From Glycocaulis albus (GTDB lineage: Bacteria; Pseudomonadota; Alphaproteobacteria; Caulobacterales; Maricaulaceae): a stretch of 64,000 bases of DNA. A model generated the notes under the pieces. It did no database searches. It had not been told where the DNA came from and saw only the letters and a list, made by a program, of their open reading frames with translations. Each line of letters starts with the position of its first letter. Within the stretch, counting starts at the first letter, position 1. The DNA lies in the NCBI RefSeq assembly GCF_014639075.1, contig NZ_BMFS01000008.1:1-64000 (forward strand), in the 5' to 3' direction. The translations under genes were made by a program, and so were the position numbers. This document shows positions 1 to 64,000 of the stretch, one piece after another.

Positions 1-251
1 GACTGGTCGGCCAGAGCATTGAAAACATTCACCCATACCCCCGCCTTGGCCCACCGGTTGAAGCGGTTATAGACCGTCGTGTACGGGCCGTAGCGCTCCG
101 GCAGATCGCGCCAGGGCGATCCCGTCCGCAAAATATAGAAAATCCCGTTCAGCACACGCCGGTCGTCCGTGCGCGGCACGCCGCGCGGCTTGTTCGGCAG
201 GAGCGGCATGATGATCGACCACTCCGCATCACTCAAATCAAATCGGGCCAT
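1..251 (-). CDS. IS5 family transposase, N-terminal part
   Basis: About 83 N-terminal residues of a transposase beginning MARFDLSDAEWSIIMPLLP, followed by a DDRRVLNGIFYILRTGSPWRDLPERYGP-type segment. This is the DUF4096/IS5-type N-terminal domain of the DDE transposases that carry out cut-and-paste movement of IS5-like elements. The reading frame is open to the window edge, so nothing shows whether the full gene is intact or is one of the two-frame versions common in this family. The ATG at 251 has a purine-rich GGGAG sequence a few bases upstream. Family assignment is firm; subgroup is not. Confidence 0.85.
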   Translation of the reverse strand, partial: MARFDLSDAEWSIIMPLLPNKPRGVPRTDDRRVLNGIFYILRTGSPWRDLPERYGPYTTVYNRFNRWAKAGVWVNVFNALADQ

Positions 252-323
252 GATCAAACTCCCTTCAAGGAGCTTGAATCACGACCCAGCTGATTTGGGA
301 ATCCCGTTTATGGGTACAGAACC
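1..323 (-). mobile_element. IS5-superfamily insertion sequence, 5' end (window edge)
   Basis: The transposase start and the outer end of an IS5-type element lie here; the rest is off the window. Reading leftward, the outer end begins GGTTCTGTACCC at about position 323, followed by about 70 bases of leader before the transposase ATG at 251. The base after the end is TA and then G, so the flank reads CTAG. This fits the TA-centred targets used by several IS5 subgroups. The other terminal repeat cannot be seen, so the exact boundary (322 or 323) and subgroup are inferred. Confidence 0.75.
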
Positions 324-1513
324 TAGACGCGCTCCGCAGCGCCGAAGGCCAGCAGGCGCTCGACCGCCTCGCGGGCCTTGTCCTTGCCCAGGGCGGCGAA
401 ATCGGCCTGCGAGACGCTCTGCCCGTCGATGAACGCCTCGAGCGCGGACAGGGCCGGCTCATCAAAGCTGATATCTCCGCCTGCCATGACCAGCGCAATG
501 TGATGGCCGTCAGCGGCCAGGCGCATGGGCGTCAGTGCCCGGCGGCGGATCTGCGTTTCAGCGGTCACGGGCGCTCCGGCGATGCCGCCTGAAAGGTCCG
601 GCTGGCGGGTGCGCAGGAAAGTGTCGATGAAGAGGTCCAGCACGCTGTCGAGATCGGCCTTCTGCCGGGCTTCGTCCATGGCGGTGTCGAACAGGGCTCG
701 CAGGCCTTCCCGGTCGAAATCATCGCGGTGAAAGCCTGGCGGCATGGAGCGCCGCAAATGCGGGGAGTGCAGGCTGGCCTCGGCCACAGCTTCCAGCAGG
801 AAGTCGGCCAGCGTCTTCACGATAATGCCGGTGGTGATGTGCAGGGAATGCGAGCCCGCTTCGCTGACCGCATCGTGCATCAGACCGCGCGGCACGTAGA
901 GCATGTCGCCCGGTTCCAGAACGAACTCGGCCACCGGTTCACCGGCGGCAAACTTGCCGGGCGTGAACTGCTCGCCCCGGAAGGGCGTTCCGGCGGGCGT
1001 GTCGTAAAGGCGCCAGCGCTTGCGCCCCTCCACCTGGCAGACGAAGACGCAATGATTGTCGTAATGGGTGTGAAAGCCCTGCGCGCCAGCGGGCGTCAGA
1101 TAGATATTTGTCTGCACATGGGCGGAAAACACGCCTTCCAGCTGGCGGCAGAATTGCGCCAGCGGCGTGTGGCGGCGTTCCAGATGCGGCAGGATGATGG
1201 TGGCGCCCTGTTGCCAGAGGCGCATCACTGCGCCGCGGTCGATCTCGCCATTGTCCAACACATAATCGCCCGGCGGGATGCGGGGCTCGGAGCGTGCCAG
1301 TGACAGCTCACCTTCGCGGAAGCGCTGACCGGAGATGATGGCGTCTATGGCGGGCGAGGACAGCAGCGGCGCGAAGCGGTCCTGTCCTCCTGCCCCTTTC
1401 GCCCTGCAATGCAGGGTCTTGCGTTCCCAGTATTCACGCAGGAAACGGTCTTCACCCACCGGCGCGGTGAGCTGATCGAGTGACAGGCGGCCCGGCAATT
1501 GTGTGTCTAGCAC
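323..1513 (-). CDS. JmjC-domain (cupin_4) Fe(II)/2-oxoglutarate oxygenase
   Basis: 396 residues, the size of the bacterial RoxA/YcfD-like JmjC proteins. The JmjC facial triad is visible as H150-x-D152 (in HTHYDNH) and H213 (in PRGLMHD), with the PGDMLYVPRG strand that normally precedes the second metal histidine. Members of this family hydroxylate protein side chains such as Arg, His, Asn or Asp; the substrate here is unknown. The likely GTG start at 1513 overlaps the stop of the upstream repeat-protein gene by 7 bases, so the two are probably translationally coupled. A TTG at 1498 is an alternative start. The IS end abuts the TAG stop codon, leaving the protein intact. The oxygenase class is well supported; the role is not. 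Confidence 0.88.
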   Translation of the reverse strand: MLDTQLPGRLSLDQLTAPVGEDRFLREYWERKTLHCRAKGAGGQDRFAPLLSSPAIDAIISGQRFREGELSLARSEPRIPPGDYVLDNGEIDRGAVMRLWQQGATIILPHLERRHTPLAQFCRQLEGVFSAHVQTNIYLTPAGAQGFHTHYDNHCVFVCQVEGRKRWRLYDTPAGTPFRGEQFTPGKFAAGEPVAEFVLEPGDMLYVPRGLMHDAVSEAGSHSLHITTGIIVKTLADFLLEAVAEASLHSPHLRRSMPPGFHRDDFDREGLRALFDTAMDEARQKADLDSVLDLFIDTFLRTRQPDLSGGIAGAPVTAETQIRRRALTPMRLAADGHHIALVMAGGDISFDEPALSALEAFIDGQSVSQADFAALGKDKAREAVERLLAFGAAERV

Positions 1514-2139
1514 CGGCGGCCCTGATAGGCCGGGTCGGCGTAAGGTCCGCTATCGGAATCCGAGCAGGCACGGGGCCCGCCGCGCCCGCCGCCTACCGGA
1601 TCGGCGTATGGGCCGGTGTCATTGTCGGTATAGCCAGTCTGCGGGCGTCCGCCCCGGCCGTTACCGGCGGGGTCGGCGTAGGGCCCGCGATCATTGTCTG
1701 TGTAGCCGGACTGCGGAGGGCGCCCGCCGCCACGTCCGCCGCCCACCGGGTCCGCGTAGGGGCCTGTATCACTGTCGGTATAACCGGACTGCGGAGGACG
1801 CCCGCCCCCGCGTCCACCGCCCACCGGGTCGGCATAGGCACCGGTATCGTTGTCGGTATAGCCAGTCTGGTGCTGGCAGGAGCGGCCCTGATTGGCCGGA
1901 TCGGCATAGGGGCCTGCATCGGAGTCGGTGCAGCCGCGATAGCCGCCGCGCACGCCGTAACCGGCTGCGTCGGCATACATGCCAGCATCGGTATCGGTCA
2001 CGCCGGTATAGACTGCGCCGGCAGTTGCGCACCCGCCAACCCCCAGTATCGTCGCGCCCCCGGCAACTTGCGCCAGGAAGGACCGCCGCGAAAGCGGGCG
2101 CAGGCCCTTTTTCGGTTTGCCGGAATTATCGTCGGACAT
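1507..2139 (-). CDS. Tat-exported Asp-rich repeat protein, possible lipoprotein
   Basis: 210 residues. Residues 17-22 (SRRSFL) followed by a hydrophobic stretch AGGATILGVGG form a twin-arginine signal; the next Cys (VGGC) could be a Tat-lipoprotein anchor. The remainder is seven degenerate copies, spaced about 20-30 residues, of a (T/S)DxDxGxYADP core followed by a Gly/Arg/Pro-rich linker (for example YTDNDTGPYADPVGGGRGG). DxDxG spacing resembles Ca2+-binding loops, but the motif is too short to prove metal binding. Extra Cys residues sit in copies 2 and 7 and at the C-terminus. Tat use suggests folding or modification before export. The downstream overlapping gene encodes a JmjC oxygenase. 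I do not know a function for this repeat family. Confidence 0.85.
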   Translation of the reverse strand: MSDDNSGKPKKGLRPLSRRSFLAQVAGGATILGVGGCATAGAVYTGVTDTDAGMYADAAGYGVRGGYRGCTDSDAGPYADPANQGRSCQHQTGYTDNDTGAYADPVGGGRGGGRPPQSGYTDSDTGPYADPVGGGRGGGRPPQSGYTDNDRGPYADPAGNGRGGRPQTGYTDNDTGPYADPVGGGRGGPRACSDSDSGPYADPAYQGRRC

Positions 2140-2304
2140 TGGCGCTACCTCCCCAGGCTGCCAATCCTCATGTGCGTATGACGATATTAAGTAAATTGCT
2201 CTCCCGCCAGCGAAAAATGGTAACTGGCCGGCAGTTCGTGCCGACGGGTACTGAACCGCGATGGGGGCGTGCAGGCTTTGCCCAAGCAGGGCTATGCTCT
2301 CGCG

Positions 2305-2802
2305 ATGAGCCAGACGATTCGCATTCTAGGGATTGATCCGGGCCTTGCCGCGACGGGCTGGGGCGTGATCGACCAGACCGGCACGCGCCTGTCTCTGGTT
2401 GCCCACGGCGTCATCAAGGCGCCCGCCAAAGCACCCCTGCCGGAGCGTCTGGAAGCCATCTTTGCTGCCGTGGAGGCGCTGTTGGGAGAATACGGGCCTC
2501 ATGAAGCGGCGGTCGAAGACCAGTTCGTCAGCGCGAATGCCGGTACGGCTCTTAAACTCGGGCAGGCGCGCGCTGCCGCCATCCTGCCTGCCGCACGGGC
2601 AGGTCTTAGCGTTGCCGAATACGCGCCGCGTCTGGTGAAGAAGTCCGTGGTCGGTACCGGTGCGGCGGAGAAGGGACAGGTGGCGGCCATGATCGCCGTC
2701 ATCCTGCCGGGCAGCCGCGCGACGGCGGACGCTGCTGACGCGCTGGCGGTGGCAGTCTGCCACGCGCATCATCGCGGCATCAGAACAAGGCTCAGCGCAT
2801 GA
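2305..2802 (+). CDS. ruvC: Holliday junction resolvase RuvC
   Basis: 165 residues from the ATG at 2305, which places the family start (MSQTIRILGIDPG) correctly; an upstream in-frame ATG at 2269 would add twelve atypical residues. RuvC is the dimeric Mg2+ endonuclease that cuts four-way junctions in recombinational repair. The four catalytic acids are present: D11 in GIDPG, E71 in AVEDQF, and D142 and D145 in the DAADALAVA motif. The GTALKLGQARAA helix is typical. Its TGA stop overlaps the ruvA ATG (ATGA), so ruvC-ruvA-ruvB form one coupled operon that continues into ybgC. Confidence 0.97.
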   Translation: MSQTIRILGIDPGLAATGWGVIDQTGTRLSLVAHGVIKAPAKAPLPERLEAIFAAVEALLGEYGPHEAAVEDQFVSANAGTALKLGQARAAAILPAARAGLSVAEYAPRLVKKSVVGTGAAEKGQVAAMIAVILPGSRATADAADALAVAVCHAHHRGIRTRLSA

Positions 2803-3461
2803 TCGGGATGCTCAAAGGTGTGGTCGTGGCGCTGGGCGATGAGGACGCCGTCATCGATGTGGGCGGGGTGGGCTATCTGGTCTCGCTCGGCACGCGCGCG
2901 CGTTCGCGGCTCGAAATCGGCACCGGCATTACCCTGCATATCGAGACCTATGTGCGCGAAGATGCGTTTCGCCTGTTCGGTTTCCTCACCGAAGCCGAGC
3001 GGGCCTGGTTTGTCCGCCTGCAGGGTGTGCAGGGCGTGGGCGCAAAGCACGCCCTGGCCCTTCTGGACGCGGTTTCGGCTTCGGGGATCGAGACGGCAGC
3101 GGCGCTGGGCGATGCCTCGGCGTTCGAACGCGCCAAGGGGGTAGGCAGGAAGCTCGCTGAACGCATTGCGATGGAACTCAAAGGGAAGGCGCCCCCCGCG
3201 CGCCGGCGCTCCCAGAAGGGCTCTGAGAGCCTTGTGGAGGCCTTGTCGGATGGTGAGGCTCCGGCGGTGGTCAGCGCGCCTGTAGCCGCCCCTGAAACCG
3301 AAGGTGATGATGACGCCCGTGAGGTGGCGATAAGCGCCCTCATCAATCTCGGCTATGGCGAGAGCGAGGCGCGCCACGCGGTGGCGCTCGCCATCACCGC
3401 CAATCCGCAAGCTGGCGAGACCATGCTGATCCGCGCCGCGCTGAAGGAGCTGGCCCGGTGA
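2799..3461 (+). CDS. ruvA: Holliday junction DNA helicase subunit RuvA
   Basis: 220 residues, starting [20 protein letters not shown], the standard RuvA N-terminal OB-fold. The helix-hairpin-helix region is visible around [17 protein letters not shown] and [17 protein letters not shown], followed by an acidic/Ala linker and the C-terminal domain III ([16 protein letters not shown]) that contacts RuvB. RuvA tetramers bind the four-way junction and load the RuvB motor. The start overlaps the ruvC stop and the stop overlaps the ruvB GTG, so the three proteins should be made in coordinated amounts. Nothing is missing or unusual. Confidence 0.97.
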
Positions 3462-4489
3462 GCGAAGCAGACCGCATCATCTCAACCGAACCCGTGGCCG
3501 GGGACGGGCGCGACAAGGCGCTGCGGCCCTTGAGCTTTGACGAGTTCGTCGGCCAGCGCGCGGCGATCGATAATCTCAAAGTCTTCGTCAGCGCCGCTGC
3601 CAGCCGGGGCGAAGCGCTCGATCACGTATTGCTCTCCGGCCCGCCGGGCCTTGGCAAGACCACGCTGGCGCAGATCGTGGCGCGCGAGCTCGGCGTGAAT
3701 TTCCGCGCCACCTCCGGGCCTGTCATTGCCCGCGCGGGCGATCTGGCTGCGATCCTGACCAATCTCGAAGAGCGCGACGTGCTCTTCATCGACGAGATTC
3801 ACCGCCTGCTGCCGGTGGTGGAGGAAATCCTCTATCCCGCCATGGAGGATTTCGCGCTCGATCTCGTGATCGGGGAGGGGCCGAGCGCGCGCACTGTGCG
3901 CATCGATCTGCCGCCCTTCACGCTCGTTGGCGCGACCACGCGGGCGGGCCTGCTGGCGACGCCCTTGCGCGACCGCTTCGGTGTGCCGGTTAGGCTGGAA
4001 TTCTATGGCGAAAAGGAGCTGACCAGCATTGTTGCGCGCGCCGCCGGAAAGCTGGGCGCCGCCATAGAGCCTGATGGCGCGCGCGAGATTGCCCGCCGGG
4101 CGCGGGGCACGCCGCGCGTGGCAGGCCGCCTCCTGCGCCGGGTGCGCGATTTTGCCGAAGCCGATGGCGAGACAACGATTTCGGAACTGGTGGCTGACCG
4201 CGCGCTCAAGCGCCTTGAGGTGGACGAGGTGGGCCTCGACAGTCTCGACCGGCGATATTTGCGTGTCCTCATCGAGGGATTTGCCGGCGGGCCTGCGGGT
4301 GTCGAAACGCTGGCGGCTGCGTGCGCCGAGGCGCGCGATGCGCTCGAAGAGGTGGTGGAGCCCTTCCTGATCCAGCAGGGCTTCATTCAGCGCACGCCAA
4401 GAGGCCGCATTGCTGCCCCGCGCGCCTGGACGCATATGGGGCTGGAGCCGCCGCGCACCGGGCCGGACCTGTTTGGAGATGGTAAATGA
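3458..4489 (+). CDS. ruvB: Holliday junction branch migration ATPase RuvB
   Basis: 343 residues. It is the AAA+ motor that drives branch migration together with RuvA. Walker A is GPPGLGKT at residues 61-68, Walker B is [10 protein letters not shown], sensor 1 is VGATTRAG, and the C-terminal winged-helix ends in the usual [12 protein letters not shown] segment. The start is a GTG at 3458 overlapping the ruvA stop (GTGA). The ruvB stop in turn overlaps the ybgC ATG. Length and motifs match the family completely. Confidence 0.97.
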
Positions 4490-4935
4490 GTGAGGCGCAG
4501 CCAGAGGCCGGACGCTGGCAGGGCGGGGCGCACCATCTGCCTGTACGGGTTTATTACGAGGACACGGACTTTACCGGCATCGTCTATTACGCGAACTATC
4601 TCAAATTCTTCGAGCGCGGACGGACGGATGCCCTGCGAACCGCGGGTCTCAGCCATGCAGAGCTCCTGAAGTCAGACCCGCCGCTGGGCTTTGCCGTGCG
4701 CAAGGTGACGGTGGAATACCACGCAGCCGCCCGCATCGATGACGCGCTGATGGTCGAGACCCGCTTCGCCAGCCTCTCCGGTGTGCGCATGCAGATCAAG
4801 CAGGCGATCACCCGCGATGGGGCCTTGCTCGCAAGCGCCGAGGTGGAGGCGGTCTGCATCGACATGGATGGCCGGCCCAAACGCCTGCCTTCGGGCCTGA
4901 AAGAGGCGTTGGGGAGGATGGCGGGACCTTTCTGA
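4486..4935 (+). CDS. ybgC: Tol-Pal-associated acyl-CoA thioesterase YbgC
   Basis: 149 residues with the 4-hydroxybenzoyl-CoA thioesterase-type hotdog signature [20 protein letters not shown] near residues 23-42; the acid in the DxDFxG element is the catalytic residue of this family. YbgC hydrolyses acyl-CoA or acyl-ACP esters and in Proteobacteria is nearly always linked to tolQRAB-pal. The ATG overlaps the ruvB stop by ATGA, so the ruv and tol clusters are physically joined here. An unrelated membrane-protein gene separates ybgC from tolQ. Confidence 0.95.
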
Positions 4936-4996
4936 TTGTCATAGTGCCGCTGTATATTTACCTTCGTTAACTGCAAGCATGCGGGGGTGGGGGGAG

Positions 4997-5650
4997 ATGA
5001 ACGCTGCAGACTTTCAGCCTGTGATTGAAGCTCTGACTTCTGAAGCCGCTATTCGGGTATATGTGCTGGTGGGCATTGCGGTCGCACTCTTTGCGTCGGG
5101 TTACAGCGCGTTCAGGTCCGCGTCCTCGTTGAGGGCTTTTCTCGCTACTGCCCCGGAATTCCATGTACATGGAAACGTCAGGAAGCGAGCCACGATAGAA
5201 GCTAAAATAAAAGAACTGGAATACCTGATAGAAAAGCGGCTGCACTCGTCGATAAAGCAGATTTTCTTGATTTCAACTTTTGCAGTTGTTGTTCCCGGCG
5301 CTATTTTGGTGTCGATGGTTTGCATGTCAGAATTCTTGTTTGCAGGTAGCCCGCCACCGCTGGAAATTGATCGGTCAGCGGCGCCTGGATTGAAGGAGCT
5401 CATAGTGTTTGTCGCGGATCAGGCATTGCGAGGTGGCCTGAGCGACACATTCGAGGTCTTTGACATCAGCGTGTCATCCGTGACCCACAACCCCGATAAC
5501 GTGCTGTTCTCCCTGTCCCTGCTCGCTTACAGGACATTGTCGGGCATTGCGGGCGCGGCGATTGCTTTTGTCGCGCTCAGCTTCCTGTTCGGAGGTGGCG
5601 CCTTCAAAGACCTGAAAAGTGATCTGGAACGCCGGTTGGAAGCCGCCTGA
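4997..5650 (+). CDS. Uncharacterised membrane protein inserted before tolQ
   Basis: About 217 residues (223 if the ATG at 4979 is used). Three hydrophobic segments are visible: near residues 20-40 (YVLVGIAVALFASGY), 90-115 (IFLISTFAVVVPGAILVSM) and 175-200 (LSGIAGAAIAFVALSFLFGG). A charged helical stretch rich in Lys and Glu follows the first segment. No family is recognised. Codon use and base composition look AT-richer than in the ruv and tol genes around it, and ybgC-tolQ are normally adjacent, so it may be a later insertion. Start choice is uncertain: the G-rich run before 4997 lies very close to the ATG, while 4979 has no clear ribosome site. Confidence 0.6.
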   Translation: MNAADFQPVIEALTSEAAIRVYVLVGIAVALFASGYSAFRSASSLRAFLATAPEFHVHGNVRKRATIEAKIKELEYLIEKRLHSSIKQIFLISTFAVVVPGAILVSMVCMSEFLFAGSPPPLEIDRSAAPGLKELIVFVADQALRGGLSDTFEVFDISVSSVTHNPDNVLFSLSLLAYRTLSGIAGAAIAFVALSFLFGGGAFKDLKSDLERRLEAA

Positions 5651-5860
5651 TCCGTGATTGCACTGACACCTGCACCATCCCGTCCACTGCAAATCCAAAC
5701 GCGTCCTTAACCCTTCCTCCTTCAAATCGCCCCAATCGGATCAGAGAAAGCCTGCCGGGAACAGATGAGGGCGGGTTTTGAGTATGCCGGGCTTGGCGAG
5801 AGCGCAGCTCGCAGCTAAGCAACGCGCTCATCCGTTTGCCGGGAGTGTGAGGGAGCCGTC

Positions 5861-6514
5861 ATGGACAGCGTTGCCGTAGAGCTGGCCCAGCCAGCGCAGG
5901 AACTGACAATTTTCTACCTTTTCATGCGCGCCGACATCATCGTGAAGGCGGTGATGGGCATCTTGCTGTTCATGTCGGTCTGGTCGTGGGCCGTAGCCAT
6001 CGAGAAATTCCTGCAGTTCCGCAAGGCCGCCTCCCAGGCGGCCCGGTTCGAGGATGATTTCTGGGCCGGCGGTTCGATCGATGATCTTGCCAACCGCTAT
6101 GCGCGCAACCCGAAGGATCCGTTCAGCCGGGTGCTGGCTGCTGCGCTGCGTGACTGGGACAGCTTCTCGGTCTCGCGTTCGGGCGGCGCCGAAGCCAACC
6201 GGGAGCTGACCCGCATGGAGCAGGGGCTGGGCATTCTGGCGATTGTGGGCTCATCTGCGCCCTTTATCGGTCTGTTCGGTACGGTCTGGGGGATCATGAA
6301 CTCCTTCCGCTCTATCGCGGCGTCGCGCGACACCAATCTGGCCGTGGTGGCGCCGGGTATTGCCGAGGCGCTGTTTGCAACCGGTCTGGGCCTGGTCGCG
6401 GCCATTCCGGCGGTGATCTTCTTCAACGCCCTTTCTTCCCAGCTCGCCAAGTACGCGGTCCGGCTTGAAGGGTTTGTGGACGATCTTTCCGCGCTTGCTG
6501 CCCGGGAGGGTTAG
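5861..6514 (+). CDS. tolQ: Tol-Pal system protein TolQ
   Basis: 217 residues, MotA/TolQ/ExbB family. Three membrane segments are visible: near residues 33-53, about 125-155 (LGILAIVGSSAPFIGLFGTV) and 165-195 (FATGLGLVAAIPAVIFF). TolQ and TolR form the proton-driven stator that energises TolA for outer-membrane constriction during division. The GLFGTVWGIMNSF element is diagnostic. A GAGGGAG ribosome site precedes the ATG. The gene ends directly at the tolR ATG. About 210 noncoding bases precede it, with only a TTAACC half-site near 5707 as a possible regulatory element. Confidence 0.97.
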   Translation: MDSVAVELAQPAQELTIFYLFMRADIIVKAVMGILLFMSVWSWAVAIEKFLQFRKAASQAARFEDDFWAGGSIDDLANRYARNPKDPFSRVLAAALRDWDSFSVSRSGGAEANRELTRMEQGLGILAIVGSSAPFIGLFGTVWGIMNSFRSIAASRDTNLAVVAPGIAEALFATGLGLVAAIPAVIFFNALSSQLAKYAVRLEGFVDDLSALAAREG

Positions 6515-6946
6515 ATGGCCGGCAATGTGGACATGGGCGGCCGCAGGACCGGCCGCCGCTGGAAGCCCAAGGCCGAAATCAACATCGTTCCTTATGTGGA
6601 CGTGATGCTGGTGCTGCTCATCGTGTTCATGGTGGCCGCGCCGCTGCTGACGGTCGGTGTGGACGTGAACCTGCCCGATACCGAGGCGCGGGCGATGACC
6701 ACCTCGGAGGAACCGCTGACCATCACCATCCAGGCTGATGGCGCGATCTTCCTGCAGGAAACGCGCGTCAGCTTCGAGGAGCTGGTACCGCGTCTTGAGG
6801 CGATCTCGCGTACGGGATCCGAGGCACGCGTCTATATCCGCGCCGATGAGGCGGTGGGCTATGGCGAGGTCATGCGCGTGATGGCGCGGGTGTCATCGGC
6901 CGGTTATGCCAATATCGGTCTGGTGACCGATCCGTTGAACCAGTAG
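6515..6946 (+). CDS. tolR: Tol-Pal system protein TolR
   Basis: 143 residues, ExbD/TolR family. One membrane helix lies near residues 27-48, beginning with the essential proton-path aspartate D29 in NIVPYVDVMLVLL. The periplasmic domain follows (PLTITIQADGAIFL, VYIRADEAVGYGEV). TolR dimers work with TolQ as the proton-driven stator. Its ATG directly follows the tolQ stop, using a GGGAGGG ribosome site inside the end of tolQ, so the two are coupled. Confidence 0.97.
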   Translation: MAGNVDMGGRRTGRRWKPKAEINIVPYVDVMLVLLIVFMVAAPLLTVGVDVNLPDTEARAMTTSEEPLTITIQADGAIFLQETRVSFEELVPRLEAISRTGSEARVYIRADEAVGYGEVMRVMARVSSAGYANIGLVTDPLNQ

Positions 6947-6968
6947 CAGGGAAACGGTCTTCAGCTCC

Positions 6969-7805
6969 ATGCGCTCGTTTGCCAGCTTCATCCTATCGCT
7001 GGTACTGCACCTCTCGCTGTTTGCGAGTGCGTTCATCTATTTTCCGCGTTCTGCCAGCCAGCTCGACAGTGAAAGCGTGCTGGTCCCGATCGAGCTGGTC
7101 ACGCTGGCCGACACCACCAATATCCGCGCCGCGGCGCCTGATCCGGTGCCAGAACCGGAACCTGAAGTGATCGAGCGTCCGCAGCCGGTAGCGCCGGAGC
7201 CGGAGCCCGAGCCGCAGGTTTCCGAACCTGAACCCATTCCGCTGCCGCCGTCCGAGGACAATCAGCCCGAACCAGAGCCTGAGCCCGAACCCGAGCCTGA
7301 ACCCGATCCTGTCCCGCCACAGCCGGAACCCGAGCCCGAGCCGGAGCGCCCGCAGCCGCGTCCCCAGCCGCAACAGCAGCAGGGCCTGGATCTGGATGCG
7401 CTTTCCACGCTGGTCGACCGTTCGCGCCAGCAAAGCGCGCAGAATCGTCCCGCAGAGGAAGGCGAGACCCGTCAGGGCGCCGGGGCAGGCACGGCGATGA
7501 CGGCGACGATGGCCGATCTGTTCCGCAGCCAGACCTCGCGCTGCTGGCGTGAACCGTCTGATGCGCCCGATCCGGCATCCTTGCGCGTCTCGGTAGAGGT
7601 GCAGCTGGAGCGTGATGGCAGTCTTAGTGCGCCGCCGCGTCTTGTTGACGCCAACCGCGTGCTGGGCTCGCCCAACCCTTATATGCGCCTTGCAGGCGAG
7701 CGCGCGGTGCGCGCCGTGATCGAATGCGCGCCCTATACCATGCCCGCTGGCCAGTATCAGCAATGGCGCCGCATTACGGTCAATTTCGAGCCGTCAAATC
7801 GATAG
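6969..7805 (+). CDS. tolA: Tol-Pal system protein TolA (energy transducer)
   Basis: 278 residues. A membrane anchor lies near residues 5-25 (FILSLVLHLSLFASAFIYF). A long Pro/Glu spacer of PEPEPEP-type repeats runs roughly over residues 58-135, and the C-terminal globular domain (about 175-278) ends in the TolA/TonB-like fold with SRCWREP and ECAPYTMP. TolA spans the periplasm and links the TolQR motor to TolB and Pal. The Pro/Glu spacer replaces the Ala/Lys-rich helix of enterobacterial TolA, as is usual in Alphaproteobacteria. The underlying DNA, about 7140-7360, is a low-complexity GARCC-type repeat. Confidence 0.93.
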   Translation: MRSFASFILSLVLHLSLFASAFIYFPRSASQLDSESVLVPIELVTLADTTNIRAAAPDPVPEPEPEVIERPQPVAPEPEPEPQVSEPEPIPLPPSEDNQPEPEPEPEPEPEPDPVPPQPEPEPEPERPQPRPQPQQQQGLDLDALSTLVDRSRQQSAQNRPAEEGETRQGAGAGTAMTATMADLFRSQTSRCWREPSDAPDPASLRVSVEVQLERDGSLSAPPRLVDANRVLGSPNPYMRLAGERAVRAVIECAPYTMPAGQYQQWRRITVNFEPSNR

Positions 7806-7841
7806 TGTGATACAACCCGCCTGAACGACAGGAGCATACAG

Positions 7842-9197
7842 ATGCGTTTTCTGGCCCGCCTTGCCGCCATGTTCACCATGATAGCAGCGCTTGCGGCGCC
7901 TGCGCTTGCCCAGTCAGGCAGCCCGCTCGTGGTTACCGTCACGGACGGCAATGTCGATCCGTTCCCGATAGCGATCACCGACTTCATTGCCGAGGATGCG
8001 CAAAGCGCCGAGACGGGCGCCGATATCGCCCGGGTGGTGACGAATAATCTGGCCAATTCCGGCCTCTTCGCGCCGGTCTCCCAGGATGCCTTCATCGAGG
8101 ATATCACCAATATCGATCTGCGCCCCCGGTTTGCCGACTGGCGTATCATCAACGCGTCGGCCCTTCTGGTGGGCCGGGTCAGCATTGACGAGCAGGGCCG
8201 GCTGCTGGTCGCGTTCCGCCTGTGGGATACGGCCGCAGAGCAGCAGCTTCTGGGCATGCAGTTCACGTCCGTGCCGGAGAACTGGCGCCGTCTGGCCCAC
8301 AAGGTCTCTGATGCGATCTATGAGCGGCTGACAGGCGAGAGCGGGTTTTTTGATACACGCATAGTGTATGTGTCGGAGGGTGAGGGCCCCAATGGCGAGC
8401 CGACGCGCCGTCTGGTCATCATGGACCAGGATGGTGCGAACCCCTCCTTCCTGACCGACCGTTCCTACATGGCGCTTCTGCCGAACTATTCGCCGACGAA
8501 CCAGCAGATCACCTATGTCTCGTTCCGCGACCTGCAGGCGACCAGCTATCTCTACGATCTGCAGACGGGACGCCAGGAAGCGCTGTTTGACAGCAGCAAC
8601 GCCGCGATCACCGGCGGCGGGCAGTCTCTCTCGGCGCGCTTCCATCCCAATGGACGCGAGCTGGTGATGTCGGTAGAGCGGCGCGGGCGCCACGATCTCT
8701 ACGGATTTGACCTGCGAACGCGCGCATTGCGCCAGCTGACCAGTAATCCGTCCGACGATACCGAGCCGACCTATTCGCCGGATGGCCGCCAGATCGCCTT
8801 CGCGTCCAACCGTTCCGGACAGCCGCAGATTTACGTGATGAATGCCGACGGCACGGACCAGCGCCGGATCAGCTTCGGTCCCGGCCGCTATACCAGCCCG
8901 GTCTGGTCACCGCGTGGCGATCTCATCGCCTTCATCAAGCAGCAGGGCTCGATGTTCTCGCTGGGCGTGATGCGCGCTGACGGCACCGGCGAGGAACGAA
9001 TTCTCTATGACGGGTATTTTGTAGATACACCGGCCTGGTCCCCGAACGGGCGCATGTTGCTGTTCACACGGGGAGACTATTCCGCCACGGGCACGCGCTA
9101 CTCGATCTGGAGCGTGGATCTGGGCGGGTTCAATTTGCGCCGCCTGCCGACTCAGGGCGCCGCGTCCGACGCTGCATGGTCGCCTCTTCTGGACTGA
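7842..9197 (+). CDS. tolB: Tol-Pal system beta-propeller protein TolB
   Basis: 451 residues with a Sec signal (about residues 1-23, ending APALAQ). The N-terminal domain follows, then a six-bladed beta-propeller with TolB/WD40-like repeats such as YSPDGRQIAFASNRSGQPQI and WSPNGRMLLFTRG. Periplasmic TolB shuttles between Pal and TolA. An AGGAG ribosome site precedes the ATG. It lies 36 bases after tolA and 114 bases before pal, consistent with one tol-pal operon. Confidence 0.97.
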   Translation: MRFLARLAAMFTMIAALAAPALAQSGSPLVVTVTDGNVDPFPIAITDFIAEDAQSAETGADIARVVTNNLANSGLFAPVSQDAFIEDITNIDLRPRFADWRIINASALLVGRVSIDEQGRLLVAFRLWDTAAEQQLLGMQFTSVPENWRRLAHKVSDAIYERLTGESGFFDTRIVYVSEGEGPNGEPTRRLVIMDQDGANPSFLTDRSYMALLPNYSPTNQQITYVSFRDLQATSYLYDLQTGRQEALFDSSNAAITGGGQSLSARFHPNGRELVMSVERRGRHDLYGFDLRTRALRQLTSNPSDDTEPTYSPDGRQIAFASNRSGQPQIYVMNADGTDQRRISFGPGRYTSPVWSPRGDLIAFIKQQGSMFSLGVMRADGTGEERILYDGYFVDTPAWSPNGRMLLFTRGDYSATGTRYSIWSVDLGGFNLRRLPTQGAASDAAWSPLLD

Positions 9198-9311
9198 AGC
9201 AGTGACGGAAAATAGTTCGCGCACCCATATCGATTCACCGTCGAATGTGGTGTATGGAGAAGCGGGCCGTGCAGGCGTGCTGCGCGGCTATTATTGAGGG
9301 ACTTTGCTCCG

Positions 9312-9824
9312 ATGAAACTAGCTCCGTTCGCTGCCCTGGCAGCGTGCAGCCTTCTCGTAACCGCCTGCGCCAGCCGCCCGGATGAAACTCCGGTCGTTCA
9401 GGAAACGCGCACGGATAATGTCGTAACCGATACCCGCCCGACAGGTCCGGTTCCCGGTTCGATTGCAGACTTCGAACAAAATGCGGGCGACCGCGTTTTC
9501 TTCGGTCTGGACCGCTTCGATCTGGACAACGCGTCGCGCGAAACCCTGCGCCGTCAGGCCGCCTGGCTCGCCCAGTATCCCGGCACGCGCATCCTGATCG
9601 CCGGCAATGCCGACGAGCGTGGCACCCGTGAATACAACCTGGCGCTCGGTGCGCGCCGCGCAAACTCGGTGCGGGACTTCCTGGTCAGCCAGGGTGTTGA
9701 TGCCTCGCGCATCTCGACCGTCTCCTACGGCAAAGAGCGTCCGACCTGCACCCAGTCCACGGAATCGTGCTGGGCCCAGAACCGGAACGGCATCACTGTC
9801 GTGACGTCTGGCGCGGTTTCCTAG
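9312..9824 (+). CDS. pal: Peptidoglycan-associated lipoprotein Pal
   Basis: 170 residues from the ATG at 9312; an in-frame TTG at 9294 is less likely. A lipoprotein signal ends in LLVTAC (lipidated C19). After a short disordered linker comes an OmpA-like domain with the peptidoglycan-binding segment NADERGTREYNLALGARRA. Pal anchors the outer membrane to the wall and binds TolB. The CTQSTESCW pair near the C-terminus is common in alphaproteobacterial Pal. A strong hairpin terminator follows at 9861-9908. Confidence 0.96.
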   Translation: MKLAPFAALAACSLLVTACASRPDETPVVQETRTDNVVTDTRPTGPVPGSIADFEQNAGDRVFFGLDRFDLDNASRETLRRQAAWLAQYPGTRILIAGNADERGTREYNLALGARRANSVRDFLVSQGVDASRISTVSYGKERPTCTQSTESCWAQNRNGITVVTSGAVS

Positions 9825-9860
9825 TCAACGGGCTTTCCCGTTGCTACTGCGGAGCTTGAA

Positions 9861-9908
9861 GGCTCGCCGGCATGATCATCTGGTCGTGCCGGCGAGCCTT
9901 TGTTTTTT
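9861..9908 (+). terminator. Rho-independent terminator after pal
   Basis: A perfect 12-base stem (GGCTCGCCGGCA paired with TGCCGGCGAGCC, 9861-9872 and 9887-9898) with a 14-base loop is followed by a T-rich tract, TTTGTTTTTT. It should end most tol-pal transcripts before cpoB. Confidence 0.9.
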
Positions 9909-10062
9909 CCGGGCCGGCGATACGGCGGGGGCGTAGACGGCGATGGCCTGCAAGTGCTGCCGCAATTTCGCCCCTTGCGTTCGCCACGCTCGCCCCTTGA
10001 CCGCGCGCGGCGGACGCGCGATCCCGGTTGCTACAGGTTTTTTTGTTTTCAGAGGTGATGGC

Positions 10063-10926
10063 ATGCGCTGGCTCGTTTCTCTCCTGATAGGCCTTGGTCT
10101 GCTGGCTGGGACCGCCCAGGCCCAGTCCAGCCGCGCACTGACAATGCGCATGGATGCCATAGAGGCACGCCTTAACCAGATGGAGCAGCAATCGCTGGCG
10201 GGCGACCCGGTGGCCGAGAGCCTGCTGATGCGGGTCGAGGCGCTGGAGCGCGAGCAGCGCGCCCTGACGGGCGAGCTTGAAACGCTGACCTTCGAGAACC
10301 GCCGCCTGCGCCAGGAAATCGACCGCCTGAATACCGCCATGCGGCGCGTGCTGGCGGGCGAGGCGGGCAATCTGGCAGTGACAGATCCTGACGACCCTCA
10401 CGCCGACGCCCGTGCTGCGGCAACGCGGCCAATGAGCCTGCAGGGCAATAATCTGCCGACCGAACCGCTGGACGGGGACGGCGGCGGTGGTGCCGGTACA
10501 TCCGCTTCGTCAGGCAGCGCAGGCGCGGCATCGGCGCCGTCCGATCCCGATGAGGCGTTTGCCAGCGCGCGCGCGCGGCTGCTGGACGGTGATTTTGCCG
10601 GGGCGCAGGAACGCTTTGCCGGTTTTGTGCAGACCCATGACGGCCATCCGATGACGGGCCAGGCCTGGTACTGGCTTGGTGAAACCCATTTCGCGCAAGG
10701 CAATTACCAGGATGCGGCCGATGCGTATATGGCGTCCTTGCGTGCCGACCGGCGCGGTGAGCGCGGGCCGGACGCATTGGTGCGCTTGGGCGCCTCGCTG
10801 TATGCGATGGAACAGGGTGCCGCAGCGTGCAATGTGCTGGGCTCGTTCGGTCAGGAATACCCCAATGCCAGCGCCGAGGCTCGCCAGCGTGCCGAGCGTG
10901 AGCGCAGCCGTGCCGGGTGCCGCTAG
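10063..10926 (+). CDS. cpoB: Cell division coordinator CpoB (YbgF)
   Basis: 287 residues from the ATG at 10063, which gives a good Sec signal (MRWLVSLLIGLGLLAGTAQA); longer upstream frames lack one. A coiled-coil trimerisation segment follows (about 22-105, with LEREQRALTGELETL and RLRQEIDRL), then a Gly/Ser/Pro linker. Tetratricopeptide repeats run from about 160 to 285 (ARLLDGDFAGAQERFAGFV, GQAWYWLGETHFAQGNYQDA). CpoB couples Tol-Pal constriction with peptidoglycan synthesis at the septum. It has its own start after the pal terminator, and its stop overlaps the tilS GTG start. Confidence 0.93.
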   Translation: MRWLVSLLIGLGLLAGTAQAQSSRALTMRMDAIEARLNQMEQQSLAGDPVAESLLMRVEALEREQRALTGELETLTFENRRLRQEIDRLNTAMRRVLAGEAGNLAVTDPDDPHADARAAATRPMSLQGNNLPTEPLDGDGGGGAGTSASSGSAGAASAPSDPDEAFASARARLLDGDFAGAQERFAGFVQTHDGHPMTGQAWYWLGETHFAQGNYQDAADAYMASLRADRRGERGPDALVRLGASLYAMEQGAAACNVLGSFGQEYPNASAEARQRAERERSRAGCR

Positions 10927-12209
10927 ATCCTGATCTGGCAGCCGCCGCACGGGCGGCCGGGCGCCTGTGCCCGTCCGGACCGCTGGTTCTGGCGCTGTCG
11001 GGCGGCGGCGATTCCATGGCTCTTGCCTGCCTTCTCGCCGATGAGGCAGCGCGTACGGGGCGGCCCCTGCACACCCTGATAGTCGATCATCGCCTGCGCC
11101 CGGAAAGTGCAAGCGAGGCTGATCTTACAGCCCGACGCGCCGAAGCGCTGGGCGCCAGGGCGCATATTCTTGTCTGGACATCGCCCGCGACAGGGCAGGC
11201 CGCGGCCCGGCGCGCACGCCATGCCCTTCTCGCCGATGCCGCGCGCGATCTGGGCGCGAACCGGCTGTTTCTGGCTCACACGGCCGATGATGTCATCGAA
11301 ACCCTGCTGATGCGCCTGTCGCGCAAGGGCGCAAGCTGGCGCTCGCTCGCGGCGATGGGAGCGTTGAGCGCCAGCCCAGCCTGGCCGGAGGGACGTGGCA
11401 TTGTGCTCGCGCGTCCGCTGGTGCGAGTGGCGCGCAGCGGGCTGAGGCAGTTCCTGCGCCAGCGCGGGCAGCGCTGGGTGGAGGATCGGTCCAACACCAA
11501 CCGTGCCTTTGAACGTGTTCGGGTACGCTCTGGCGCGCCCGCACCCGCGAGCCGGACGGGCAGGCGCCTGCTGGCTCTCAATGATGCAGCATTGGCGGTG
11601 GATGACCGCGTGAGACAGCTGGCGCGCCTGAGGATCAGGGCGGGTGCGCAAATCCTGCCCTGGGGCGCAGTCCGCGTCGATGCCGCCGCGTTTGCCGGAC
11701 GGTCACGCGAGGTGGGTATGCGGGCCTGCGAAGCACTGATGCTGGCGGTTGGCGGGGACGCTGCCCTGCCGGGGCCGGACAGTGTCTCCGCCCTGCATGA
11801 TGCCCTGCTGGCAGGTATGCCGTTCAGCGCTGCCGGCGTGCTGCTGACGCGCGATGGCATTATCGGGCGTGATCCGGGTGCAGCGGCAGGCCGTGCTGAC
11901 GGACATGGCGGTGTTGCTGAACTGCGCGTCGGGCCGGGTGACTGTGCCGTGTTTGATGGCCGGATGCTGATATGCGCAGGGTCAGAGCCGCTGACCGTGC
12001 AGCCCTTGCGCGTGCAGAACCGGCCAGTCCCCGAAGTGCCTGCCCGATTGCGGCCATCTCTTGCGGTTATCAGCGGCGGTGGCCAAAGCGTGATTGCCGG
12101 ACTGGATACGCCGCCGGGTGATGGCGCGGCTGGCGCGCTCATTGCAGAACGCCTCGATGGATTGCTGGGTGTGTCCGCATACGGCACGGCGGGCGAAAAC
12201 ACTGTATGA
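10917..12209 (+). CDS. tilS: tRNA(Ile)-lysidine synthetase TilS
   Basis: 430 residues. The PP-loop ATP pyrophosphatase motif SGGGDS is at residues 28-33, with VDHRLRPES and the HTADDVIETLLMRL segment that identifies TilS. The enzyme converts C34 of the AUA-reading tRNA(Ile) to lysidine and is usually essential. The likely start is a GTG at 10917 that overlaps the last codons of cpoB by 10 bases, so expression is probably coupled. The C-terminal 180 residues are poorly conserved in the family and add little. Confidence 0.92.
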   Translation: MPLDPDLAAAARAAGRLCPSGPLVLALSGGGDSMALACLLADEAARTGRPLHTLIVDHRLRPESASEADLTARRAEALGARAHILVWTSPATGQAAARRARHALLADAARDLGANRLFLAHTADDVIETLLMRLSRKGASWRSLAAMGALSASPAWPEGRGIVLARPLVRVARSGLRQFLRQRGQRWVEDRSNTNRAFERVRVRSGAPAPASRTGRRLLALNDAALAVDDRVRQLARLRIRAGAQILPWGAVRVDAAAFAGRSREVGMRACEALMLAVGGDAALPGPDSVSALHDALLAGMPFSAAGVLLTRDGIIGRDPGAAAGRADGHGGVAELRVGPGDCAVFDGRMLICAGSEPLTVQPLRVQNRPVPEVPARLRPSLAVISGGGQSVIAGLDTPPGDGAAGALIAERLDGLLGVSAYGTAGENTV

Positions 12210-12356
12210 TGTGCGGCAGCTGGCCGCGCAGGGCTGGCGAAACGGCGTGCGCCGTCCAATATTGAAGACGAGGTTGCCTGCCCGATGCCGAATAGCCGAG
12301 GGCCGGGGCTGACAGGACTTGAAGCGGGTGTGTTAGCCCGGCGGAAGGATAAGTAG

Positions 12357-14294
12357 ATGAATTTGCGTAATATTCTGGTCTGGGCAATCCTTCTGGTGCT
12401 GCTGGCTGCCCTGTTCAACATCCTCCAGGGTCCGCGCCCGGCGGCGCAGACCAACGAGATGACCTACACGCAGTTCATGGACAATGTGGAGGCGGGGCGC
12501 GTCAGCGAAGTGACGATTGAGGGCCAGTCCATCACCGGCGAGCTCAGCGGTGGGCAGGCTTTCCGCACCGAGGTTCCGGCTGATGCGCGCGTTACCGACG
12601 CGCTGCGCGAGAATAATGTACAGATCACCGCGCGCGCGCCGTCGGAAGGCGGGATGAATCTGTTTGGCATTCTGCTCAGCTGGTTCCCGATGCTGCTGCT
12701 GATCGGTGTGTGGATTTTCTTCATGCGCCAGATGCAGGGCGGCGGCAAAGGCGCGATGGGCTTTGGCAAGTCCAAGGCCAAGCTGCTGACCGAAAAGACA
12801 GGCCGCGTCACGTTTGACGATGTGGCCGGGATCGACGAGGCCAAGGAAGAGCTTTCCGAGATTGTCGAGTTCCTCAAAGACCCCTCCAAGTTCCAGCGTC
12901 TGGGCGGCAAGATTCCCAAAGGCGCGCTGCTGATCGGCCCTCCCGGTACGGGTAAGACGCTGACCGCGCGCGCCGTGGCGGGTGAGGCGGGCGTGCCCTT
13001 CTTCACCATTTCCGGTTCGGACTTTGTGGAGATGTTCGTCGGCGTCGGTGCGAGCCGCGTGCGCGACATGTTCGAGCAGGCCAAGAAGAATGCGCCCTGC
13101 ATCATCTTTATCGACGAGATCGATGCGGTGGGCCGTTCGCGCGGTGCCGGCCTTGGCGGCGGCAATGATGAGCGCGAGCAGACACTGAACCAGCTCCTCG
13201 TGGAGATGGACGGGTTCGAGGCCAATGAGGGCATCATCCTCATCGCGGCCACCAACCGGCCGGACGTTCTGGACCCGGCGCTGCTGCGTCCGGGCCGGTT
13301 CGACCGTCAGGTTGTTGTGCCGAACCCGGATATCACGGGCCGCGAGAAAATCCTTAAAGTGCATATGCGCAACGTGCCGCTGGCCGCTGATGTGGACCCG
13401 AAGGTCATCGCGCGCGGCACGCCGGGCTTTTCCGGCGCGGACCTGGCCAACCTGGTCAATGAGGCAGCCCTGCTGGCGGCGCGCCGCAATCGCCGCCTTG
13501 TCTCAATGGCCGAGTTTGAAGAGGCCAAGGACAAGGTGATGATGGGGCCGGAGCGCCGCTCCATGGTCATGGGCGAGAAGGAAAAGACGCTGACCGCCTA
13601 TCACGAGGCGGGTCACGCCATCGTGGCGCTGAAAGTGCCGGCGGCTGACCCGGTCCACAAGGCGACGATCATTCCGCGCGGCCGTGCGCTCGGCATGGTC
13701 ATGCAGCTGCCTGAAGGCGACAAGCTGTCCATGACCCATCAGGAGATGACGAGCCGGCTTGCCATCATGATGGGCGGACGCGTTGCCGAGGAGATCAAGT
13801 TCGGCAAGGAGAATGTCACCTCCGGGGCTGCCAGCGACATCCAGCAGGCCACGCGTCTTGCGCGCGCCATGGTGACGCAATGGGGCTTCTCCGAGGAGCT
13901 TGGCCCCATCGACTATGCGGACAATCAGGGCGATGTGTTCCTCGGCCAGCAACTGGTGCAGCAATCGCGCACCGTGTCAGCCGAGACCGCGGCCAAGATC
14001 GAGCGCGAAGTGAAAGGTCTGGTGGAAGGTGGCCTCAACGAGGCGCGCCGCATCCTCACCGACTACAACAAGGACTGGGAAGCCATTGCACAGGGGCTTC
14101 TCGAGTATGAAACCCTGTCGGGCGAGGAGATCACCGATCTGCTCAATGGCAAGCCGCCAGTGCGCAATACCGACATCCCTGCCAAGGGAGAAGGCCCGTC
14201 ATCGCCGGATAGCGCCGTGCCGGTCATCGATGACGAGGATGAGGACGAGGTGACCGCGCCCGGCGGGATGGAGCCAAAGCCCGGCCCGGCCTGA
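12357..14294 (+). CDS. ftsH: Membrane AAA+ metalloprotease FtsH
   Basis: 645 residues. Two membrane helices (about 4-23 and 103-123) flank a small periplasmic domain. The AAA+ domain has Walker A GPPGTGKT at 194-201, Walker [12 protein letters not shown] and the second region of homology [19 protein letters not shown]. The Zn2+ protease motif is HEAGH at 416-420. FtsH degrades misfolded membrane proteins and regulatory proteins. An AAGGA ribosome site precedes the ATG. The acidic C-terminal tail (DDEDEDE) is typical of alphaproteobacterial FtsH. The DUF167 gene begins 6 bases after the stop. Confidence 0.98.
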
Positions 14295-14299
14295 GGCTC

Positions 14300-14614
14300 T
14301 TGACCGCGAACTGGATAAGTGACGAAGGCGAAGGAGCGATCCTTCGCCTTCGTGTTACGCCCAAAGCCTCAGTCGATGCCGTCGAAGGCGTGGAAACCGG
14401 CGCTGACGGGCTGGCCCACCTTAAAATCCGCGTGCGGGCCGTGCCGGACAAGGGAGCGGCCAATGCCGCCGTTCTGAAACTGCTGGCAAAAGCGCTGGGC
14501 GTGCCGAAATCGGCGCTGGAACTGGTGTCAGGGCAGACCTCACGGGTGAAGATGGTGCGCATTGCCGGTCTTTCCGGCGGCGAGGTTGGCAAGCGGCTCG
14601 GCCTCATGCCCTGA
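14300..14614 (+). CDS. DUF167 (YggU) family protein
   Basis: 104 residues. The DUF167 pattern is visible: LRLRVTPKASVDAVEGV, LKIRVRAVPDKGAANAAVLKLLAKALGVPKSALELVSGQTSRVK. The function of the family is not established. The probable start is a TTG at 14300 with GAGG just upstream, 6 bases after the ftsH stop, so it is probably cotranscribed. Codons 9-18 are unusual in forming a perfect 12-base inverted repeat (14323-14352), which would fold in the mRNA just after the start. Confidence 0.85.
   Translation: MTANWISDEGEGAILRLRVTPKASVDAVEGVETGADGLAHLKIRVRAVPDKGAANAAVLKLLAKALGVPKSALELVSGQTSRVKMVRIAGLSGGEVGKRLGLMP
14323..14352 (+). repeat. Perfect 12-base inverted repeat inside the DUF167 start
   Basis: CGAAGGCGAAGG (14323-14334), loop AGCGAT, then CCTTCGCCTTCG (14341-14352). 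There is no T-tract, so it is not a standard terminator. It lies about 30 bases past the ftsH stop and could affect mRNA decay or translation of the small downstream gene. Confidence 0.7.
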
Positions 14615-14707
14615 CGGTCAGATGCGGGCTGTGTAGCGCTCACCAATCCGTTTGCATTGCCGGCGCGTATAGAGCGCATGACATCCTCTCATAGCCGGGA
14701 ATAGCCC

Positions 14708-15130
14708 ATGCCCGATATGTCCTTGCCCTGGATGCTGGCTGCAACTGCCTCTGCAATCGGCGCCCTGATGGGGCTGATGAGTCTCGCCGTGCCACGCTGG
14801 GGCGCGAACGTCGTCCGCCTCGCACCCGCACCGGACATGAAGGGGGGGTGGGCGGAGTTCCGCTCCAGTTATGGCGGCGCTTTGGTGCTTGCCCATGGCG
14901 CGGTGCTCCTGACCCTTTCCATGAGCGGTCAGGCCGGGTCCGGCGCGGTGATGGGCGCAAGCTTTGCTGTCGGGCTTTATTGGCTGGGCATGGCGATAGG
15001 CCGGGCCATCTCGATGGCGGCCGATGCCGATCGGGGCACGCGCACGCGCTATAACGCTGCCGCGATCGGGTTTGAAACGCTGTTGGGGCTAGCGCTGTGT
15101 GCGCCCTTCATCGCCCATCTGGGCGGATAG
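14708..15130 (+). CDS. DUF4345-like four-helix membrane protein
   Basis: 140 residues with about four hydrophobic segments: residues 7-28 (WMLAATASAIGALMGLMSLAV), 58-75 (ALVLAHGAVLLTLSMS), 82-100 (VMGASFAVGLYWLGMAIG) and 118-136 (AIGFETLLGLALCAPFIA). The arrangement, with an FRSSYGG segment after the first helix, resembles DUF4345 proteins, which have no assigned function. It stands alone between ftsH-DUF167 and the convergent flagellar genes, ending 4 bases from the end of the FlgN-like gene. Confidence 0.65.
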   Translation: MPDMSLPWMLAATASAIGALMGLMSLAVPRWGANVVRLAPAPDMKGGWAEFRSSYGGALVLAHGAVLLTLSMSGQAGSGAVMGASFAVGLYWLGMAIGRAISMAADADRGTRTRYNAAAIGFETLLGLALCAPFIAHLGG

Positions 15131-15133
15131 GGT

Positions 15134-15574
15134 TCAGGCGCTCTGATTGACCGCGATCGCACCGATCTGTGTCGAGCGGGCCGATTGCGGGCCATAGCCT
15201 GCACTCTGCGCCTTCTGGCGGACGGCCTCGTCGGCGATAGACTTGACCAGCCCTTCGGTAATGTCCTTAAGCGCCTCGACGACGACACCATTGCGCTGCA
15301 CGGCAGCGTCCAGCTTTTCGACATTTGCCCGCAAGGACGCCTTCACGGATGGCTCCAGCCCTGCCAGCCGTTCCGGGTCGGCAGCGGCGAGCTGCGTCTC
15401 GCGCCGGTAGATATTGGCCAGCTGCATCTTTTCGTCCTGCAGGTCGAAGGCCTTGTGCGGCTGGCGGGCCTCGAAATGCACGGTTTCGGTGTCGAACAGC
15501 TGGGTCAGACGCGCGGTCAGGCGTATCAACGCGGCGGCGCGTTCAGCGGGAGTTTTCGCTGCCAGTTCACTCAT
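15134..15574 (-). CDS. FlgN-like flagellar protein (FlbY-type position)
   Basis: 146 residues, predominantly helical and charged. FlgN-type export chaperones for hook-associated proteins have this size and helical character, and a FlgN/FlbY protein is found just downstream of flgI in related bacteria. Visible pattern: a long N-terminal amphipathic helix (AALIRLTARLTQLFDTETVHF), ALKDITEGLVKSI, then a short disordered tail. Its start overlaps the stop of the upstream FlgJ-type gene by 4 bases. The assignment rests on position and helical pattern more than on a diagnostic motif. Confidence 0.65.
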   Translation of the reverse strand: MSELAAKTPAERAAALIRLTARLTQLFDTETVHFEARQPHKAFDLQDEKMQLANIYRRETQLAAADPERLAGLEPSVKASLRANVEKLDAAVQRNGVVVEALKDITEGLVKSIADEAVRQKAQSAGYGPQSARSTQIGAIAVNQSA

Positions 15575-15900
15575 GAACGCTCAGCTCCCTCCTGCATGCG
15601 CAGGATTTCGCGGGCCAGATCATCGGCGAGGCCAATACCCCCTGCGCGCGCCATCACCTTGGCGTACTCCTCATTGAGCATGCCCCGGAAGGCGCTTTCG
15701 CCGGGACCGCCGCCGAACATCTCGCTCTGCGTGGTCTCGCCCATCATCTGTTCCATCAGCTGGGCAAGGAATACCGCCTCGAATTCCTCGGCGACGCGGC
15801 GCGCCTGTTCGGCATTGGTTACATTGCCTGCGCCGGGCAGGGCGGGCTCGCGGGTCCGGAAGGCGTTCTGGACCTGGCTGGCCAGGATATCATCCATCAC
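15571..15900 (-). CDS. FlgJ-type rod-binding protein (CheL-like), no muramidase domain
   Basis: 109 residues matching only the rod-binding domain of FlgJ: ARRVAEEFEAVFLAQLMEQMM, then ESAFRGMLNEEYAKVMARAGGIGLAD. Gammaproteobacterial FlgJ carries a C-terminal peptidoglycan hydrolase; here, as in Caulobacter-type bacteria (CheL), that domain is absent and must be supplied by a separate enzyme. The start overlaps the flgI stop by 4 bases, and the gene's own stop overlaps the FlgN-like start. It acts in periplasmic rod assembly. Confidence 0.85.
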   Translation of the reverse strand: MMDDILASQVQNAFRTREPALPGAGNVTNAEQARRVAEEFEAVFLAQLMEQMMGETTQSEMFGGGPGESAFRGMLNEEYAKVMARAGGIGLADDLAREILRMQEGAERS

Positions 15901-16997
15901 AGCACCTCGATCTCGGCCTGCAGCGCACCGGCTGCCTTGATGGTCTGGAGAATGGTGATCATGTCGCGCGGAGAGACGCCCAGCGCGTTGAGCCCGTCGA
16001 CCAGCTCGCGCAAGGAGACCGTTCCCTGAAGCACGCCCAGCTGCATGGCGTCCTCCTCGGCGGTGACCTGGGTGCGTGGCAGCACGACCGTCTCGCCCTC
16101 CGAAAAGGCGCCGGGCTGGCTGGCGATCGGGGTCTCGCTGACCGTGATGGTGAGATTACCTTGCGCGATCGCTACCGTGGACACGCGCACATTCTCGCCC
16201 ATCACGATGGTGCCTGTGCTTTCATCGATCACTACGCGGGCGCGCATGTCGGCAGCAACGCGCAGCTGTTCCACGTCGGCGACAAGGCTGACCATGTCGC
16301 CGGCAAAGCTGGCAGGGCGGCTGACGACGACTGTTGCCGGGTCGCTGGCATGGGCGGTGCCGGTGCCGATATAGGCGTTGATGGCATCGGCCATGCGCCG
16401 CGCTGTGGTAAAGTCCGGATTGCGCAGGGCCAGACGGATCTCGTCTCGGCTGGCGAGGTCAAAGCGCAGCTCGCGCTCGATGATCGCGCCATTCGAGATA
16501 CGGCCATTCGTCGGCACGCCGCGCGTGATGCTGGCGCCCGCGCCCTGGGCGGAAAACCCGCCAACCGCGATGGAGCCTTGCGCGACAGCGTAGACCTGCC
16601 CGTCCGCGCCCATGAGCGGTGTGGCGATCAATACCCCGCCCTGCAGGCTGCTGGCATCGCCCATGGCCGACACGGTGACATCCATGCGCGAGCCTTGCGT
16701 GGCGAAAGGCGGCAGGTGTGCGGTGACCAGCACGGCCGCGACATTCCCGGTGCGCAGATCGGCATCGCGGATATTGACGTTGAAGCGCTCCATGAGCGAG
16801 TTCAGGGACTGGCGGGTAAAGGCAGAATTGCGCAGCGTGTCGCCAGAACCGTCGAGACCCACCACAAGGCCGTAGCCAACCAGCTGGTTGTCCCGGACGC
16901 CCTCAATGTCGGCGATGTCCTTGATGCGCGGATTGGCATGAGCGGGCGCCATAAGCGCCAGACACAAGGCGGTGGCAATCAAAATCCGGATCAGCAT
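15897..16997 (-). CDS. flgI: Flagellar P-ring protein FlgI
   Basis: 366 residues with a Sec signal (about residues 1-21, ending APAHA), then RIKDIADIEGVRDNQLVGYGLVVGLDGSGD, the classic FlgI opening. The C-terminus has GVSPRDMITILQTIKAAGALQAEIEVL, also typical. FlgI builds the P-ring bushing in the peptidoglycan layer. It leads the leftward operon flgI, flgJ-type, FlgN-like. A sigma-54-type promoter sits 45-59 bases upstream (17042-17056). Confidence 0.97.
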   Translation of the reverse strand: MLIRILIATALCLALMAPAHANPRIKDIADIEGVRDNQLVGYGLVVGLDGSGDTLRNSAFTRQSLNSLMERFNVNIRDADLRTGNVAAVLVTAHLPPFATQGSRMDVTVSAMGDASSLQGGVLIATPLMGADGQVYAVAQGSIAVGGFSAQGAGASITRGVPTNGRISNGAIIERELRFDLASRDEIRLALRNPDFTTARRMADAINAYIGTGTAHASDPATVVVSRPASFAGDMVSLVADVEQLRVAADMRARVVIDESTGTIVMGENVRVSTVAIAQGNLTITVSETPIASQPGAFSEGETVVLPRTQVTAEEDAMQLGVLQGTVSLRELVDGLNALGVSPRDMITILQTIKAAGALQAEIEVL

Positions 16998-17041
16998 TGC
17001 GCGCGGTTCTCCGCATGAGGGTGTGTTCGCCCGTTAACCAT

Positions 17042-17056
17042 GCGAATTTCATGCCA
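17042..17056 (-). promoter_or_regulatory. Sigma-54-type promoter for flgI
   Basis: On the minus strand TGGCATGAAATTCGC shows GG and GC separated by exactly 10 bases, the -24/-12 spacing, close to consensus TGGCACG-N4-TTGC. The expected start of transcription gives a leader of about 30 bases before flgI. Confidence 0.7.
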
Positions 17057-17109
17057 ATGAGGTCTGCTCTAACTTATTGATAAATATGAAAGCGGCAGTG
17101 CGAGCCTGA

Positions 17110-17154
17110 CGGCAAAACACGCGCTCGGCGCGTGCTGCCGGGAAGATTTTGCCG
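17110..17154. promoter_or_regulatory. Paired CGGCAAAA elements flanking a hairpin, possible FlbD enhancer
   Basis: CGGCAAAA at 17110-17117 and its reverse complement TTTTGCCG at 17147-17154 flank a perfect stem CACGCGC-TCG-GCGCGTG (17118-17134). They lie about 55-110 bases upstream of the flgI sigma-54 site, the usual distance of an activator site. FlbD-bound ftr elements in Caulobacter contain a similar CGGCAAA core; this match is inference. Confidence 0.45.
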
Positions 17155-17169
17155 GGGCGGCGAAGCGGT

Positions 17170-17184
17170 TTAAGGCTCTGTTAA
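17170..17184 (+). promoter_or_regulatory. CtrA box upstream of fliX
   Basis: TTAA-GGCTCTG-TTAA matches the full CtrA recognition sequence TTAA-N7-TTAA. A further TTAA at 17191 adds a third half-site. It is 51 bases upstream of the fliX ATG, consistent with CtrA control of this early flagellar regulator. Confidence 0.75.
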
Positions 17185-17234
17185 GCAAGCTTAAGCACTT
17201 TGCATTCCATCAACCTGTCGAAGAGGCACGACCG

Positions 17235-17657
17235 ATGAAGATCACCGGTCCTGGCGGCACCCAGAGCACCAGCGCTCCCAAACGTACCAGCCGCACCACC
17301 AGTGGCTCGGGCAGCTTTGCGCCCGCCTCACCGCCGTCTGCTCCGGCGTCGTCCAGCGTTGCCGGCGCAGGCCCGGTTGCATCGGTCGGCTCGGTCGAGG
17401 CGCTGCTGGCGCTGCAGGGTGATTATGACGAGGCAGGTGCCCGCCAGCGCGCTACGCAGCGCGCCTTTACCCTGCTTGATGTGCTCGACGATCTGAAGAT
17501 TGCGCTTCTGGAGGGCGGTGTTCCGCGCTCCAAGCTGGTCCGCCTCATGGACGTGCTGAAGGCCCGGCGCGAATCTGTATCGGACCCGCGTCTGGAAGCG
17601 ATGCTGGACGAAGTTGAGACGCGCGCGGCGGTCGAACTGGCCAAATATGACGCCTGA
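17235..17657 (+). CDS. fliX: Flagellar assembly regulator FliX
   Basis: 140 residues, the usual FliX length. It begins MKITGPGGTQSTSA, has a Ser/Ala/Pro-rich linker over about 15-55, then the conserved helical domain (VEALLALQGDYDEAGARQRATQRAFTLLDVLDDLKIALLEGG). In Caulobacter FliX links basal-body assembly to the activity of FlbD, the sigma-54 activator. It is transcribed divergently from flgI, the same layout as in Caulobacter. The intergenic region holds a CtrA box for fliX and a sigma-54 site for flgI. Confidence 0.93.
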   Translation: MKITGPGGTQSTSAPKRTSRTTSGSGSFAPASPPSAPASSSVAGAGPVASVGSVEALLALQGDYDEAGARQRATQRAFTLLDVLDDLKIALLEGGVPRSKLVRLMDVLKARRESVSDPRLEAMLDEVETRAAVELAKYDA

Positions 17658-17707
17658 ATGACGAAAGGGTATCTGTCTACCCCTTGAAAGTCTTGATCTA
17701 ATCGAAT

Positions 17708-17722
17708 TGGCATCAAACTTGC
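17708..17722 (+). promoter_or_regulatory. Sigma-54-like promoter upstream of dksA
   Basis: TGGCATCAAACTTGC has GG and GC 10 bases apart and the TTGC of the -12 element. It faces dksA, whose ATG is 94 bases downstream. No other gene fits in that interval. The match is as good as those at flgI and flgF, but no paired CGGCAAAA site is visible upstream. Confidence 0.5.
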
Positions 17723-17816
17723 GCCATAACGGTCATGCGTCGTTGACTTGATGAGTTGCGCCGATATTCTCCGCCGCGCTCATGGGCAGGGGCGTGAGCG
17801 TCATGGAGGCGGTCGT

Positions 17817-18248
17817 ATGAGCGCATTTGAATCCAAGATCGAGCTGCCTGAGGGGTATCGTCCCAGCGAGGACGAGGACTTTATGAATCCGCGGCAGAAA
17901 GAGTATTTCCGCCGCAAGCTGCTTGCCTGGAAAGACGAGATTCTGCGTGAGAGCAAGACCACGCTCTACGCCCTGCAGGAAGATATCGGCGCGCTGCCGG
18001 ATTTGGCTGACCGCGCTTCCACCGAAACGGATCGTTCCCTGGAGCTTCGCGCCCGCGACCGCCAGCGCAAGCTGATCTCCAAGATCGAGTCGGCGCTGCG
18101 CCGGATCGAGGAAGACACCTACGGCTATTGCGACGAGACAGGCGAGCCGATTTCGCTGGCCCGTCTTGATGCCCGGCCGGTGGCGACTCTCAGCCTCGAA
18201 GCCCAGGAGCGCCACGAGCGTTCCGAGCGCGTGCACCGCGACGACTGA
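17817..18248 (+). CDS. dksA: RNA polymerase-binding transcription factor DksA
   Basis: 143 residues from the ATG at 17817, which has a GGAGG site 8 bases upstream; the upstream in-frame ATG lacks one. DksA inserts its coiled coil into the RNA polymerase secondary channel and works with ppGpp. Coiled-coil and tip are visible (NPRQKEYFRRKLLAWKDEIL, LPDLADRASTETDRSLELR), as is the zinc-finger fold YGYCDETGEPISLARLDARP. Only one of the four zinc-binding cysteines is present, a known state in alphaproteobacterial DksA. A sigma-54-like site precedes it. Confidence 0.93.
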   Translation: MSAFESKIELPEGYRPSEDEDFMNPRQKEYFRRKLLAWKDEILRESKTTLYALQEDIGALPDLADRASTETDRSLELRARDRQRKLISKIESALRRIEEDTYGYCDETGEPISLARLDARPVATLSLEAQERHERSERVHRDD

Positions 18249-18251
18249 TTA

Positions 18252-18647
18252 TCAGGCGATGCCGCGCGCGAAGCGCTCCGCATCGTCCCAGTTGCCAAAC
18301 GCGCGTGCCTGAAAGCCCGCCTTGAACAGCATTTTCGTCATGTAGGCGGCGTGCATCATGTTGGATGGGCCGTAGACATAGCTCATGCGCACGTGCACCG
18401 GCATGTGGCGGGCGAAAACCTCTCCCACCTTCATGAATTCTTCCAGCTTGTGTTCCAGCTTGCACTGGCTGTAGTCGAGAATGATCGCGTCTCGCTCTTC
18501 GCGGACTACGCGCTCAGCCAGGCGCTCGGCGTTCGCAAGACTGTCCTTGACACGGTTGATGCCGATCAGCCGGGCGCAGAACACGTTTGCGCCTTCAAGC
18601 TCGAACTTCTCGACGATCAGATCAGGACTGTCAGGCGCTGCGGGCAT
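18252..18647 (-). CDS. STAS/SpoIIAA-like protein, paralogue 1
   Basis: 131 residues. Not a recognised named gene. The alternating beta-alpha pattern, with a central DAIILDYSQC strand, PVHVRMSYVYGPSNMMHAAYMTKML and a closing FGNWDDAERFAR, resembles SpoIIAA/STAS-like domains often seen in alphaproteobacterial proteins of unknown role. Its ATG overlaps the end of the upstream gene by 17 bases, and the two proteins align over most of their length. No signal peptide or membrane segment is present, so it is probably cytoplasmic. A role in signalling or regulation near the flagellar genes is only inference. Confidence 0.7.
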   Translation of the reverse strand: MPAAPDSPDLIVEKFELEGANVFCARLIGINRVKDSLANAERLAERVVREERDAIILDYSQCKLEHKLEEFMKVGEVFARHMPVHVRMSYVYGPSNMMHAAYMTKMLFKAGFQARAFGNWDDAERFARGIA

Positions 18648-19074
18648 GGATATTCAGGCCTTCGCGGCGGGCATCGGCGGCCAGCTGGGCCACGGCGATC
18701 TGTTGGCGTGCCCAAGCAATGGCCGGGCGGTGGGTCGCGAAGGGCTCGGTGATGATGCCCTTGCGTGTGAGAGTGCGCATCAGGGTCACGACGAAGCCTG
18801 CATGCTGCCGGGTGAGCACGTAGGCCACCGGGAAACCCGCTGGCAGGCGGCTGGCCACCCGGCCCGCGAGCGTGCCGATCTGAAAGGTGTCGTGTGTGTA
18901 GAGCATGCGCCGGTAATCGAAGATCACGGCGTTGATGCCGCCTTTTGCCACCCGGTCGAGCAACATGCCGCCGCGGTCCCGGCTGAGGTCAGGCCGGCTC
19001 ACGCCAAAGACGCGCACATACATCACGCCTTCGGGCTGCAGGATGCGTGTAATGTATGAGAAACGCCCGGTCAT
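18631..19074 (-). CDS. STAS/SpoIIAA-like protein, paralogue 2
   Basis: 147 residues. It matches the downstream neighbour position for position in outline: an N-terminal strand (GVMYVRVFGVSR), a central NAVIFDYRRM strand in place of DAIILDYSQC, a PVAYVLTRQHAGFVVTLMRTL segment, and a final FATHRPAIAWARQ helix. Overall identity looks low. The 17-base overlap with the next gene suggests coupled translation, perhaps of two subunits. The pair sits between dksA and flgH inside the flagellar region. No catalytic motif is visible. Confidence 0.7.
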   Translation of the reverse strand: MTGRFSYITRILQPEGVMYVRVFGVSRPDLSRDRGGMLLDRVAKGGINAVIFDYRRMLYTHDTFQIGTLAGRVASRLPAGFPVAYVLTRQHAGFVVTLMRTLTRKGIITEPFATHRPAIAWARQQIAVAQLAADARREGLNIHARSA

Positions 19075-19148
19075 TCAGCCCCCTTCGAGCTCGCGCCCGG
19101 ACGTTATCCTAGGGGCTGAATGATGAGCAAAGCGTTAGCGCGTGACCT

Positions 19149-19961
19149 TTAGAACGGCCACAAAAGGTTGTAGATTTCCTGGCCGACCGGCGGGCGCTGC
19201 ATTTCGGAAATGTGGCCGCGGCCACCATAGGAAATGCGGGCTTCGGCAATCTTCGTGTGGTCGATCGTGTTGTCCGAGGCAATGTCCTGCGGGCGCACTA
19301 TGCCGGAGATGAGAAGTTCGCGCACCTCGTTGTTGATGCGCACTTCCTGGCGGCCGTGCACGATCATGTTCCCGTTCCACAGCACGTCCACCACGATGGC
19401 CGCGGCGGTCAGGCGGATGGTCTCGGAACGATTGACCGAGCCATTGCCGCGCGTGGAGCTGTTGGACCCCATGTTCACAAGGTTTTCCGGGTCAACGGCA
19501 TCATTGAAGAAATTGCCGAGTGCTGCCTCGCCGCCGAAGAAATTGGGTATGCCGGTGCTTTCGGATGTCACACGGGAGCGGTTGGTCTGGTTATTCACCT
19601 GGGCACGGTCGGCGATATTGATGTTGACGGTGAGAATGTCACCGACGCGCGCCGCGCGCGGATCACCAAAAAAGGTGGATGAATTGGACCGCCAGAGCGA
19701 GTTCAGATTGCCGGAGTCGTTCTGACGCGCGGCGATTGCCGCCTGCAGGGCCTCCATCTGGCGCTCGCCGGACGCGCCGTATTGTTCGGTAATGCCGACA
19801 CCGCGTATCGCAGCGTCTGCAGAGATCGGCGACAGGGGCGGCGGCTGGCCGATATAGCTGGCGCGGTCACGTACCGCGCACGCGCTCATCGCCGTCAGGG
19901 CCAGCGCACAGACGCCAAGGCGGGCAAGGCGTGTCAGGTGTGAATGAGGCATGGTCGTCAT
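19149..19961 (-). CDS. flgH: Flagellar L-ring lipoprotein FlgH
   Basis: 270 residues with a lipoprotein signal ending AMSAC (C28). The conserved FlgH features are LWRSNSSTFFGDPRAARVGDILTVNI, NRSETIRLTAAAIVVDVLWNGNM and the C-terminal GRGHISEMQRPPVGQEI. FlgH forms the outer-membrane L-ring. It is the last gene of the leftward flgF-flgG-flgA-flgH group, 23 bases after flgA. A second in-frame ATG three codons in is equally usable as a start. Confidence 0.96.
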   Translation of the reverse strand: MTTMPHSHLTRLARLGVCALALTAMSACAVRDRASYIGQPPPLSPISADAAIRGVGITEQYGASGERQMEALQAAIAARQNDSGNLNSLWRSNSSTFFGDPRAARVGDILTVNINIADRAQVNNQTNRSRVTSESTGIPNFFGGEAALGNFFNDAVDPENLVNMGSNSSTRGNGSVNRSETIRLTAAAIVVDVLWNGNMIVHGRQEVRINNEVRELLISGIVRPQDIASDNTIDHTKIAEARISYGGRGHISEMQRPPVGQEIYNLLWPF

Positions 19962-19984
19962 CTCCTGGCGGTTAGAAGATACGG

Positions 19985-20923
19985 CTAAAAGATATTGCTG
20001 GTGGCGCCGGTTACGCGTGCGCGGCCCGGTCCCTCGACCACACCTTCGACGGTGCGGTTCGATTGCAGGTTTACAAAGCGGGTGGTCTGACCCAGCGCGG
20101 CGTTCTCAAGGGCACGGGCGCGGGCGGTGAGTGTCAGCGGGCCGGACTGGAAGACCAGCGCTACCGTTTCGCCGCGGGTTATCGCGGCCGGCTCACGCAG
20201 ATCGTAGCCGCGAAGCGCCTCGCCTGAACGCAGGGAACGGCGGGCTTCCTGACCGATAAGCGCTGTCTCGCTGGTGATGGCATCGGCCCGGATGCGGTCG
20301 GCGCGCATGCGGACCCATTCGATATCGCCAGCTTCGATGATCTCGCCGCGCGCCATCGGACGGGCAAGGACCGGGACGTCCAGCACGGGGTCGGCGCGTC
20401 CGGTGACGGTTACAGCATCACCGCCGTCATGGGTACGGATATCAGCGCGGAACGGGCCGGTGCGGCCATCCAGCTCCAGACGGACGATTTCCGGCGAGCC
20501 GGATGCGTCGACCGGCGCGTGGATGGACAGCAGGCGGTTGGAGAGCGTGACCTCATGACTGCGCCCGGTTTCCCGGTACATGTGCGCGGCAATCATGTCG
20601 GCGATCTCGCCGGCTGACAGGCTTTGCGAGGCGCGTTCAACCGCCACGCGTTCAATGCCGGTCGCGTTCGCCCATTCCAGCCCGTTCCGGCTGGCCTGAC
20701 GGCTGACCCAGGCCGGGTCCAGAAAGGTGCGCGAGCCCGGCTGCGGCGCGCGTGCGAGAGTCACGCTCGCGGCTTCGCCTTCCACGCCGTCGAAGAGATC
20801 GCCCAGCGTGACGGTGGCGCCCTCGACCACGACGTGCTCGCGCAGGAACACGCTCTGCTGGGCCGAGGCAAAGGCCGTACCGGCAAGGGCGAGGAGGGTG
20901 GCAGTGGCGATAACGCGCAGCAT
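19985..20923 (-). CDS. flgA: Flagellar P-ring assembly chaperone FlgA
   Basis: 312 residues, longer than enterobacterial FlgA and similar to the alphaproteobacterial form. A Sec signal (MLRVIATATLLALAGTAFASA) is followed by an N-terminal extension. The SAF-type domain (VPVLARPMARGEIIEAGDIEWVRMRADRI) and the C-terminal domain (GETVALVFQSGPLTLTARARAL) follow. FlgA is the periplasmic chaperone for FlgI assembly. It lies between flgG and flgH with gaps of 14 and 23 bases. Confidence 0.92.
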   Translation of the reverse strand: MLRVIATATLLALAGTAFASAQQSVFLREHVVVEGATVTLGDLFDGVEGEAASVTLARAPQPGSRTFLDPAWVSRQASRNGLEWANATGIERVAVERASQSLSAGEIADMIAAHMYRETGRSHEVTLSNRLLSIHAPVDASGSPEIVRLELDGRTGPFRADIRTHDGGDAVTVTGRADPVLDVPVLARPMARGEIIEAGDIEWVRMRADRIRADAITSETALIGQEARRSLRSGEALRGYDLREPAAITRGETVALVFQSGPLTLTARARALENAALGQTTRFVNLQSNRTVEGVVEGPGRARVTGATSNIF

Positions 20924-20937
20924 GTTGAAGACCCCTA

Positions 20938-21723
20938 TCAGCGCAGATTGGCAGAAGCGGCGAGCATTTCGTCGGCGGCGCTGATGACGCGGGCATTCAT
21001 CTCGTAGGCCCGCTGGGCACGGATCAGCGCCGTGATCTCGGTGACCGCATCGACATTGGAGGTTTCCACGAAACCCTGGCGGATAATGCCAAAGCCCGGC
21101 TGGCCGGGTACGCCGACATTGGCCGCTCCGGAGGCTGCCGTTTCGAGGTAGAGATTGTCGCCTGCCGCCTCGAGGCCAGCCTCGTTGGCGAAGGTGATGA
21201 GTTCCAGCTGGCCGAGAATTTGTGCTTCTGCATCACCATCAAGCTGGACCTGCACCTGGCCCTGCTGGTTCACCTCAACCCGGCGGGCCTCTTCAGGGAT
21301 CGCAATGCCGGGCATGACCAGATAGCCGTCAGAGGTGACCAGCTGACCTTCGGGGCTGCGCGAGAAACTGCCGGCGCGGGTGTAGGCCTCGCCGCCATTG
21401 GGCAGTTCGATGCGGAAATAGCCGCGCCCCGAGATCGCCAGATCCAGCTCGTTGCCGGTCTGGGAAAGGCTTCCCTGATCGCCAATGCGGTAAACCGAGC
21501 CAGCCTGGACCCCGAGACCGATCTGCAGACCGGTGGGCACGATCGTGCCGGCGTCGGAGCTGGCTGCGCCGACCTGGCCCAGATTCTGGTAGAGCAGGTC
21601 CTGAAACTCCGCGCGCTGACGCTTGAACGCGGTCGTGTTCATGTTGGCGAGGTTGTGGGCGATTACCTCGACATTGAGCTGCTGGGCTTCCATTCCGGTG
21701 GCGGCGGTAGACAGTGCGCGCAT
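20938..21723 (-). CDS. flgG: Flagellar distal rod protein FlgG
   Basis: 261 residues, the standard length. The N-terminal rod/hook motif is MRALSTAATGMEAQQLNVEVIAHNLANMNTTAFKRQRAEF. The central FlgG signature GQGSLSQTGNELDLAISGRGYF is in the near form GDQGSLSQTGNELDLAI, and the C-terminal helix is FVETSNVDAVTEITALIRAQRAYE. It polymerises into the distal rod. The gene sits 25 bases after flgF in the leftward operon. Confidence 0.97.
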   Translation of the reverse strand: MRALSTAATGMEAQQLNVEVIAHNLANMNTTAFKRQRAEFQDLLYQNLGQVGAASSDAGTIVPTGLQIGLGVQAGSVYRIGDQGSLSQTGNELDLAISGRGYFRIELPNGGEAYTRAGSFSRSPEGQLVTSDGYLVMPGIAIPEEARRVEVNQQGQVQVQLDGDAEAQILGQLELITFANEAGLEAAGDNLYLETAASGAANVGVPGQPGFGIIRQGFVETSNVDAVTEITALIRAQRAYEMNARVISAADEMLAASANLR

Positions 21724-21748
21724 CGAACAGGTTCCTTACTGGTTGTTT

Positions 21749-22486
21749 CTAGCCGGGCCGGCCAAGACGCTCGATAGCCTTGCGGCTGAGCTCGTCGGCC
21801 TGCTGGAGCATGCGGGTAACGGAGGCATAGGCGCGCGACACTTCCATCATCGAGGTGATCTCCATGATGGGGCGCACGTTGGAGCTTTCGACGAAGCCCT
21901 GGCGGATGACAGGTTCGAGGACGAGTTCACGCTCTGCATCGTCAGGGGCGGTGTAGAGATTGTCGCCGATCTTGGAGAGCACGCCCTGATCCTCGAAGCG
22001 GGTGACGGCTATACGCCCCGCGGCAAGGCCGTTCTGGCTGACCTCGCCATTGGCAAGGATGATGACAGGTCCTGCATCGGGGTCGATCGTGATCGGCGCG
22101 CCGTCTTCACCCAGAACAGGGGCGCCATTGGCCGTGACAAGCGTGCCGGCGGCATCCATGGCGAAGCGGCCGTCGCGCGTGAAGCGCTCGCCCTGCGGGG
22201 TATCGATCGTGAAGAAGCCCTCGCCGGTAATGGCAACATCCAGCGGCCGGCCGGTCTGCTCGAGCGAGCCTTGGGAGAAATCGCGGCCCATGCCCCATTC
22301 GGCAACATAGTTCAGCCGGGCAGGGCCGTCTTCCGCCCGGGCGCGGGTGTAGGGGTTTGCCTCCACGAGGAGCTGTTCGGCCTTGAAGCCGGCCGTGGAG
22401 ACGTTCGCGATATTGTTGGCAGTGATGTCCATGGCCCGGCGCAGCGTCTGCTGCTGGCTCAGACCTATCATCATCATGTTGTCCAT
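21749..22486 (-). CDS. flgF: Flagellar proximal rod protein FlgF
   Basis: 245 residues from the ATG at 22486, which has a GAGGAGGG ribosome site. An in-frame ATG at 22576 is rejected because it would overlap the sigma-54 promoter at 22561-22575 and add thirty unconserved residues. The protein opens MDNMMMIGLSQQQTLRRAMD, with ITANNIANVSTAGFKAEQL, and ends in the rod-type C-terminal helix (ESSNVRPIMEITSMMEVSRAY). It is first in flgF-flgG-flgA-flgH. Confidence 0.95.
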   Translation of the reverse strand: MDNMMMIGLSQQQTLRRAMDITANNIANVSTAGFKAEQLLVEANPYTRARAEDGPARLNYVAEWGMGRDFSQGSLEQTGRPLDVAITGEGFFTIDTPQGERFTRDGRFAMDAAGTLVTANGAPVLGEDGAPITIDPDAGPVIILANGEVSQNGLAAGRIAVTRFEDQGVLSKIGDNLYTAPDDAERELVLEPVIRQGFVESSNVRPIMEITSMMEVSRAYASVTRMLQQADELSRKAIERLGRPG

Positions 22487-22560
22487 CGCGCCCTCCTCGC
22501 CCTTTCTGGCCGTGTGTGGCGTGCGGCCGGACTTTTGCCAGCCACGCAGGCACAGCCATC

Positions 22561-22575
22561 GCAAAGGGCGTGCCA
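22561..22575 (-). promoter_or_regulatory. Sigma-54 promoter for the flgFGAH operon
   Basis: On the minus strand TGGCACGCCCTTTGC is an essentially consensus -24/-12 element (TGGCACG-N4-TTGC, 10 bases between GG and GC). Transcription should start about 60 bases before the flgF ATG. A palindrome GCCTGCCG-GCC-CGGCAGGC at 22628-22646 lies upstream and might be an activator site. Confidence 0.85.
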
Positions 22576-22578
22576 TGG

Positions 22579-22592
22579 TTAATGTCTATTAA
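22579..22592 (+). promoter_or_regulatory. CtrA-like TTAA-N6-TTAA site before fliL
   Basis: TTAA-TGTCTA-TTAA has a 6-base spacer rather than the canonical 7. A TTAACC half-site lies further down at 22701-22706. The region is the only intergenic space ahead of fliL and is shared with the divergent flgF promoter. The assignment is tentative. Confidence 0.35.
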
Positions 22593-22762
22593 TTACAATA
22601 TGTTGGCGTTTTCGCTCGCCGCTTGCGGCCTGCCGGCCCGGCAGGCAATGCAGCTTGATGCGGAAAAAACTGCCTATCGGGAGACTTTCCCAACGGATCG
22701 TTAACCGGGACGCCCCCTAATCCTTGCTGAAGCATGAATCAGTACGATCTGGCGGGATCATC

Positions 22763-23311
22763 ATGGCCGAAGAGAACGACGAAAACGAAGACGGCGCCGA
22801 AGGCGAAAATGCCGAAGGCGAAGGCAAGTCCAAGCCTGATATCAAGAAGCTGGCGCTGTTCATCGGCCTGCCGGCTGTCATCCTCATTCTCGCGCTCGTC
22901 GCAGGCGGGCTGTTCCTGTTTGGCGGTGGCGGTGAGGACGAGGCAGCTATAGCCGAAGCGGAGGCGGCCGAGCAGGCGCTGGCCGAGGCCGGGCCGGAGA
23001 TCCACAGCTTCGAGATTGAAGAGCCGCTGGTGGTGCAGATTTCGGGGTCAGGCAGTGTGCGCCCCATCCTGACGCTGAAGGTGAGCTTCGAGTTCAGTGA
23101 CCCGGCCGTTGAGCCCGCCCTGCAGGCCGGAATGCAGCGCATTCTGGACCAGTATCAGGGCTTCTTGCGCGAGCTGACCCCTGACGATCTGGCCGGGTCT
23201 GCCGGGCAGCACCGCTTGAGGCTGGAACTGCTGCGCCGGACCAATCTGGCGATTGCGCCAGCCCAGGTGGACCGCGTGCTGCTCACAGAAATCCTGATAA
23301 GCCAGTCGTGA
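22763..23311 (+). CDS. fliL: Flagellar basal body-associated protein FliL
   Basis: 182 residues from the ATG at 22763, which removes thirteen unlikely residues from a longer frame. The acidic N-terminal tail (ENDENEDGAEGENAEGEG) is cytoplasmic. One membrane helix lies near residues 28-54 (LALFIGLPAVILILALVAGG), and the periplasmic FliL domain follows (PILTLKVSFEFSD, LRLELLRRTNLAIAPAQVDRVLLTEILI). FliL surrounds the stator and supports torque. It is first in fliL-fliM-DUF6468-motE-TPR, 40 bases before fliM. Confidence 0.93.
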   Translation: MAEENDENEDGAEGENAEGEGKSKPDIKKLALFIGLPAVILILALVAGGLFLFGGGGEDEAAIAEAEAAEQALAEAGPEIHSFEIEEPLVVQISGSGSVRPILTLKVSFEFSDPAVEPALQAGMQRILDQYQGFLRELTPDDLAGSAGQHRLRLELLRRTNLAIAPAQVDRVLLTEILISQS

Positions 23312-23351
23312 TGACGGCGCTTTCGACCCGAGATGAAGACCGGATTGCCCC

Positions 23352-24500
23352 ATGAGTGATGTAGATCAGGAAGCTCTTGCCGCCGAATGGGAAGCGGCCG
23401 CCAGCGCCGACCAGCCGGACTTTGATGCGGCCGGCTCTGACGCGCTTGCGTCCGAATGGGAGGCGATGGTTGGCGCCGATGGGGAGACCTTCCTGCCCCA
23501 GCAGGGCGCGCAAGGCCCGGAGCGTATCCTCAACCAGGACGAGATCGACAGCCTTCTGGGCTTTTCCGTCTCCGACGAGGACGGTGCCGAGCGTTCCGGT
23601 ATCCGCGCGATCATCAATTCCGCGCTGGTCTCCTATGAGCGCCTGCCCATGCTTGAGATCGTCTTTGACCGCCTGGTGCGGCTGATGACGACCTCCTTGC
23701 GCAATTTCACCTCCGACAACGTGGAGGTCAGCCTCGACAATATTTCCTCCATCCGGTTTGGCGACTATCTGAACTCCATCCCGCTGCCTGCCATCCTGTC
23801 GGTGTTCCGCGCGCAGCAGCTGGACAATTACGGCCTGCTGACGGTTGATTCCAACCTCATCTACTCGGTGGTGGACGTGCTGCTGGGCGGGCGGCGCGGC
23901 ACCAGCGCCATGCGTATTGAAGGCCGGCCCTACACCACGATCGAGCGTACGCTGGTCCAGCGCATGATCGAAGTGGTGCTGGCCGATGCCAAGCAGGCCT
24001 TTGCGCCGCTGACGGAAGTGGACTTCACCCTCGACCGGGTGGAGACCAATCCGCGCTTTGCCGCCATCGCCCGGCCTGCCAATGCGGCGATCCTTGTCAA
24101 GCTGCGCATTGATATGGAGGACCGGGGAGGGCGAATCGAGCTTCTTCTGCCCTATGCGACGCTTGAGCCCATCCGCAAAATGCTTCTCCAGCAGTTCATG
24201 GGAGAGAAATTCGGGCGGGACAATATCTGGGAAAGCCACCTCGCCACCGAGCTGTGGTCCACGCAGATGGAGGTTCATGCCGTTGTTGACGAGTTGCAGC
24301 GGCCACTGGGCGAGATCATGAGGCTGAAAGTTGGTGACACGATCATGCTGGATGCCGGACCGGACAGCCCGGTGGAGCTGCGTTGCGGCACCATTCCTCT
24401 GACGCGCGGACGGATGGGCCGACTGAACCATAATGTCGCTGTCCGGCTGGACGCTCCGCTAACCCCCGCCGCACGGCGCACCCTGACGAGGTTCTCATGA
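23352..24500 (+). CDS. fliM: Flagellar motor switch protein FliM
   Basis: 382 residues. The CheY-P-binding/EIDALL-type motif LNQDEIDSLLGF is at 60-71 instead of at the extreme N-terminus. It is preceded by an extension with two copies of an ALA(A/S)EWEA motif (residues 9-15 and 31-38). The FliM core (IINSALVSYERLPMLEIVFDRLVRL, FGDYLNSIPLPAILSVF) and the C-terminal SpoA domain (LKVGDTIMLDAGPDSPVELRCG) complete it. It forms the C-ring with FliG and FliN. Its stop overlaps the next gene's ATG. Confidence 0.97.
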   Translation: MSDVDQEALAAEWEAAASADQPDFDAAGSDALASEWEAMVGADGETFLPQQGAQGPERILNQDEIDSLLGFSVSDEDGAERSGIRAIINSALVSYERLPMLEIVFDRLVRLMTTSLRNFTSDNVEVSLDNISSIRFGDYLNSIPLPAILSVFRAQQLDNYGLLTVDSNLIYSVVDVLLGGRRGTSAMRIEGRPYTTIERTLVQRMIEVVLADAKQAFAPLTEVDFTLDRVETNPRFAAIARPANAAILVKLRIDMEDRGGRIELLLPYATLEPIRKMLLQQFMGEKFGRDNIWESHLATELWSTQMEVHAVVDELQRPLGEIMRLKVGDTIMLDAGPDSPVELRCGTIPLTRGRMGRLNHNVAVRLDAPLTPAARRTLTRFS

Positions 24501-24895
24501 GCATGGCGGCCTTTCTGTTTGAAGCCCTGATCGGGGTTCTTCTTGTGGGCGCTGCCATCATGTGCTGGCGCGTGGACCGGCGCCTGAAGGCCCTGCGCGA
24601 CGGGCAGGACGGGCTGAAGGAGACAGTGGCCGCGCTCAACGACGCCGTTGACCGGGCACGCGCGGGCCTGGCTTCGCTCGACCGCGCGTCGAAGGAAACC
24701 GGAGAGGCTCTTGACCAGCGCACACGCGAAGCGCGGGCTCTCGCAGATGAGCTACGCCTTCTGACCAGTGCTGGCGAGACGCGTCTTGAGCGGTTCGAGC
24801 GCGCCCGCCGCCCGCAACCGGCCAGCGAGCTGCCCCGTGAACGTGAAGGCATGCATAGCCCGCGTGAGCGCGAGCATCTCAAGACGTTGCGCTAG
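24497..24895 (+). CDS. DUF6468 family protein downstream of fliM
   Basis: 132 residues with one N-terminal membrane helix (about residues 3-22, AAFLFEALIGVLLVGAAIMCW) and a charged coiled-coil region (ALRDGQDGLKETVAALNDAVDRARAGL). The Arg-rich tail may be disordered. A protein of this kind follows fliM in many Alphaproteobacteria and is catalogued as DUF6468; its function is not known to me. It overlaps the fliM stop by 4 bases and lies 14 bases before motE, so it belongs to the same transcript. Confidence 0.75.
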   Translation: MSMAAFLFEALIGVLLVGAAIMCWRVDRRLKALRDGQDGLKETVAALNDAVDRARAGLASLDRASKETGEALDQRTREARALADELRLLTSAGETRLERFERARRPQPASELPREREGMHSPREREHLKTLR

Positions 24896-24909
24896 GAGAG
24901 GATTGTCCC

Positions 24910-25596
24910 ATGCCCGGCCTTCGTCCCCTCGCCGTTATCGCCATTCTGCTGGCCGCGATGTTCGCGCTGAAATCGGTATCGCTTGCCGATAGCGCTGTGG
25001 CGCTTCTGGGCGCGCAGGATGAGGGTGAACCGCAGGTTCTGGTGCCTCCGGCGGAGACGGTTGAGGAGGCCAGCGTGCCTGCCCGTGCAGCGGTAACGCC
25101 AGCACCCGCCCTCGAGCCGGAACCCGATGAGTTCAATGTGACGCGCTCCCAGTTCCAGCTTTGCGAGCTGGTGGAAAACCGGCGCGTCGAGCTGGATATG
25201 CGCGAGGAGGAGCTGGATACCCGCGCGGCCCTGCTGGAAGTGGCCGAGCAGCGCATAGAGGCGCGTATCGCCCGCATGGAAGCGCTGGAGACCAGCCTTG
25301 AAACGCTTCTGGGTACGCTGGAAACCGAGCGCGAGCGCCGCGTTGGCGAGATCGTCTCGGTCTATGCCCAGCTGGAACCGGAAAACGCGGCTGCCATCAT
25401 GTCGCGCATGGACGAGGACACGCTGGTTCTGCTGGCGGAATCCCTGCAGCGCGATCAGGCCCGGCGCTATGCGGCGATCCTGGCGGAGATGGATCCCGGT
25501 TTTGCCGCCGAGCTGACCTTGCGGCTGCGCGCGCGCGCCAATCCGCCGGAGACCCAGACCGAGGTGGAGGCCCGCCTTGCCGGCCGGGACAGCTAG
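24910..25596 (+). CDS. motE: MotE-like periplasmic motor protein
   Basis: 228 residues. An N-terminal signal-anchor (LRPLAVIAILLAAMFALKSV) is followed by a Pro/Glu-rich linker, then a coiled coil at about 70-130 (VELDMREEELDTRAALLEVAEQRIEARIARMEALE). The C-terminal MgtE-N-like domain (LEPENAAAIMSRMDEDTLVLLAESLQ) completes the MotE plan. In Rhizobia MotE is a chaperone for the periplasmic motor protein MotC and is needed for motility. No motC is visible in this window. The stop overlaps the TTG start of the next gene. Confidence 0.8.
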   Translation: MPGLRPLAVIAILLAAMFALKSVSLADSAVALLGAQDEGEPQVLVPPAETVEEASVPARAAVTPAPALEPEPDEFNVTRSQFQLCELVENRRVELDMREEELDTRAALLEVAEQRIEARIARMEALETSLETLLGTLETERERRVGEIVSVYAQLEPENAAAIMSRMDEDTLVLLAESLQRDQARRYAAILAEMDPGFAAELTLRLRARANPPETQTEVEARLAGRDS

Positions 25597-28500
25597 GCTC
25601 GCCATCCTTGCGGTGGCGTTGCTCCTTGCGGGGCTGACCCCTGCTGCCTGGGCGCAGGTGACCGGCAGCGTTGTTGTCGAGCGGAGTACCGCCAGCACGC
25701 GCCTGGTCATCACCTATCCTGAATCCATGGGCGGCGAACTGTCTGCAGAGGCAGAAATTGCGGCCGGTGCGGTGCTGGTCGCGCGCTTTTCCGCGCCGGT
25801 CTATTTTGACGCCGTCTCCATCCCTGCCCAGACAGGCGGACTGGCCGCGATGGCCCGCCTGGACGAGGATGGGCGGGCCTTGCGTGTCGCCCTGAACCGC
25901 CAGGCCGAGCCGCATGTCAGCGTTTCGCACAATGTCATCGCCATTGACCTGACGCCGCCCGGCGCAGCAGCGCCCGCGCCCGTCGTGTCCGAGTTTGAGC
26001 AAAACCGCCGCGCCGAGGCACTTGCCGCTGCCGAGCGGGCAGCAGCGGCCAATATTCCACCGCCCCCTGCCAGTGTGGCCGTGCGGTCCGGCGAAGCGGC
26101 GGAATACACCCGCATCGAGTTCCTGTGGCCGTCGCGCACGGGCTACGCGCTGGAAAGCGGTAATCGCCGCGCCGTGCTGCGGTTTGATGCGCCAGGCGAG
26201 GTGGACATGCGCGCCCTGACGGCCAGTCCGCCGCGCCTGATAGAGACATTGCGTGCCACGAATGAAGACGGCCGCCTGACGGTCACCCTTGTGCCCGAGG
26301 GCGGGGCCACCGCGCGTGCCTGGGACGATGAGGAGGGCCGGCGCATCGTGCTGGACGTGCTGCCCGAGGGCCATGTCTCGCCGGACGCCATGCTGGCGGC
26401 GCTTGCCGGTCTGACGGACGGGGACGCGGCTGAACCCGCGCCGGCCGAGCCCGTGCCGGAGGCCTCGGTTGAAGCCGAGGCAAGGCCCGATCCTGTACCC
26501 GAAAGCGGCATTGTCCGGGTCCGGCTGACGCGCAGCGGCAATGATGCGCTGTTGCACTTTGAGTGGGCGCACCTGCCAGGCCTTGCAGTCTTCCGGCGCT
26601 CCGATGCAGTTTGGCTGGTCTTTGACGCGGCTGCAGAGCTTGACCTGTCAGAGCTAGCCGAGGCACCGCGCCGCCATGTGCACGGGTATCAGATAGTGGC
26701 TGGCGATGACCATACCGCGCTGCGTATCGACTCGCCCGAGGCGACCCTGCCCGATCCGGTTGCCGCCGGTGCCACATGGACGGTGGGGCTGCGCGACAGT
26801 GTAGACCAGCCGCCGCGTCCGGTCGTGCTGATGCGCGAGACGCCGCCCGGCCAGCCTGCGCGTCTGCGGATCGGTCAGGAGGGGGCGCGCTCGGTCGTCA
26901 GGGTGGATGATCCCGTGCTGGGCGACAGTCTTCTGGTGCTGACAGCCGATGGGGCCAAGAGCGGTGTGCTTCTTCCCTACCGGATGGTGGAGGCGAATAT
27001 CTTGCCGTCTGTGCACGGCGTTGCGGTTCAGCCGCTGGCCGATGATCTTGAGCTTGTCTTGCGCGACGGCGGCGCGGAGCTGAGCCGGCCGGGCGGTATG
27101 GCGCTGTCGCGCTCTGGCGGCCCGGCTTCGCTGGCCAGTGCGGTGATGCCAACCTCACCGGGCTTTGCCGACCTTGTGGCCTGGCGCGGCGGGGATGATT
27201 ATCAGGCTGGCCTTACCCGCGCGCTGCAACGCGCTTCTGGCGGCGAACCGCAAGACCTGCTTGGCCTCGCCCGCTTCTATCTGGCGTGGGAGCTCGCGCC
27301 CGAAGCCCTGAGTGCTGCCCGTCTGGCGGCGCAGGCTGATGGCGAACTTGGCGACAGCGCGGAGCTGCGCGTGGTCAACGGCATTGCCATGTTGATGATG
27401 GGGCGGCTGGCCCGCGCCGAAGTATTGCTATCAGGCTCTGCGCTTAATGAAGACGAGGCAGCGCAACCCTGGCGCGGGCTGGTCGCCGCGCGCCGCTCTG
27501 ACTGGGCCGAGGCCCGCCGGCGCTTTGATGCGGCGGACGGCACGAGTTATTTCCTCGATCCGCTCTGGCGCGCGCGTGTGCAGGCGGCCCATGCCCGGGC
27601 AGCGGCCGAGACCGGCGATGTCGGTGCCGCCTTGCGTGTGCTCGAGGGCATGGACCCGGAGGTCACAGATCCGCAGGCGCGGGCCGAAGCCGAGTTTGCC
27701 GCCGCGCGGGTGGCTGCCCTGTCGGGGCGTGATGATGAGGCGATCCGGCGGTTCGCGGCTCTGGCGGACGATCCGTGGCTGCCAATCCAGGCGGTTTCGC
27801 TGCTCAATCAGGTGCGCCTTGAGCTTGAGGGGGGCCAGATAGCGCCCACGCAGGCGGCTGACACGCTCGCCAGTATCGCCTTGCGCTGGCGCGGCGATGA
27901 TACAGAGCTGGAGGCCGCCCGCCAGCTGGGTGAGCTTTACGCCGAGGCAGGACGCTATGGCGATGCGCTCGATGTGATGAGCCAGGCCCGCTTGCGCCAG
28001 CCGGGCAGTACGGCGGCCCGGGCCATCGCAAGTGACATGGACGCCCTTTTCCGCAGGCTTTTCCTTGAGGATGAGGCCGCACGCATGTCGCCTCTGGAAG
28101 CGCTATCCCTGTTCAACGAATATGCATCACTGACCCCGCAAGGAGCTGATGGTGACCGGATGGTGCGGCGCGTGGCCGAGCGGCTGGTGGCCGTTGATCT
28201 GCTTGATCCGGCAGCCCAGCTGCTCCAGCATCAGGTCGACAACCGCTCCATGCCCGCCCAGGCGCGCGCTGCCATCGCGTCCGATCTCGCCGTGATCTAT
28301 CTGATGGGGCGGCGCCACGAGGAAGCGCTGCGCACCTTGCGGGCAACGCGGGTGACCGGACTGGCATCGTCCCTGGTTACAGAGCGCCGCCTTCTGGAAG
28401 CGCGGGCTATGGCAGGCATCGGCCGCGCCGATCATGCCCTTGAAATGATTGGTGATGATGACAGTCCGCAGGCGCGGCGCCTCAGGGCCGATATCGCGTG

Positions 28501-28858
28501 GGAACAGCGCGACTGGGCCAATGCAGCGCGCGGGCTGGAAGCGGTGCTGGGCGCACGCTGGCGCGAGGATGCGCCACTGAACGACACGGAATCGCGCGAC
28601 GTGATGCGCGCGGCTATTGCCTATGCGCTTGCCGGAGACAGTGGCTCTCTGGAACGGATTGCGGCCCGCTATGGCGATGCCATGGCGGTCACGCGCCATC
28701 GCGGCGGGTTCAGCCTGGTCACGACCGAGCTGCCCGCGCCGGGCGACCGGCGCCTGACCGAGCTTGTCTCCGGTCTGGCGAGCCGGGGAACCATGGATGC
28801 GTTTCTGGCCGGATTTGCGCGCCGCTTCGAAGCGGGCGAGGGGCAGGGCCCGTCCTGA
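25577..28858 (+). CDS. Large exported TPR protein of the flagellar cluster
   Basis: 1093 residues, probably from a TTG at 25577 overlapping the motE end by 20 bases. That start gives a clean Sec signal (RLAILAVALLLAGLTPAAWA). The first 500 residues are a series of beta-rich segments resembling AMIN-like modules (RLVITYPESMGG, RIEFLWPSRTGYALESGNRRAVL, VLRFDAPGEVD). The last 550 are helical repeats of TPR type (LGLARFYLAWELAPEALSAARLA, ELGELYAEAGRYGDALDVM-like). Comparable proteins sit after fliM-motE in Caulobacter relatives. It may scaffold periplasmic motor or polar components; this is inference from position. Confidence 0.75.
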   Translation: MPAGTARLAILAVALLLAGLTPAAWAQVTGSVVVERSTASTRLVITYPESMGGELSAEAEIAAGAVLVARFSAPVYFDAVSIPAQTGGLAAMARLDEDGRALRVALNRQAEPHVSVSHNVIAIDLTPPGAAAPAPVVSEFEQNRRAEALAAAERAAAANIPPPPASVAVRSGEAAEYTRIEFLWPSRTGYALESGNRRAVLRFDAPGEVDMRALTASPPRLIETLRATNEDGRLTVTLVPEGGATARAWDDEEGRRIVLDVLPEGHVSPDAMLAALAGLTDGDAAEPAPAEPVPEASVEAEARPDPVPESGIVRVRLTRSGNDALLHFEWAHLPGLAVFRRSDAVWLVFDAAAELDLSELAEAPRRHVHGYQIVAGDDHTALRIDSPEATLPDPVAAGATWTVGLRDSVDQPPRPVVLMRETPPGQPARLRIGQEGARSVVRVDDPVLGDSLLVLTADGAKSGVLLPYRMVEANILPSVHGVAVQPLADDLELVLRDGGAELSRPGGMALSRSGGPASLASAVMPTSPGFADLVAWRGGDDYQAGLTRALQRASGGEPQDLLGLARFYLAWELAPEALSAARLAAQADGELGDSAELRVVNGIAMLMMGRLARAEVLLSGSALNEDEAAQPWRGLVAARRSDWAEARRRFDAADGTSYFLDPLWRARVQAAHARAAAETGDVGAALRVLEGMDPEVTDPQARAEAEFAAARVAALSGRDDEAIRRFAALADDPWLPIQAVSLLNQVRLELEGGQIAPTQAADTLASIALRWRGDDTELEAARQLGELYAEAGRYGDALDVMSQARLRQPGSTAARAIASDMDALFRRLFLEDEAARMSPLEALSLFNEYASLTPQGADGDRMVRRVAERLVAVDLLDPAAQLLQHQVDNRSMPAQARAAIASDLAVIYLMGRRHEEALRTLRATRVTGLASSLVTERRLLEARAMAGIGRADHALEMIGDDDSPQARRLRADIAWEQRDWANAARGLEAVLGARWREDAPLNDTESRDVMRAAIAYALAGDSGSLERIAARYGDAMAVTRHRGGFSLVTTELPAPGDRRLTELVSGLASRGTMDAFLAGFARRFEAGEGQGPS

Positions 28859-28878
28859 GGCTTGAGGGACGCCATGCC

Positions 28879-29190
28879 CTAGATCGGCATGCGCAGAATT
28901 TCCTGATACGCCCGGATCACCTGATCACGCACCGCGATGACGGTTTCCAGCTGAACCTCGGCTGCCGCCATGGCGGTTACGACATCCACCAGCTCGGCCT
29001 GGCCGGCGGCATTCTGCGCGGTCAGTGTCTCGGAGGCCTGCATGACGGCCTGCGTCTCGTTAAGAGCGTTGGTCACAAGCTCGCCAAATCCGCCCGCCAC
29101 CGGATTGCCTGCACCCGCGGCGCTGGCGGCATTCGGGTCGGCTACCTGGCGGGCGGCCTGTGCATAGGCACGGATGGCTGCGAGATCCAT
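28879..29190 (-). CDS. fliE: Flagellar hook-basal body protein FliE
   Basis: 103 residues, the normal FliE size. It has the GGFGELVTNALNETQAVMQASETLTAQ helix and ends in the typical LETVIAVRDQVIRAYQEILRMPI helix that joins the MS ring to the rod. It is last in the leftward group flgB-flgC-fliE. The preceding gap to flgC is 19 bases. The gene faces the end of the TPR-protein gene. Confidence 0.95.
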   Translation of the reverse strand: MDLAAIRAYAQAARQVADPNAASAAGAGNPVAGGFGELVTNALNETQAVMQASETLTAQNAAGQAELVDVVTAMAAAEVQLETVIAVRDQVIRAYQEILRMPI

Positions 29191-29209
29191 CGTCTAGTCT
29201 CCGACTTTT

Positions 29210-29626
29210 CTAGCGGCGCAGAAGGTCCAGCGTGCGCTCCATCATGCGCCGCGTACCCTCCACCATGTTCATGTTTGCCTCGTAGGAGCGCTGTGCCTCG
29301 CGCATATCCATCAGCTCGATAAGGCTGGAGACATTGGGGTAGCGCACATAGCCCTCGCCGTTGGCGGCCGGGTGGCCCGGCTCATAGACCATACGGAACT
29401 CCGATTCGTCTGCGCGCACGTCGGTCATGCGCACCAGATGGGCGCCGGTGACCCGGTCCAGCTCGGCGCGGAAAACCGGCATCTGGCGCTGATAGGGATC
29501 TTCGTCGGGCGTGCGCCCGGTGGATGACGCGTTGGCGAGGTTCTCTGCGATGATACGCATGCGCGCGGACTGGGCGCGAAGGCCCGCCGCCGCGATCTGC
29601 AAGGTATCTGATGCGTTGTTGGACAT
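29210..29626 (-). CDS. flgC: Flagellar proximal rod protein FlgC
   Basis: 138 residues. The N-terminal rod motif is LQIAAAGLRAQSARMRIIAENLANASSTG. The DPYQRQMPVF and YVRYPNVSSLIELMDMREAQRSYEANMNM elements are diagnostic of FlgC. It polymerises in the proximal rod with FlgB and FlgF. It lies between flgB (21-base gap) and fliE. Confidence 0.96.
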   Translation of the reverse strand: MSNNASDTLQIAAAGLRAQSARMRIIAENLANASSTGRTPDEDPYQRQMPVFRAELDRVTGAHLVRMTDVRADESEFRMVYEPGHPAANGEGYVRYPNVSSLIELMDMREAQRSYEANMNMVEGTRRMMERTLDLLRR

Positions 29627-29647
29627 GGCTTTCGTCTACCTCTTGCC

Positions 29648-30067
29648 TTACGCGCCCGGCCCGCGGGCTGCCATGCGGATGAGCGACAGGCTCTTCTGAT
29701 AGAGGCCGAGAGCGGTTTCAAAGCGCATGCGGTTCTCGCCCGAGCGCACCATCTGCTCTTCGAGTACGACCGCATTGCCGTTGATCGTGGTTTCACTGTC
29801 CGGCGCTGCCATGGCCCGCCACGCGCCCGATCCGCCGGAATTGACCCGCCCCTGAATGTGGCCCGATTCGGTCGCGTTCAACGTGACGCGGCGGGTGGTC
29901 TGCGCCCCTGACAGGGCGCGCTCGAATTCGCTTTGCGGAATATCATCAGGCACATAGCCGGGCGTATTGGCGTTGGCGACGTTCTCGGCAATCACGCGCT
30001 GGCGGTCGGAATGATAGCCGAGCGCCTGGCGCAGTATGCCAAGGACAGGAATGTCATCCGGACGCAT
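29648..30067 (-). CDS. flgB: Flagellar proximal rod protein FlgB
   Basis: 139 residues from the ATG at 30067, which gives the family opening MRPDDIPVLGILRQALGYHSDRQRVIAENVANANTPGYVP; an in-frame ATG at 30109 adds fourteen basic residues not seen in FlgB. A GGGAAG sequence precedes the chosen start. The C-terminal segment ENRMRFETALGLYQKSLSLIRMA is the usual rod helix. It is first in flgB-flgC-fliE, with a CtrA box 73-87 bases upstream. Confidence 0.94.
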   Translation of the reverse strand: MRPDDIPVLGILRQALGYHSDRQRVIAENVANANTPGYVPDDIPQSEFERALSGAQTTRRVTLNATESGHIQGRVNSGGSGAWRAMAAPDSETTINGNAVVLEEQMVRSGENRMRFETALGLYQKSLSLIRMAARGPGA

Positions 30068-30139
30068 GCGTTTCGCTTCCCTTTTGGGCGCAGCCATTCT
30101 GGCGCGCAAGGCTCCATTCCCACCTTCATGCTGATGCGG

Positions 30140-30154
30140 TTAAGAGTGGCTTAA
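30140..30154. promoter_or_regulatory. CtrA box between flgB and fliO
   Basis: TTAA-GAGTGGC-TTAA (followed by CC) is a full TTAA-N7-TTAA CtrA site. It lies in the divergent space between flgB (ATG at 30067, leftward) and fliO (ATG at 30244, rightward), so it could govern one or both. Confidence 0.75.
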
Positions 30155-30243
30155 CCAAAGGCGCGACTCCCGCTAGCGGTTGAAGTCTGCAAAAACGGAT
30201 GGGTGCCGAGGGGACAGGCGCCTTCCGCCGGGGAGCGCCGCCC

Positions 30244-30576
30244 ATGGATACCGTGAACTTATTCCAGTATTTCGCCGGACTCCTGCTGGTTCTCGGCCTG
30301 CTTGGCGGGCTGGCGCTGCTGGCACGCTGGGCAGGGCTTGCCCATTTCCTCCCCAATGTTCAGCGTGCAGGCGCCCCGCGCCGTATGGAAGTGGCCTCCA
30401 CCCTGATGCTTGATCCGCGCCGCCGGGTGGTGCTGGTGCGTGTGGACGATGAGGAGCATGTGATCCTGCTGGGCCTGGCCGGCGAGACGGTCCTCGACCG
30501 CCGCCCGGCGCCGCCCCGCTTTGAACCGGTGGAGCCGGATACGGGCGATGAAACTGCGCCGGAGGGTCAGTCCTGA
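30244..30576 (+). CDS. fliO: Flagellar biosynthesis protein FliO
   Basis: 110 residues from the ATG at 30244. One membrane helix lies at about 8-28 (YFAGLLLVLGLLGGLALLARW). The short cytoplasmic domain MEVASTLMLDPRRRVVLVRVDDEEHVILLG is the FliO core. A Pro/Glu-rich tail follows. FliO assists assembly of the FliP ring of the type III export gate. The stop TGA shares its last base with the fliP ATG (TGATG). A longer in-frame start at 30199 is less likely. Confidence 0.9.
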   Translation: MDTVNLFQYFAGLLLVLGLLGGLALLARWAGLAHFLPNVQRAGAPRRMEVASTLMLDPRRRVVLVRVDDEEHVILLGLAGETVLDRRPAPPRFEPVEPDTGDETAPEGQS

Positions 30577-31346
30577 TGGCGTGGTTGCGTTCCAGATCAG
30601 CGCTTTTCTGGAGCCTCGCGCTTGGACTGCTGCTGGCCGGGCTGGCGTTTGGCGGCATGGCCGAGGCGCAATCGGTCAGTATCGATGTGGGTGAAGAGGA
30701 TGGGCTGACCGAGCGGGTGATCCAGCTCGTCATCCTGTTGACGGTGCTGTCACTGGCGCCGTCCATCCTCATCATGACGACCAGCTTTGTACGCATCATC
30801 GTGGTGCTGTCCCTGCTGCGCACCGCGGTCGGCCTGCAGCAAAGCCCGCCCAATGCGGTGCTGGTTTCGCTCGCCCTGTTCCTGACCGCCTTCATCATGG
30901 CGCCTGTGTTCACACAAGCCTATGGCGAGGGCATCCAGCCCTATCTGGACGGCCAAATTGAGACCGAAGAAGCCTTCGAGCGCACCACCTCGCCGGTGAA
31001 GATGTTCATGCTGGCCCATACCCGCGAGGACGATCTGGCGCTGTTCTTCGACATAGCGCAGGTCGAGGTGGAAACGCCCGAGGCCACGCCCCTGCATGTC
31101 GTTGCGCCGGCCTTCATGATCTCCGAACTGCGCCGCGCCTTCGAGATCGGCTTCCTCCTGTTCATCCCCTTCCTGATTATCGATCTGGTGGTCGCCTCCA
31201 TATTGATGTCGATGGGGATGATGATGCTGCCGCCGGTGATCATCTCGCTGCCCTTCAAGCTGATATTCTTCGTGCTGGTGGATGGCTGGCGTCTCGTTAC
31301 CGGCTCGCTGGTGGAAAGTTTCCAGACCGGCGTGCCGGGCGGGTAG
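30576..31346 (+). CDS. fliP: Flagellar export gate protein FliP
   Basis: 256 residues with a cleavable signal (about 1-30, ending MAEAQS) and four membrane segments. Family hallmarks are LVILLTVLSLAPSILIMTTSFVRIIVVLSLLR, PPNAVLVSLALFLTAFIMAP and FLLFIPFLIIDLVVASILMSMGMMMLPP. FliP forms the core of the export gate with FliQ and FliR, neither of which is in the window. It overlaps fliO by one base. Confidence 0.97.
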   Translation: MAWLRSRSALFWSLALGLLLAGLAFGGMAEAQSVSIDVGEEDGLTERVIQLVILLTVLSLAPSILIMTTSFVRIIVVLSLLRTAVGLQQSPPNAVLVSLALFLTAFIMAPVFTQAYGEGIQPYLDGQIETEEAFERTTSPVKMFMLAHTREDDLALFFDIAQVEVETPEATPLHVVAPAFMISELRRAFEIGFLLFIPFLIIDLVVASILMSMGMMMLPPVIISLPFKLIFFVLVDGWRLVTGSLVESFQTGVPGG

Positions 31347-31399
31347 CGGCGTATGGCCGCTATTGCCGGGCGGTCATTAGCGGGTAAGACCAGCCGGTG

Positions 31400-32041
31400 A
31401 TGAGTACGCCCGAACCCCGTTCAGCATCCAGACCGCGCCGCAGGGGCGCGTCCCGCGCGATACGCCTGTTCCGGCTGCGTCTGATACGCGCGGCGCGGGG
31501 CAAGTGGGCCGTGCCGGCGCTGTTTATCGGCTCTTTCATCGATTCGACGGTTTTTCCGTGGCCAGTCGCCCTGCCGCTGGCCGCGCAGATGCTGCGCGGG
31601 CGGCGCCACGTGTTTCCGGCGGCGGCAGCTGCCGCTCTGGGGTCTGTTCTTGGCGGGTTGCTGGTGTTTGTCCTGGCGCGGCTGGCTTTCGAGGCCATTG
31701 CGCCCATGGTCGTCGATGACAGCGATGCGGCGGCGCGCCTTGCCGAGGTGCGCGCGCGTATCGAGACCGGCGGCGCGGTGGCGGTCTTTGCCGCCATGCT
31801 GACCCCTGTTCCCGTGCAGCTGACCAGTCTCGCGGCAGGGCTGGCCGGTGTAGGCGGGGTCTGGTTTGCGCTTGCGATCACGCTGGGGCGGGGGCTGCGC
31901 TATTTCGCGATGGGGCTGGTGCTCTATGCGGTGGGGGACCAGATTGTGGCCGGATGGCTATGGCTGCCGCGCTGGGGACGATGGCTGGTCATCTGCCTTT
32001 TCGCCGCGCTGTTTATCTGGCTGATCGCACTGTCTTTCTAG
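31400..32041 (+). CDS. VTT/DedA-type membrane protein (YqaA-like)
   Basis: 213 residues from the ATG at 31400 (a GTG precedes it at 31397). A basic N-terminal tail is followed by the SNARE-associated/VTT domain. Hydrophobic segments include PALFIGSFIDSTVFPWPVALPLAAQ, AAAAAALGSVLGGLLVFVLARLAF and TPVPVQLTSLAAGLAGVGGVWFALAI, with an R-x3-R/YF pair and a C-terminal helix. DedA-like proteins are linked to lipid carrier or membrane homeostasis; the substrate here is unknown. It follows fliP by 53 bases and is convergent with the small membrane-protein gene. Confidence 0.75.
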   Translation: MSTPEPRSASRPRRRGASRAIRLFRLRLIRAARGKWAVPALFIGSFIDSTVFPWPVALPLAAQMLRGRRHVFPAAAAAALGSVLGGLLVFVLARLAFEAIAPMVVDDSDAAARLAEVRARIETGGAVAVFAAMLTPVPVQLTSLAAGLAGVGGVWFALAITLGRGLRYFAMGLVLYAVGDQIVAGWLWLPRWGRWLVICLFAALFIWLIALSF

Positions 32042-32256
32042 AAGGTCCGCACGCGCTGCCCGGTTTCAATGCCCGCAAAGCTGAGCAGATGGGCCAGCAA
32101 GAGCAGCATGAAAACGGCCAGGGCGATGCATATGAGGGTCCAGGGAATCAGCCTTGGGCCGCGTACCGGGTCTGAGGGCCGGCCGCTGCGCCATGCGCTG
32201 AACGCGAACAGGGCGAGCGCCGCCATCATCAGGATGAGCGTGAGGGTGAGGCTCAT
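32038..32256 (-). CDS. Small two-helix membrane protein overlapping the GT2 gene
   Basis: 72 residues with two hydrophobic helices, about 2-18 (LTLTLILMMAALALFAF) and 38-57 (WTLICIALAVFMLLLLAHLL), joined by an Arg/Pro loop. The codon pattern is coherent, with the GC-rich third positions of a real gene, whereas the glycosyltransferase frame through the same DNA gives a low-complexity His/Pro/Arg tail. I therefore favour this as the genuine gene, a conserved-looking short membrane protein of unknown role. The in-frame stop TGA lies 6 bases before its ATG, just where a glycosyltransferase stop would be expected. Confidence 0.6.
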   Translation of the reverse strand: MSLTLTLILMMAALALFAFSAWRSGRPSDPVRGPRLIPWTLICIALAVFMLLLLAHLLSFAGIETGQRVRTF

Positions 32257-33718
32257 CAGGGGTCATCCTGTGCTGGGCGGTGACGCCGTGTGCAGTCTTC
32301 GCCCACACATAGGGTTGGCTGGCGATCTCGCGCAAGCCCCGGATGGCCGCAGGTGTCTGCAACAGCCAGTAGACCGGAAGCATTGCCAGATCGGTGGCGC
32401 GCGGCCTGAACCCGGCGCGGCGGGCGCCTCGGGCGGCGGCCAGGATCGCTGCGCCATAACCGGTCAGCACCGGCACTATGATCCAGGGCAGCTGCCCGGC
32501 GGCGAGATGGCTGGCAACCACCCACATCACGAACAGAGCGGCCGGTCCGTGCATGAGCGCGCTCAGCACGTTCATGCCCAGCGATGCCTGCAGGGATGCC
32601 ATTGCGCCAAGGCCGCTCTCGGTAACCAGGCCGCCGGGATGGCGCATATGCACGCACCAGCTGATCGCGTGGCCTTTCAGCCACCGGCTGCGCTGGGCAA
32701 TCCAGGCCTGGCGACTGACAGGCGCTTCCTCCAGCGTGCCGTGGTCGATCATCCCGGTCTTCCAGCCATGGCGCGCCAGCCGGAAGCCCAGATCGGCATC
32801 CTCGGTCACATTGTGGGAATCCCAGCCTCCGCAAGCTACCAGAGCATCGCGCGCGAACACATTGCTGGTGCCGCCCAGCGGCAGCGGCCATCCCATCCTC
32901 AGGAAGAGCGGGAGCATGACGTGGAATTGTGCCGCATACTCCAGCGCGAACAGGCGCGTCAGCCAGTTCTCCGACCGGTTGTACCATCCGAGAGGAGCCT
33001 GAACGCAGCCCATCGCCGGGTCGGCGGCAAAGGCCTCGGCCGCGGCACGCAATTGCTGCGGGGCAGGGGCGTCTTCTGCGTCATAGACCGCAACAAGGTC
33101 TCCGGTGGTGCGCTGTAGCGCGAAATTGAGAGCCTTGGGCTTGGTACGCGGCCCTACCGGCGGCACGGCCATCACCCGGACCGGAAGGCGCCCGGCATTG
33201 GCTTTTGCGGCCGTGTGGGCAGCGCGCAACGTGTCCCAGTCATCGGCTTCGATAACCAGCGCGACATCCATCCGGTCACGCGGATAATCCATCTGCGCCA
33301 GATGCTGCACCAGGCCGGCAACCACGGGCGCCTCGTCATGAAGCGCCGCAATGATCGTTACCGACGGCAGGGCGTGGGAGAACAGCGTGCGGCGCGGGCT
33401 GGCGCAGGCAGGCAGCACTGCTGCGGCAAAACGCAGGCCCGCCATACCCAGAAACAGGATGGCCGCCAGCATGCCGAGACATGTAAGGCCGAGGCCGGGA
33501 CTCACCAGCTCCAGCACGAGGATAAATCCGGCAGGTCCGGCCCAAAGGGTATGAGGCACGCCCAGCGGATGGGCTGCGCTGGCGGCAGGGTTTTCATCTG
33601 CAAGCCCAAAGGCCGCGCGATGGGCTTGCGCCTGGCTGCGCGTAGCCTTGAACGAACCCGATACAGGCTCTGCCGCCACCGGCGCGCGGCGCATCCTCTG
33701 CCCGGAAAACTGCCCCAT
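32066..33718 (-). CDS. Family 2 processive glycosyltransferase, frame extended at the C-terminus
   Basis: 550 residues as read. Two N-terminal membrane segments (about 63-103) precede a GT-2 domain with LPSVTIIAALHDEAP, the DxD-type DAED at 213-216, TED at 305-307 and QRSRW at 342-346, the processive signature; further membrane helices follow (about 385-430). It should use a UDP-sugar to extend a surface or carrier-linked glycan. The expected C-terminus is near QPYVWAKTAHGVTAQHR (about residue 484). The last 66 residues run through the next gene in another frame and look non-native, suggesting a one-base shift. The N-terminal 50 residues are also atypical. Confidence 0.8.
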   Translation of the reverse strand: MGQFSGQRMRRAPVAAEPVSGSFKATRSQAQAHRAAFGLADENPAASAAHPLGVPHTLWAGPAGFILVLELVSPGLGLTCLGMLAAILFLGMAGLRFAAAVLPACASPRRTLFSHALPSVTIIAALHDEAPVVAGLVQHLAQMDYPRDRMDVALVIEADDWDTLRAAHTAAKANAGRLPVRVMAVPPVGPRTKPKALNFALQRTTGDLVAVYDAEDAPAPQQLRAAAEAFAADPAMGCVQAPLGWYNRSENWLTRLFALEYAAQFHVMLPLFLRMGWPLPLGGTSNVFARDALVACGGWDSHNVTEDADLGFRLARHGWKTGMIDHGTLEEAPVSRQAWIAQRSRWLKGHAISWCVHMRHPGGLVTESGLGAMASLQASLGMNVLSALMHGPAALFVMWVVASHLAAGQLPWIIVPVLTGYGAAILAAARGARRAGFRPRATDLAMLPVYWLLQTPAAIRGLREIASQPYVWAKTAHGVTAQHRMTPDEPHPHAHPDDGGARPVRVQRMAQRPALRPGTRPKADSLDPHMHRPGRFHAALAGPSAQLCGH

Positions 33719-33788
33719 AACCGCCCCTTCCCTGCGGAAAGGCGGATATGGTTAATGCAAATTAACGTTTAGGGCGAATCGTTTCGAA

Positions 33789-34277
33789 TCACGCTTTCGG
33801 ATTGAAGAGAAAGGTGCGCGAAGGCCGCATCAGGCTGTCATCGGCCAGATCAAAGGCGATGGCGGCGCTCGTCGGCCAGCCATAGGGCACGCCCTCCATG
33901 GCATCGGCGCGCGCAGCCAGGGCGTGTGCAAATTCGCCTATGCCGGGATTATGCCCGACCATCACGATGGCGTCTGCGCCACTTTCCAGCGCCTCGGTGA
34001 CAGCGCGCTCAAGCATTTCCTGGGAGGCGTGGTAGAGCGCCATCGGGTCTTCGATTGCCGCATCGGGGAAGACGGAGCTCAGCGCCTTGAAGGTTTCGCG
34101 CGTGCGCCGGGCGGGCGAGACCAGTGCCAGTTCAGCCTTCAGCCCCGCGCTCTTCATAGCGTCTGCGGCGCGGGCGGCGTCCGCGTGCCCGCGCGGGGTC
34201 AGGCCGCGATCAAAATCGTCCTCGGCCTGCATCCGGTCGACGGCTTTGGCATGGCGCATGATGATCAGGCTGGGCAT
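33789..34277 (-). CDS. SixA-type histidine phosphatase
   Basis: 162 residues with the phosphohistidine phosphatase RHA motif at 8-10 (R8-H9), the second arginine in SPARRTRET, and the VGHNPGIGEF motif with the second histidine near residue 108. SixA-like proteins dephosphorylate phosphohistidine domains or small phosphoesters; its partner here is unknown. The family is typically annotated as histidine phosphatase family protein. It is divergent from the peroxiredoxin gene by 120 bases. Confidence 0.88.
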   Translation of the reverse strand: MPSLIIMRHAKAVDRMQAEDDFDRGLTPRGHADAARAADAMKSAGLKAELALVSPARRTRETFKALSSVFPDAAIEDPMALYHASQEMLERAVTEALESGADAIVMVGHNPGIGEFAHALAARADAMEGVPYGWPTSAAIAFDLADDSLMRPSRTFLFNPKA

Positions 34278-34397
34278 AGTGGGTCCGCCAGTGAATCTGA
34301 AGGAGGGGTGGAGGCGCGATGACCTTACATCGCCCGAGCCCGCTCCCTAAGTAAAGCGCATATCACCCTGACAGCCGACAAACGGAGCCTGCAAACC

Positions 34398-35033
34398 ATG
34401 TCCCTCCTCCTTGGCGATACCGCCCCTGACTTCACCGCCGACACCACCGAAGGCCCGATCCGTTTCCATGACTGGATCGGCGACAAATGGGTGGTGTTTT
34501 TCTCCCACCCGGCCGATTTCACGCCGGTGTGCACGACAGAGCTCGGCTTTACCGCGAAGCTGAAGGACGAGTTTGCCAAGAGGAACGCCAAGGCCATCGC
34601 GCTCTCGGTCGATCCGCTCGACCAGCACAAGGCCTGGATCAAGGATATCGAGGAGACGCAAGGCACGGCGATGAACTTCCCGATCATTGCGGACGTCAAC
34701 AAGGAGGTCTCCGGCCTCTACTCGATGATCCACCCCAAGGCCGACCCCAAGGTCACCGTGCGGGCGGTCTATGTGATCGATCCGAACAAGAAAATCCGCG
34801 CCACCTTCACCTATCCGCCCAGCGCGGGGCGCAATTTCAATGAGGTGCTGCGCCTGATCGACTCGCTGCAGCTGACCGATGGCTACAAGGTGGCAACGCC
34901 CGTGAACTGGACTGATGGCGAGGATGTGATCGTGGTGCCGAGCCTGTCGGATGAAGACGCCGACAAGCTTTTCCCCAAGGGCTACAAGAAGGTGAAGCCG
35001 TACCTGCGTATCACCCCGCAACCGAACAAATAG
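34398..35033 (+). CDS. 1-Cys peroxiredoxin (Prx6 type)
   Basis: 211 residues. The peroxidatic cysteine is C45 in ADFTPVCTTELG. The length and the C-terminal domain (VNWTDGEDVIVVPSLSDEDADKLFPKGYKKVKPYLRITPQP) are those of the Prx6 group, which reduces peroxides with a single conserved cysteine and no resolving one. The enzyme is cytoplasmic, with no signal sequence. It is monocistronic, followed by a hairpin with a short T-run at 35062-35088. Confidence 0.95.
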   Translation: MSLLLGDTAPDFTADTTEGPIRFHDWIGDKWVVFFSHPADFTPVCTTELGFTAKLKDEFAKRNAKAIALSVDPLDQHKAWIKDIEETQGTAMNFPIIADVNKEVSGLYSMIHPKADPKVTVRAVYVIDPNKKIRATFTYPPSAGRNFNEVLRLIDSLQLTDGYKVATPVNWTDGEDVIVVPSLSDEDADKLFPKGYKKVKPYLRITPQPNK

Positions 35034-35061
35034 GCGCATTCATCGCAGGAATGCCGGAAAT

Positions 35062-35088
35062 GCCGGGCTCCGGAAGGGGCCCGGCTTT
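35062..35088 (+). terminator. Hairpin terminator after the peroxiredoxin gene
   Basis: GCCGGGC (35062-35068) pairs with GCCCGGC (35079-35085) around a 10-base loop, followed by TTT. The T-run is short, so termination strength is uncertain. Confidence 0.5.
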
Positions 35089-35126
35089 CGCTTATCTGAT
35101 CCAGCCATCGGTGGAGCTGACGGCTC

Positions 35127-35414
35127 TTAAACGTTGCCGCCACCAATATCCCGGCTGGCGTGGAGTATCCGTTCAATCCGAACGCTGTTCTGATCCGTCC
35201 TGTAAAAGACCAAGTATTGCCCGAACGGCCGCATCCGCAAGCCGGGCAGAAGATCGGACCGTTCTGGCCAAGCGAGGGGATTGGATTTAATGTCCGCCGC
35301 TGTCTGCCGAAGCTCTGCGATGAAGCTCAGCGCCCGCCTCGGATTGTCCTGCGCAATATAGTCAGCAATCTCTTCCAGATCGCGTTCCGCTGCGGGCGAA
35401 AAGCGCAAACTCAC
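35127..35414 (-). CDS. parE: ParE-family toxin
   Basis: 95 residues of the RelE/ParE fold: SPAAERDLEEIADYIAQDNPRRALSFIAEL, then WPERSDLLPGLRMRPFGQYLVFYRTD and a C-terminal RIERILHASRDI. ParE toxins poison DNA gyrase. The start overlaps the antitoxin stop by 4 bases, the classic coupling with antitoxin first. Copy completeness suggests it is intact. Symbol by family; it is not the chromosome-partition topoisomerase. Confidence 0.9.
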   Translation of the reverse strand: MSLRFSPAAERDLEEIADYIAQDNPRRALSFIAELRQTAADIKSNPLAWPERSDLLPGLRMRPFGQYLVFYRTDQNSVRIERILHASRDIGGGNV

Positions 35415-35677
35415 TCTGCAGCGCCTTGCGCCATCGCGCGGTACTTCGCTTCCAACCGGTCAAACACCGCATCCGCGTCAATGCCGGGGCCGCTATTGGC
35501 GCCTTCTGCTATGGCCGTGCGTAAGGCTTCAAGCCGCGCCTGCCGCAGCGCTTCGCGATCTTCGAGCAGGCGCAGCCCGTCCCGGATGATCTCACTCTTC
35601 GAGTTGTAGCGGCCGGATGCGATCAGCTCGTCCATCAGGCTTTCGAAATGTCCGCCAAGGGCGTAGCTGCTGGGCAT
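35411..35677 (-). CDS. parD: ParD-family antitoxin
   Basis: 88 residues from the ATG at 35677, chosen because a GGAG lies 6 bases upstream; an ATG at 35689 is possible. It has the ParD pattern: an N-terminal ribbon-helix-helix (SSYALGGHFESLMDELIASGRYNSKSEIIRDGLRLLEDRE) and a C-terminal toxin-binding helix (ARLEALRTAIAEG). It should bind its own promoter and neutralise ParE. AT-rich DNA lies upstream (35700-35760), with TTATGATAACTATTATCATAA-like symmetry that could be the operator. Confidence 0.9.
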   Translation of the reverse strand: MPSSYALGGHFESLMDELIASGRYNSKSEIIRDGLRLLEDREALRQARLEALRTAIAEGANSGPGIDADAVFDRLEAKYRAMAQGAAE

Positions 35678-35699
35678 GGGTGTCTCCATCACCTCAAAC

Positions 35700-35719
35700 T
35701 TATGATAACTATTATCATA
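35700..35719 (-). promoter_or_regulatory. Inverted repeat upstream of parDE, probable ParD operator
   Basis: TTATGATAACTATTATCATA here is a near-perfect AT-rich palindrome (TTATGATAA/TTATCATAA halves) lying about 25 bases before the parD start. Ribbon-helix-helix antitoxins bind such sites. The assignment is inferred from position and symmetry. Confidence 0.5.
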
Positions 35720-35801
35720 AACGGCTTAAAATGCCAGCTCCTGCGTTCCCTGAAAATTTTTGTAAAGCGCCCTTGACGTAAAGCGAGCTTGACGCTACAT
35801 C

Positions 35802-35817
35802 GTAAAGCACGCTTTAC
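35802..35817. promoter_or_regulatory. Palindromic operator of the first membrane/XRE module
   Basis: GTAAAGC-AC-GCTTTAC is a perfect 7+2+7 inverted repeat. Two further GTAAAGC half-sites lie at 35762-35768 and 35778-35784, and TTGACG elements (35773, 35789) suggest the promoter. It is 15 bases before the first gene of the module and is probably bound by the XRE protein of this operon. Confidence 0.6.
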
Positions 35818-35831
35818 AAAGGGAGCAGGAT

Positions 35832-36098
35832 ATGACTTTCTCAAAGAAACTTCGCATCGGTCTGATTGTGCTGGCAGGTTCGGCAACATTGCTGGCGTGG
35901 ACGGGTGCGGGAGCCGCGTATTTTTTGGACGCGCCGCGGGCGGTCTTTGTGGTTGCGCTGATTGCAGCGGCACTGGCGACCGAGGCGCTTTTCTGGCTGA
36001 CCATGTTCGTTCTGGGCTGGACAGCTTTTGCCAACCGCCACTGGCTGGTACGCCTGTTTACTGGCGCCCGGAAGCGTGGTGAGGCGCATCAGGCCTGA
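35832..36098 (+). CDS. Small two-helix membrane protein (XRE module 1)
   Basis: 88 residues with two hydrophobic helices at about 8-30 (LRIGLIVLAGSATLLAWTGAGAAY) and 37-62 (AVFVVALIAAALATEALFWLTMFVLG) and a basic C-terminal tail. No family is recognised. A GGGAGCAGG ribosome site precedes the ATG. It lies 8 bases before the next membrane-protein gene and just after a palindromic operator, so it is the first gene of a three-gene operon ending with a mini XRE regulator. Confidence 0.75.
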   Translation: MTFSKKLRIGLIVLAGSATLLAWTGAGAAYFLDAPRAVFVVALIAAALATEALFWLTMFVLGWTAFANRHWLVRLFTGARKRGEAHQA

Positions 36099-36106
36099 AG
36101 GATGCC

Positions 36107-36523
36107 ATGATCAATCTCGTACCGGAAACCTACTCCGCTCCGCCTGCCGCCCGCCGCCGCTATATCTGGCGAACCATGGCCATGCTGGCCGCCCTGCTGG
36201 CGCTGTTCGCCGGGTATTACGCGCTCGGTGGCGGTGCCGGCACACACAGCCTGAATATAGCCATGCTGGCGATAAGTATCGTCTTTGTGGCGGGTGCGAC
36301 GTACGAGATTGTCATCCTCATCCGGGCTCTCGATGAGCTGCAGCAGCGCATTCACATTCTCGCCTGGGCCATTGGCGGCTGTCTGGCCGTGACAGTTATG
36401 TTCCTGTGGGGTGTGGCAACGGTTCTGGTAGGCGCGCCAGTCTTCGAGCCGGTCATGTCGGTCGTGATGGCGACGCTTGGATACTACATCTCACTGTTTC
36501 TGCTTGGGCAGCGCTACTCATGA
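36107..36523 (+). CDS. Four-helix membrane protein (XRE module 1)
   Basis: 138 residues. Hydrophobic segments are near 22-42 (TMAMLAALLALFAGYYAL), 48-70 (LNIAMLAISIVFVAGATYEIVIL), 82-106 (ILAWAIGGCLAVTVMFLWGVATVLV) and 112-133 (VMSVVMATLGYYISLFLLG). The segment IRALDELQQRIHILA between helices 2 and 3 is typical of small membrane proteins encoded beside short HTH genes. Its stop overlaps the XRE ATG (ATGA). The function is unknown; it may sense membrane state for the regulator. Confidence 0.75.
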   Translation: MINLVPETYSAPPAARRRYIWRTMAMLAALLALFAGYYALGGGAGTHSLNIAMLAISIVFVAGATYEIVILIRALDELQQRIHILAWAIGGCLAVTVMFLWGVATVLVGAPVFEPVMSVVMATLGYYISLFLLGQRYS

Positions 36524-36723
36524 ATAACCGGCTGAAGGAATTGCGCGGGGAGCGCGGCTGGAGTCAGGCGCATCTGGCCGAGCAGCTGGATGTGTCGCGC
36601 CAGACCGTGATCTCGCTGGAGAATGGCAAGTACGACCCGTCCTTGCCTCTGGCGTTCAAGATCGCACGCCTGTTCGGCCAGCCTATCGAAGCGATTTTTG
36701 ATGATGGCCACGAGGCCGCCTGA
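36520..36723 (+). CDS. Mini XRE-family HTH regulator (module 1)
   Basis: 67 residues, essentially one Cro/CI helix-turn-helix: RLKELRGERGWSQAHLAEQLDVSRQTVISLENGKYDPSLPLAFKIARLFGQPIEAIF. The ATG overlaps the membrane-protein stop by 4 bases. Proteins this short normally bind DNA as dimers and have no ligand domain. The palindrome at 35802-35817 upstream of the operon is the likely target, giving autoregulation. A similar gene pair lies at 39340-39998. Confidence 0.88.
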   Translation: MNNRLKELRGERGWSQAHLAEQLDVSRQTVISLENGKYDPSLPLAFKIARLFGQPIEAIFDDGHEAA

Positions 36724-36802
36724 CGCCCCCGCTCATTGACGGGTGCGCTTGCGAGGTCTACCTGCCAGCCCATCCTTCAACGACAGACAGGACGCCCGCC
36801 CC

Positions 36803-38398
36803 ATGAGTGAGTATTCCGCCCTTGCCGCCAACGCCAAAGCCTGGCCGTTCGAGCTCGCGCGGGAACTCCTCAAACGCGTGGAAAAGCGTGGCGACAGTAC
36901 AAAGCCCGTGGTCTTCGAGACCGGCTATGGCCCGTCCGGCCTTCCCCATATCGGCACGTTCGGCGAGGTGGTGCGCACCACCATGGTCCGCCATGCGTTT
37001 GAAGCGCTCACGGACGGCAAAATCCCGACCCGGCTGATCTGCGTCTCCGACGATATGGACGGGATGCGCAAGGTGCCGGGGAATGTCCCCAACCCGCAGA
37101 GCCTCGAAGCGCATCTGCAGCGCCCGCTGACCGATGTGCCGGATCCGTTCGGTACCCATGAGAGCTTTGGCCACCACAATAATGCCCGCCTGCGCGCGTT
37201 TCTGGACGGGTTCGGGTTTGAGTACGAGTTTCTGTCCGCGACCGAGCTTTATCGTTCGGGCGCGTATGACCAGATGCTGCTCACCGCGCTTCAACGCTAT
37301 GACGACATCATGAAGGTGATGCTTCCCACTCTCGGTGAGGAGCGCCGCGCCACCTACAGCCCCTTCCTGCCGATCAGCCCCAAGACGGGGCGCGTGCTCT
37401 ACGTGCCGATGAGAGCCATCGATGCAGATGCAGGCACGATTACCTTCGATGACGAGGACGGCGAGGAGCTGACCCTGCCGGTCACGGGCGGCAACACCAA
37501 GCTGCAATGGAAGCCGGATTTCGGCGCGCGCTGGGCGGCGCTGGGCGTGGATTTCGAGATGTATGGCAAGGACCACCAGGTCAATGGCGCCATCTATTCG
37601 CGCATTTGCCGCATTATCGGCGCCGAGCCGCCGGTGCAGTTTTGCTACGAGCTCTTCCTCGATCAGGTGGGCGAGAAAATCTCCAAGACCAAGGGCAACG
37701 GGATAGCTGTGGAGGACTGGCTGCGCTATGCGCCGGCCGAGAGCCTGTCGCTCTACATGTTCCAGAAGCCCAAGACGGCCAAGCGGCTCTATTTCGACGT
37801 CATTCCCAAAGCCGTGGACGAGTATCGCCAGCATCTTGCCGCCTATCAGGGGCAGGAGCCGGCCCAGCGCATCGAGAACCCGGTCTGGCACATCCATTCG
37901 GGCAATCCGCCAGCGCCGGGCGCGGACATCTCGTTCGCGCTGATGCTCAATCTCGTTTCGGCGGCCAATGCGTCGAGCAAGGAGACACTGTGGGGCTTTA
38001 TCGGCCGCTATGCGCCCGGCACCAGCCCGGCAAGCGAACCTTTCCTCGACCGGCTGGCTGACTACGCGGTTCGCTATTACGAGGATTTCGTGAAGCCTGC
38101 CAAAACCTATCGCGCACCGTCGGATCAGGAGCGGGCGGGCCTCGAAGGCCTGCTCGCGCGCCTGGGCGCTCTGTCGCCGGGTGAGCGTGACGCCGAGCTG
38201 ATCCAGACGGAGGTTTATTCCGCCGGCAAGGATGCAGGCTTTGAGCAGCTGCGTGACTGGTTCCAGGCGCTCTACGAGGTGCTGCTGGGGCAATCGCAAG
38301 GCCCGCGCTTTGGCGGGTTCGCCGCGATCTACGGCCTGCCGCGCACGATTGCCCTCATCCGGCGCGCCCTTGCAGGCGAGGATCTGAGCCAGGGCTAG
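36803..38398 (+). CDS. lysK: Class I lysyl-tRNA synthetase
   Basis: 531 residues from the ATG at 36803. This is the class I enzyme, unrelated to the usual class II LysS. It has the HIGH-type motif PHIG at 48-51 ([15 protein letters not shown]) and the KMSKS-type KISK at 292-295 ([11 protein letters not shown]). Alphaproteobacteria commonly use this class. A Rossmann domain and C-terminal anticodon-binding helices fill the expected length. It stands between two XRE modules with no operon partner. A longer frame from 36743 is not supported. Confidence 0.95.
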
Positions 38399-38465
38399 GC
38401 GGCGGGCCTTCAACTTGCCACGAAGCGCGCTAATCTTTCACCGTGAGGCGGTGGAGGACGGCGCA

Positions 38466-39239
38466 TTGGCGGGTTTACGGGGCTTGGCGGAATTGCTGTG
38501 CGCGCTGGCCTTGTCGGCTCCGGCCATGGCCGATCTGCCGACAGCGCGCGAGGCCTATGCGGCGGGGGATTTTGCCCGCGCTGAAACGCTCGCCAGTGCA
38601 GACCCGTCCGCTGAGGCGCAGGCCTTTGCCGCCGGGGCCGCGCTGGCGCTTCTGATGGCGGATCAGACCTCTGACAGACGCTCAACAGCAGGGCGTCTTC
38701 TCACCCATGCCCGTGGCGCGGTAACTGCCGATGATACGCTGGCCGATGCCCATTTGCGCATGGCGGCAGCAATAGGGTTCGAGGGGCGCTATGTGGGCAC
38801 GTTGCGTGCCTTCATGCGCCGCCTGCCCCAGCAGGGCCACAGCCATATCCAGCAGGCCATGACGCTCGATGGTGATGATCCCTGGGGTGTGGCCATGCTG
38901 GGCGCCTGGCATTTCGAAGTGGTGCGCCGCGGCGGCGGACGGGCGCTCGGCGCATCATTGGCAGAGGGCATGGCCGCCTATGGCGAGGCCATCGCGCGCG
39001 CTCCCGATGATCCCGTGATCGCCTATTTCTTCGCCGTGGCGCTGCTGGCCAGTGGAGAGGCGGCCTATATGGATGCGGCCCGCGCGCAGCTTGCCCGTTC
39101 GGCTGAGCTGCCACCGCGCGAGGGTCTTGATGCTGCGCTCGATACCGCGATCAGTACCCGCGCCCGCATGCTGCTGCGTGCGTTCGAGGATGATCCCGCC
39201 CATGCCGCCCGCCTAGCTGTTGTGGAAATGGAGCGCTAG
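38466..39239 (+). CDS. Exported TPR-like protein of unknown function
   Basis: 257 residues if the TTG at 38466 is used. That start has a GTGGAGG site about 9 bases upstream and yields a signal peptide (LRGLAELLCALALSAPAMA). Another TTG at 38415 would add seventeen residues. The mature part is Ala-rich helical repeats (AREAYAAGDFARAETLASA, DDPWGVAMLGAWHFEVVRRGG, YGEAIARAPDDPVIAYFFAVALLA), TPR-like. No family name is recognised. It follows lysK and has no obvious partner. Confidence 0.65.
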   Translation: MAGLRGLAELLCALALSAPAMADLPTAREAYAAGDFARAETLASADPSAEAQAFAAGAALALLMADQTSDRRSTAGRLLTHARGAVTADDTLADAHLRMAAAIGFEGRYVGTLRAFMRRLPQQGHSHIQQAMTLDGDDPWGVAMLGAWHFEVVRRGGGRALGASLAEGMAAYGEAIARAPDDPVIAYFFAVALLASGEAAYMDAARAQLARSAELPPREGLDAALDTAISTRARMLLRAFEDDPAHAARLAVVEMER

Positions 39240-39266
39240 GGCTTAACGCCAGCTTGTACGAAAAAC

Positions 39267-39305
39267 TTGACATGCCAGCCTCGTGATCCTACACATCGGC
39301 GTGTA
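39267..39305 (+). promoter_or_regulatory. Sigma-70-type promoter with operator, module 2
   Basis: TTGACA at 39267-39272, a 17-base spacer and CTACAC at 39289-39294 form a promoter. The -10 region lies in an inverted repeat TACAC-ATCGGC-GTGTA (39290-39305). Binding there by the module's XRE protein would block transcription. Promoter quality is good; the operator is inferred. Confidence 0.6.
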
Positions 39306-39339
39306 AGGTAAATCATACTTGCTGGTGGAGTTTTTTGAC

Positions 39340-39777
39340 ATGTCGTTTCACGAGAAAAGCAATGCCCTGATGCTGGGCGCAATCGTGCTGGTTTACGGGG
39401 CCTATTTCCTCATCGTGTTGGGATTGCCGGTGATGAGCGGCACCGATATTGACGTCAACGCCAGGCTCGTCATGTCCAACGGGCTGATGCTGGGCAGCGT
39501 GGTGGCTCTCGTCGCGATTGCCATTATTGGCCATATCCTCATCACCGTGCTGGCGCCGAAAGACGCCGACAAGCATGACGAACGTGACAGGCTGATCGAG
39601 ATGCGCGGCGATCAGCGCGGCGGGTTCGTGATGGCGTTTGGCGCGCTGTGCGGGATGGGCCTTGCCATGCTGGCCATGCCGCATTTCTGGATTGTCAACG
39701 CGATCCTGGCCGGGCTGGTGCTGGGCGAGATCGTCAAGGCCGTCTCGAAGCTCATCGACTATCGCCGGGGCGTGTGA
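39340..39777 (+). CDS. DUF2178-like membrane protein (XRE module 2)
   Basis: 145 residues from the ATG at 39340 (GGTGGAG upstream). Four hydrophobic helices lie near 12-30 (MLGAIVLVYGAYFLIVLGL), 47-70 (MLGSVVALVAIAIIGHILITVL), 95-113 and 116-134. The KHDERDRLIEMRGDQRGGFV segment between helices 2 and 3 is the hallmark of DUF2178-type proteins, which typically precede a short XRE gene. The function is unknown. The XRE ATG is 2 bases after the stop. Confidence 0.8.
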   Translation: MSFHEKSNALMLGAIVLVYGAYFLIVLGLPVMSGTDIDVNARLVMSNGLMLGSVVALVAIAIIGHILITVLAPKDADKHDERDRLIEMRGDQRGGFVMAFGALCGMGLAMLAMPHFWIVNAILAGLVLGEIVKAVSKLIDYRRGV

Positions 39778-39779
39778 CG

Positions 39780-39998
39780 ATGGGAAAGGGCAAGACACGC
39801 ATTGCCAACACGATCCGCGAGCAACGCTTTCATGCCGGCGAGATGACGCAGGCTGAACTCGCCGATGCGGTGGGCATTACCCGGCAGACCGTCATCGCCA
39901 TGGAGCAGGGGCGTTACTCACCCTCGCTGGAAGTGGCATTCCGCGTGGCCCGCGTCTTTGGCAAGCCGCTCGAAGAGGTGTTTTCTTACGAGGATTGA
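39780..39998 (+). CDS. Mini XRE-family HTH regulator (module 2)
   Basis: 72 residues, a single Cro/CI helix-turn-helix (EMTQAELADAVGITRQTVIAMEQGRYSPSLEVAFRVARVFGKPLEEVF) after a basic N-terminus (MGKGKTRIANTIREQRF). It follows the DUF2178-like gene by 2 bases. The palindrome over the promoter (39290-39305) is a plausible self-operator. It is related in form but not closely in sequence to the module at 36520. Confidence 0.9.
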   Translation: MGKGKTRIANTIREQRFHAGEMTQAELADAVGITRQTVIAMEQGRYSPSLEVAFRVARVFGKPLEEVFSYED

Positions 39999-40013
39999 GG
40001 GGCTTTTTAGCTC

Positions 40014-40148
40014 CGCAACGCATTCCCCGCCTGCGCGGGGACAGGCCGCGTTGCGATGTTCCGCGAAAAGTCGCGGGCGGCCTTTGGCCTTGCGGACGGC
40101 GGAACGCCGTCCGAGAGCGCGACGCACGGCTTCCCGCCCGAAGGCGGG
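40014..40148. repeat. Cluster of five short hairpins
   Basis: Four nested or tandem perfect stems lie within 135 bases: CGCAACG/CGTTGCG (40014-40020, 40049-40055) enclosing CCCCGC-CTGC-GCGGGG (40025-40040); CCGCGA-AAAG-TCGCGG (40061-40076); GGACGGCG-GAA-CGCCGTCC (40094-40112); and CCCGCC-CGAA-GGCGGG (40133-40148). The cluster fills the 172-base gap between convergent genes. It looks like a REP/BIME-type palindromic element or a composite bidirectional terminator. Confidence 0.75.
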
Positions 40149-40170
40149 GGTGTGCGGAGCATCACTGAGT

Positions 40171-40797
40171 TTATTGGCTGGCCCAGACGATGCGCGCCAT
40201 CCAGACCAGTTCGGACGCGTCCAGCACACGGGTCTCAAACTCGGTATTGAGCGATACCAGCTCCACCGTACGTGCCGTGGTGCGGCCCAGCTCCTTGGCC
40301 ATCACCTCGCCGGAGCGGAGCTTGGCCACCACCCGGTCCCCCCGGCGAAGCTGGGCATGGGGCGCGACCACGATCCGGTCGCCGGGCCGGTAGACCGGCA
40401 GCATGGATTCGCCGGAGATTTCCAGCGCATAGCATGCCTCGTCATCAAGGCCGGGGAAGATCACTTCCTCCCAGCCGGCGCCCACCGGAAAGCCGGCATC
40501 ATCAAAAAAGCCTTCATTACCCGCTTGCGCCATGCCAATCAGCGGTACCGAGCGTCCTGCAATCGTGTCGGTAGCGAGGCCCGCAAACTCGGCAAAGCTG
40601 ACCTTGGCCGCGTCCAGCGCCTTGGCAAGGCTTTCGGTGGAGGGCCAGCGCGGCTTGCTGTCTGATGAGGCGACGCGCTTTGACGGGTTGAATGTCGTCG
40701 GGTCGAGCCCTGCCTGCCGGGCGAGCCCCGATGGCGTGGTGCCTGCGCGCTGGGCGAGGCGGTCAATACCGCGCCAGACCTGGGCGTGGGTGAGCAT
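40171..40797 (-). CDS. LexA/CI-like S24 repressor
   Basis: 208 residues from the ATG at 40797, which has a GGAGG site; a longer frame to 40872 lacks one. The N-terminal half holds an XRE-type helix-turn-helix (GLARQAGLDPTTFNPSKR). The C-terminal S24 domain has an Ala92-Gly93 cleavage site (IGMAQAGNEG), catalytic S131 in SGESM and K168 in EVMAKEL, so self-cleavage on RecA activation is possible. The regulon is unknown. A perfect palindrome upstream is a probable autoregulatory operator. It differs from LexA in its HTH type. Confidence 0.85.
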   Translation of the reverse strand: MLTHAQVWRGIDRLAQRAGTTPSGLARQAGLDPTTFNPSKRVASSDSKPRWPSTESLAKALDAAKVSFAEFAGLATDTIAGRSVPLIGMAQAGNEGFFDDAGFPVGAGWEEVIFPGLDDEACYALEISGESMLPVYRPGDRIVVAPHAQLRRGDRVVAKLRSGEVMAKELGRTTARTVELVSLNTEFETRVLDASELVWMARIVWASQ

Positions 40798-40821
40798 GGC
40801 CGCGCCTCCTTCGTTAATGAT

Positions 40822-40837
40822 AAGGAATTTATTCCTT
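40822..40837. promoter_or_regulatory. Palindromic operator upstream of the S24 repressor
   Basis: AAGGAAT-TT-ATTCCTT is a perfect 7+2+7 inverted repeat, 25 bases upstream of the repressor ATG and 71 before the divergent DUF952 gene. Both the symmetry and the AT-rich centre fit an S24 repressor operator; direct evidence is absent. Confidence 0.65.
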
Positions 40838-40907
40838 TGCCGGGGAAGAATGTCAAGCCTTCTGCCCCGCACTTGCGGGACCTGCGCCCCCGGTCTAGAG
40901 CGATGCC

Positions 40908-41255
40908 ATGACCGATGATGTGATTTACCGCTTTGCCGACCCCGCCGCGCTGGGTGCTGCCGCGCTCTCGGGCGCTTATGAGGGCGAGGCGCATGACCGC
41001 GCTGATGGCTTCATCCATTGCTCGGCCCGCGATCAGCTTGAAGGTACGCTCGCAGCCCATTTCGCCGATGTGGAGCGCATTGCGCTGGCCGTGATCGACG
41101 CAAACGCGCTGGGTGGCATTCTGAAATGGGAAAAGTCGCGTGGCGGGGAGCTCTTCCCGCACCTTTACGGCGCCCTGCCATTCGCGGCGATCATGTCTGT
41201 GCATATTCTGCGGCGTGATGAGGCGGGCGGCTGGCGCCTGCCGGAGGACTTGTAA
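40908..41255 (+). CDS. DUF952 family protein
   Basis: 115 residues matching DUF952: VIYRFADPAALGAA, DGFIHCSARDQLEGTLAAHF, LKWEKSRGGELFPHLYGALPF. Its function is not established, though the fold relates to glutathione-S-transferase-adjacent or NADPH-type enzymes only loosely. Its stop TAA is joined to the pyrD ATG (TAATG), so it is cotranscribed with pyrD, as is common in Alphaproteobacteria. Confidence 0.9.
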   Translation: MTDDVIYRFADPAALGAAALSGAYEGEAHDRADGFIHCSARDQLEGTLAAHFADVERIALAVIDANALGGILKWEKSRGGELFPHLYGALPFAAIMSVHILRRDEAGGWRLPEDL

Positions 41256-42292
41256 TGGCGCTTGCTGATCTCGCCGCAAAAAGCCTCTCCCTCCTGCCGC
41301 CTGAAACCGCTCACCGGGTCAGCCTGAAGGCGCTGGCGTCCGGGCTTGGCCCCAGATTGCCTGCAAAGGCGGACCCGGTGCTGGCGACCTCGATAGCGGG
41401 GATCGAGCTGGCGCATCCGGTGGGCCTGGCGGCCGGGTATGACAAGAACGGCGAAGCACCTGATGCGCTGCTGGCGGCGGGTTTTGCGTTTGTGGAGCTG
41501 GGGGCCGTCACACCCCGCCCGCAGGCCGGCAATCCGCAGCCCCGGCTTTTCCGCTTGCGCGGCGACCGCGCCGTCATCAACCGGATGGGCTTCAACAATG
41601 AAGGGCTGGACGCGCTTAAAAGACGGCTGGAGGCGCGCGCCGGCAAGCCGGGCGTTGTCGGCATCAATCTGGGTGCCAACAAGGATAGCGAGGACCGAGC
41701 GGGTGACTATGTGATGCTGGTGAAGGCCCTGAAAGGCCTCGCGAGCTTCTTTACGGTCAACATCTCCTCGCCCAATACGCCGGGCCTGCGTGACATGCAG
41801 GGCGAGGCGGCGCTGGGTGCGCTGCTGGGCCGGGTCAATGACGCCCGCTGGACCGAGCCGGTCTTCCTCAAAGTCGCGCCTGATCTCGATGCAGCAGGCA
41901 TTGAGTCCATTGTGCGCGTGGCCATGGCGAACCGCATTTCCGGGCTGATCGTGTCGAACACCACGCTGGCCCGGCCCGACAGCCTGAAAAGCCGCCACAA
42001 GGCCGAGGCGGGTGGCCTCTCCGGTGCGCCGCTGACTGAAGCCTCAACCGAGGTGCTGCGTCAGGTGCGTAAAGCTGCCGGGCCGGACCTGCCGCTGATC
42101 GGGGTTGGCGGGGTGAACTCGGTAGAAACCGCCTATGCGAAGATCCGTGCCGGGGCCAGCGCGATCCAGCTCTACACCGCGCTGGTCTATGAAGGCCCGG
42201 GTCTTGTCGGCCGTCTGCGCGACGGCCTCGCCGCGCGCATCAGGGCCGATGGCTATACATCTCTGGCCGAAGCGGTGGGCGTGGACGCCTGA
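41255..42292 (+). CDS. pyrD: Dihydroorotate dehydrogenase, class 2 (quinone)
   Basis: 345 residues. PyrD oxidises dihydroorotate to orotate at the membrane, donating to quinone, in pyrimidine synthesis. The class 2 features are the N-terminal amphipathic helix (LADLAAKSLSLLPPETAHRVSLKAL), VGLAAGYDKNGEA, NISSPNTPGLR with the catalytic serine, VSNTTLARP, and IGVGGVNSVETAYAKIRAGAS at the FMN phosphate site. It overlaps the end of the convergent MATE gene by 40 bases. Confidence 0.97.
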   Translation: MALADLAAKSLSLLPPETAHRVSLKALASGLGPRLPAKADPVLATSIAGIELAHPVGLAAGYDKNGEAPDALLAAGFAFVELGAVTPRPQAGNPQPRLFRLRGDRAVINRMGFNNEGLDALKRRLEARAGKPGVVGINLGANKDSEDRAGDYVMLVKALKGLASFFTVNISSPNTPGLRDMQGEAALGALLGRVNDARWTEPVFLKVAPDLDAAGIESIVRVAMANRISGLIVSNTTLARPDSLKSRHKAEAGGLSGAPLTEASTEVLRQVRKAAGPDLPLIGVGGVNSVETAYAKIRAGASAIQLYTALVYEGPGLVGRLRDGLAARIRADGYTSLAEAVGVDA

Positions 42293-43611
42293 GCGAGCAC
42301 GTCGCGCTTGAGGCCTGAAAGGCCGAGGCTGAGCGTGCCTGCCCGCGCCACGTAATAGCCCAGAAACGCCAGCCACAGACCCGTCCCGCCAAAGGCCGGG
42401 CGCAGGGCAAAATCCAGCGCCAGATAGATCAATAGCGCGGCGATCATCGCATTGCGCATGAGCGGGCCTCTGGTCGTGCCGATCATCAGCCCGTCGAGCT
42501 GCCAGCTGGCAAAGCCCATCAGCGGTACCAGTGCGCAAAAAGGCAGGAAGCCAAGCGCAGTCGCGCGCGTTGCCGGATCGGTGGTGATGAGGCCGATCAG
42601 CGCTTCGCCGCCGACAAGCAGGGCAAGGCTTGCCGCAAGCGCAAAACCGGCGGCCTGCTCCGTGGTCAGGCGCAGTGCGCGTTTAAGCCCCTTCCAGTCG
42701 CCCCGGCCCGCCGCCTTGCCCGTCACGGTTTCGGTGACGTGAGCAAAGGCATCCAGGAAGTAGGCGATGATGGAGATGAATTGCAGAAGGACTGCATTGC
42801 CGGCCATCACATCGGTGCCCTCGCGCAGGCTTGCCTCGTTGAACCAGGCAAAGCCTGCCAGCAAGGCCAGCGTGCGCAGGAAAATATCGCGGTTCACGCC
42901 CAGCAGGCGCCGGATGGCGGCCGGCGCGAGGATGAGTGCCAGCGGAACCGCTACCGCAATCCGCCCGCGCAGTATCCACACCACAATGGCTATGCCCGGC
43001 AGCAGGTGCAGCCAGAGGGCCAGCGTGCTCGCCCAGGCAACACCTGCCACGCCCCAGCCAAACCCGGCCACGAACAGAATGGAGGCACCCGCATTGATGA
43101 GGTTCAAAGCCGCCTGTAGCGCCAGTGCGAGGCCGGTTCGCCCCAGCCCGATCAGCCAGCCATAGAGCGCAAATCCGGCCAGAGCCGCCGGCGCGCTCCA
43201 GATGCGCGCATCGAAATAGGTGCGTCCCGCCGCCTCCACACCCGATTCAGCGGAAAACAGGGTGAAGGCGAGTTCGCGCAATGGCCATTGGGCGAAAAGC
43301 AGGGCAGTGCCGATGACCAGCCCCGTCATGATCCCGCGTAAGAGGCTGGCGCGCACTTCGGCCTCGTCGCCGCGCCCGTCGGCCTGTGCGGTCAGGCCCG
43401 TCATACCCATGCGCAGAAAGCCGAAGGCCCAGAAAACAAAATTGAAGATCAGCGCGCCGAGTGCCACGGCGGCTATCTCGGCGGTGGTGCCAGTGCGGCC
43501 AATAACGGCGATATCAACAAGCCCGACGAGCGGGGTTGCGATGTTCGCCGCCATGATCGGCAGGGCGAGAGCCAGAACCTTCTGGCGGGTGAGGAGCGGT
43601 GCAGCAGCCAT
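42253..43611 (-). CDS. MATE family efflux transporter
   Basis: 452 residues from the ATG at 43611. Twelve hydrophobic segments are present, with the MATE opening LLTRQKVLALALPIMAANIATPLVGLVDIAVIGRTG and the repeat-like TKEAA position (LRLTTEQAAGFALAASLALLVGGEALI). MATE transporters exchange drugs or metabolites for Na+ or H+; this one falls in the DinF-like branch by its opening, substrate unknown. Its C-terminus overlaps the pyrD 3' end by 40 bases on the opposite strand. Confidence 0.92.
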   Translation of the reverse strand: MAAAPLLTRQKVLALALPIMAANIATPLVGLVDIAVIGRTGTTAEIAAVALGALIFNFVFWAFGFLRMGMTGLTAQADGRGDEAEVRASLLRGIMTGLVIGTALLFAQWPLRELAFTLFSAESGVEAAGRTYFDARIWSAPAALAGFALYGWLIGLGRTGLALALQAALNLINAGASILFVAGFGWGVAGVAWASTLALWLHLLPGIAIVVWILRGRIAVAVPLALILAPAAIRRLLGVNRDIFLRTLALLAGFAWFNEASLREGTDVMAGNAVLLQFISIIAYFLDAFAHVTETVTGKAAGRGDWKGLKRALRLTTEQAAGFALAASLALLVGGEALIGLITTDPATRATALGFLPFCALVPLMGFASWQLDGLMIGTTRGPLMRNAMIAALLIYLALDFALRPAFGGTGLWLAFLGYYVARAGTLSLGLSGLKRDVLAQASTPTASARDV

Positions 43612-43714
43612 GTGCGCCGCATAAATCCAAACCCGTGCCCTCGCAAACGGCAAGTGTTCACATTAACTTACGCAAAGCGACAAAGTCTTGCGCCAGCCAT
43701 TGGAGAAATTTGTC

Positions 43715-44728
43715 ATGATCCGTGCCTATGCCGCGAAGGAACGCGCCGGAAAGTTTGAACAGATCAGCTTTGATCCCGGTCCGCTGGGCGATGACGAGGT
43801 GGAGTTGAAGGTTGAGGCTTGCGGGCTTTGCCATTCAGACCTGTCCCTGCTGGACGAGGAGTGGGGCGAGACGCAGTTTCCGTTGGTGCCCGGCCACGAG
43901 GTGGTCGGTACGGTCTCGGCGGTGGGCCGGTCGGTGACCCATCTCAAATCCGGCGACCGTGTAGGCGCGGGCTGGATGGCGCGCTCCTGCCTGACCTGCC
44001 ACAACTGCATGAGCGGGGACCATAATCTATGTCCGGATTCGCAAGGCATTGCGCTGGGCCGCCATGGCGGGTTTGCGGACGCAGTACGCCTGCAGGCGGC
44101 GTGGGCGGTGAAACTGCCCGAGGGGCTGGATGCGCGCAGTGCCGGGCCGCTGTTCTGCGGAGGGATTACGGTATTCTCACCCATTCTGGAATTTGGTGTG
44201 AAGCCGACAGACAAAGTGGGCGTGATTGGCATTGGCGGGCTGGGCCATCTCGCCGTCCAGTTCCTCAAAGCCTGGGGCTGCGAGGTGACGGCTTTCACGT
44301 CCACCGGGTCCAAGGCCGAGGAGGCGCGCGCGCTCGGTGCGCACCGCGTGGTGGACAGCCGCTCGAAGGATGCGCTCAAAGCCGAGGCCGGGCGCCATGA
44401 TTTCATCCTTTCCACCGTGGCCGTGCCGCTGGACTGGAACCGCTATATCGCCGCGCTCGCGCCCAAGGGGCGCCTGCACACGGTCGGCGTGGTTTCAGAA
44501 CCTATTGCCGTTCCGGCCTTCGGCCTTATCGGGGGTCAGAAATCGGTGTCCGGCTCGCCGGTCGGCAGCCCGGCGGTGATGGCGAAAATGCTGGAATTCT
44601 GCGCGCGCCATTCAATCGCGCCCTATGTCGAATACATGCCGATGAGCCAGATTGACGACGCATTCCAGCGTTTGCGCGAGGGCAAGCCGCGCTACCGTAT
44701 CGTGCTGGAAAACGACTTTACTGCCTGA
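43715..44728 (+). CDS. Zinc-dependent NAD(P) alcohol dehydrogenase (Ahr/YahK-like)
   Basis: 337 residues from the ATG at 43715; a frame extending to 43688 adds nine residues. Catalytic zinc ligands are C36 or C39 in GLCHSD and H61-E62 in PGHEVVG; the structural zinc is held by C92, C95, C98 and C106. The nucleotide fold is GVIGIGGLGHLAVQF. The order fits cinnamyl-alcohol-dehydrogenase-like aldehyde reductases such as Ahr. The physiological substrate cannot be told. It converges with the UrcA-family gene, and a shared hairpin lies between. Confidence 0.9.
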   Translation: MIRAYAAKERAGKFEQISFDPGPLGDDEVELKVEACGLCHSDLSLLDEEWGETQFPLVPGHEVVGTVSAVGRSVTHLKSGDRVGAGWMARSCLTCHNCMSGDHNLCPDSQGIALGRHGGFADAVRLQAAWAVKLPEGLDARSAGPLFCGGITVFSPILEFGVKPTDKVGVIGIGGLGHLAVQFLKAWGCEVTAFTSTGSKAEEARALGAHRVVDSRSKDALKAEAGRHDFILSTVAVPLDWNRYIAALAPKGRLHTVGVVSEPIAVPAFGLIGGQKSVSGSPVGSPAVMAKMLEFCARHSIAPYVEYMPMSQIDDAFQRLREGKPRYRIVLENDFTA

Positions 44729-44730
44729 TG

Positions 44731-44765
44731 AAAAATGGCCCCCGCACCAATCGGGTGCGAGGGCC
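44731..44765 (-). terminator. Rho-independent terminator for the UrcA-family gene
   Basis: Read leftward, GGCCCTCGCACC pairs with GGTGCGGGGGCC (44754-44765 with 44737-44748; one mismatch) around a 5-base loop and is followed by ATTTTTC. The T-run supports termination of the leftward gene; the rightward dehydrogenase transcript meets the hairpin without a T-run. Confidence 0.75.
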
Positions 44766-44816
44766 AGTGACTGCCGCGGCAAAAGGGAATAAGCCGGGCA
44801 AACGGGTGCTGGCGGG

Positions 44817-45158
44817 CTAGCGGGACGTGCTGGTCAGCACGATGCGCGCTTCCCGCGTGGTTGCCGGGGCGCGGGCTGCGATATGGCCACTGGCATGAAG
44901 CTCGCCGAGCGCGTCCTGCAGTGCCGCCTCACGGCAACGCGCCTCGCTGGCCTGGCGGGCCAGCCCGCGCAGGCCCGGCTCCCGGCAGACTTGCCGGGCC
45001 GCATTGGCCAGCCGCTCTTCGATGGCCTGGCGGCCGCTTTCAGAATTGAGTTCGGCAGGCCTGAAATCGACCGTGCGCGAGGGCGTGTCCGCGGCCATGA
45101 CGGGCGCAGCGATGCTGATAGCTGCCATGGCAGCGAGCATGAGGGGGAGGGCTTTCAT
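44817..45158 (-). CDS. UrcA family protein
   Basis: 113 residues from the ATG at 45158, which gives a Sec signal (MKALPLMLAAMAAISIAAPVMA) and has an AAGGAAA site upstream; a longer frame lacks both. The mature part carries the UrcA pattern: SRTVDFRPAELNSESGRQAIEERLANAARQVC and SEARCREAALQDALGEL with a Cys pair. UrcA proteins are small secreted proteins of Sphingomonads, Caulobacters and relatives with no known activity. A terminator follows. Confidence 0.85.
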   Translation of the reverse strand: MKALPLMLAAMAAISIAAPVMAADTPSRTVDFRPAELNSESGRQAIEERLANAARQVCREPGLRGLARQASEARCREAALQDALGELHASGHIAARAPATTREARIVLTSTSR

Positions 45159-45301
45159 GGGATGTGTTTCCTTGTTCCTTGAGTGACGAGCCAACCTTGC
45201 CCGGAGGTGCCGTGATCTGGTGTCGCGGTCATATCCGTCCGTGCGATTGCCACTCTGGGTCAGGAAAGATTGCGCCGCGATGGCGCGCGCATGAATGTCT
45301 T

Positions 45302-45460
45302 TTAAGGTGCAGCGCTGCGCCGCGCTTTCCTCGCTTCGCCTGCGCAGCGTTTCGAGCAGTAGCGAACCTCGTCCCACACCCGCTCCCATTTCTTGCGCCA
45401 GGTGAAGGGGCGCCCGCAGCTTGCGCAGGTCTTTTGCGGCAAATCCGCTTTGCGCCTCAT
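45302..45460 (-). CDS. DUF2256 small zinc-ribbon-like protein
   Basis: 52 residues, easily missed because of its size. It reads [20 protein letters not shown], then [19 protein letters not shown], ending KARRSAAP. The C-x2-C and C-x3-C pairs (C12, C15, C35, C39) and the aromatic W[15 protein letters not shown] core are the DUF2256 signature. A DUF2256 gene next to a photolyase/cryptochrome gene is a recurring arrangement. The ATG at 45460 lies 1 base past the photolyase stop, so it is cotranscribed. Confidence 0.88.
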
Positions 45461-45461
45461 C

Positions 45462-47009
45462 TTATGCACCGCCGAAATCAAGGCTGCCCTGCCGCGGATC
45501 GGGTGTATTCCGCCTGGCGGGACGGGGATGCTGGCCCGTCTGTTTCATACCCGATTTGCGGCTGCCATGACGGGCATTGATTGCGCGCGCTGTATCGCGG
45601 AAACCGGCGCTGGCGCGGATCGCGCTCATCCGGGCGCGTGCCTTGCGCGCGGCGGCGGCATGATCGACAACCGGCAGCGGGTAGGTGTCGCCAAGGCGCA
45701 CTTTTGCCCGTTCGAGGTCTGCCGGGGAGGCGAGCCATGGCGCGTGCAGTGCGGTCACCGGCAGGCCGGACAGCTCAGGGATCCAGCGCCGTATGAACAC
45801 TCCCTCAGGATCCTGATCGTGCGATTGCTTCACCGGGTTGTATATGCGCGGCGTATTGATGCCGGTCGTTCCTGATTGCATCTGGAACTGGGGGAAATGG
45901 ATGCCGGGCTCGTAGTCGGTGAAGCGGGCGGCAAGGCGTTTGGCCGGTTCACGCCAGTCCTGCCAGAGGTGATAGCTGGAAAAGGCTGCGGCCATGGCAC
46001 GCATGCGGAAATTCAGCCATCCGGTGGCGTTGAGTGCGCGCATGCAGGCGTCCAGAAACGGAAAGCCGGTCTCGCCATTGATCCAGGCCTGTATGTTCGA
46101 CGCATCACCTTCCGGGCGGGCATTGTGCCATGCGGGATGCATCTCCTGGTACTCCAGTGCGGTCTCGTCCTCGAACTTCTGGATGAAGTGGCAGTGCCAG
46201 TGCAGCCGGGCGATGAAGCTGTCGAGCGAACGGGCATAGGTGTTGTTGCCGGCAAACCGGTACTGATCACGGGCCCGCACGGCCCGTTGTGCCGTCTCAC
46301 GCAAGGACAAGGTCCCGAACGCGAGATGGGCCGATGCCCGTGAACACGCATCGAAGGCCGTGACGGGCGAGGACATGGCACGGCGATAGCCGTGACCCCG
46401 GCTTTCGAGAAAGCTCGCCAGATCGTCCAGTGCTGCTTGCCGCCCGCCGGTCTGGCGTGAGGGGCAAGGGTCCGGGAGCAGGCCCAGGACTGCGGGAGCA
46501 GGCGGATCTTCGCGTGTCAGAGAGGGGCCGCGTAGCGGCCCGGGCGCAGGCAATACCGGCTGTGCCATGAAACGGTCCCAGCGCTGCGCCCAGCCATTAC
46601 GGCTGCGTAGGCTCCTTATGACGCCATGCTGGCGGTGTTCGTTAAAGGCGATCCCGCGTGAACGGGCCCAGCCCGCCACCGCACGATCGCGTTCCCATGT
46701 GGCTGTAACACCGGTTTCCTCGTGCGCGTCGATATGCGTGAAGGGGTGAGTGTCATGAAGCTGCGCCATGACTTCCACCGCCTCACCGGTGCGGATGGTC
46801 AGAGGTATGCCAAGGCCTTCCAAGGACTGGGCGAGTTCGGACAGGCAATCGAGCAGAAAGGCATACTGGCGGCCGGAATAGTCTGGGCGCGCCCAAAGCG
46901 AGGGCTCTACAATGTAGAGCGCAATGACGGGTCCCCGGCTTGCGGCGGCATGCAGAGGCGCATGGTCCTCCACGCGCAGATCACGCTTGAACCATACAAG
47001 GCTCGTCAT
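45462..47009 (-). CDS. Cryptochrome/deoxyribodipyrimidine photolyase family protein
   Basis: 515 residues from the ATG at 47009 ([20 protein letters not shown]); the longer open frame upstream belongs to the DUF393 gene region. It has the N-terminal photolyase alpha/beta domain and the FAD domain ([106 protein letters not shown]). Whether it repairs cyclobutane dimers or acts as a cryptochrome cannot be told from sequence. The basic C-terminal tail is disordered. The ATG overlaps the DUF393 stop. Confidence 0.93.
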
Positions 47010-47416
47010 CGTGCGAACCTGCGCCAAAGGCGCTGCAGTGCCGGGCGCACCGGCAGGAAAAGCCGGTAGGCAAGCTCCAGCACCCAGATAAGCGGCGGCG
47101 CAGCGGCGATCCGGCCCAGCCAGCGCCAGCCCGGCGTGACTTTCCACAGCTCGGCGAAAGCCCGCGCGCCGCTGACAATTTCGCCGGAAGGGGTGCGGAC
47201 ATGAAAGCGGGCCATTGCCGCGTCTGGGCTCAGCCCTTCTGGAAGACCGTCCGGCGAAGTGTGAACATCGTGAAAGGCGGCGCCTGCTCCCCGTCGCCGG
47301 TAATAGCCGATCTCGGCGCGGCACATCGGGCAGCTGCCGTCGAAAAACACATCACACGCACCATATTCAGATGCGTTTGCAGTGTGTTGATCTTGTGTTT
47401 GGGTTTTGCGGGTCAT
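47006..47416 (-). CDS. DUF393 (DCC family) thiol-disulfide protein
   Basis: 136 residues. The DUF393/DCC hallmark is DVFFDGSCPMCRAEIGYYRRR with a CxxC active site, followed by HVRTPSGEIVSGARAFAELW and a C-terminal hydrophobic PPLIWVLELAYRLFLPVRP segment that may associate with the membrane. The family is predicted to catalyse thiol-disulfide exchange. The stop overlaps the photolyase ATG (ATGA), linking redox and light-repair functions in one operon. The divergent flavoprotein gene starts 43 bases away. Confidence 0.88.
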   Translation of the reverse strand: MTRKTQTQDQHTANASEYGACDVFFDGSCPMCRAEIGYYRRRGAGAAFHDVHTSPDGLPEGLSPDAAMARFHVRTPSGEIVSGARAFAELWKVTPGWRWLGRIAAAPPLIWVLELAYRLFLPVRPALQRLWRRFAR

Positions 47417-47459
47417 TTAGGCTTCAATCTAGGCGGAGACGGGAGCAGGAAAAGGGGAC

Positions 47460-48461
47460 ATGGCGAGACGTCGCATTGCCATTATCGGCGCCGGGCTTGC
47501 CGGCGCGGCCTGTGCCGGTGTCCTCACGCAGGCCGGACACAGCTGCCGGCTTTTCGACAAGGGGCGTGGGCCGGGCGGGCGCCTGTCGACGCGGCGGGTG
47601 GAAACACCTCTGGGCGAAGTGAGCTTCGATCACGGCGCACAGTTCATCACGGCGCGCGGTGCGGCGTTCTCGGCCTTCATGCAGCGGGCGCGGGATGCGG
47701 GTGCTGCGGCCGTCTGGGATGCGCGGCTGGTCTCGATCGACCGCCGGGGCAATGTTGAACCCTTGCGCCAGGAAGACCGCTGGATCGGCGTGCCGGGCAT
47801 GAATGCGCTGGTAAAACATGCGCTGGACGGTCTGGATGTCAGATTTGGCGCGCGGGTGACCGGCCTCAAGGGCGGGGCGGGCGCATGGACGCTTGTATTG
47901 GAAGACGGCGGACGTGAAGGTCCGTTCGACGCGGTTGCGGTCACCATTCCGCCCGAACAGATGATTGATCTGCTGGCGCGTACCGATGGCGATTTTTCCA
48001 CCCAGATAGCACAGGCCAACGGGGCGCGGATCGGTCCGTGTCAGGCTGTGATGACGGTGCTCGATGCGCCATTTGATCCCGGCTTTGACGGCGCCAAGCT
48101 CTATGGCGGTGCGCTGGCCTGGATGGCACGCATGGGATCACGTCCGGGGCGGACCGTGCCGGAGGCGTGGATACTGCATGCAACCACCGGCTGGTCACGG
48201 GCGAACCTGGAAGCGCACGGCGATGACGTGATACGTGCGCTGATCGAAGAGGCGCATATCCGTTTCGGATTTCCGGCGCGTCCGGTCTGGAGCGCGGCCC
48301 ATCGCTGGCGCTATGCGCTCAGCGAGCAGGCACCGGGCAGCGCCTTTGCCCTTGATGAAACCGGCACGCTTGGCTGCGCAGGCGACTGGCGCCTGGGAGG
48401 CCGGGCGGAGCTGGCGTGGGATAGTGGCGCGGCGTTGGGCGAGGCGCTGGCGAAAGCCTAG
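47460..48461 (+). CDS. FAD-dependent oxidoreductase, renalase-like
   Basis: 333 residues. The dinucleotide fold IAIIGAGLAGAACAGVLTQAGHSCRLFDKGRGPGGRLSTRR and the FDHGAQFITAR element are typical of renalase-like NAD(P)/FAD amine oxidoreductases. A C-terminal GCAGDWRLGGRAELAWDSGAALGEAL closes the FAD site. The bacterial substrate is unsettled (isomeric dihydronicotinamides in studied renalases). Such genes recur beside photolyase, DUF2256 and DUF393 genes, as here; it is divergent from DUF393 by 43 bases. Confidence 0.88.
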   Translation: MARRRIAIIGAGLAGAACAGVLTQAGHSCRLFDKGRGPGGRLSTRRVETPLGEVSFDHGAQFITARGAAFSAFMQRARDAGAAAVWDARLVSIDRRGNVEPLRQEDRWIGVPGMNALVKHALDGLDVRFGARVTGLKGGAGAWTLVLEDGGREGPFDAVAVTIPPEQMIDLLARTDGDFSTQIAQANGARIGPCQAVMTVLDAPFDPGFDGAKLYGGALAWMARMGSRPGRTVPEAWILHATTGWSRANLEAHGDDVIRALIEEAHIRFGFPARPVWSAAHRWRYALSEQAPGSAFALDETGTLGCAGDWRLGGRAELAWDSGAALGEALAKA

Positions 48462-48474
48462 AGCGGAATACGCT

Positions 48475-48882
48475 CTAGCTCTCACCCTCCGGCTTGATCA
48501 GGAAATGGCCGTGCAGGGCCGCTACGGGCGCGGCGCGGCGGTCCTGCCAGGCTTCCACGCGCACATTGGCCACGCGTGCGCCCTGACGGGTGATAATGCC
48601 GCGGGCGTAAACATCCTGCGGCCTTGCCGGTCGCAGATAATCCACTGACACATCAATGGGCTTGGGCAAGGCCGCCAGCCGCGTGCCGGCCAGCAGGGCC
48701 GCCGAGGCGGTGATTTCCATGAAAGCCCCGATCGCTCCGCCATGCAGGGCCGGGATAAGCGGATTTCCGACCAGCGTATCCGCGTAGGGCAGGATGGCGG
48801 TCAGCTCGTCACCATGGCCGTCAAAATGCACGCGCATCATCTGCACGTACGGGCTTGAAAGCAGGGGGTCCAGCGGGCTCAT
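48475..48882 (-). CDS. PaaI-family hotdog thioesterase, copy 1
   Basis: 135 residues. PaaI-type hotdog protein with LIPALHGGAIGAFMEITASAALLAG (the HGG catalytic segment), PIDVSVDYLRPARPQDVYARGIIT and ARVANVRVEAWQD. These enzymes hydrolyse acyl-CoA thioesters, with substrate varying by member. The start overlaps the stop of the upstream copy by 4 bases, so the two are coupled. The pair may form a mixed hotdog dimer or tetramer. Confidence 0.85.
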   Translation of the reverse strand: MSPLDPLLSSPYVQMMRVHFDGHGDELTAILPYADTLVGNPLIPALHGGAIGAFMEITASAALLAGTRLAALPKPIDVSVDYLRPARPQDVYARGIITRQGARVANVRVEAWQDRRAAPVAALHGHFLIKPEGES

Positions 48883-49388
48883 TCTTCTTCCACCTTGCTT
48901 ATCGGCGTGGCGGATTTGCCAAACGCGCGCCGCGCCTTTTCGGCGGCTTCCTGGCTGACCCGGCTGACCATGAAGGCTGCGGCAGCGGTGGCAACAGGAT
49001 CGCTCTCATCGCCGTCATGGGCGATGGCGCTGACAAAGGCGAACAGGCCCGACGCGCGGATGCAGCGGGCTATGGCCACCACATCGCGCCCCGGTTCGGC
49101 CGGGCGCATATAGTCAAGCCGGAGATCGAGCGTCGCGGTGGCATCCCTGCCGCCCAGCCCTGCAAAGGCGGCCAGTCCGCAGGCATGGTCCAGGAGCGCC
49201 GCGACCACGCCGCCATGAAGGACGCGGGTATCAGGATCACCGATCAGGTCATCGCGGTAGGGCGCGCGCATCTCGGCCATGCCCGGCTCTATACGCTCCA
49301 GCCTGAAGCCCAGCGCTACTGCGTGGGGCGAGCCCTCCACCAGTAGCGGGGCCAGCGAGTCCAGAAGGGTTTGCAAATCGTCTGCCAT
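48879..49388 (-). CDS. PaaI-family hotdog thioesterase, copy 2
   Basis: 169 residues, with VLHGGVVAALLDHACGLAAFA and ATATLDLRLDYMRPAEPGRDVVAIARCIRASGLFAF, which align with the downstream copy. An N-terminal stretch LQTLLDSLAPLLVEG and a C-terminal charged helix (SQEAAEKARRAFGKSATP) are extra. Tandem PaaI genes like this are common in Alphaproteobacteria and act on unknown acyl-CoAs. It is first in the two-gene operon. Confidence 0.87.
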   Translation of the reverse strand: MADDLQTLLDSLAPLLVEGSPHAVALGFRLERIEPGMAEMRAPYRDDLIGDPDTRVLHGGVVAALLDHACGLAAFAGLGGRDATATLDLRLDYMRPAEPGRDVVAIARCIRASGLFAFVSAIAHDGDESDPVATAAAAFMVSRVSQEAAEKARRAFGKSATPISKVEEE

Positions 49389-49446
49389 GCCTGCCCTTTA
49401 ACGGGCACAGAACGATTAGGCCAGAGGTGCGTTCAGGGGGGCGATG

Positions 49447-50259
49447 TCAGGCGGCAAGCCTGCGGGCGGTGATTTCTTCCAGTCCGTTTACCAGCTCGTT
49501 GCGGTGCGCGTCCGGCGCATTGTCGAATTCCTGCAGGCGGCGCAGGGCCGAGCGGTGCAGGGTGATGATCTCGGTCTCGCGCGGGCCCACATCGCGAACG
49601 GTTTCCAGATACTGGCGCAAGGAGCGGCCCACGCGCGCGGCAATCATGTCGCCCTGACGCATCATGGCTTCGGCCATGGCATCGGCCTGGGCGAGGGCGG
49701 CTTCCAGAGGCGTGGCCAGGCCTGCTTTCACATCCACGCCGCGCTTCCAGGCGATGCGGCCATTCTGGTTGGGGCGTGTGCGCCGGTCCGGCCCGGCAAA
49801 AGTCTCCGTTTCCACATAGGGCCGCGGGCGGCTGGTGGTCTCTTCCAGCCGGGCAAACAGAGCGGCAGGCGAGACAGGGCGCAGCAGGAAGGCGTTCACG
49901 CCTGCATCACGCGCGCGCTCAATCTCGCGCATCTGGCTGTTATTGCCGAGCGCGATGACCGGTGCGCGGCGCACGGGCAGGTGCTTGCGGCGCAGTGCGC
50001 GCGTCAGGGCCGGGCCCGGCGATGTCTTGCCGGACCAGTCGGAAATGATGATCGGTCGGGCGTAGGTGGTGGCGGCTGACAGGCCGGTATCTTCACTGGC
50101 AAAGGTGAACACATGGTCGGCGCCAGCATGGCGCAGCACATCGGCGATCAGCCGGCGCAGGAAGTTGGACGGGTCGACGATAAGGATGGGGCGGTCCTGC
50201 CAGCGGCTGGACACGGGCACGCGCACGGGCGTGCTTGTCTCGATATCATCAAGCTTCAT
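49447..50259 (-). CDS. Response-regulator-like protein with a degenerate receiver
   Basis: 270 residues. The N-terminal 125 or so form a CheY-like receiver: ILIVDPSNFLRRLIADVLRHAGA, the phosphoacceptor-position D74 in IIISDWS, VIALGNN and NAFLLRPVSP. D29 is present, but the second acid is a Pro, the conserved Thr/Ser is a Gly (position 105) and the conserved Lys is R127, so phosphorylation switching is doubtful. The C-terminal half is a helical domain without DNA-binding motif (EAALAQADAMAEAMMRQGDMIAARVG). It may act by protein contact in signalling or stress. Kinase partner not seen. Confidence 0.75.
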   Translation of the reverse strand: MKLDDIETSTPVRVPVSSRWQDRPILIVDPSNFLRRLIADVLRHAGADHVFTFASEDTGLSAATTYARPIIISDWSGKTSPGPALTRALRRKHLPVRRAPVIALGNNSQMREIERARDAGVNAFLLRPVSPAALFARLEETTSRPRPYVETETFAGPDRRTRPNQNGRIAWKRGVDVKAGLATPLEAALAQADAMAEAMMRQGDMIAARVGRSLRQYLETVRDVGPRETEIITLHRSALRRLQEFDNAPDAHRNELVNGLEEITARRLAA

Positions 50260-50363
50260 TGTGTCCCCGCCGGCGCACCACTTCCCAGGAAAGGCAAGCT
50301 AGCAGCAGGCATTGCCCATTGCCCGCGCAAACCGTGGACAGGGTTAATGCGGGGTAAGCCCGT

Positions 50364-50669
50364 TCAGGTGCGGCGCCCCGCAGCGGAAATGACCCGCCAG
50401 ATGATCCAGATCGGCACCACGAGAACCGCGCCCAGAAGGAAGTAGCGCACCGACCAGCCCAGCGATTCGGTGATGATCAGGAAGAAGCGGTCCCAGGCGC
50501 GGGCAATCGTGCCGAAGAAGTCGACCCAGAGCTCTGCCGGATCGACATTGAACAGCGCCAGCACCACGCCGGCGAGCACGCACAGCAAAAACAGGACAAG
50601 CAAATCCTTCAGCCGCACCGCTATGACGCGTTGCAGGAAGGTCTTGCGGGGGGCTTGTGTATCGCTCAT
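50364..50669 (-). CDS. DUF6460 small membrane protein
   Basis: 101 residues from the ATG at 50669. There are two hydrophobic stretches, about 22-42 (DLLVLFLLCVLAGVVLALFNV) and 75-95 (SVRYFLLGAVLVVPIWIIWRV), the latter matching the conserved YFLLGAVIVVPIW core of DUF6460. The family is of unknown function in Alphaproteobacteria. A GTG nine bases upstream (50678) is the alternative start. It lies alone between the receiver-like gene and mscS. Confidence 0.78.
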   Translation of the reverse strand: MSDTQAPRKTFLQRVIAVRLKDLLVLFLLCVLAGVVLALFNVDPAELWVDFFGTIARAWDRFFLIITESLGWSVRYFLLGAVLVVPIWIIWRVISAAGRRT

Positions 50670-50720
50670 GACCGCCACAGTAACGCAAAGATTGCGGCAC
50701 GTGTGAGGCGAAAAGCGCGC

Positions 50721-51560
50721 TTAACCCTGTTTGTTGATATGCACCTGATGCGGATAGGGAATTTCGATGTCTTCAGCATCAAATGCCAGCTTCATCTGGC
50801 GTGTCTTTTCCCAGAAGTACGGCCAGTAGTCGGCGCTGTTGACCCAGGCCCGGGCCGTGTAGTCGATGGATGATGCGCCGTGGGCGGCGACCTCCACCAC
50901 CACTTCGGGCATGGGCAGGACGCGTTCATCATCCTCCAGAACCCGGCGGATGACACTGCGTACCTTCTCGATATCGGTGTCGTAGGAGGCGCTGAACATG
51001 AAGTCCACGCGCCGGGTGGAGTAGCCGGAAAAGTTCACGATCACCTGGCCCCAGGACTGGGCATTGGGAACGATGACCTGCCGGTTATCCGGCGTCGTCA
51101 GCTCGCTGTAGAACAAGGTGATGTCGCGCACAGTGCCGGAGGCTCCGCCAATATCGACGAAATCCCCGATCTTGTATGGGCGGAAGAAGACAATCATCAC
51201 GCCCGCAGCCACGTTTGACAGTGTGCCCTGCAAGGCAAGGCCGATGGCGAGCGTCATGGCGCCCAGCGCGGCGACCAGCGAAGTCGTCTCCACGCCAAAG
51301 CGGGTCAGCACCGCGATGATGACCACCGCGATGATGAGATAGCGCACGACCGAGGCGAAGAAGACAGCCAGCGTGGTATCGATCTTGGGATGGTCCACTG
51401 CCCATTTGCGGACACGCCGGGAGATGAAGCCGGCCATGTAGAGACCGACGACCAGGATGATAGCGGCCAGTGCCACATTGGACAGCACCGCAACGCCGAG
51501 CGTGGCGAGATATTCCATCATCGTATTGATCTGCGTGTCGAACTCGCCGCCAAATTCCAT
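50721..51560 (-). CDS. mscS: Small-conductance mechanosensitive channel, MscS family
   Basis: 279 residues from the ATG at 51560; a longer frame to 51695 is not supported. Three membrane helices are visible, with the pore helix GALTLAIGLALQGTLSNVAAGVMI-type (LGAMTLAIGLALQGTLSNVAAG) followed by the MscS beta-domain (FRPYKIGDFVDIGGASGTVRDITLFYSEL, NSQ-like IVPNAQ). It opens on hypo-osmotic membrane tension and releases solutes. The size is that of minimal MscS. Confidence 0.93.
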   Translation of the reverse strand: MEFGGEFDTQINTMMEYLATLGVAVLSNVALAAIILVVGLYMAGFISRRVRKWAVDHPKIDTTLAVFFASVVRYLIIAVVIIAVLTRFGVETTSLVAALGAMTLAIGLALQGTLSNVAAGVMIVFFRPYKIGDFVDIGGASGTVRDITLFYSELTTPDNRQVIVPNAQSWGQVIVNFSGYSTRRVDFMFSASYDTDIEKVRSVIRRVLEDDERVLPMPEVVVEVAAHGASSIDYTARAWVNSADYWPYFWEKTRQMKLAFDAEDIEIPYPHQVHINKQG

Positions 51561-51826
51561 GCCCGGATGTCCTTTTCCCAATGATTTCAGCAGGAGGCGG
51601 GCCTCTAGCACGGATTGGCGGCAAGGTCGAACCGTCCCCGTGTCCGGCGGAGAGGCCGGGTGGCCTCCACGGCAAAAGGTCTGCCACGAACGCAAGTGCA
51701 GGGTTCCCTAAACTGCCCGCGAATGCTTAACCTTGGCGCCTTGCGGGCGGGCATGACCGCTCCGTGTGGAGATAATGCGCGGCCGCTGGCTTGGCAGACG
51801 GTCCGCGCGCCAAGGGGGAAAGCACT

Positions 51827-53464
51827 ATGGCAAAGGTAGACGCGCCCGCAGTAGAGGAGCGCCAGAAGGGAATTCTCGGCTGGATCGAGAAAACCGGGAA
51901 CAAGCTGCCCGATCCGGTTATCATCTTCGCCTATCTGATCGGGATACTGATCGTTGTGTCGGTGATTACCGACTGGATGGGCGTGTCTGTTGAACACCCC
52001 GTGCGCGTGAACGAGGATGGCTCGCCGGTTGTCGAGCCGGCCCGCATGCTCTTCCGCTCGGAGCTGATCGAGCATCTTCTGGTGCGCATGCCGACGATTT
52101 TCACCTCCTTCCATCCGCTTGGCTATGTGCTGGTTGTGATGCTGGGCGCCGGTGTTGCTGAACGCGCAGGCCTGTTCGGCACAGCCATGCGCGCAGCCGT
52201 GCGTAACGCCCCGCGCTTCCTGCTGACCCCGGCTGTTGCGCTGGTGGCCATGCTGGCGAACCTGGCGGCGGACGCGGCCTATGTGGTGCTTATCCCGCTG
52301 GCGGGCGTCATATACGCGGCTGCCGGCCGGCATCCGATTGCGGGCATTACGGCGGCGTTTGCCGGGGTGTCGGGCGGCTTTTCGGCCAACCTTTTCCCCG
52401 GCCAGCTTGATGCCCTGCTGTTCGGCATTACCGAAGCGGCGGTGGGCAGCCTGGTCACCGACTGGGTGATGAACATTGCCGGTAACTGGTATTTTATCGC
52501 TGTGATGACGATCTTCTACCTGCCGGTCATCTGGTTCGTCACTGACGGCATTATCGAAAAGCGCCTCGGCAAATGGACTGGCGGCGCCGTCGCGGGCAGC
52601 AGTGACGCGGATGATGATCCCGACGCGCCGCTGACGGCCGGCCAGAAGAAGGGCCTTGCCCATGCGGGCCTCGCTGTTCTCGCAGTTGTCTTCCTGTGGC
52701 TGTTCCTGACCGTGGATCTGGTCGAGCTGGTCAGCTTCGGCGCGGTATCGGTCTGGGGCGGCAATCCGCCTCTGCTCAATCCCGATCCGGCACTGGAGGT
52801 AACCCAGCAGCTCATTCCGTTCTTCACCTCGCTGGTGGCAGGCTTCCTGATCCTGTTTCTCGCTGCCGGCGTCGCCTACGGCATGGCAGCGGGCACGATC
52901 AAGACCCACCGTGACACGGTCGAGATGATGGCCGGCGGCATGAAGGACATGGGCTATTACCTCGTACTGGCCTTTGCTGCCGCGTATTTCGTGGAAATGT
53001 TCAACCTGTCCAATCTGGGGATCATCTCGGCGGTTAATGGCGCGAATGCCATCCAGCAATCGGGCCTGCCCTTGCCGATCGTGCTGGGCCTGATCGTGCT
53101 GTTTGCCGGTGTGCTGAACCTCTTTGTCGGGTCGGCTAGCGCAAAGTGGGCCTTCATGGCGCCCATCCTCGTGCCGATGCTGATGCTGCTGGGTATCAGC
53201 CCGGAAATGGCAACGGCGGCCTACCGCGTCGGTGACAGTGCCACGAACATCATCACCCCGCTGATGGTCTACTTCCCGCTGGTATTGGTCTTTGCCCGAC
53301 GCTGGGTGCCGGACTTCGGCATCGGGTCGCTGACGGCAGCCATGCTGCCCTACTCGATCTGGCTGCTGATCACGGGCATCATCATGACCATCGCCTGGGT
53401 CTATCTCGGCCTGCCGCTCGGACCGGGCGCAGAGGTCGGCTATACCCTGCCGGGAGCCAACTAG
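51827..53464 (+). CDS. AbgT-family transporter
   Basis: 545 residues from the ATG at 51827, with GGGGG upstream. AbgT family: IEKTGNKLPDPVIIFAYLIGILIVVSVI, PTIFTSFHPLGYVLVVMLGAGVAERAGL, GQLDALLFGITEA, MKDMGYYLVLAFAAAYFVEMF and SATNIITPLMVYFPLVL. About eleven to twelve membrane helices are visible. Members move p-aminobenzoyl-glutamate or export sulfonamides and related folate intermediates. Substrate here is inferred from family only. It stands alone with about 260 bases of noncoding DNA upstream. Confidence 0.92.
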   Translation: MAKVDAPAVEERQKGILGWIEKTGNKLPDPVIIFAYLIGILIVVSVITDWMGVSVEHPVRVNEDGSPVVEPARMLFRSELIEHLLVRMPTIFTSFHPLGYVLVVMLGAGVAERAGLFGTAMRAAVRNAPRFLLTPAVALVAMLANLAADAAYVVLIPLAGVIYAAAGRHPIAGITAAFAGVSGGFSANLFPGQLDALLFGITEAAVGSLVTDWVMNIAGNWYFIAVMTIFYLPVIWFVTDGIIEKRLGKWTGGAVAGSSDADDDPDAPLTAGQKKGLAHAGLAVLAVVFLWLFLTVDLVELVSFGAVSVWGGNPPLLNPDPALEVTQQLIPFFTSLVAGFLILFLAAGVAYGMAAGTIKTHRDTVEMMAGGMKDMGYYLVLAFAAAYFVEMFNLSNLGIISAVNGANAIQQSGLPLPIVLGLIVLFAGVLNLFVGSASAKWAFMAPILVPMLMLLGISPEMATAAYRVGDSATNIITPLMVYFPLVLVFARRWVPDFGIGSLTAAMLPYSIWLLITGIIMTIAWVYLGLPLGPGAEVGYTLPGAN

Positions 53465-53526
53465 TAGCGCGCGCCCGCGGCGGCCCTCAAGGGTTGCGGG
53501 CGCCTCACTTCTCAAGGAAATACTCG

Positions 53527-54141
53527 ATGAGCCTAGTCCTCCATCACCTCAATGCCTCGCGCTCGCAGCGCATTATCTGGCTGATGGAGGAGCTGGGCCT
53601 GCCCTATACGCTGGTCCGCCACGAACGGGATGCGCAAACACGTCTGGCGCCGCCGGAGCTGCTCAAGATCCACCCGATGGGCAAGGCGCCCTTGCTGGAA
53701 CATGAAGGACAGGTGATCGCGGAAACCGGCGCTATCGCGCAGTACATCCTTGCCGTGTTCGACACCGAGCACCGCCTGCATCCCAAGCCCGGACGGCCCG
53801 AATTTGCCCGTTATCTGGAATGGATGCACGCGGCGGAGGGCTCACCCTTTCTGCCGGGCCTGATCCTTGTCTTCACCCGCGCCACGGGCCTTCAGGACTC
53901 GCTGCTGGCGGGATGGATGACGGGTGAGCGGGACAAGGCCGAGGCTACCATTGAGGGGCATCTCGCCCGTCACACCTGGTTTGCAGGCGACATGTTCACG
54001 GCAGCAGATTGCCTGATGGGCTTCCAGCTTGACGGCATGGAAAAGTCCGGCCTGCTGGACAATGCTCCGGCTACGAAAGACTGGCTGAAACGCGCTCATG
54101 CCCGTGAAGGCTACAAGCGCATGATCGAGCAAGGGGTTTAG
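53527..54141 (+). CDS. Glutathione S-transferase
   Basis: 204 residues from the ATG at 53527 (AAGGAAA upstream). The N-terminal thioredoxin fold has LHHLNASRSQRIIWLMEELGLPYTLVRH, then IHPMGKAPLLEHEGQVIAETGAIAQYI with the cis-Pro loop and the glutathione-binding E-T. The C-terminal helical domain ends in WFAGDMFTAADCLMGF. A beta/theta-type GST of unknown substrate. The end overlaps the convergent HepT gene by 4 bases. Confidence 0.92.
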   Translation: MSLVLHHLNASRSQRIIWLMEELGLPYTLVRHERDAQTRLAPPELLKIHPMGKAPLLEHEGQVIAETGAIAQYILAVFDTEHRLHPKPGRPEFARYLEWMHAAEGSPFLPGLILVFTRATGLQDSLLAGWMTGERDKAEATIEGHLARHTWFAGDMFTAADCLMGFQLDGMEKSGLLDNAPATKDWLKRAHAREGYKRMIEQGV

Positions 54142-54482
54142 GGGGCGGCAAGTCCGCTTTTTCGGATCGCTGCTTCGAGCTGAGGAAGGTCGTTCGTAGC
54201 TGTCCGCCAGACGGCTTCCATGTCGATCCCGAAATAGCCGTGGACAATGCGGTTCCGCATGCCCCGAATATCGGGCCAGGGCACACCGGGAATTGCTGAT
54301 AGCGTCTCTGGCGAAAGCTTGCCCGCAGCCTCGCCTATGGTTTGCAGCATGTGCAGCAGGGCGCGCTGGGCGAACGGGTCAGCGCTAAAAGCGTCATAGC
54401 CTGTGGATTGGGTGAGCTGGCACGCTAGCGCGATCTCATCAACTATATCGTTTAGCCAGTCGCGATCACTGCGTTCAGGCAT
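54138..54482 (-). CDS. hepT: HepT-family toxin (HEPN RNase)
   Basis: 114 residues from the ATG at 54482. HepT/DUF86 proteins are HEPN RNases and toxins; the active R-x4-6-H motif is RNRIVHGY near residues 86-93. Helices bear FAQRALLHMLQTIGEAAGKLSPETL and WPDIRGMRNRIVHGYFGIDMEAVW. Its start overlaps the antitoxin end by 8 bases, the standard HepT/MntA order with the nucleotidyltransferase upstream. A TTG at 54500 is another possible start. Confidence 0.88.
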   Translation of the reverse strand: MPERSDRDWLNDIVDEIALACQLTQSTGYDAFSADPFAQRALLHMLQTIGEAAGKLSPETLSAIPGVPWPDIRGMRNRIVHGYFGIDMEAVWRTATNDLPQLEAAIRKSGLAAP

Positions 54483-54771
54483 CGACAGCTTCTGCGGCAA
54501 TATGGGCGCGCGCGCGCGGCTTCAGGCCATGTTCGGTTGCAAGGTCGACCGGGCAACCGAGTTCATTTGCAAGCGAACGCTCGATCCCGATCATGCCGAT
54601 CAGGCTGGGTGTTTGAGCAAACTCCACCAGCAGATCGACATCACTGTCCGGGCCTGCCTCGTCACGGGCGTGGGAGCCGAACACGCGCACGCGGATGATG
54701 CCGTGGTCCTCAAACCACGGCTTCAGTTCCCGCAGGCGGGCCAGAAGCTCATCGCGTTTCATGGCCGCCAT
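54475..54771 (-). CDS. mntA: MNT-family nucleotidyltransferase antitoxin
   Basis: 98 residues from the ATG at 54771 (GGGAG upstream). The minimal nucleotidyltransferase signature is VRVFGSHARDEAGPDSDVDLLVEF: GSxAR followed by the DxD metal site. MntA AMPylates and thereby silences HepT. It overlaps hepT by 8 bases. The motif GSHARDE deviates from the usual GSxARG (E at the last place), but the DVD metal site is intact. Confidence 0.88.
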   Translation of the reverse strand: MAAMKRDELLARLRELKPWFEDHGIIRVRVFGSHARDEAGPDSDVDLLVEFAQTPSLIGMIGIERSLANELGCPVDLATEHGLKPRARAHIAAEAVDA

Positions 54772-54809
54772 TGTCCCACTCCCGGGTGGCGGCGGCAAGA
54801 TGCCACCCT

Positions 54810-55763
54810 CTAACGCCCGGCCGTAGCCGTGACTGCAGCCGTGGTCGCGGTCGTGACCGCAATCATGGCGGCCATCTGCGCGGCAATGAGGGCAGACATC
54901 GCCGATACTGCGCCCAGCGAGCCATCGGTGCGGTCTGACAACCAGACCAGCTGAGCCAGGCGGAGCCGTGCCGCGCCGGTTTGCGGCACTTTGCCGAGCG
55001 TTTCCATATTGGCTTCGATCACGGGCAGATCGGCAGGGGTGACACCCTGAGCCGCCCATTCGATCCAGACGTGACGATTGCCCGCATATCGCATCTTGCG
55101 ATGGGGCTTGATCGCCTCGCGCAGGGACAAAAAACGGTCCCGGACGTCAGCGGCTGGTTGCTGGTAGAGGGCGCTCAGCCGCGCGCCTTCGCGTTTCAGC
55201 CCGCGGGTTTCGGGCTGCGCCTCGAATACCGGAAGAGCCAGCTCGCGTTCACGCCTGACGGCCTCCGGGCTGTTGTCGCGCGCGGCATGGGACGCGGCGA
55301 ACATGTCGGTCACTTCCGGGTTCGCGCGCCACCACGGCGGACGGATGGCCTGCTTGATGGCAAAGAAACGCCTCACGGCCTGCGCGGATGTGGCGTCTGC
55401 CAGTGTCAGCACAAGGGCAGCTCGGCTTCCGCCCGCGTGCAGCCTGCCTGTGCCCGAGGCCTTTTCGCCGTCCTTCAGCTGCGCGCGCACTTTCAGGAAG
55501 CTGGATGCGGTCTTGCCATGGCTCGCGAGCAGGGCAGCGTAGATCCACAGAAGGTCGCCCGTTGGCGCGCGCCAGCTGCCCAGAGCTGCTTTCAGCTCTG
55601 CGCGGACGGCCTGCATGGCGGCGGCCGTCCTGTCCGGCGCGGCGTCAGCCGGCAAAAGCGCGTAGGCGGCAAACCAGGCGGCCGCGCCGCCCGGCCCGCC
55701 ATCAATCGCCTTTACGGCCGCATGGGCTGTGTTCAGACGGGCCAGTGCGGTGCTTTGCTCCAT
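54810..55763 (-). CDS. Uncharacterised DUF4003-size cytoplasmic protein
   Basis: 317 residues, unrecognised family. It is Ala-rich and largely helical, with no signal peptide. Visible segments are AAAWFAAYALLPADAAPDRTAAAM, FLKVRAQLKDGEKASGTGRLHAGGSRAALVLTLA and LVWLSDRTDGSLGAVSAMSALIAAQMAAMI. The HAGGSRAALVL and hydrophobic C-terminal tail are the only patterns worth noting. I use the ATG at 55763, 5 bases after the S9 peptidase stop, making it the second gene of that operon. The function is unknown. Confidence 0.6.
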   Translation of the reverse strand: MEQSTALARLNTAHAAVKAIDGGPGGAAAWFAAYALLPADAAPDRTAAAMQAVRAELKAALGSWRAPTGDLLWIYAALLASHGKTASSFLKVRAQLKDGEKASGTGRLHAGGSRAALVLTLADATSAQAVRRFFAIKQAIRPPWWRANPEVTDMFAASHAARDNSPEAVRRERELALPVFEAQPETRGLKREGARLSALYQQPAADVRDRFLSLREAIKPHRKMRYAGNRHVWIEWAAQGVTPADLPVIEANMETLGKVPQTGAARLRLAQLVWLSDRTDGSLGAVSAMSALIAAQMAAMIAVTTATTAAVTATAGR

Positions 55764-55767
55764 CGGG

Positions 55768-57975
55768 CTAGTCGGCCGGCTGTTGCTGGCGGAGATCCAG
55801 CCCGGTGTGGAAGGCAATGAAGGCCCATTTATCTGCCGTCTCCTCGATCAGCATGGAAACGGGCGTGCCCGCGCCGTGCCCGGCGCGTGTCTCGATGCGG
55901 ATCAGGGTGGGCGCATTGCCGGTATCAGCCGCCTGTAGCGCGGCGATGTATTTGAAGGAGTGGCTGGGCACTACGCGATCATCCGTATCAGCCGTTGTCA
56001 CCAGCGTTGCCGGATAGCCTTCGCCTTCGGGAATGGTGTGCAGGGGCGAGTAGGCGTAGAGCACGTCGAACATGTCCGGGTCCTGCGGGCTGCCATAGTC
56101 CGACACCCAGAAGCGGCCTGCGGTGAACTGGTTGAAGCGCAGCATGTCCATCACGCCCACGCCGGGCAGGGCGGCCGCGAACAGGTCCGGACGCTGATTG
56201 GCCACGGCACCGACCAGCAGACCCCCGTTGGAGCGGCCTTCGATGGCGATGTTGTCCGGGCTGGTCCAGCCTGCCTCGATCAGGTGTTCAGCCGCATTGA
56301 TGAAGTCATCAAACACGTTCTGCTTGTTGGCGAGCCGGCCGCCATCATGCCAGTCACGGCCATATTCAGAGCCGCCACGGATATTGGCCAGTGCGAACAC
56401 CCCGCCCATTTCCATCCATTGCAGGCGGCGCACATCGAAAGCCGGGGTCATTGCGATGTTGAACCCGCCATAGCCGTAAAGCAGGGTCGGGCGCTGGCCA
56501 TCGGGCGTTACATCGCGGTGGTGGACGATATACATCGGCACCTGCACGCCGCCCGTGCTCTCGTAGAAAACCTGGCTGACTTCATAATCATCGGGATCGA
56601 AGGTCAGCGGCGCTTCGTGGAAGAGCGTGCTTTCACCGGTTTCCACATCATAGCGGTAGATGGTGCCGGGGCGGTTGAAGCTGGTGAAGCTGTAGAAGGT
56701 CTCCGGGCTGTCCGGGCGGCCATTGAAGCCGCTGGCGACGCCAAGGCCCGGCAGTTCGACCTCGCGTACCGCTTCGCCCTCCAGCGTGTGCACGCGCACG
56801 ACCGAGCGCACATCCTCGAAGCTCTGCACGACCAGATGCCCGCCGATATGGCTGGCACTGGTGATCGGAAACTCCCCTTCAGGGATAATATCAGTGAGGC
56901 TGGATGGATCAGAGAGGTCTACGGCCACCACACGCTGGTTGGGCGCATCAAGGTCGGTAAGGAAGAAAAAGGTCGCGCCGACATTGCCTATGGCCGAGTG
57001 ATTGTTGGCAAACCCTTCAAAGATGGCCACCGGCTCAGCGGCCTCATCGGTCAGGTCGAGAATATGGATCGCGTTGCCGTCCGTTCCGGCGGAGGAGTAG
57101 ATGAACAGATAGTCGCCATCATCGCTCACGCCCGCGCGCCAGCTGACTTCCGGGTTGTCCGGGTCGGACATGATCAGCTGGTCTTCGCTCTGATCCGTGC
57201 CAAGCGCGTGGAAATAGATCGCCTGATCCATGTTCAGCGAGGTGAATTCCTCGCCTTCCTCCGGCTGGGGATAGCGCGAATAGAAAAAGCCTGACCCGTC
57301 CTTTGCCCAGGCGAGGCCGGAAAACTTGATCCATTCCAGCCGGTCTTCCAGCGTCTCACCGGTCTCGACGTCGATCACCTGTGCCGTGCGCCAGTCAGAC
57401 CCGCCATCCTGCAGCATGTAGGCAACGTGGCGGCCATCGGGGCTCGCCCAGCTGCCTGCCAGGGCAACCGTGCCGTCTTCCGACAATGTGTTGGGGTCGA
57501 TGAGAACACGGGCCTCTCCGTCCAACCCTTCGCGGACCATGTACACAGACTGATCCTGCAAGCCGTCATTGTAGGAGTAGAAGTAACGTTCTTCACGCGC
57601 GGCGGGGGTGGAGAGGCGTTCGTAATTCCACAGTTCGCGCAAGCGCTCGGCAATCATCGGCCGTCCAGGCAGGTTTTCCAGATAGCGATTGGTGACCGCG
57701 TTCTGTGCGGTCACCCATGCGGCCACCTCGGGGCTCACGCGAACATCCTGCTCCAGCCAGCGATAAGGGTCTGCCACCTCAACCTCGCCGTTGGCCGCCG
57801 ACTGGTAGATATCGGTCTGCTCCACGGTGCGGGTGGTCGGGTAGTTGAGGCGGTCTTGCGTGTGCGCTGCGCCGACGACAACTTCGCGGGCATCACCGTC
57901 TCCAGTGGCGACCTGATCGCCGCAAGCGGCCAGAACCAGCATGCCTGCCAGCGGAAGAAGAGTTGCACGCTTCAT
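55768..57975 (-). CDS. S9A prolyl oligopeptidase, lipoprotein
   Basis: 735 residues from the ATG at 57975; the lipoprotein signal ends LVLAACGD (C18), so it should be anchored in the envelope. The N-terminal seven-bladed propeller is followed by the alpha/beta hydrolase domain. The serine nucleophile is in GRSNGGLLVGA, the aspartate in TTADTDDRVVP and the histidine in RAGHGAG. Prolyl oligopeptidases cut short peptides after proline. The first 30 residues of mature protein are low-complexity. It leads a two-gene operon. Confidence 0.94.
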   Translation of the reverse strand: MKRATLLPLAGMLVLAACGDQVATGDGDAREVVVGAAHTQDRLNYPTTRTVEQTDIYQSAANGEVEVADPYRWLEQDVRVSPEVAAWVTAQNAVTNRYLENLPGRPMIAERLRELWNYERLSTPAAREERYFYSYNDGLQDQSVYMVREGLDGEARVLIDPNTLSEDGTVALAGSWASPDGRHVAYMLQDGGSDWRTAQVIDVETGETLEDRLEWIKFSGLAWAKDGSGFFYSRYPQPEEGEEFTSLNMDQAIYFHALGTDQSEDQLIMSDPDNPEVSWRAGVSDDGDYLFIYSSAGTDGNAIHILDLTDEAAEPVAIFEGFANNHSAIGNVGATFFFLTDLDAPNQRVVAVDLSDPSSLTDIIPEGEFPITSASHIGGHLVVQSFEDVRSVVRVHTLEGEAVREVELPGLGVASGFNGRPDSPETFYSFTSFNRPGTIYRYDVETGESTLFHEAPLTFDPDDYEVSQVFYESTGGVQVPMYIVHHRDVTPDGQRPTLLYGYGGFNIAMTPAFDVRRLQWMEMGGVFALANIRGGSEYGRDWHDGGRLANKQNVFDDFINAAEHLIEAGWTSPDNIAIEGRSNGGLLVGAVANQRPDLFAAALPGVGVMDMLRFNQFTAGRFWVSDYGSPQDPDMFDVLYAYSPLHTIPEGEGYPATLVTTADTDDRVVPSHSFKYIAALQAADTGNAPTLIRIETRAGHGAGTPVSMLIEETADKWAFIAFHTGLDLRQQQPAD

Positions 57976-58072
57976 GTGATGCGCTCCTGGATGATGAGTG
58001 TTTGGGCCGAAACCTAGGCAGACGGGGCGAAATTGTCGACCGCAAGCGGCATTGGCTCTATCTCTTGGCACC

Positions 58073-60565
58073 ATGGATCGCGCGCCGGGCCTGCCAGAAT
58101 TGCCACCGCTTTTTGCCCGCTGGTTTGCCAGCCGGGGCTGGCAGCCGCGCGGCCATCAGCTGGCCATGCTCTCGGCAGCACAGGCGGGCGAAGACGTGTT
58201 GCTCACCGCGCCGACCGGCGGCGGCAAGACGCTGGGGGGCTTCCTGCCCTCTCTGATAGAGCTGGCAGGTGTGGTGCAGGATGCAGGCAGGGAACGTCCC
58301 CATCGTTTGCACACGCTCTATGTTTCGCCACTCAAAGCGCTGTCGCAGGACGTGGCGCGCAATCTGATGGTGCCGGTCGAGGAGATGGGCCTCAAGCTTC
58401 GCATCGAGACGCGCACTGGCGATACGCCGCAGTCCAAACGCGCCCGACAGCGCGCCGCTCCGCCCGATATTCTGCTGACCACGCCCGAGCAGCTCGCCCT
58501 GTTCGTCGCACAGGAAAACGGCGCGGCCTTCTTTGCCGACCTGAAAGCTGTGATCGTGGACGAGGTGCATGCACTCGCCCCGCAAAAACGCGGTGACCTT
58601 CTCGCGCTGGGGCTGGCGGCGATCAGCCATTATGCGCCGCAGGCGCGCCGCATCGGCCTTTCTGCCACCGTGAAGGATGTGGAGGGACATGCGCGCTGGC
58701 TGTCGCGCGATCCGGCCAGTGAAGCGCTGACTACCCGTATCGTGCGCGGCGCTGCGGGAGCAGAACCGGAGGTGTCCATCCTCACCCCCGAGGCGCGTAT
58801 CCCCTGGGCGGGGCATATGGGCCAGCACGCCATGGAAGGGGTGTATGCCCTTCTGAAGACGGCCCGCACAGCGCTGGTCTTCGTCAACACGCGCTCCCAG
58901 GCGGAATTCGCCTTCCAGCGGCTCTGGCGGATCAATGACGATAATCTCGCCATCGCGCTTCACCACGGATCGCTCAGCGTGGAGCAGCGCCGCAAGGTGG
59001 AAGGGGCGATGGCGGCGGGAAAACTGCGCGCGGTGGTGTGCACCTCGACGCTCGATCTGGGCATTGACTGGGGCGATGTGGATTTAGTGGTCCAGCTGGG
59101 TGCCCCCAAAGGCACCTCGCGCCTGATCCAGCGCCTTGGCCGGGCCAATCACCGGCTGGATGAGGTGTCGCGCGCCGTACTGGTGCCCGCCAACCGGTTT
59201 GAGCATCTTGAGTGCCTGTCGGCGCGCGATGCGGTGGCCGAACATGCGCTTGACGGCGAGCCGCTCAAATCCGGCGCGCTCGATGTGCTCGCCCAGCATG
59301 TCATGGGCCGGGCGTGCGGTGATCCGTTCGAGGCCGATGCGCTATATGCGGAAATCCGCCGCGCCGCACCCTACGCCGAGCTGCCGCGTGAGACCTTTGA
59401 CCGCGTGCTGGAGTTCGTCGCTACCGGCGGTTATGCGCTGGGCAGCTATGACCGTTTCCGCCGTATCGTGAAGGGGCGGGACGGCCTCTGGCGGGCGCGC
59501 AATCGCAGTGTGGCCCAGCGTCACCGGCTGAATATCGGCACCATAGTGGAAAGCCCTATGCTGGATGTGCGCGTGGTCAGCGCGCGCAGCGGTGCGAAAA
59601 GCCTGCGCGCCGCAGGTCCCCGCCTCGGCCAGCTGGAGGAATGGTTCGCGGATCAGCTGAGTGTGGGCGATACCTTCCTCTTTGCCGGGCAGGTCCTGCG
59701 CTTTGAAGGCACCAGCCAGACCGATCTGTTCGTCAGCCGGGCAGGGGGCGAAGATCCCAAAGTCCCCTCCTGGCAGGGCGGCAAGTTTCCGCTATCGACC
59801 TATCTGGCGGCGCGGGTGCGCAAGCTGGTCAGCGAGCCGGAGCAATGGCACAAGCTGCCAGACCAGGTGCGCGAATGGCTGGAAATGCAACAGCTTCGCT
59901 CGCGCCTGCCGCAGACTGACCGGCTGCTGGTGGAAACCTTCCCGCGCGCGGGCAAGCATTATCTCGTCTGTTATCCGTTCGAGGGGCGGCTGGCGCATGC
60001 CACGCTGGGCGTGCTGCTGACCCGGCGGCTGGAGCGGCTGGGCCTTAAACCTCTGGGCTATGTCGCCAACGAGTATGCGCTCTCGGTGTGGGCGCTGGAG
60101 GATATGGGGCCAGTGGATTTTGCCGCGCTCTTCTCGCCCGATCTGATGGGCGATGATCTGGATGCCTGGCTCAATGAAAGCGTGCTGATGCAGCGCACGT
60201 TCCGCCATTGCGCGCTGATCTCCGGCCTGATCGAACGCCGTCACCCCGGCCTTGAGAAGACCGGGCGGCAGGTGAGCTTCTCGGCAGACCTCATCTACAA
60301 TGTGCTGCGTGAACATGAACCCGACCACATCCTGATGCAGGCCGCATGGGCCGATGCGGCCACGGGTTTGCTCGACATCCGGCGCCTGTCAGACCGGCTG
60401 GCAGCCATTGAAGGCCGGATTGACGCGGTGGCGCTGGAGCGCGTTTCGCCGTTAGCGGTTCCGGTCATGCTGGAGATCGGGCGCGAGCCGGTCTATGGCG
60501 AGGCCCATGAGGCCATTCTGGAAGCCGCGTCAGAAAGCCTCATCGAAGAAGCCGTCAGGCCTTGA
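58073..60565 (+). CDS. Ligase-associated DNA helicase (Lhr-type, DEVH)
   Basis: 830 residues from the ATG at 58073. Superfamily 2 helicase of the large Lhr-related kind. Walker A is TAPTGGGKT, motif II is VIVDEVHAL (DEVH) and motif VI is RLIQRLGRANHRLDEV. The long C-terminal Lhr region follows. In many bacteria it lies in a cluster with an ATP-dependent DNA ligase, an exonuclease and PdeM, and is called the ligase-associated helicase in DNA damage response. Here pdeM is downstream but the ligase and exonuclease are not in the window. It is divergent from the S9 peptidase. Confidence 0.92.
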   Translation: MDRAPGLPELPPLFARWFASRGWQPRGHQLAMLSAAQAGEDVLLTAPTGGGKTLGGFLPSLIELAGVVQDAGRERPHRLHTLYVSPLKALSQDVARNLMVPVEEMGLKLRIETRTGDTPQSKRARQRAAPPDILLTTPEQLALFVAQENGAAFFADLKAVIVDEVHALAPQKRGDLLALGLAAISHYAPQARRIGLSATVKDVEGHARWLSRDPASEALTTRIVRGAAGAEPEVSILTPEARIPWAGHMGQHAMEGVYALLKTARTALVFVNTRSQAEFAFQRLWRINDDNLAIALHHGSLSVEQRRKVEGAMAAGKLRAVVCTSTLDLGIDWGDVDLVVQLGAPKGTSRLIQRLGRANHRLDEVSRAVLVPANRFEHLECLSARDAVAEHALDGEPLKSGALDVLAQHVMGRACGDPFEADALYAEIRRAAPYAELPRETFDRVLEFVATGGYALGSYDRFRRIVKGRDGLWRARNRSVAQRHRLNIGTIVESPMLDVRVVSARSGAKSLRAAGPRLGQLEEWFADQLSVGDTFLFAGQVLRFEGTSQTDLFVSRAGGEDPKVPSWQGGKFPLSTYLAARVRKLVSEPEQWHKLPDQVREWLEMQQLRSRLPQTDRLLVETFPRAGKHYLVCYPFEGRLAHATLGVLLTRRLERLGLKPLGYVANEYALSVWALEDMGPVDFAALFSPDLMGDDLDAWLNESVLMQRTFRHCALISGLIERRHPGLEKTGRQVSFSADLIYNVLREHEPDHILMQAAWADAATGLLDIRRLSDRLAAIEGRIDAVALERVSPLAVPVMLEIGREPVYGEAHEAILEAASESLIEEAVRP

Positions 60566-60699
60566 CGGCTGGCGGGATTTTGCGGCAAATCGAGCGCATT
60601 ATGAACTAGCACCTTTCCGGCGCGTGCGCCGTCTCCGCTCCACACAGCAAACAGAGAACGCCCTGCTGCGAAGCGCGCGGGCGTGAAAGGTGAATAACC

Positions 60700-61338
60700 A
60701 TGCATGGTCCTGATCCCATGAACCCGCATCCGATGGCGGGATTTGACCGCGTCTGCTTTCTCAAGCCCGTCATCAGCCGGCCCAATATCGAGGTCGGCGA
60801 GTACACCTATTACGATGATCCCGATGCGCCCGAAGAGTTCGAAAACCGCAACGTCCTTTACCATTACGATTTCACCGGCGACCGGCTGGTCATCGGGCGG
60901 TTCTGCGCGATTGCCACCGGCGTGACATTCATCATGAACGGCGCGAACCATGCGCTGGACGGTATCTCCACCTATCCGTTCCAGATATTCGGCGGTGGCT
61001 GGGAAAAGGGCTTTGAAGAAAGCTCGCTGGACAGCGGCTATCGCGGCGACACGATTGTCGGCCACGATGTCTGGATCGGGCGTCAGGCGGTCATCATGCC
61101 GGGCGTGCGCATCGGCAATGGCGCCATCATCGCCGCGTACAGCGTCGTCACGCGTGATGTGCCTGACTACGCCATCGTGGCGGGCAATCCGGCGGAGTTG
61201 CGCAAGAAGCGCTTTGACGGCACCACCATAGCGGCGCTCTCGCGTATTTCGTGGTGGGACTGGCCGGTGGAGAAAATATCGCGGCATATCAATGCGCTAA
61301 GGGCGGGCGATGTGCGCGCCCTGCAAGAGGCAGATTGA
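60700..61338 (+). CDS. CatB/Vat-type xenobiotic acetyltransferase homologue
   Basis: 212 residues, a left-handed beta-helix acyltransferase. The MNGANHALDGISTYPF block matches the Vat streptogramin A and CatB chloramphenicol acetyltransferase family, including the catalytic histidine in NGANH. The hexapeptide repeats VGHDVWIGRQAVIMPGVRIGNGAIIAAYSVVTRDVPDYAIVAGNPA and the WWDWP C-terminal motif complete it. Substrate unknown: some homologues acetylate antibiotics, others sugars or natural products. It lies between helicase and pdeM. GGTG upstream supports the ATG at 60700. Confidence 0.9.
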   Translation: MHGPDPMNPHPMAGFDRVCFLKPVISRPNIEVGEYTYYDDPDAPEEFENRNVLYHYDFTGDRLVIGRFCAIATGVTFIMNGANHALDGISTYPFQIFGGGWEKGFEESSLDSGYRGDTIVGHDVWIGRQAVIMPGVRIGNGAIIAAYSVVTRDVPDYAIVAGNPAELRKKRFDGTTIAALSRISWWDWPVEKISRHINALRAGDVRALQEAD

Positions 61339-61370
61339 CGAACGGATGGAGAACGCGCTTGTCTGGGCAG

Positions 61371-62072
61371 ATGCTACAGGCCGCCGCTCCCATCGTTCAG
61401 CATATCGAGGTCAACGGCGTGCCGGTGCTGGCCGATGTGTCGGGCGTGGCGTTCGTGGAAAGCGCGTCTGCGCTCATCGTGGCTGATCTGCACTTGGAAA
61501 AAGGGTCTGCCTTTGCCGCCAGGGGGGTGATGCTGCCACCCTATGACACACGCGCGACACTGGCCCGCCTCGCCGATGCGATGGTGCGCCTGCAGCCGCG
61601 CACGGTCATCGCGCTGGGCGACAGCTTCCACGACCAGACAGCCGAAGCGCGCATGCACGGCGAAGACGAAGCCTTTCTGAAGGATCTGGTCGATTGCGTG
61701 GAGCGCTGGGTGTGGATTGCCGGCAATCACGATCCCGCGCCTTCGCCGCGCTATGGCGGGGAGGTGGCAGACGAGATGGCGCTGGACGGCCTCACCCTGC
61801 GCCATGAGCCGCGCGAAGGCGCGTCACCAGGCGAGGTCGCTGGCCATCTTCACCCCTGCGCCCGGGTGCGCCGGTCGGGCCGATCGGTGCGCCGCCGCGC
61901 CTTTGTCAGTGACGGCACGCGCGTGATTCTGCCGGCCTTCGGGGCCTATACAGGCGGGCTGAATGTATGCGATGCGGCCTTTGCCGCCTGCTTTGCCCGG
62001 ACGCCCGATGTGTGGATGCTGGGCCGGGAGCGGGTCTATCGCGTGCCGGGCAAAAGCGTGCTGGGGGATTAG
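61371..62072 (+). CDS. pdeM: Ligase-associated DNA damage response phosphoesterase PdeM
   Basis: 233 residues from the ATG at 61371; a TTG at 61359 with GGAG upstream is equally plausible. Calcineurin-type metallophosphoesterase: LIVADLHLEKGSAFA (DLH), TVIALGDSFHD (GDxxHD), WIAGNHDPAP (GNHD) and the GHLHPCARV block near residue 160. PdeM is the nuclease partner of the ligase-associated helicase. It should share an operon with the helicase, split here by the acetyltransferase. The C-terminal RVYRVPGKSVLGD is typical. Confidence 0.9.
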   Translation: MLQAAAPIVQHIEVNGVPVLADVSGVAFVESASALIVADLHLEKGSAFAARGVMLPPYDTRATLARLADAMVRLQPRTVIALGDSFHDQTAEARMHGEDEAFLKDLVDCVERWVWIAGNHDPAPSPRYGGEVADEMALDGLTLRHEPREGASPGEVAGHLHPCARVRRSGRSVRRRAFVSDGTRVILPAFGAYTGGLNVCDAAFAACFARTPDVWMLGRERVYRVPGKSVLGD

Positions 62073-62746
62073 TTAAAGTTCCTGATCACCCGATAGGTTA
62101 TCTCGGTATTTGTAGCGCTGATCACTTCAATCACTGCGCCTCGATATCCGATTTCGGATGAAATGCTTAAATCGTACTGCACATCGTTTGAAAATGCTGG
62201 TCGAGCAACATTACCAGAAAATTCACGGTATGATATGCTTATCGCATCGCCGATCCGTCCGCTATAGAGTAGTGTTTGTTGAAACGCATTACTGCTAGCA
62301 ATTGCTCTCTGCTCTCGGTCAAAGTCTCGATTTGAACAAGTGGCGACATTAAATACAGTAATTACACAAAGTCGATCATTCTCGTGCGACGCGCGGATAG
62401 ATTGAGGTGGGTCCATCAAGAAATTTTTGGACAGTACCCCTAAGTTCTCATTTCCTCCCGACATGTAGGCATATGAGTGGTATGTCCAATTCTCATCTTG
62501 TCCTGTCTGCGGGTAAAATCCCCCTTGGAAAGTATATCCTGAAACGCTTGTGGAAGGTGCCACATTGACTCCGTCCAGGTACACGATGTTTCCTTGAGAC
62601 AGCATCGCTTCGCCGACGCCAACTGTAACGATAGTATCCAGTTCTGGGCGGCTGAACTGTTCGGATGGTGCAACATAATTTTGTGCGGGAGTTGCGCACG
62701 CACTCGCTGCGAGCAATCCAAGCCCTATAAGAATCGCTCTGAACAT
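62069..62746 (-). CDS. Putative lipoprotein, AT-richer, unknown
   Basis: 225 residues with a lipoprotein signal ending LLAASAC (C17). The mature chain is mostly beta-strand-like, with Asn, Ser and Tyr rich stretches (VAPSEQFSRPELDTIVTVGVGEAML, GIVYLDGVNV-like, DRLCVITVFNVATCSNRD with a Cys pair). No family is recognised. Base composition is clearly lower in GC than its neighbours, and codon use differs, so horizontal acquisition is likely. Its stop overlaps the end of the convergent pdeM by 4 bases. Confidence 0.75.
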   Translation of the reverse strand: MFRAILIGLGLLAASACATPAQNYVAPSEQFSRPELDTIVTVGVGEAMLSQGNIVYLDGVNVAPSTSVSGYTFQGGFYPQTGQDENWTYHSYAYMSGGNENLGVLSKNFLMDPPQSIRASHENDRLCVITVFNVATCSNRDFDREQRAIASSNAFQQTLLYSGRIGDAISISYREFSGNVARPAFSNDVQYDLSISSEIGYRGAVIEVISATNTEITYRVIRNFN

Positions 62747-62854
62747 CAGTAGTTTCTCCCCCGTCGATTAATCTATCTTGTACAATTTAACGTGGTTAGA
62801 AAAGTTTACAACAAATTGGGCGGTTCTTGTTGATCATAGAGCATTGCTTGCGCC

Positions 62855-63337
62855 CTACATCGCCCGTATCGCTAGCGCCGCGCCAAGGCCGATCACGGCG
62901 CCCAGCGTCAGAACCAGCCGCAAGGGCAAGTACCAGCGCGGCAGCGTGCCGCCACGCACTGCGCCGCGGTCCCACAGATACTGGATGACGAAACCGGCGA
63001 TCAGCATGCCCCATCCGGTCAGCTCGGTATCAAAGGGCAGGTCCGGCCGGTTCCAGACCTGCAAGAGCACCGCAAACCAGCCAGACAGTGACAGCAGCAC
63101 AGCCAGCAACAACACGCCCGTGCGCGGAGCGTCGGCGCGCAGCACGATCTCGGTTGTCCAGCGCCCGCCGGCCAGGAAGGACAGCACGACAGCGGCATAG
63201 ATCGGCAGGAAATTGGCAGCCTGCAGCCCGGCCTGCCCGCCCAGCGCTATGCCGAAGGCGCCGGCGAAGAAGGGAACAAGACCGGCAAAGCCCATAAGGA
63301 GCGGGGTGCCGGGCGCTTCGCTGAGCTGTCTGAGCAT
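62855..63337 (-). CDS. DUF3429 family membrane protein
   Basis: 160 residues from the ATG at 63337. Five hydrophobic segments, with PLLMGFAGLVPFFAGAFGIAL, FLPIYAAVVLSFLAGGRWTTEI, LLLAVLLSLSGWFAVLLQVW and GWGMLIAGFVIQYLWDRGAV. YLPLRLVLTLGAVIGL closes it. The YAAVVLSFLAGG(R/I)xW and LWDR blocks are the DUF3429 signature. Function unknown. It lies 10 bases downstream of the TIGR02186 gene, likely the same transcript. Confidence 0.85.
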   Translation of the reverse strand: MLRQLSEAPGTPLLMGFAGLVPFFAGAFGIALGGQAGLQAANFLPIYAAVVLSFLAGGRWTTEIVLRADAPRTGVLLLAVLLSLSGWFAVLLQVWNRPDLPFDTELTGWGMLIAGFVIQYLWDRGAVRGGTLPRWYLPLRLVLTLGAVIGLGAALAIRAM

Positions 63338-63347
63338 TGTCGGGTTC

Positions 63348-64000
63348 CTATCTGCGGCGGAAGATTTCTGCCGCGCTCCATCCTGCCAGAAGCGCGATGA
63401 TGACGGCAATCATGCCATAGAGCGGCGCATGATCATGCGCAAAATCATACAAAGCCTGCTCCAGCCCGGCTTTGCGGACCTCCAGCGTGGTCCGGCGGCT
63501 GGCTATCGGCACGCCATCACGGAAGAGATAGATGTCGAGCGCATATTCGCCCACCGGCGTCACGGGCGGCAGGCGCACATCGGCCCGGAACAGCCCGCCA
63601 TCGAGTATTTCCACGCCGCCCGGTGATTCCACGTAAAGCCCGTCGCGTGCGCGGTTGCGCACAACGGCCCGGCGATAATCCACTATTTCTCCGCCAAGCT
63701 CGGTGACCACGACGCCGCCCACGCCAAAGCGCGTTTCTTCGCGCTCATGAGCGGGCGCTGACAGGCGCAGATGCTCCATGCCGATGGCTTCGCGCCGCAG
63801 CGAGGAGAAGGTCGCAAACTGGCTCAAGGACCGGGTGGAGGCGACGGCGTAATAGCCATAGATGTCCTCAAAGGTGATCGGCGCGCGGTTGATCCAGATG
63901 CCCAGCGTGCGGATCTTGCGCATGACGCGCAAATCTTCCTGCGGTCCGCGCACGACCACGACTATGTCATCGCCTTCCTCAAGACCGGTAACGGCGCCAT
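63348..64000 (-). CDS. TIGR02186 family membrane protein, 5' truncated by window end
   Basis: About 217 C-terminal residues; the frame runs open past 64000, so the start is off the window. The match is to TIGR02186: DIVVVVRGPQEDLRVMRKIRTLGIWINRAPITFEDIYGYYAVASTRSL near the N-terminal side, then GVEILDGGLFRADVRLPPVTPVGEYALDIYLFRDGVPI and a single C-terminal membrane helix (MIAVIIALLAGWSAAEIFRRR). The family is thought to be membrane-bound and often neighbours a sulfite-exporter-type permease. The start shown by a GTG at 63959 is internal and should not be used. Confidence 0.88.
   Translation of the reverse strand, partial: GAVTGLEEGDDIVVVVRGPQEDLRVMRKIRTLGIWINRAPITFEDIYGYYAVASTRSLSQFATFSSLRREAIGMEHLRLSAPAHEREETRFGVGGVVVTELGGEIVDYRRAVVRNRARDGLYVESPGGVEILDGGLFRADVRLPPVTPVGEYALDIYLFRDGVPIASRRTTLEVRKAGLEQALYDFAHDHAPLYGMIAVIIALLAGWSAAEIFRRR

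Follow-up and report, generated by a model that had tools for sequence, protein, structure and literature searches.

A dispersed composite palindromic repeat of a Glycocaulis-like genus with a short hairpin nested in hairpin loops

The BOX elements of Streptococcus, together with BIME and NIME, are composites of subsequences arranged in patterns, and BOX, RUP and SPRITE are inserted into one another, with a biased orientation of the surrounding coding sequences (PMC3049150). The repeat described here resembles BOX, BIME and NIME in being short, dispersed, intergenic and modular. However, judged by the descriptions compared, the modules are unrelated, and the present repeat follows a palindrome-of-hairpins plan, with a second repeat in hairpin loops rather than beside other modules or at random. 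A second group, the CGTC-tagged REPs, is common in Alphaproteobacteria, palindromic, mostly arranged as head-to-head dimers and without transposase association; according to that account, neither these nor similar orphan palindromic repeats have a known mover (PMC3733652). The present repeat is likewise a palindromic orphan, and the outer hairpins CGTCATTCC..CCAG beside some of its copies fit the CGTC-REP description (PMC3733652). The core element, in contrast, has several arms and no CGTC tag, and its mini-hairpin carries CCTG in the position of the tag and lies in loops.

Nesting of small palindromes has also been described. REPs lie within palindromes in T. roseum (GTAG-23), H. neapolitanus (CGTC-1) and A. 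variabilis (GTAG-15), and the T. roseum genome holds hundreds of copies of the target palindrome (PMC3733652). As in our case, small palindromic repeats are found inside other palindromes; that account gives one type of target palindrome per repeat, whereas several unrelated hairpins serve as hosts here. Site-specific insertion into palindromic REPs is known for ISPpu9, ISPpu10, ISPa11 and others (PMC1525189), but these are described as full insertion sequences with a transposase, ISPpu9 and ISPpu10 with 2-bp direct repeats, compared to a non-coding insert of 22-24 nt in the present repeat. In the organelle genomes of Volvox, short palindromic repeats are nested in one another and build larger elements (PMC2670323); that system concerns organelle DNA, AT-rich in the mitochondria, and its description mentions no fixed loop-only unit. 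Nesting as such is therefore already known, from the three species with REPs in palindromes (PMC3733652) and from Volvox organelles (PMC2670323). The apparent novelty is that one short unit sits almost exclusively in the loops of several hairpins unrelated to one another, and does so in bacterial chromosomes. In the open-access literature we found no description of this repeat family or of a loop-confined unit. We consider it probable that the array belongs to a non-autonomous composite palindromic repeat dispersed in a Glycocaulis-like genus, and that a second repeat inserts into hairpin loops.

The five-arm array and its repeat family

The array lies in the window, the whole stretch of 64,000 nucleotides from Glycocaulis albus that was analysed. 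Its left neighbour is a helix-turn-helix regulator gene (39648-39998, plus strand; HTH_3, 5.2e-14) and its right neighbour an S24/LexA-like repressor gene (40171-40872, minus strand; Peptidase_S24, 6.1e-20), both with uncertain ORF starts. The two genes converge, ending at 39998 and 40171, and thus enclose a gap of 172 bases (39999-40170). The dense succession of hairpins that the initial annotation had noticed in this gap is borne out: sequence and inverted repeats give five arms with seven stems, the loops of HP1 and HP1' each holding a second hairpin. As RNA, the plus strand folds at -102.1 kcal/mol, compared to -80.8 (sd 4.3) for dinucleotide shuffles (z -4.9), with z -4.6 for the minus strand and z -4.65 for the plus strand as DNA; none of the 200 shuffles equalled the native fold in any of the three. 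Folded singly as DNA, the arms are matched by 2/200 (HP1), 1/200 (HP2), 0/200 (HP4) and 1/200 (HP1') shuffles, and the short HP3 by 8/200.

The whole copy extends over approximately 40004-40164 on the plus strand, in the order T-run, TAGCTCCGC, HP1, HP2, HP3, HP4, HP1' and GAGCATCA. An outer inverted repeat closes the array, its left arm GCTCCGCA (40010-40017) being complementary in 8/8 positions to its right arm TGCGGAGC (40153-40160); the element therefore reaches beyond 40014-40148, a span that had captured the array with limits slightly too short. HP1 (40014-40055) has the stem CGCAACGC/GCGTTGCG, and an insert splits its 4-nt loop, which reads ATCC in other copies. This insert is a 22-nt mini-hairpin composed of CCTG and TCCCCGCGCAGGCGGGGA on the minus strand (40024-40045), and the same 22 bases are missing in the G003 ortholog. 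HP2 (40061-40076) pairs CCGCG with CGCGG around the loop AAAAGT, and HP3 (40079-40089) reads GGCC-TTT-GGCC, with GCGC and GGGC types elsewhere in the family. HP4 (40093-40113) is a perfect 9-bp stem, CGGACGGCG-GAA-CGCCGTCCG, to which the stems at this position in other copies are unrelated. In HP1' (40123-40156), with the stem CGCAC/GTGCG, a longer loop replaces the GGAT-type loop and bears a hairpin of non-CCTG type, CCCGCC-CGAA-GGCGGG (approximately 40130-40150).

The genome-wide search that had been suggested for the stems revealed that the array is not unique. BLASTN of the gap against its own genome gave 80 matches at E<=10 and 34 at E<=0.001, some of them pieces of one copy, and the HP2 pattern occurs at 21 places compared to none for its reversed control. 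The left half of the family plan consists of a T-run, TAGTTCCGC, HP1 (loop ATCC), TGCGATGTTC, HP2 (loop AAAAGT), GGCG, HP3, a spacer and HP4. Complete copies continue past HP4 with HP3', HP2' (GGGCACTTTTGCCC), HP1' (loop GGAT) and GAGCATCA, the right half being a degenerate inversion of the left. Many copies are truncated, and some have a fusion of HP3 with HP2'; HP3' and HP2' are present in the G003 ortholog but missing from the window copy. Read by eye, several copies (e.g. L059, L062, L063 and L072) are flanked by inverted outer hairpins of the TGTC, CGTC or GCGTTTC type, none of which accompany the window copy. Like composite intergenic repeats, the family is dispersed and intergenic with recurring sub-modules, and 26 of 27 loci lie outside called ORFs. 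These comparisons identify the array as a single member of a dispersed, structured family of intergenic repeats that also contains nested hairpins, and the full plan of the repeat, HP1-HP2-HP3-HP4-[HP3'-HP2']-HP1', would fold as RNA or as single-stranded DNA into a palindrome of hairpins. In one copy, L076 (G000 C11:85424), HP1 is flipped, with the loop GGAT in place of ATCC in the same stem, as if inverted.

Pairing is kept under variation. Among 38 candidate left halves, 27 were aligned over HP1-HP3, the other 11 being copies with a filled HP1 loop (L001, L002, L004, L031, L032, L033 and L043) or a filled HP2 loop (L030, L076 and L145) and the spurious L023. In this alignment standard pairs occupy 97.1% of 454 cells, compared to 88.6% after shuffling, both sides are changed in 35 cells (13.5 shuffled), and the covariation score is 0.213 (0.084 shuffled), whereas structures slid along the same alignment pair at only 25-48%. 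Two further measures did not exceed the shuffles of the 27 copies, namely four pairs with a double change (reached by 422/500) and ten further pair types (454/500), so that the covariation may stem from a small number of old haplotypes; the double changes are concentrated at four pairs. At HP4, a perfect stem of at least 6 bp is present in 26 of 32 copies, compared to 7.7% of shuffles, when L012, L021, L023, L030, L076 and L145 are set aside from the 38 left halves. The recurrent HP4 stems are unrelated to each other: CAGGCCGC (8 copies), CGGCGC (5), CGGCCCC (4) and CGGACGGCG (3). The aligned copies show stems that vary yet keep their predicted pairing, and whole arms that have been exchanged between copies.

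Distribution, turnover and gene context

Among 41 relatives, a DNA search with a cutoff of E<=0.01 gave matches in 13, including all six genomes of the genus, and outside the genus the matching pieces were no longer than 47 bases. A covariance model built on HP1-HP2, searched in 299 genomes of the order with rough E-values, scored at least 55 bits in 6/6 genomes of the genus (at least 17 scored candidates in each) and, beyond it, in G181, G232 and G240, all of one other genus. Matches at E<=0.01 were found in 112 of the 299 genomes; among the matches listed, those outside the two genera reached about 31 bits or less and are taken as background. In a named collection, from which the window's own record was possibly left out, an exact 26-base pattern occurs in 6 stretches of Glycocaulis sp. 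PBR18_bin12, 2 of Oceanicaulis sp. HLUCCA04 and 1 of Alkalicaulis satelles. In the genomes searched, the family is thus shown as restricted to one Glycocaulis-like genus of the Maricaulaceae and a near genus. Another genus of the bacterial family (G015; L036, L047 and L055) has a different repeat, which shares the 23-base tract GCGGGCGGCCTTTGGCCTTGCGG with HP2-HP3.

Arrays in one gap turn over fast. At the window locus the element is present in G000 and G003, whereas in G005 two CGTC-type hairpins lie there as an inverted pair, in G002 the sequence is unrelated and in G004 there is almost no gap; in G001 the HTH gene does not adjoin the S24 gene. Two further G000 copies, L068 and L073, are missing from all four readable sister gaps (G001, G002, G003 and G005). 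The gaps orthologous to L068 hold other palindromic sequence in all four, and those orthologous to L073 hold it in G001 and G003, with nearly no gap in G002 and G005. Sister species can therefore differ at one convergent gap, some having palindrome arrays that are unrelated to each other and some having no array. Some places are common to sister species: L067 with L046, L066 with L052 and L022 with L053. The arrays in the sister gaps of L068 and L073 comprise CCCCCGTTTACGGGGG pairs, CTTCGAGACG..CCTCAGGATGAGG pairs and REP-type pairs. L066 and L067 each adjoin an apparent tRNA gene, read by eye from GGACTCGAACCGG-type tracts.

According to a home-made codon-based ORF caller, 13 of the 27 loci lie between convergent genes, 9 between tandem and 4 between divergent genes, and 1 (L067) inside a weak ORF. 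With L067 left out, 13/26 convergent loci compared to 11/71 convergent gene pairs in the window give a Fisher p of 0.001. A host function could account for this enrichment: placed between two converging genes, the array would act as a barrier in both directions, stopping readthrough or shielding the 3' ends of the mRNAs. Since any palindromic array could serve in this way, sister species might hold different arrays in the same gap, as do the L068 gaps of G001, G002, G003 and G005, the L073 gaps of G001 and G003, and the window gap of G005 with its inverted REP-type pair. We nevertheless regard such a function as unlikely. On either strand the T-run comes before the hairpins, the scan found no terminator-like site, nine loci are tandem and four divergent, and purifying selection against insertion into promoters predicts enrichment at 3' ends equally well. 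Moreover, G002 and G005 have hardly any sequence in the gap orthologous to L073, and the same holds for G004 at the window locus, so that an array is not required. The convergent enrichment would be expected equally if copies were tolerated at 3' ends or had a function in that position.

As a dispersed non-autonomous repeat, the element would have copies that come and go in intergenic gaps and that persist mostly between gene 3' ends, where little is broken by them. The host probably tolerates the element for the most part.

The mini-hairpin in hairpin loops

Beyond what was initially annotated, a second repeat is nested in the HP1 loop. It is a hairpin of 22-24 nt, CCTG-TCCCCG..CGGGGA, located at the apex of other hairpins. 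In the window, the HP1 loop AT^CC is split by the 22 bases 40024-40045, the minus strand reading GCGG^CCTGTCCCCGCGCAGGCGGGGA^ATGCG. The G003 ortholog lacks exactly these bases and matches on both sides, with one mismatch in the near flanks; it is the only clean orthologous pair of a filled and an empty loop. At HP1', where the window copy has a non-CCTG hairpin in the loop, G003 has ATTC.

About half of the 58 contexts found by a first, broad pattern have no proper internal stem, and the count was therefore made with a stricter one, which excludes the GCCTGTGCCC/GCCTGCCCCC variants, with the HP2-loop copies among them. Among 31 genomes the strict pattern places the unit in six (G000, G001, G002, G003, G005 and, from another genus, G018) and not in G004; G019 also carries a mini-hairpin copy. 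In 43 of 57 distinct copies the flanks form at least 6 Watson-Crick pairs at the junction, compared to 9.3% of 1771 mismatched flanks and 7.8% of 1469 other positions, although these copies are not independent, since their hosts are repeats with several copies each and different species have some of the places in common. Three of the 14 copies that fail this 6-bp test (L012, L014 and L021) sit at the HP3/HP2' fusion, and others in degenerate hosts. Nesting is rare among five other hairpin patterns (0/21, 0/47, 0/15, 0/41 and 2/28, together 2/152, counts that include some overlapping or both-strand readings of one place).

The hosts are diverse. By our own regular expressions, the flanks of the 57 copies fall into GGTCYCSSG hairpins (19), CCCGGGCTTG^ACCCGGG (9), HP1 (7), HP2' (7), HP3 (6) and the HP3/HP2' fusion (3), with 6 left as other; two of these, L188 and L054, clearly lie within stems. 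Variants of the mini-hairpin also occupy HP2 loops (L066, L076, L124 and L145). Empty host hairpins exist, such as CCCGGGCTTGACCCGGG and GGTCTCCCGCACCGACGGGAGACC. When empty hosts are set against filled ones, the junction falls at a G^A step in HP1, in the CCCGGG hairpin and in the GGTCTCCCG hairpin, a step that is missing from the empty HP2 loop. In G003, the gap orthologous to L073 (L236) holds a TGTC-type hairpin GGCCCGG..CCGGGCC with the mini-hairpin variant ACCCGCCTGCGCGGGCGCAGGC in its loop.

We propose that the 22-24-nt repeat (CCTG with TCCCCG..CGGGGA) inserts into the loops of pre-existing hairpins, often between G and A, the hosts being the hairpins of this element and several unrelated REP-type hairpins; such an insertion of the 22-nt unit would have made the hairpin-in-hairpin of HP1 in the window. 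Dispersal, arm exchange, loop nesting and one orthologous filled/empty pair are what the compared genomes show at the level of sequence. Beyond this, the short unit probably moves as such, single-stranded exposure of the loop would guide it, and a putative enzyme or replication-linked strand transfer would carry out the step. In its full form we offer this proposal tentatively and with somewhat less than even confidence: the CCTG mini-hairpin may be a mobile unit that targets the loops of folded hairpins, preferably at G^A and largely regardless of the stem, whose movement involves no RAYT but either a putative enzyme or strand transfer linked to replication on single-stranded DNA, and that builds multi-level arrays from the inside out.

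Alternatively, recombination or gene conversion among the copies of the repeats might have put the inserts into the loops, with no mobile unit being inserted. Whole HP4 stems are indeed swapped among copies, short GC-rich tracts are common to many repeats, and the HP3/HP2' fusion points to rearrangement. This explanation seems doubtful to us, as an identical unit, CCTG included, occupies the unrelated hosts HP1, HP2', HP3 and two REP types, occurs in a different host hairpin in another genus (G018), and accounts for a difference of exactly 22 nt with matching flanks in the orthologous pair. Insertion of the unit into loops would make the system an illustration of how very dense hairpin clusters grow. 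Moreover, a nearly loop-confined unit that is identical in unrelated hosts and has an orthologous empty site yields a clean, testable target rule, in which single-stranded exposure of the loop would choose the site.

Comparison with known element classes and possible RNA roles

The label "REP/BIME-like" given initially suits the kind of element, which is dispersed, intergenic, palindromic and mosaic, but, on the two features compared, does not extend to a GTAG-REP with its RAYT. GTAG-REPs or REPINs with a RAYT were rejected, as the 27 aligned copies start with TTTAGTTCCGC and have no GTAG foot, and no Y1 (HUH) transposase (PF01797) was found in G000, G001, G003, G004 and G005, the five genus genomes in the set; PF01797 is present in 12 of 59 genomes of the bacterial family. 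CGTC-REPs were set aside as well, since neither the core element nor the mini-hairpin shows the combination of a CGTC (or TGTC/CCTC) tag, an 8-9-bp stem, a 4-5-nt loop and a CCA-type tail. A search for IS110 (PF01548) gave a single match in G000, close to the end of contig C12, a single match in G019, and none in G001-G005 or G018, so that IS110 is not a mover common to the carriers. The searches with PF01797 and PF01548 thus yielded no mobile enzyme. Terminal inverted repeats of the MITE type are present, GCTCCGCA/TGCGGAGC in the window copy; no target-site duplication of the core was found in the orthologous gaps, which are too diverged to place its ends. The repeat is of an ordinary kind, apart from the nesting in loops, which is unusual; its movement, enzyme and function we infer.

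A structured RNA gene or regulatory RNA expressed from the gap would agree with the strong fold on both strands and with the pairing kept under variation. We hold it to be highly improbable, given that the Rfam scan of the window returned no match at the gathering score, that a scan of the gap for sigma-70-like promoters, the one promoter type covered, found none, and that many mosaic copies with swapped arms argue against a single RNA function. An ordinary intrinsic terminator or chance pairing in a GC-rich gap, for which the convergent setting and the GC-rich hairpins might speak, is scarcely credible, since 0/200 shuffles fold as well, the scan of 39800-40400 found no terminator-like site and the repeat is dispersed; the terminator role that had initially been kept for an array of unique occurrence and with no transcript finds no support in these results.

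The window contains two short HTH_3 regulator ORFs on the same strand about 3 kb apart, at 36406-36723 and 39648-39998, the latter next to the array. Both overlap or come after a small hydrophobic ORF.
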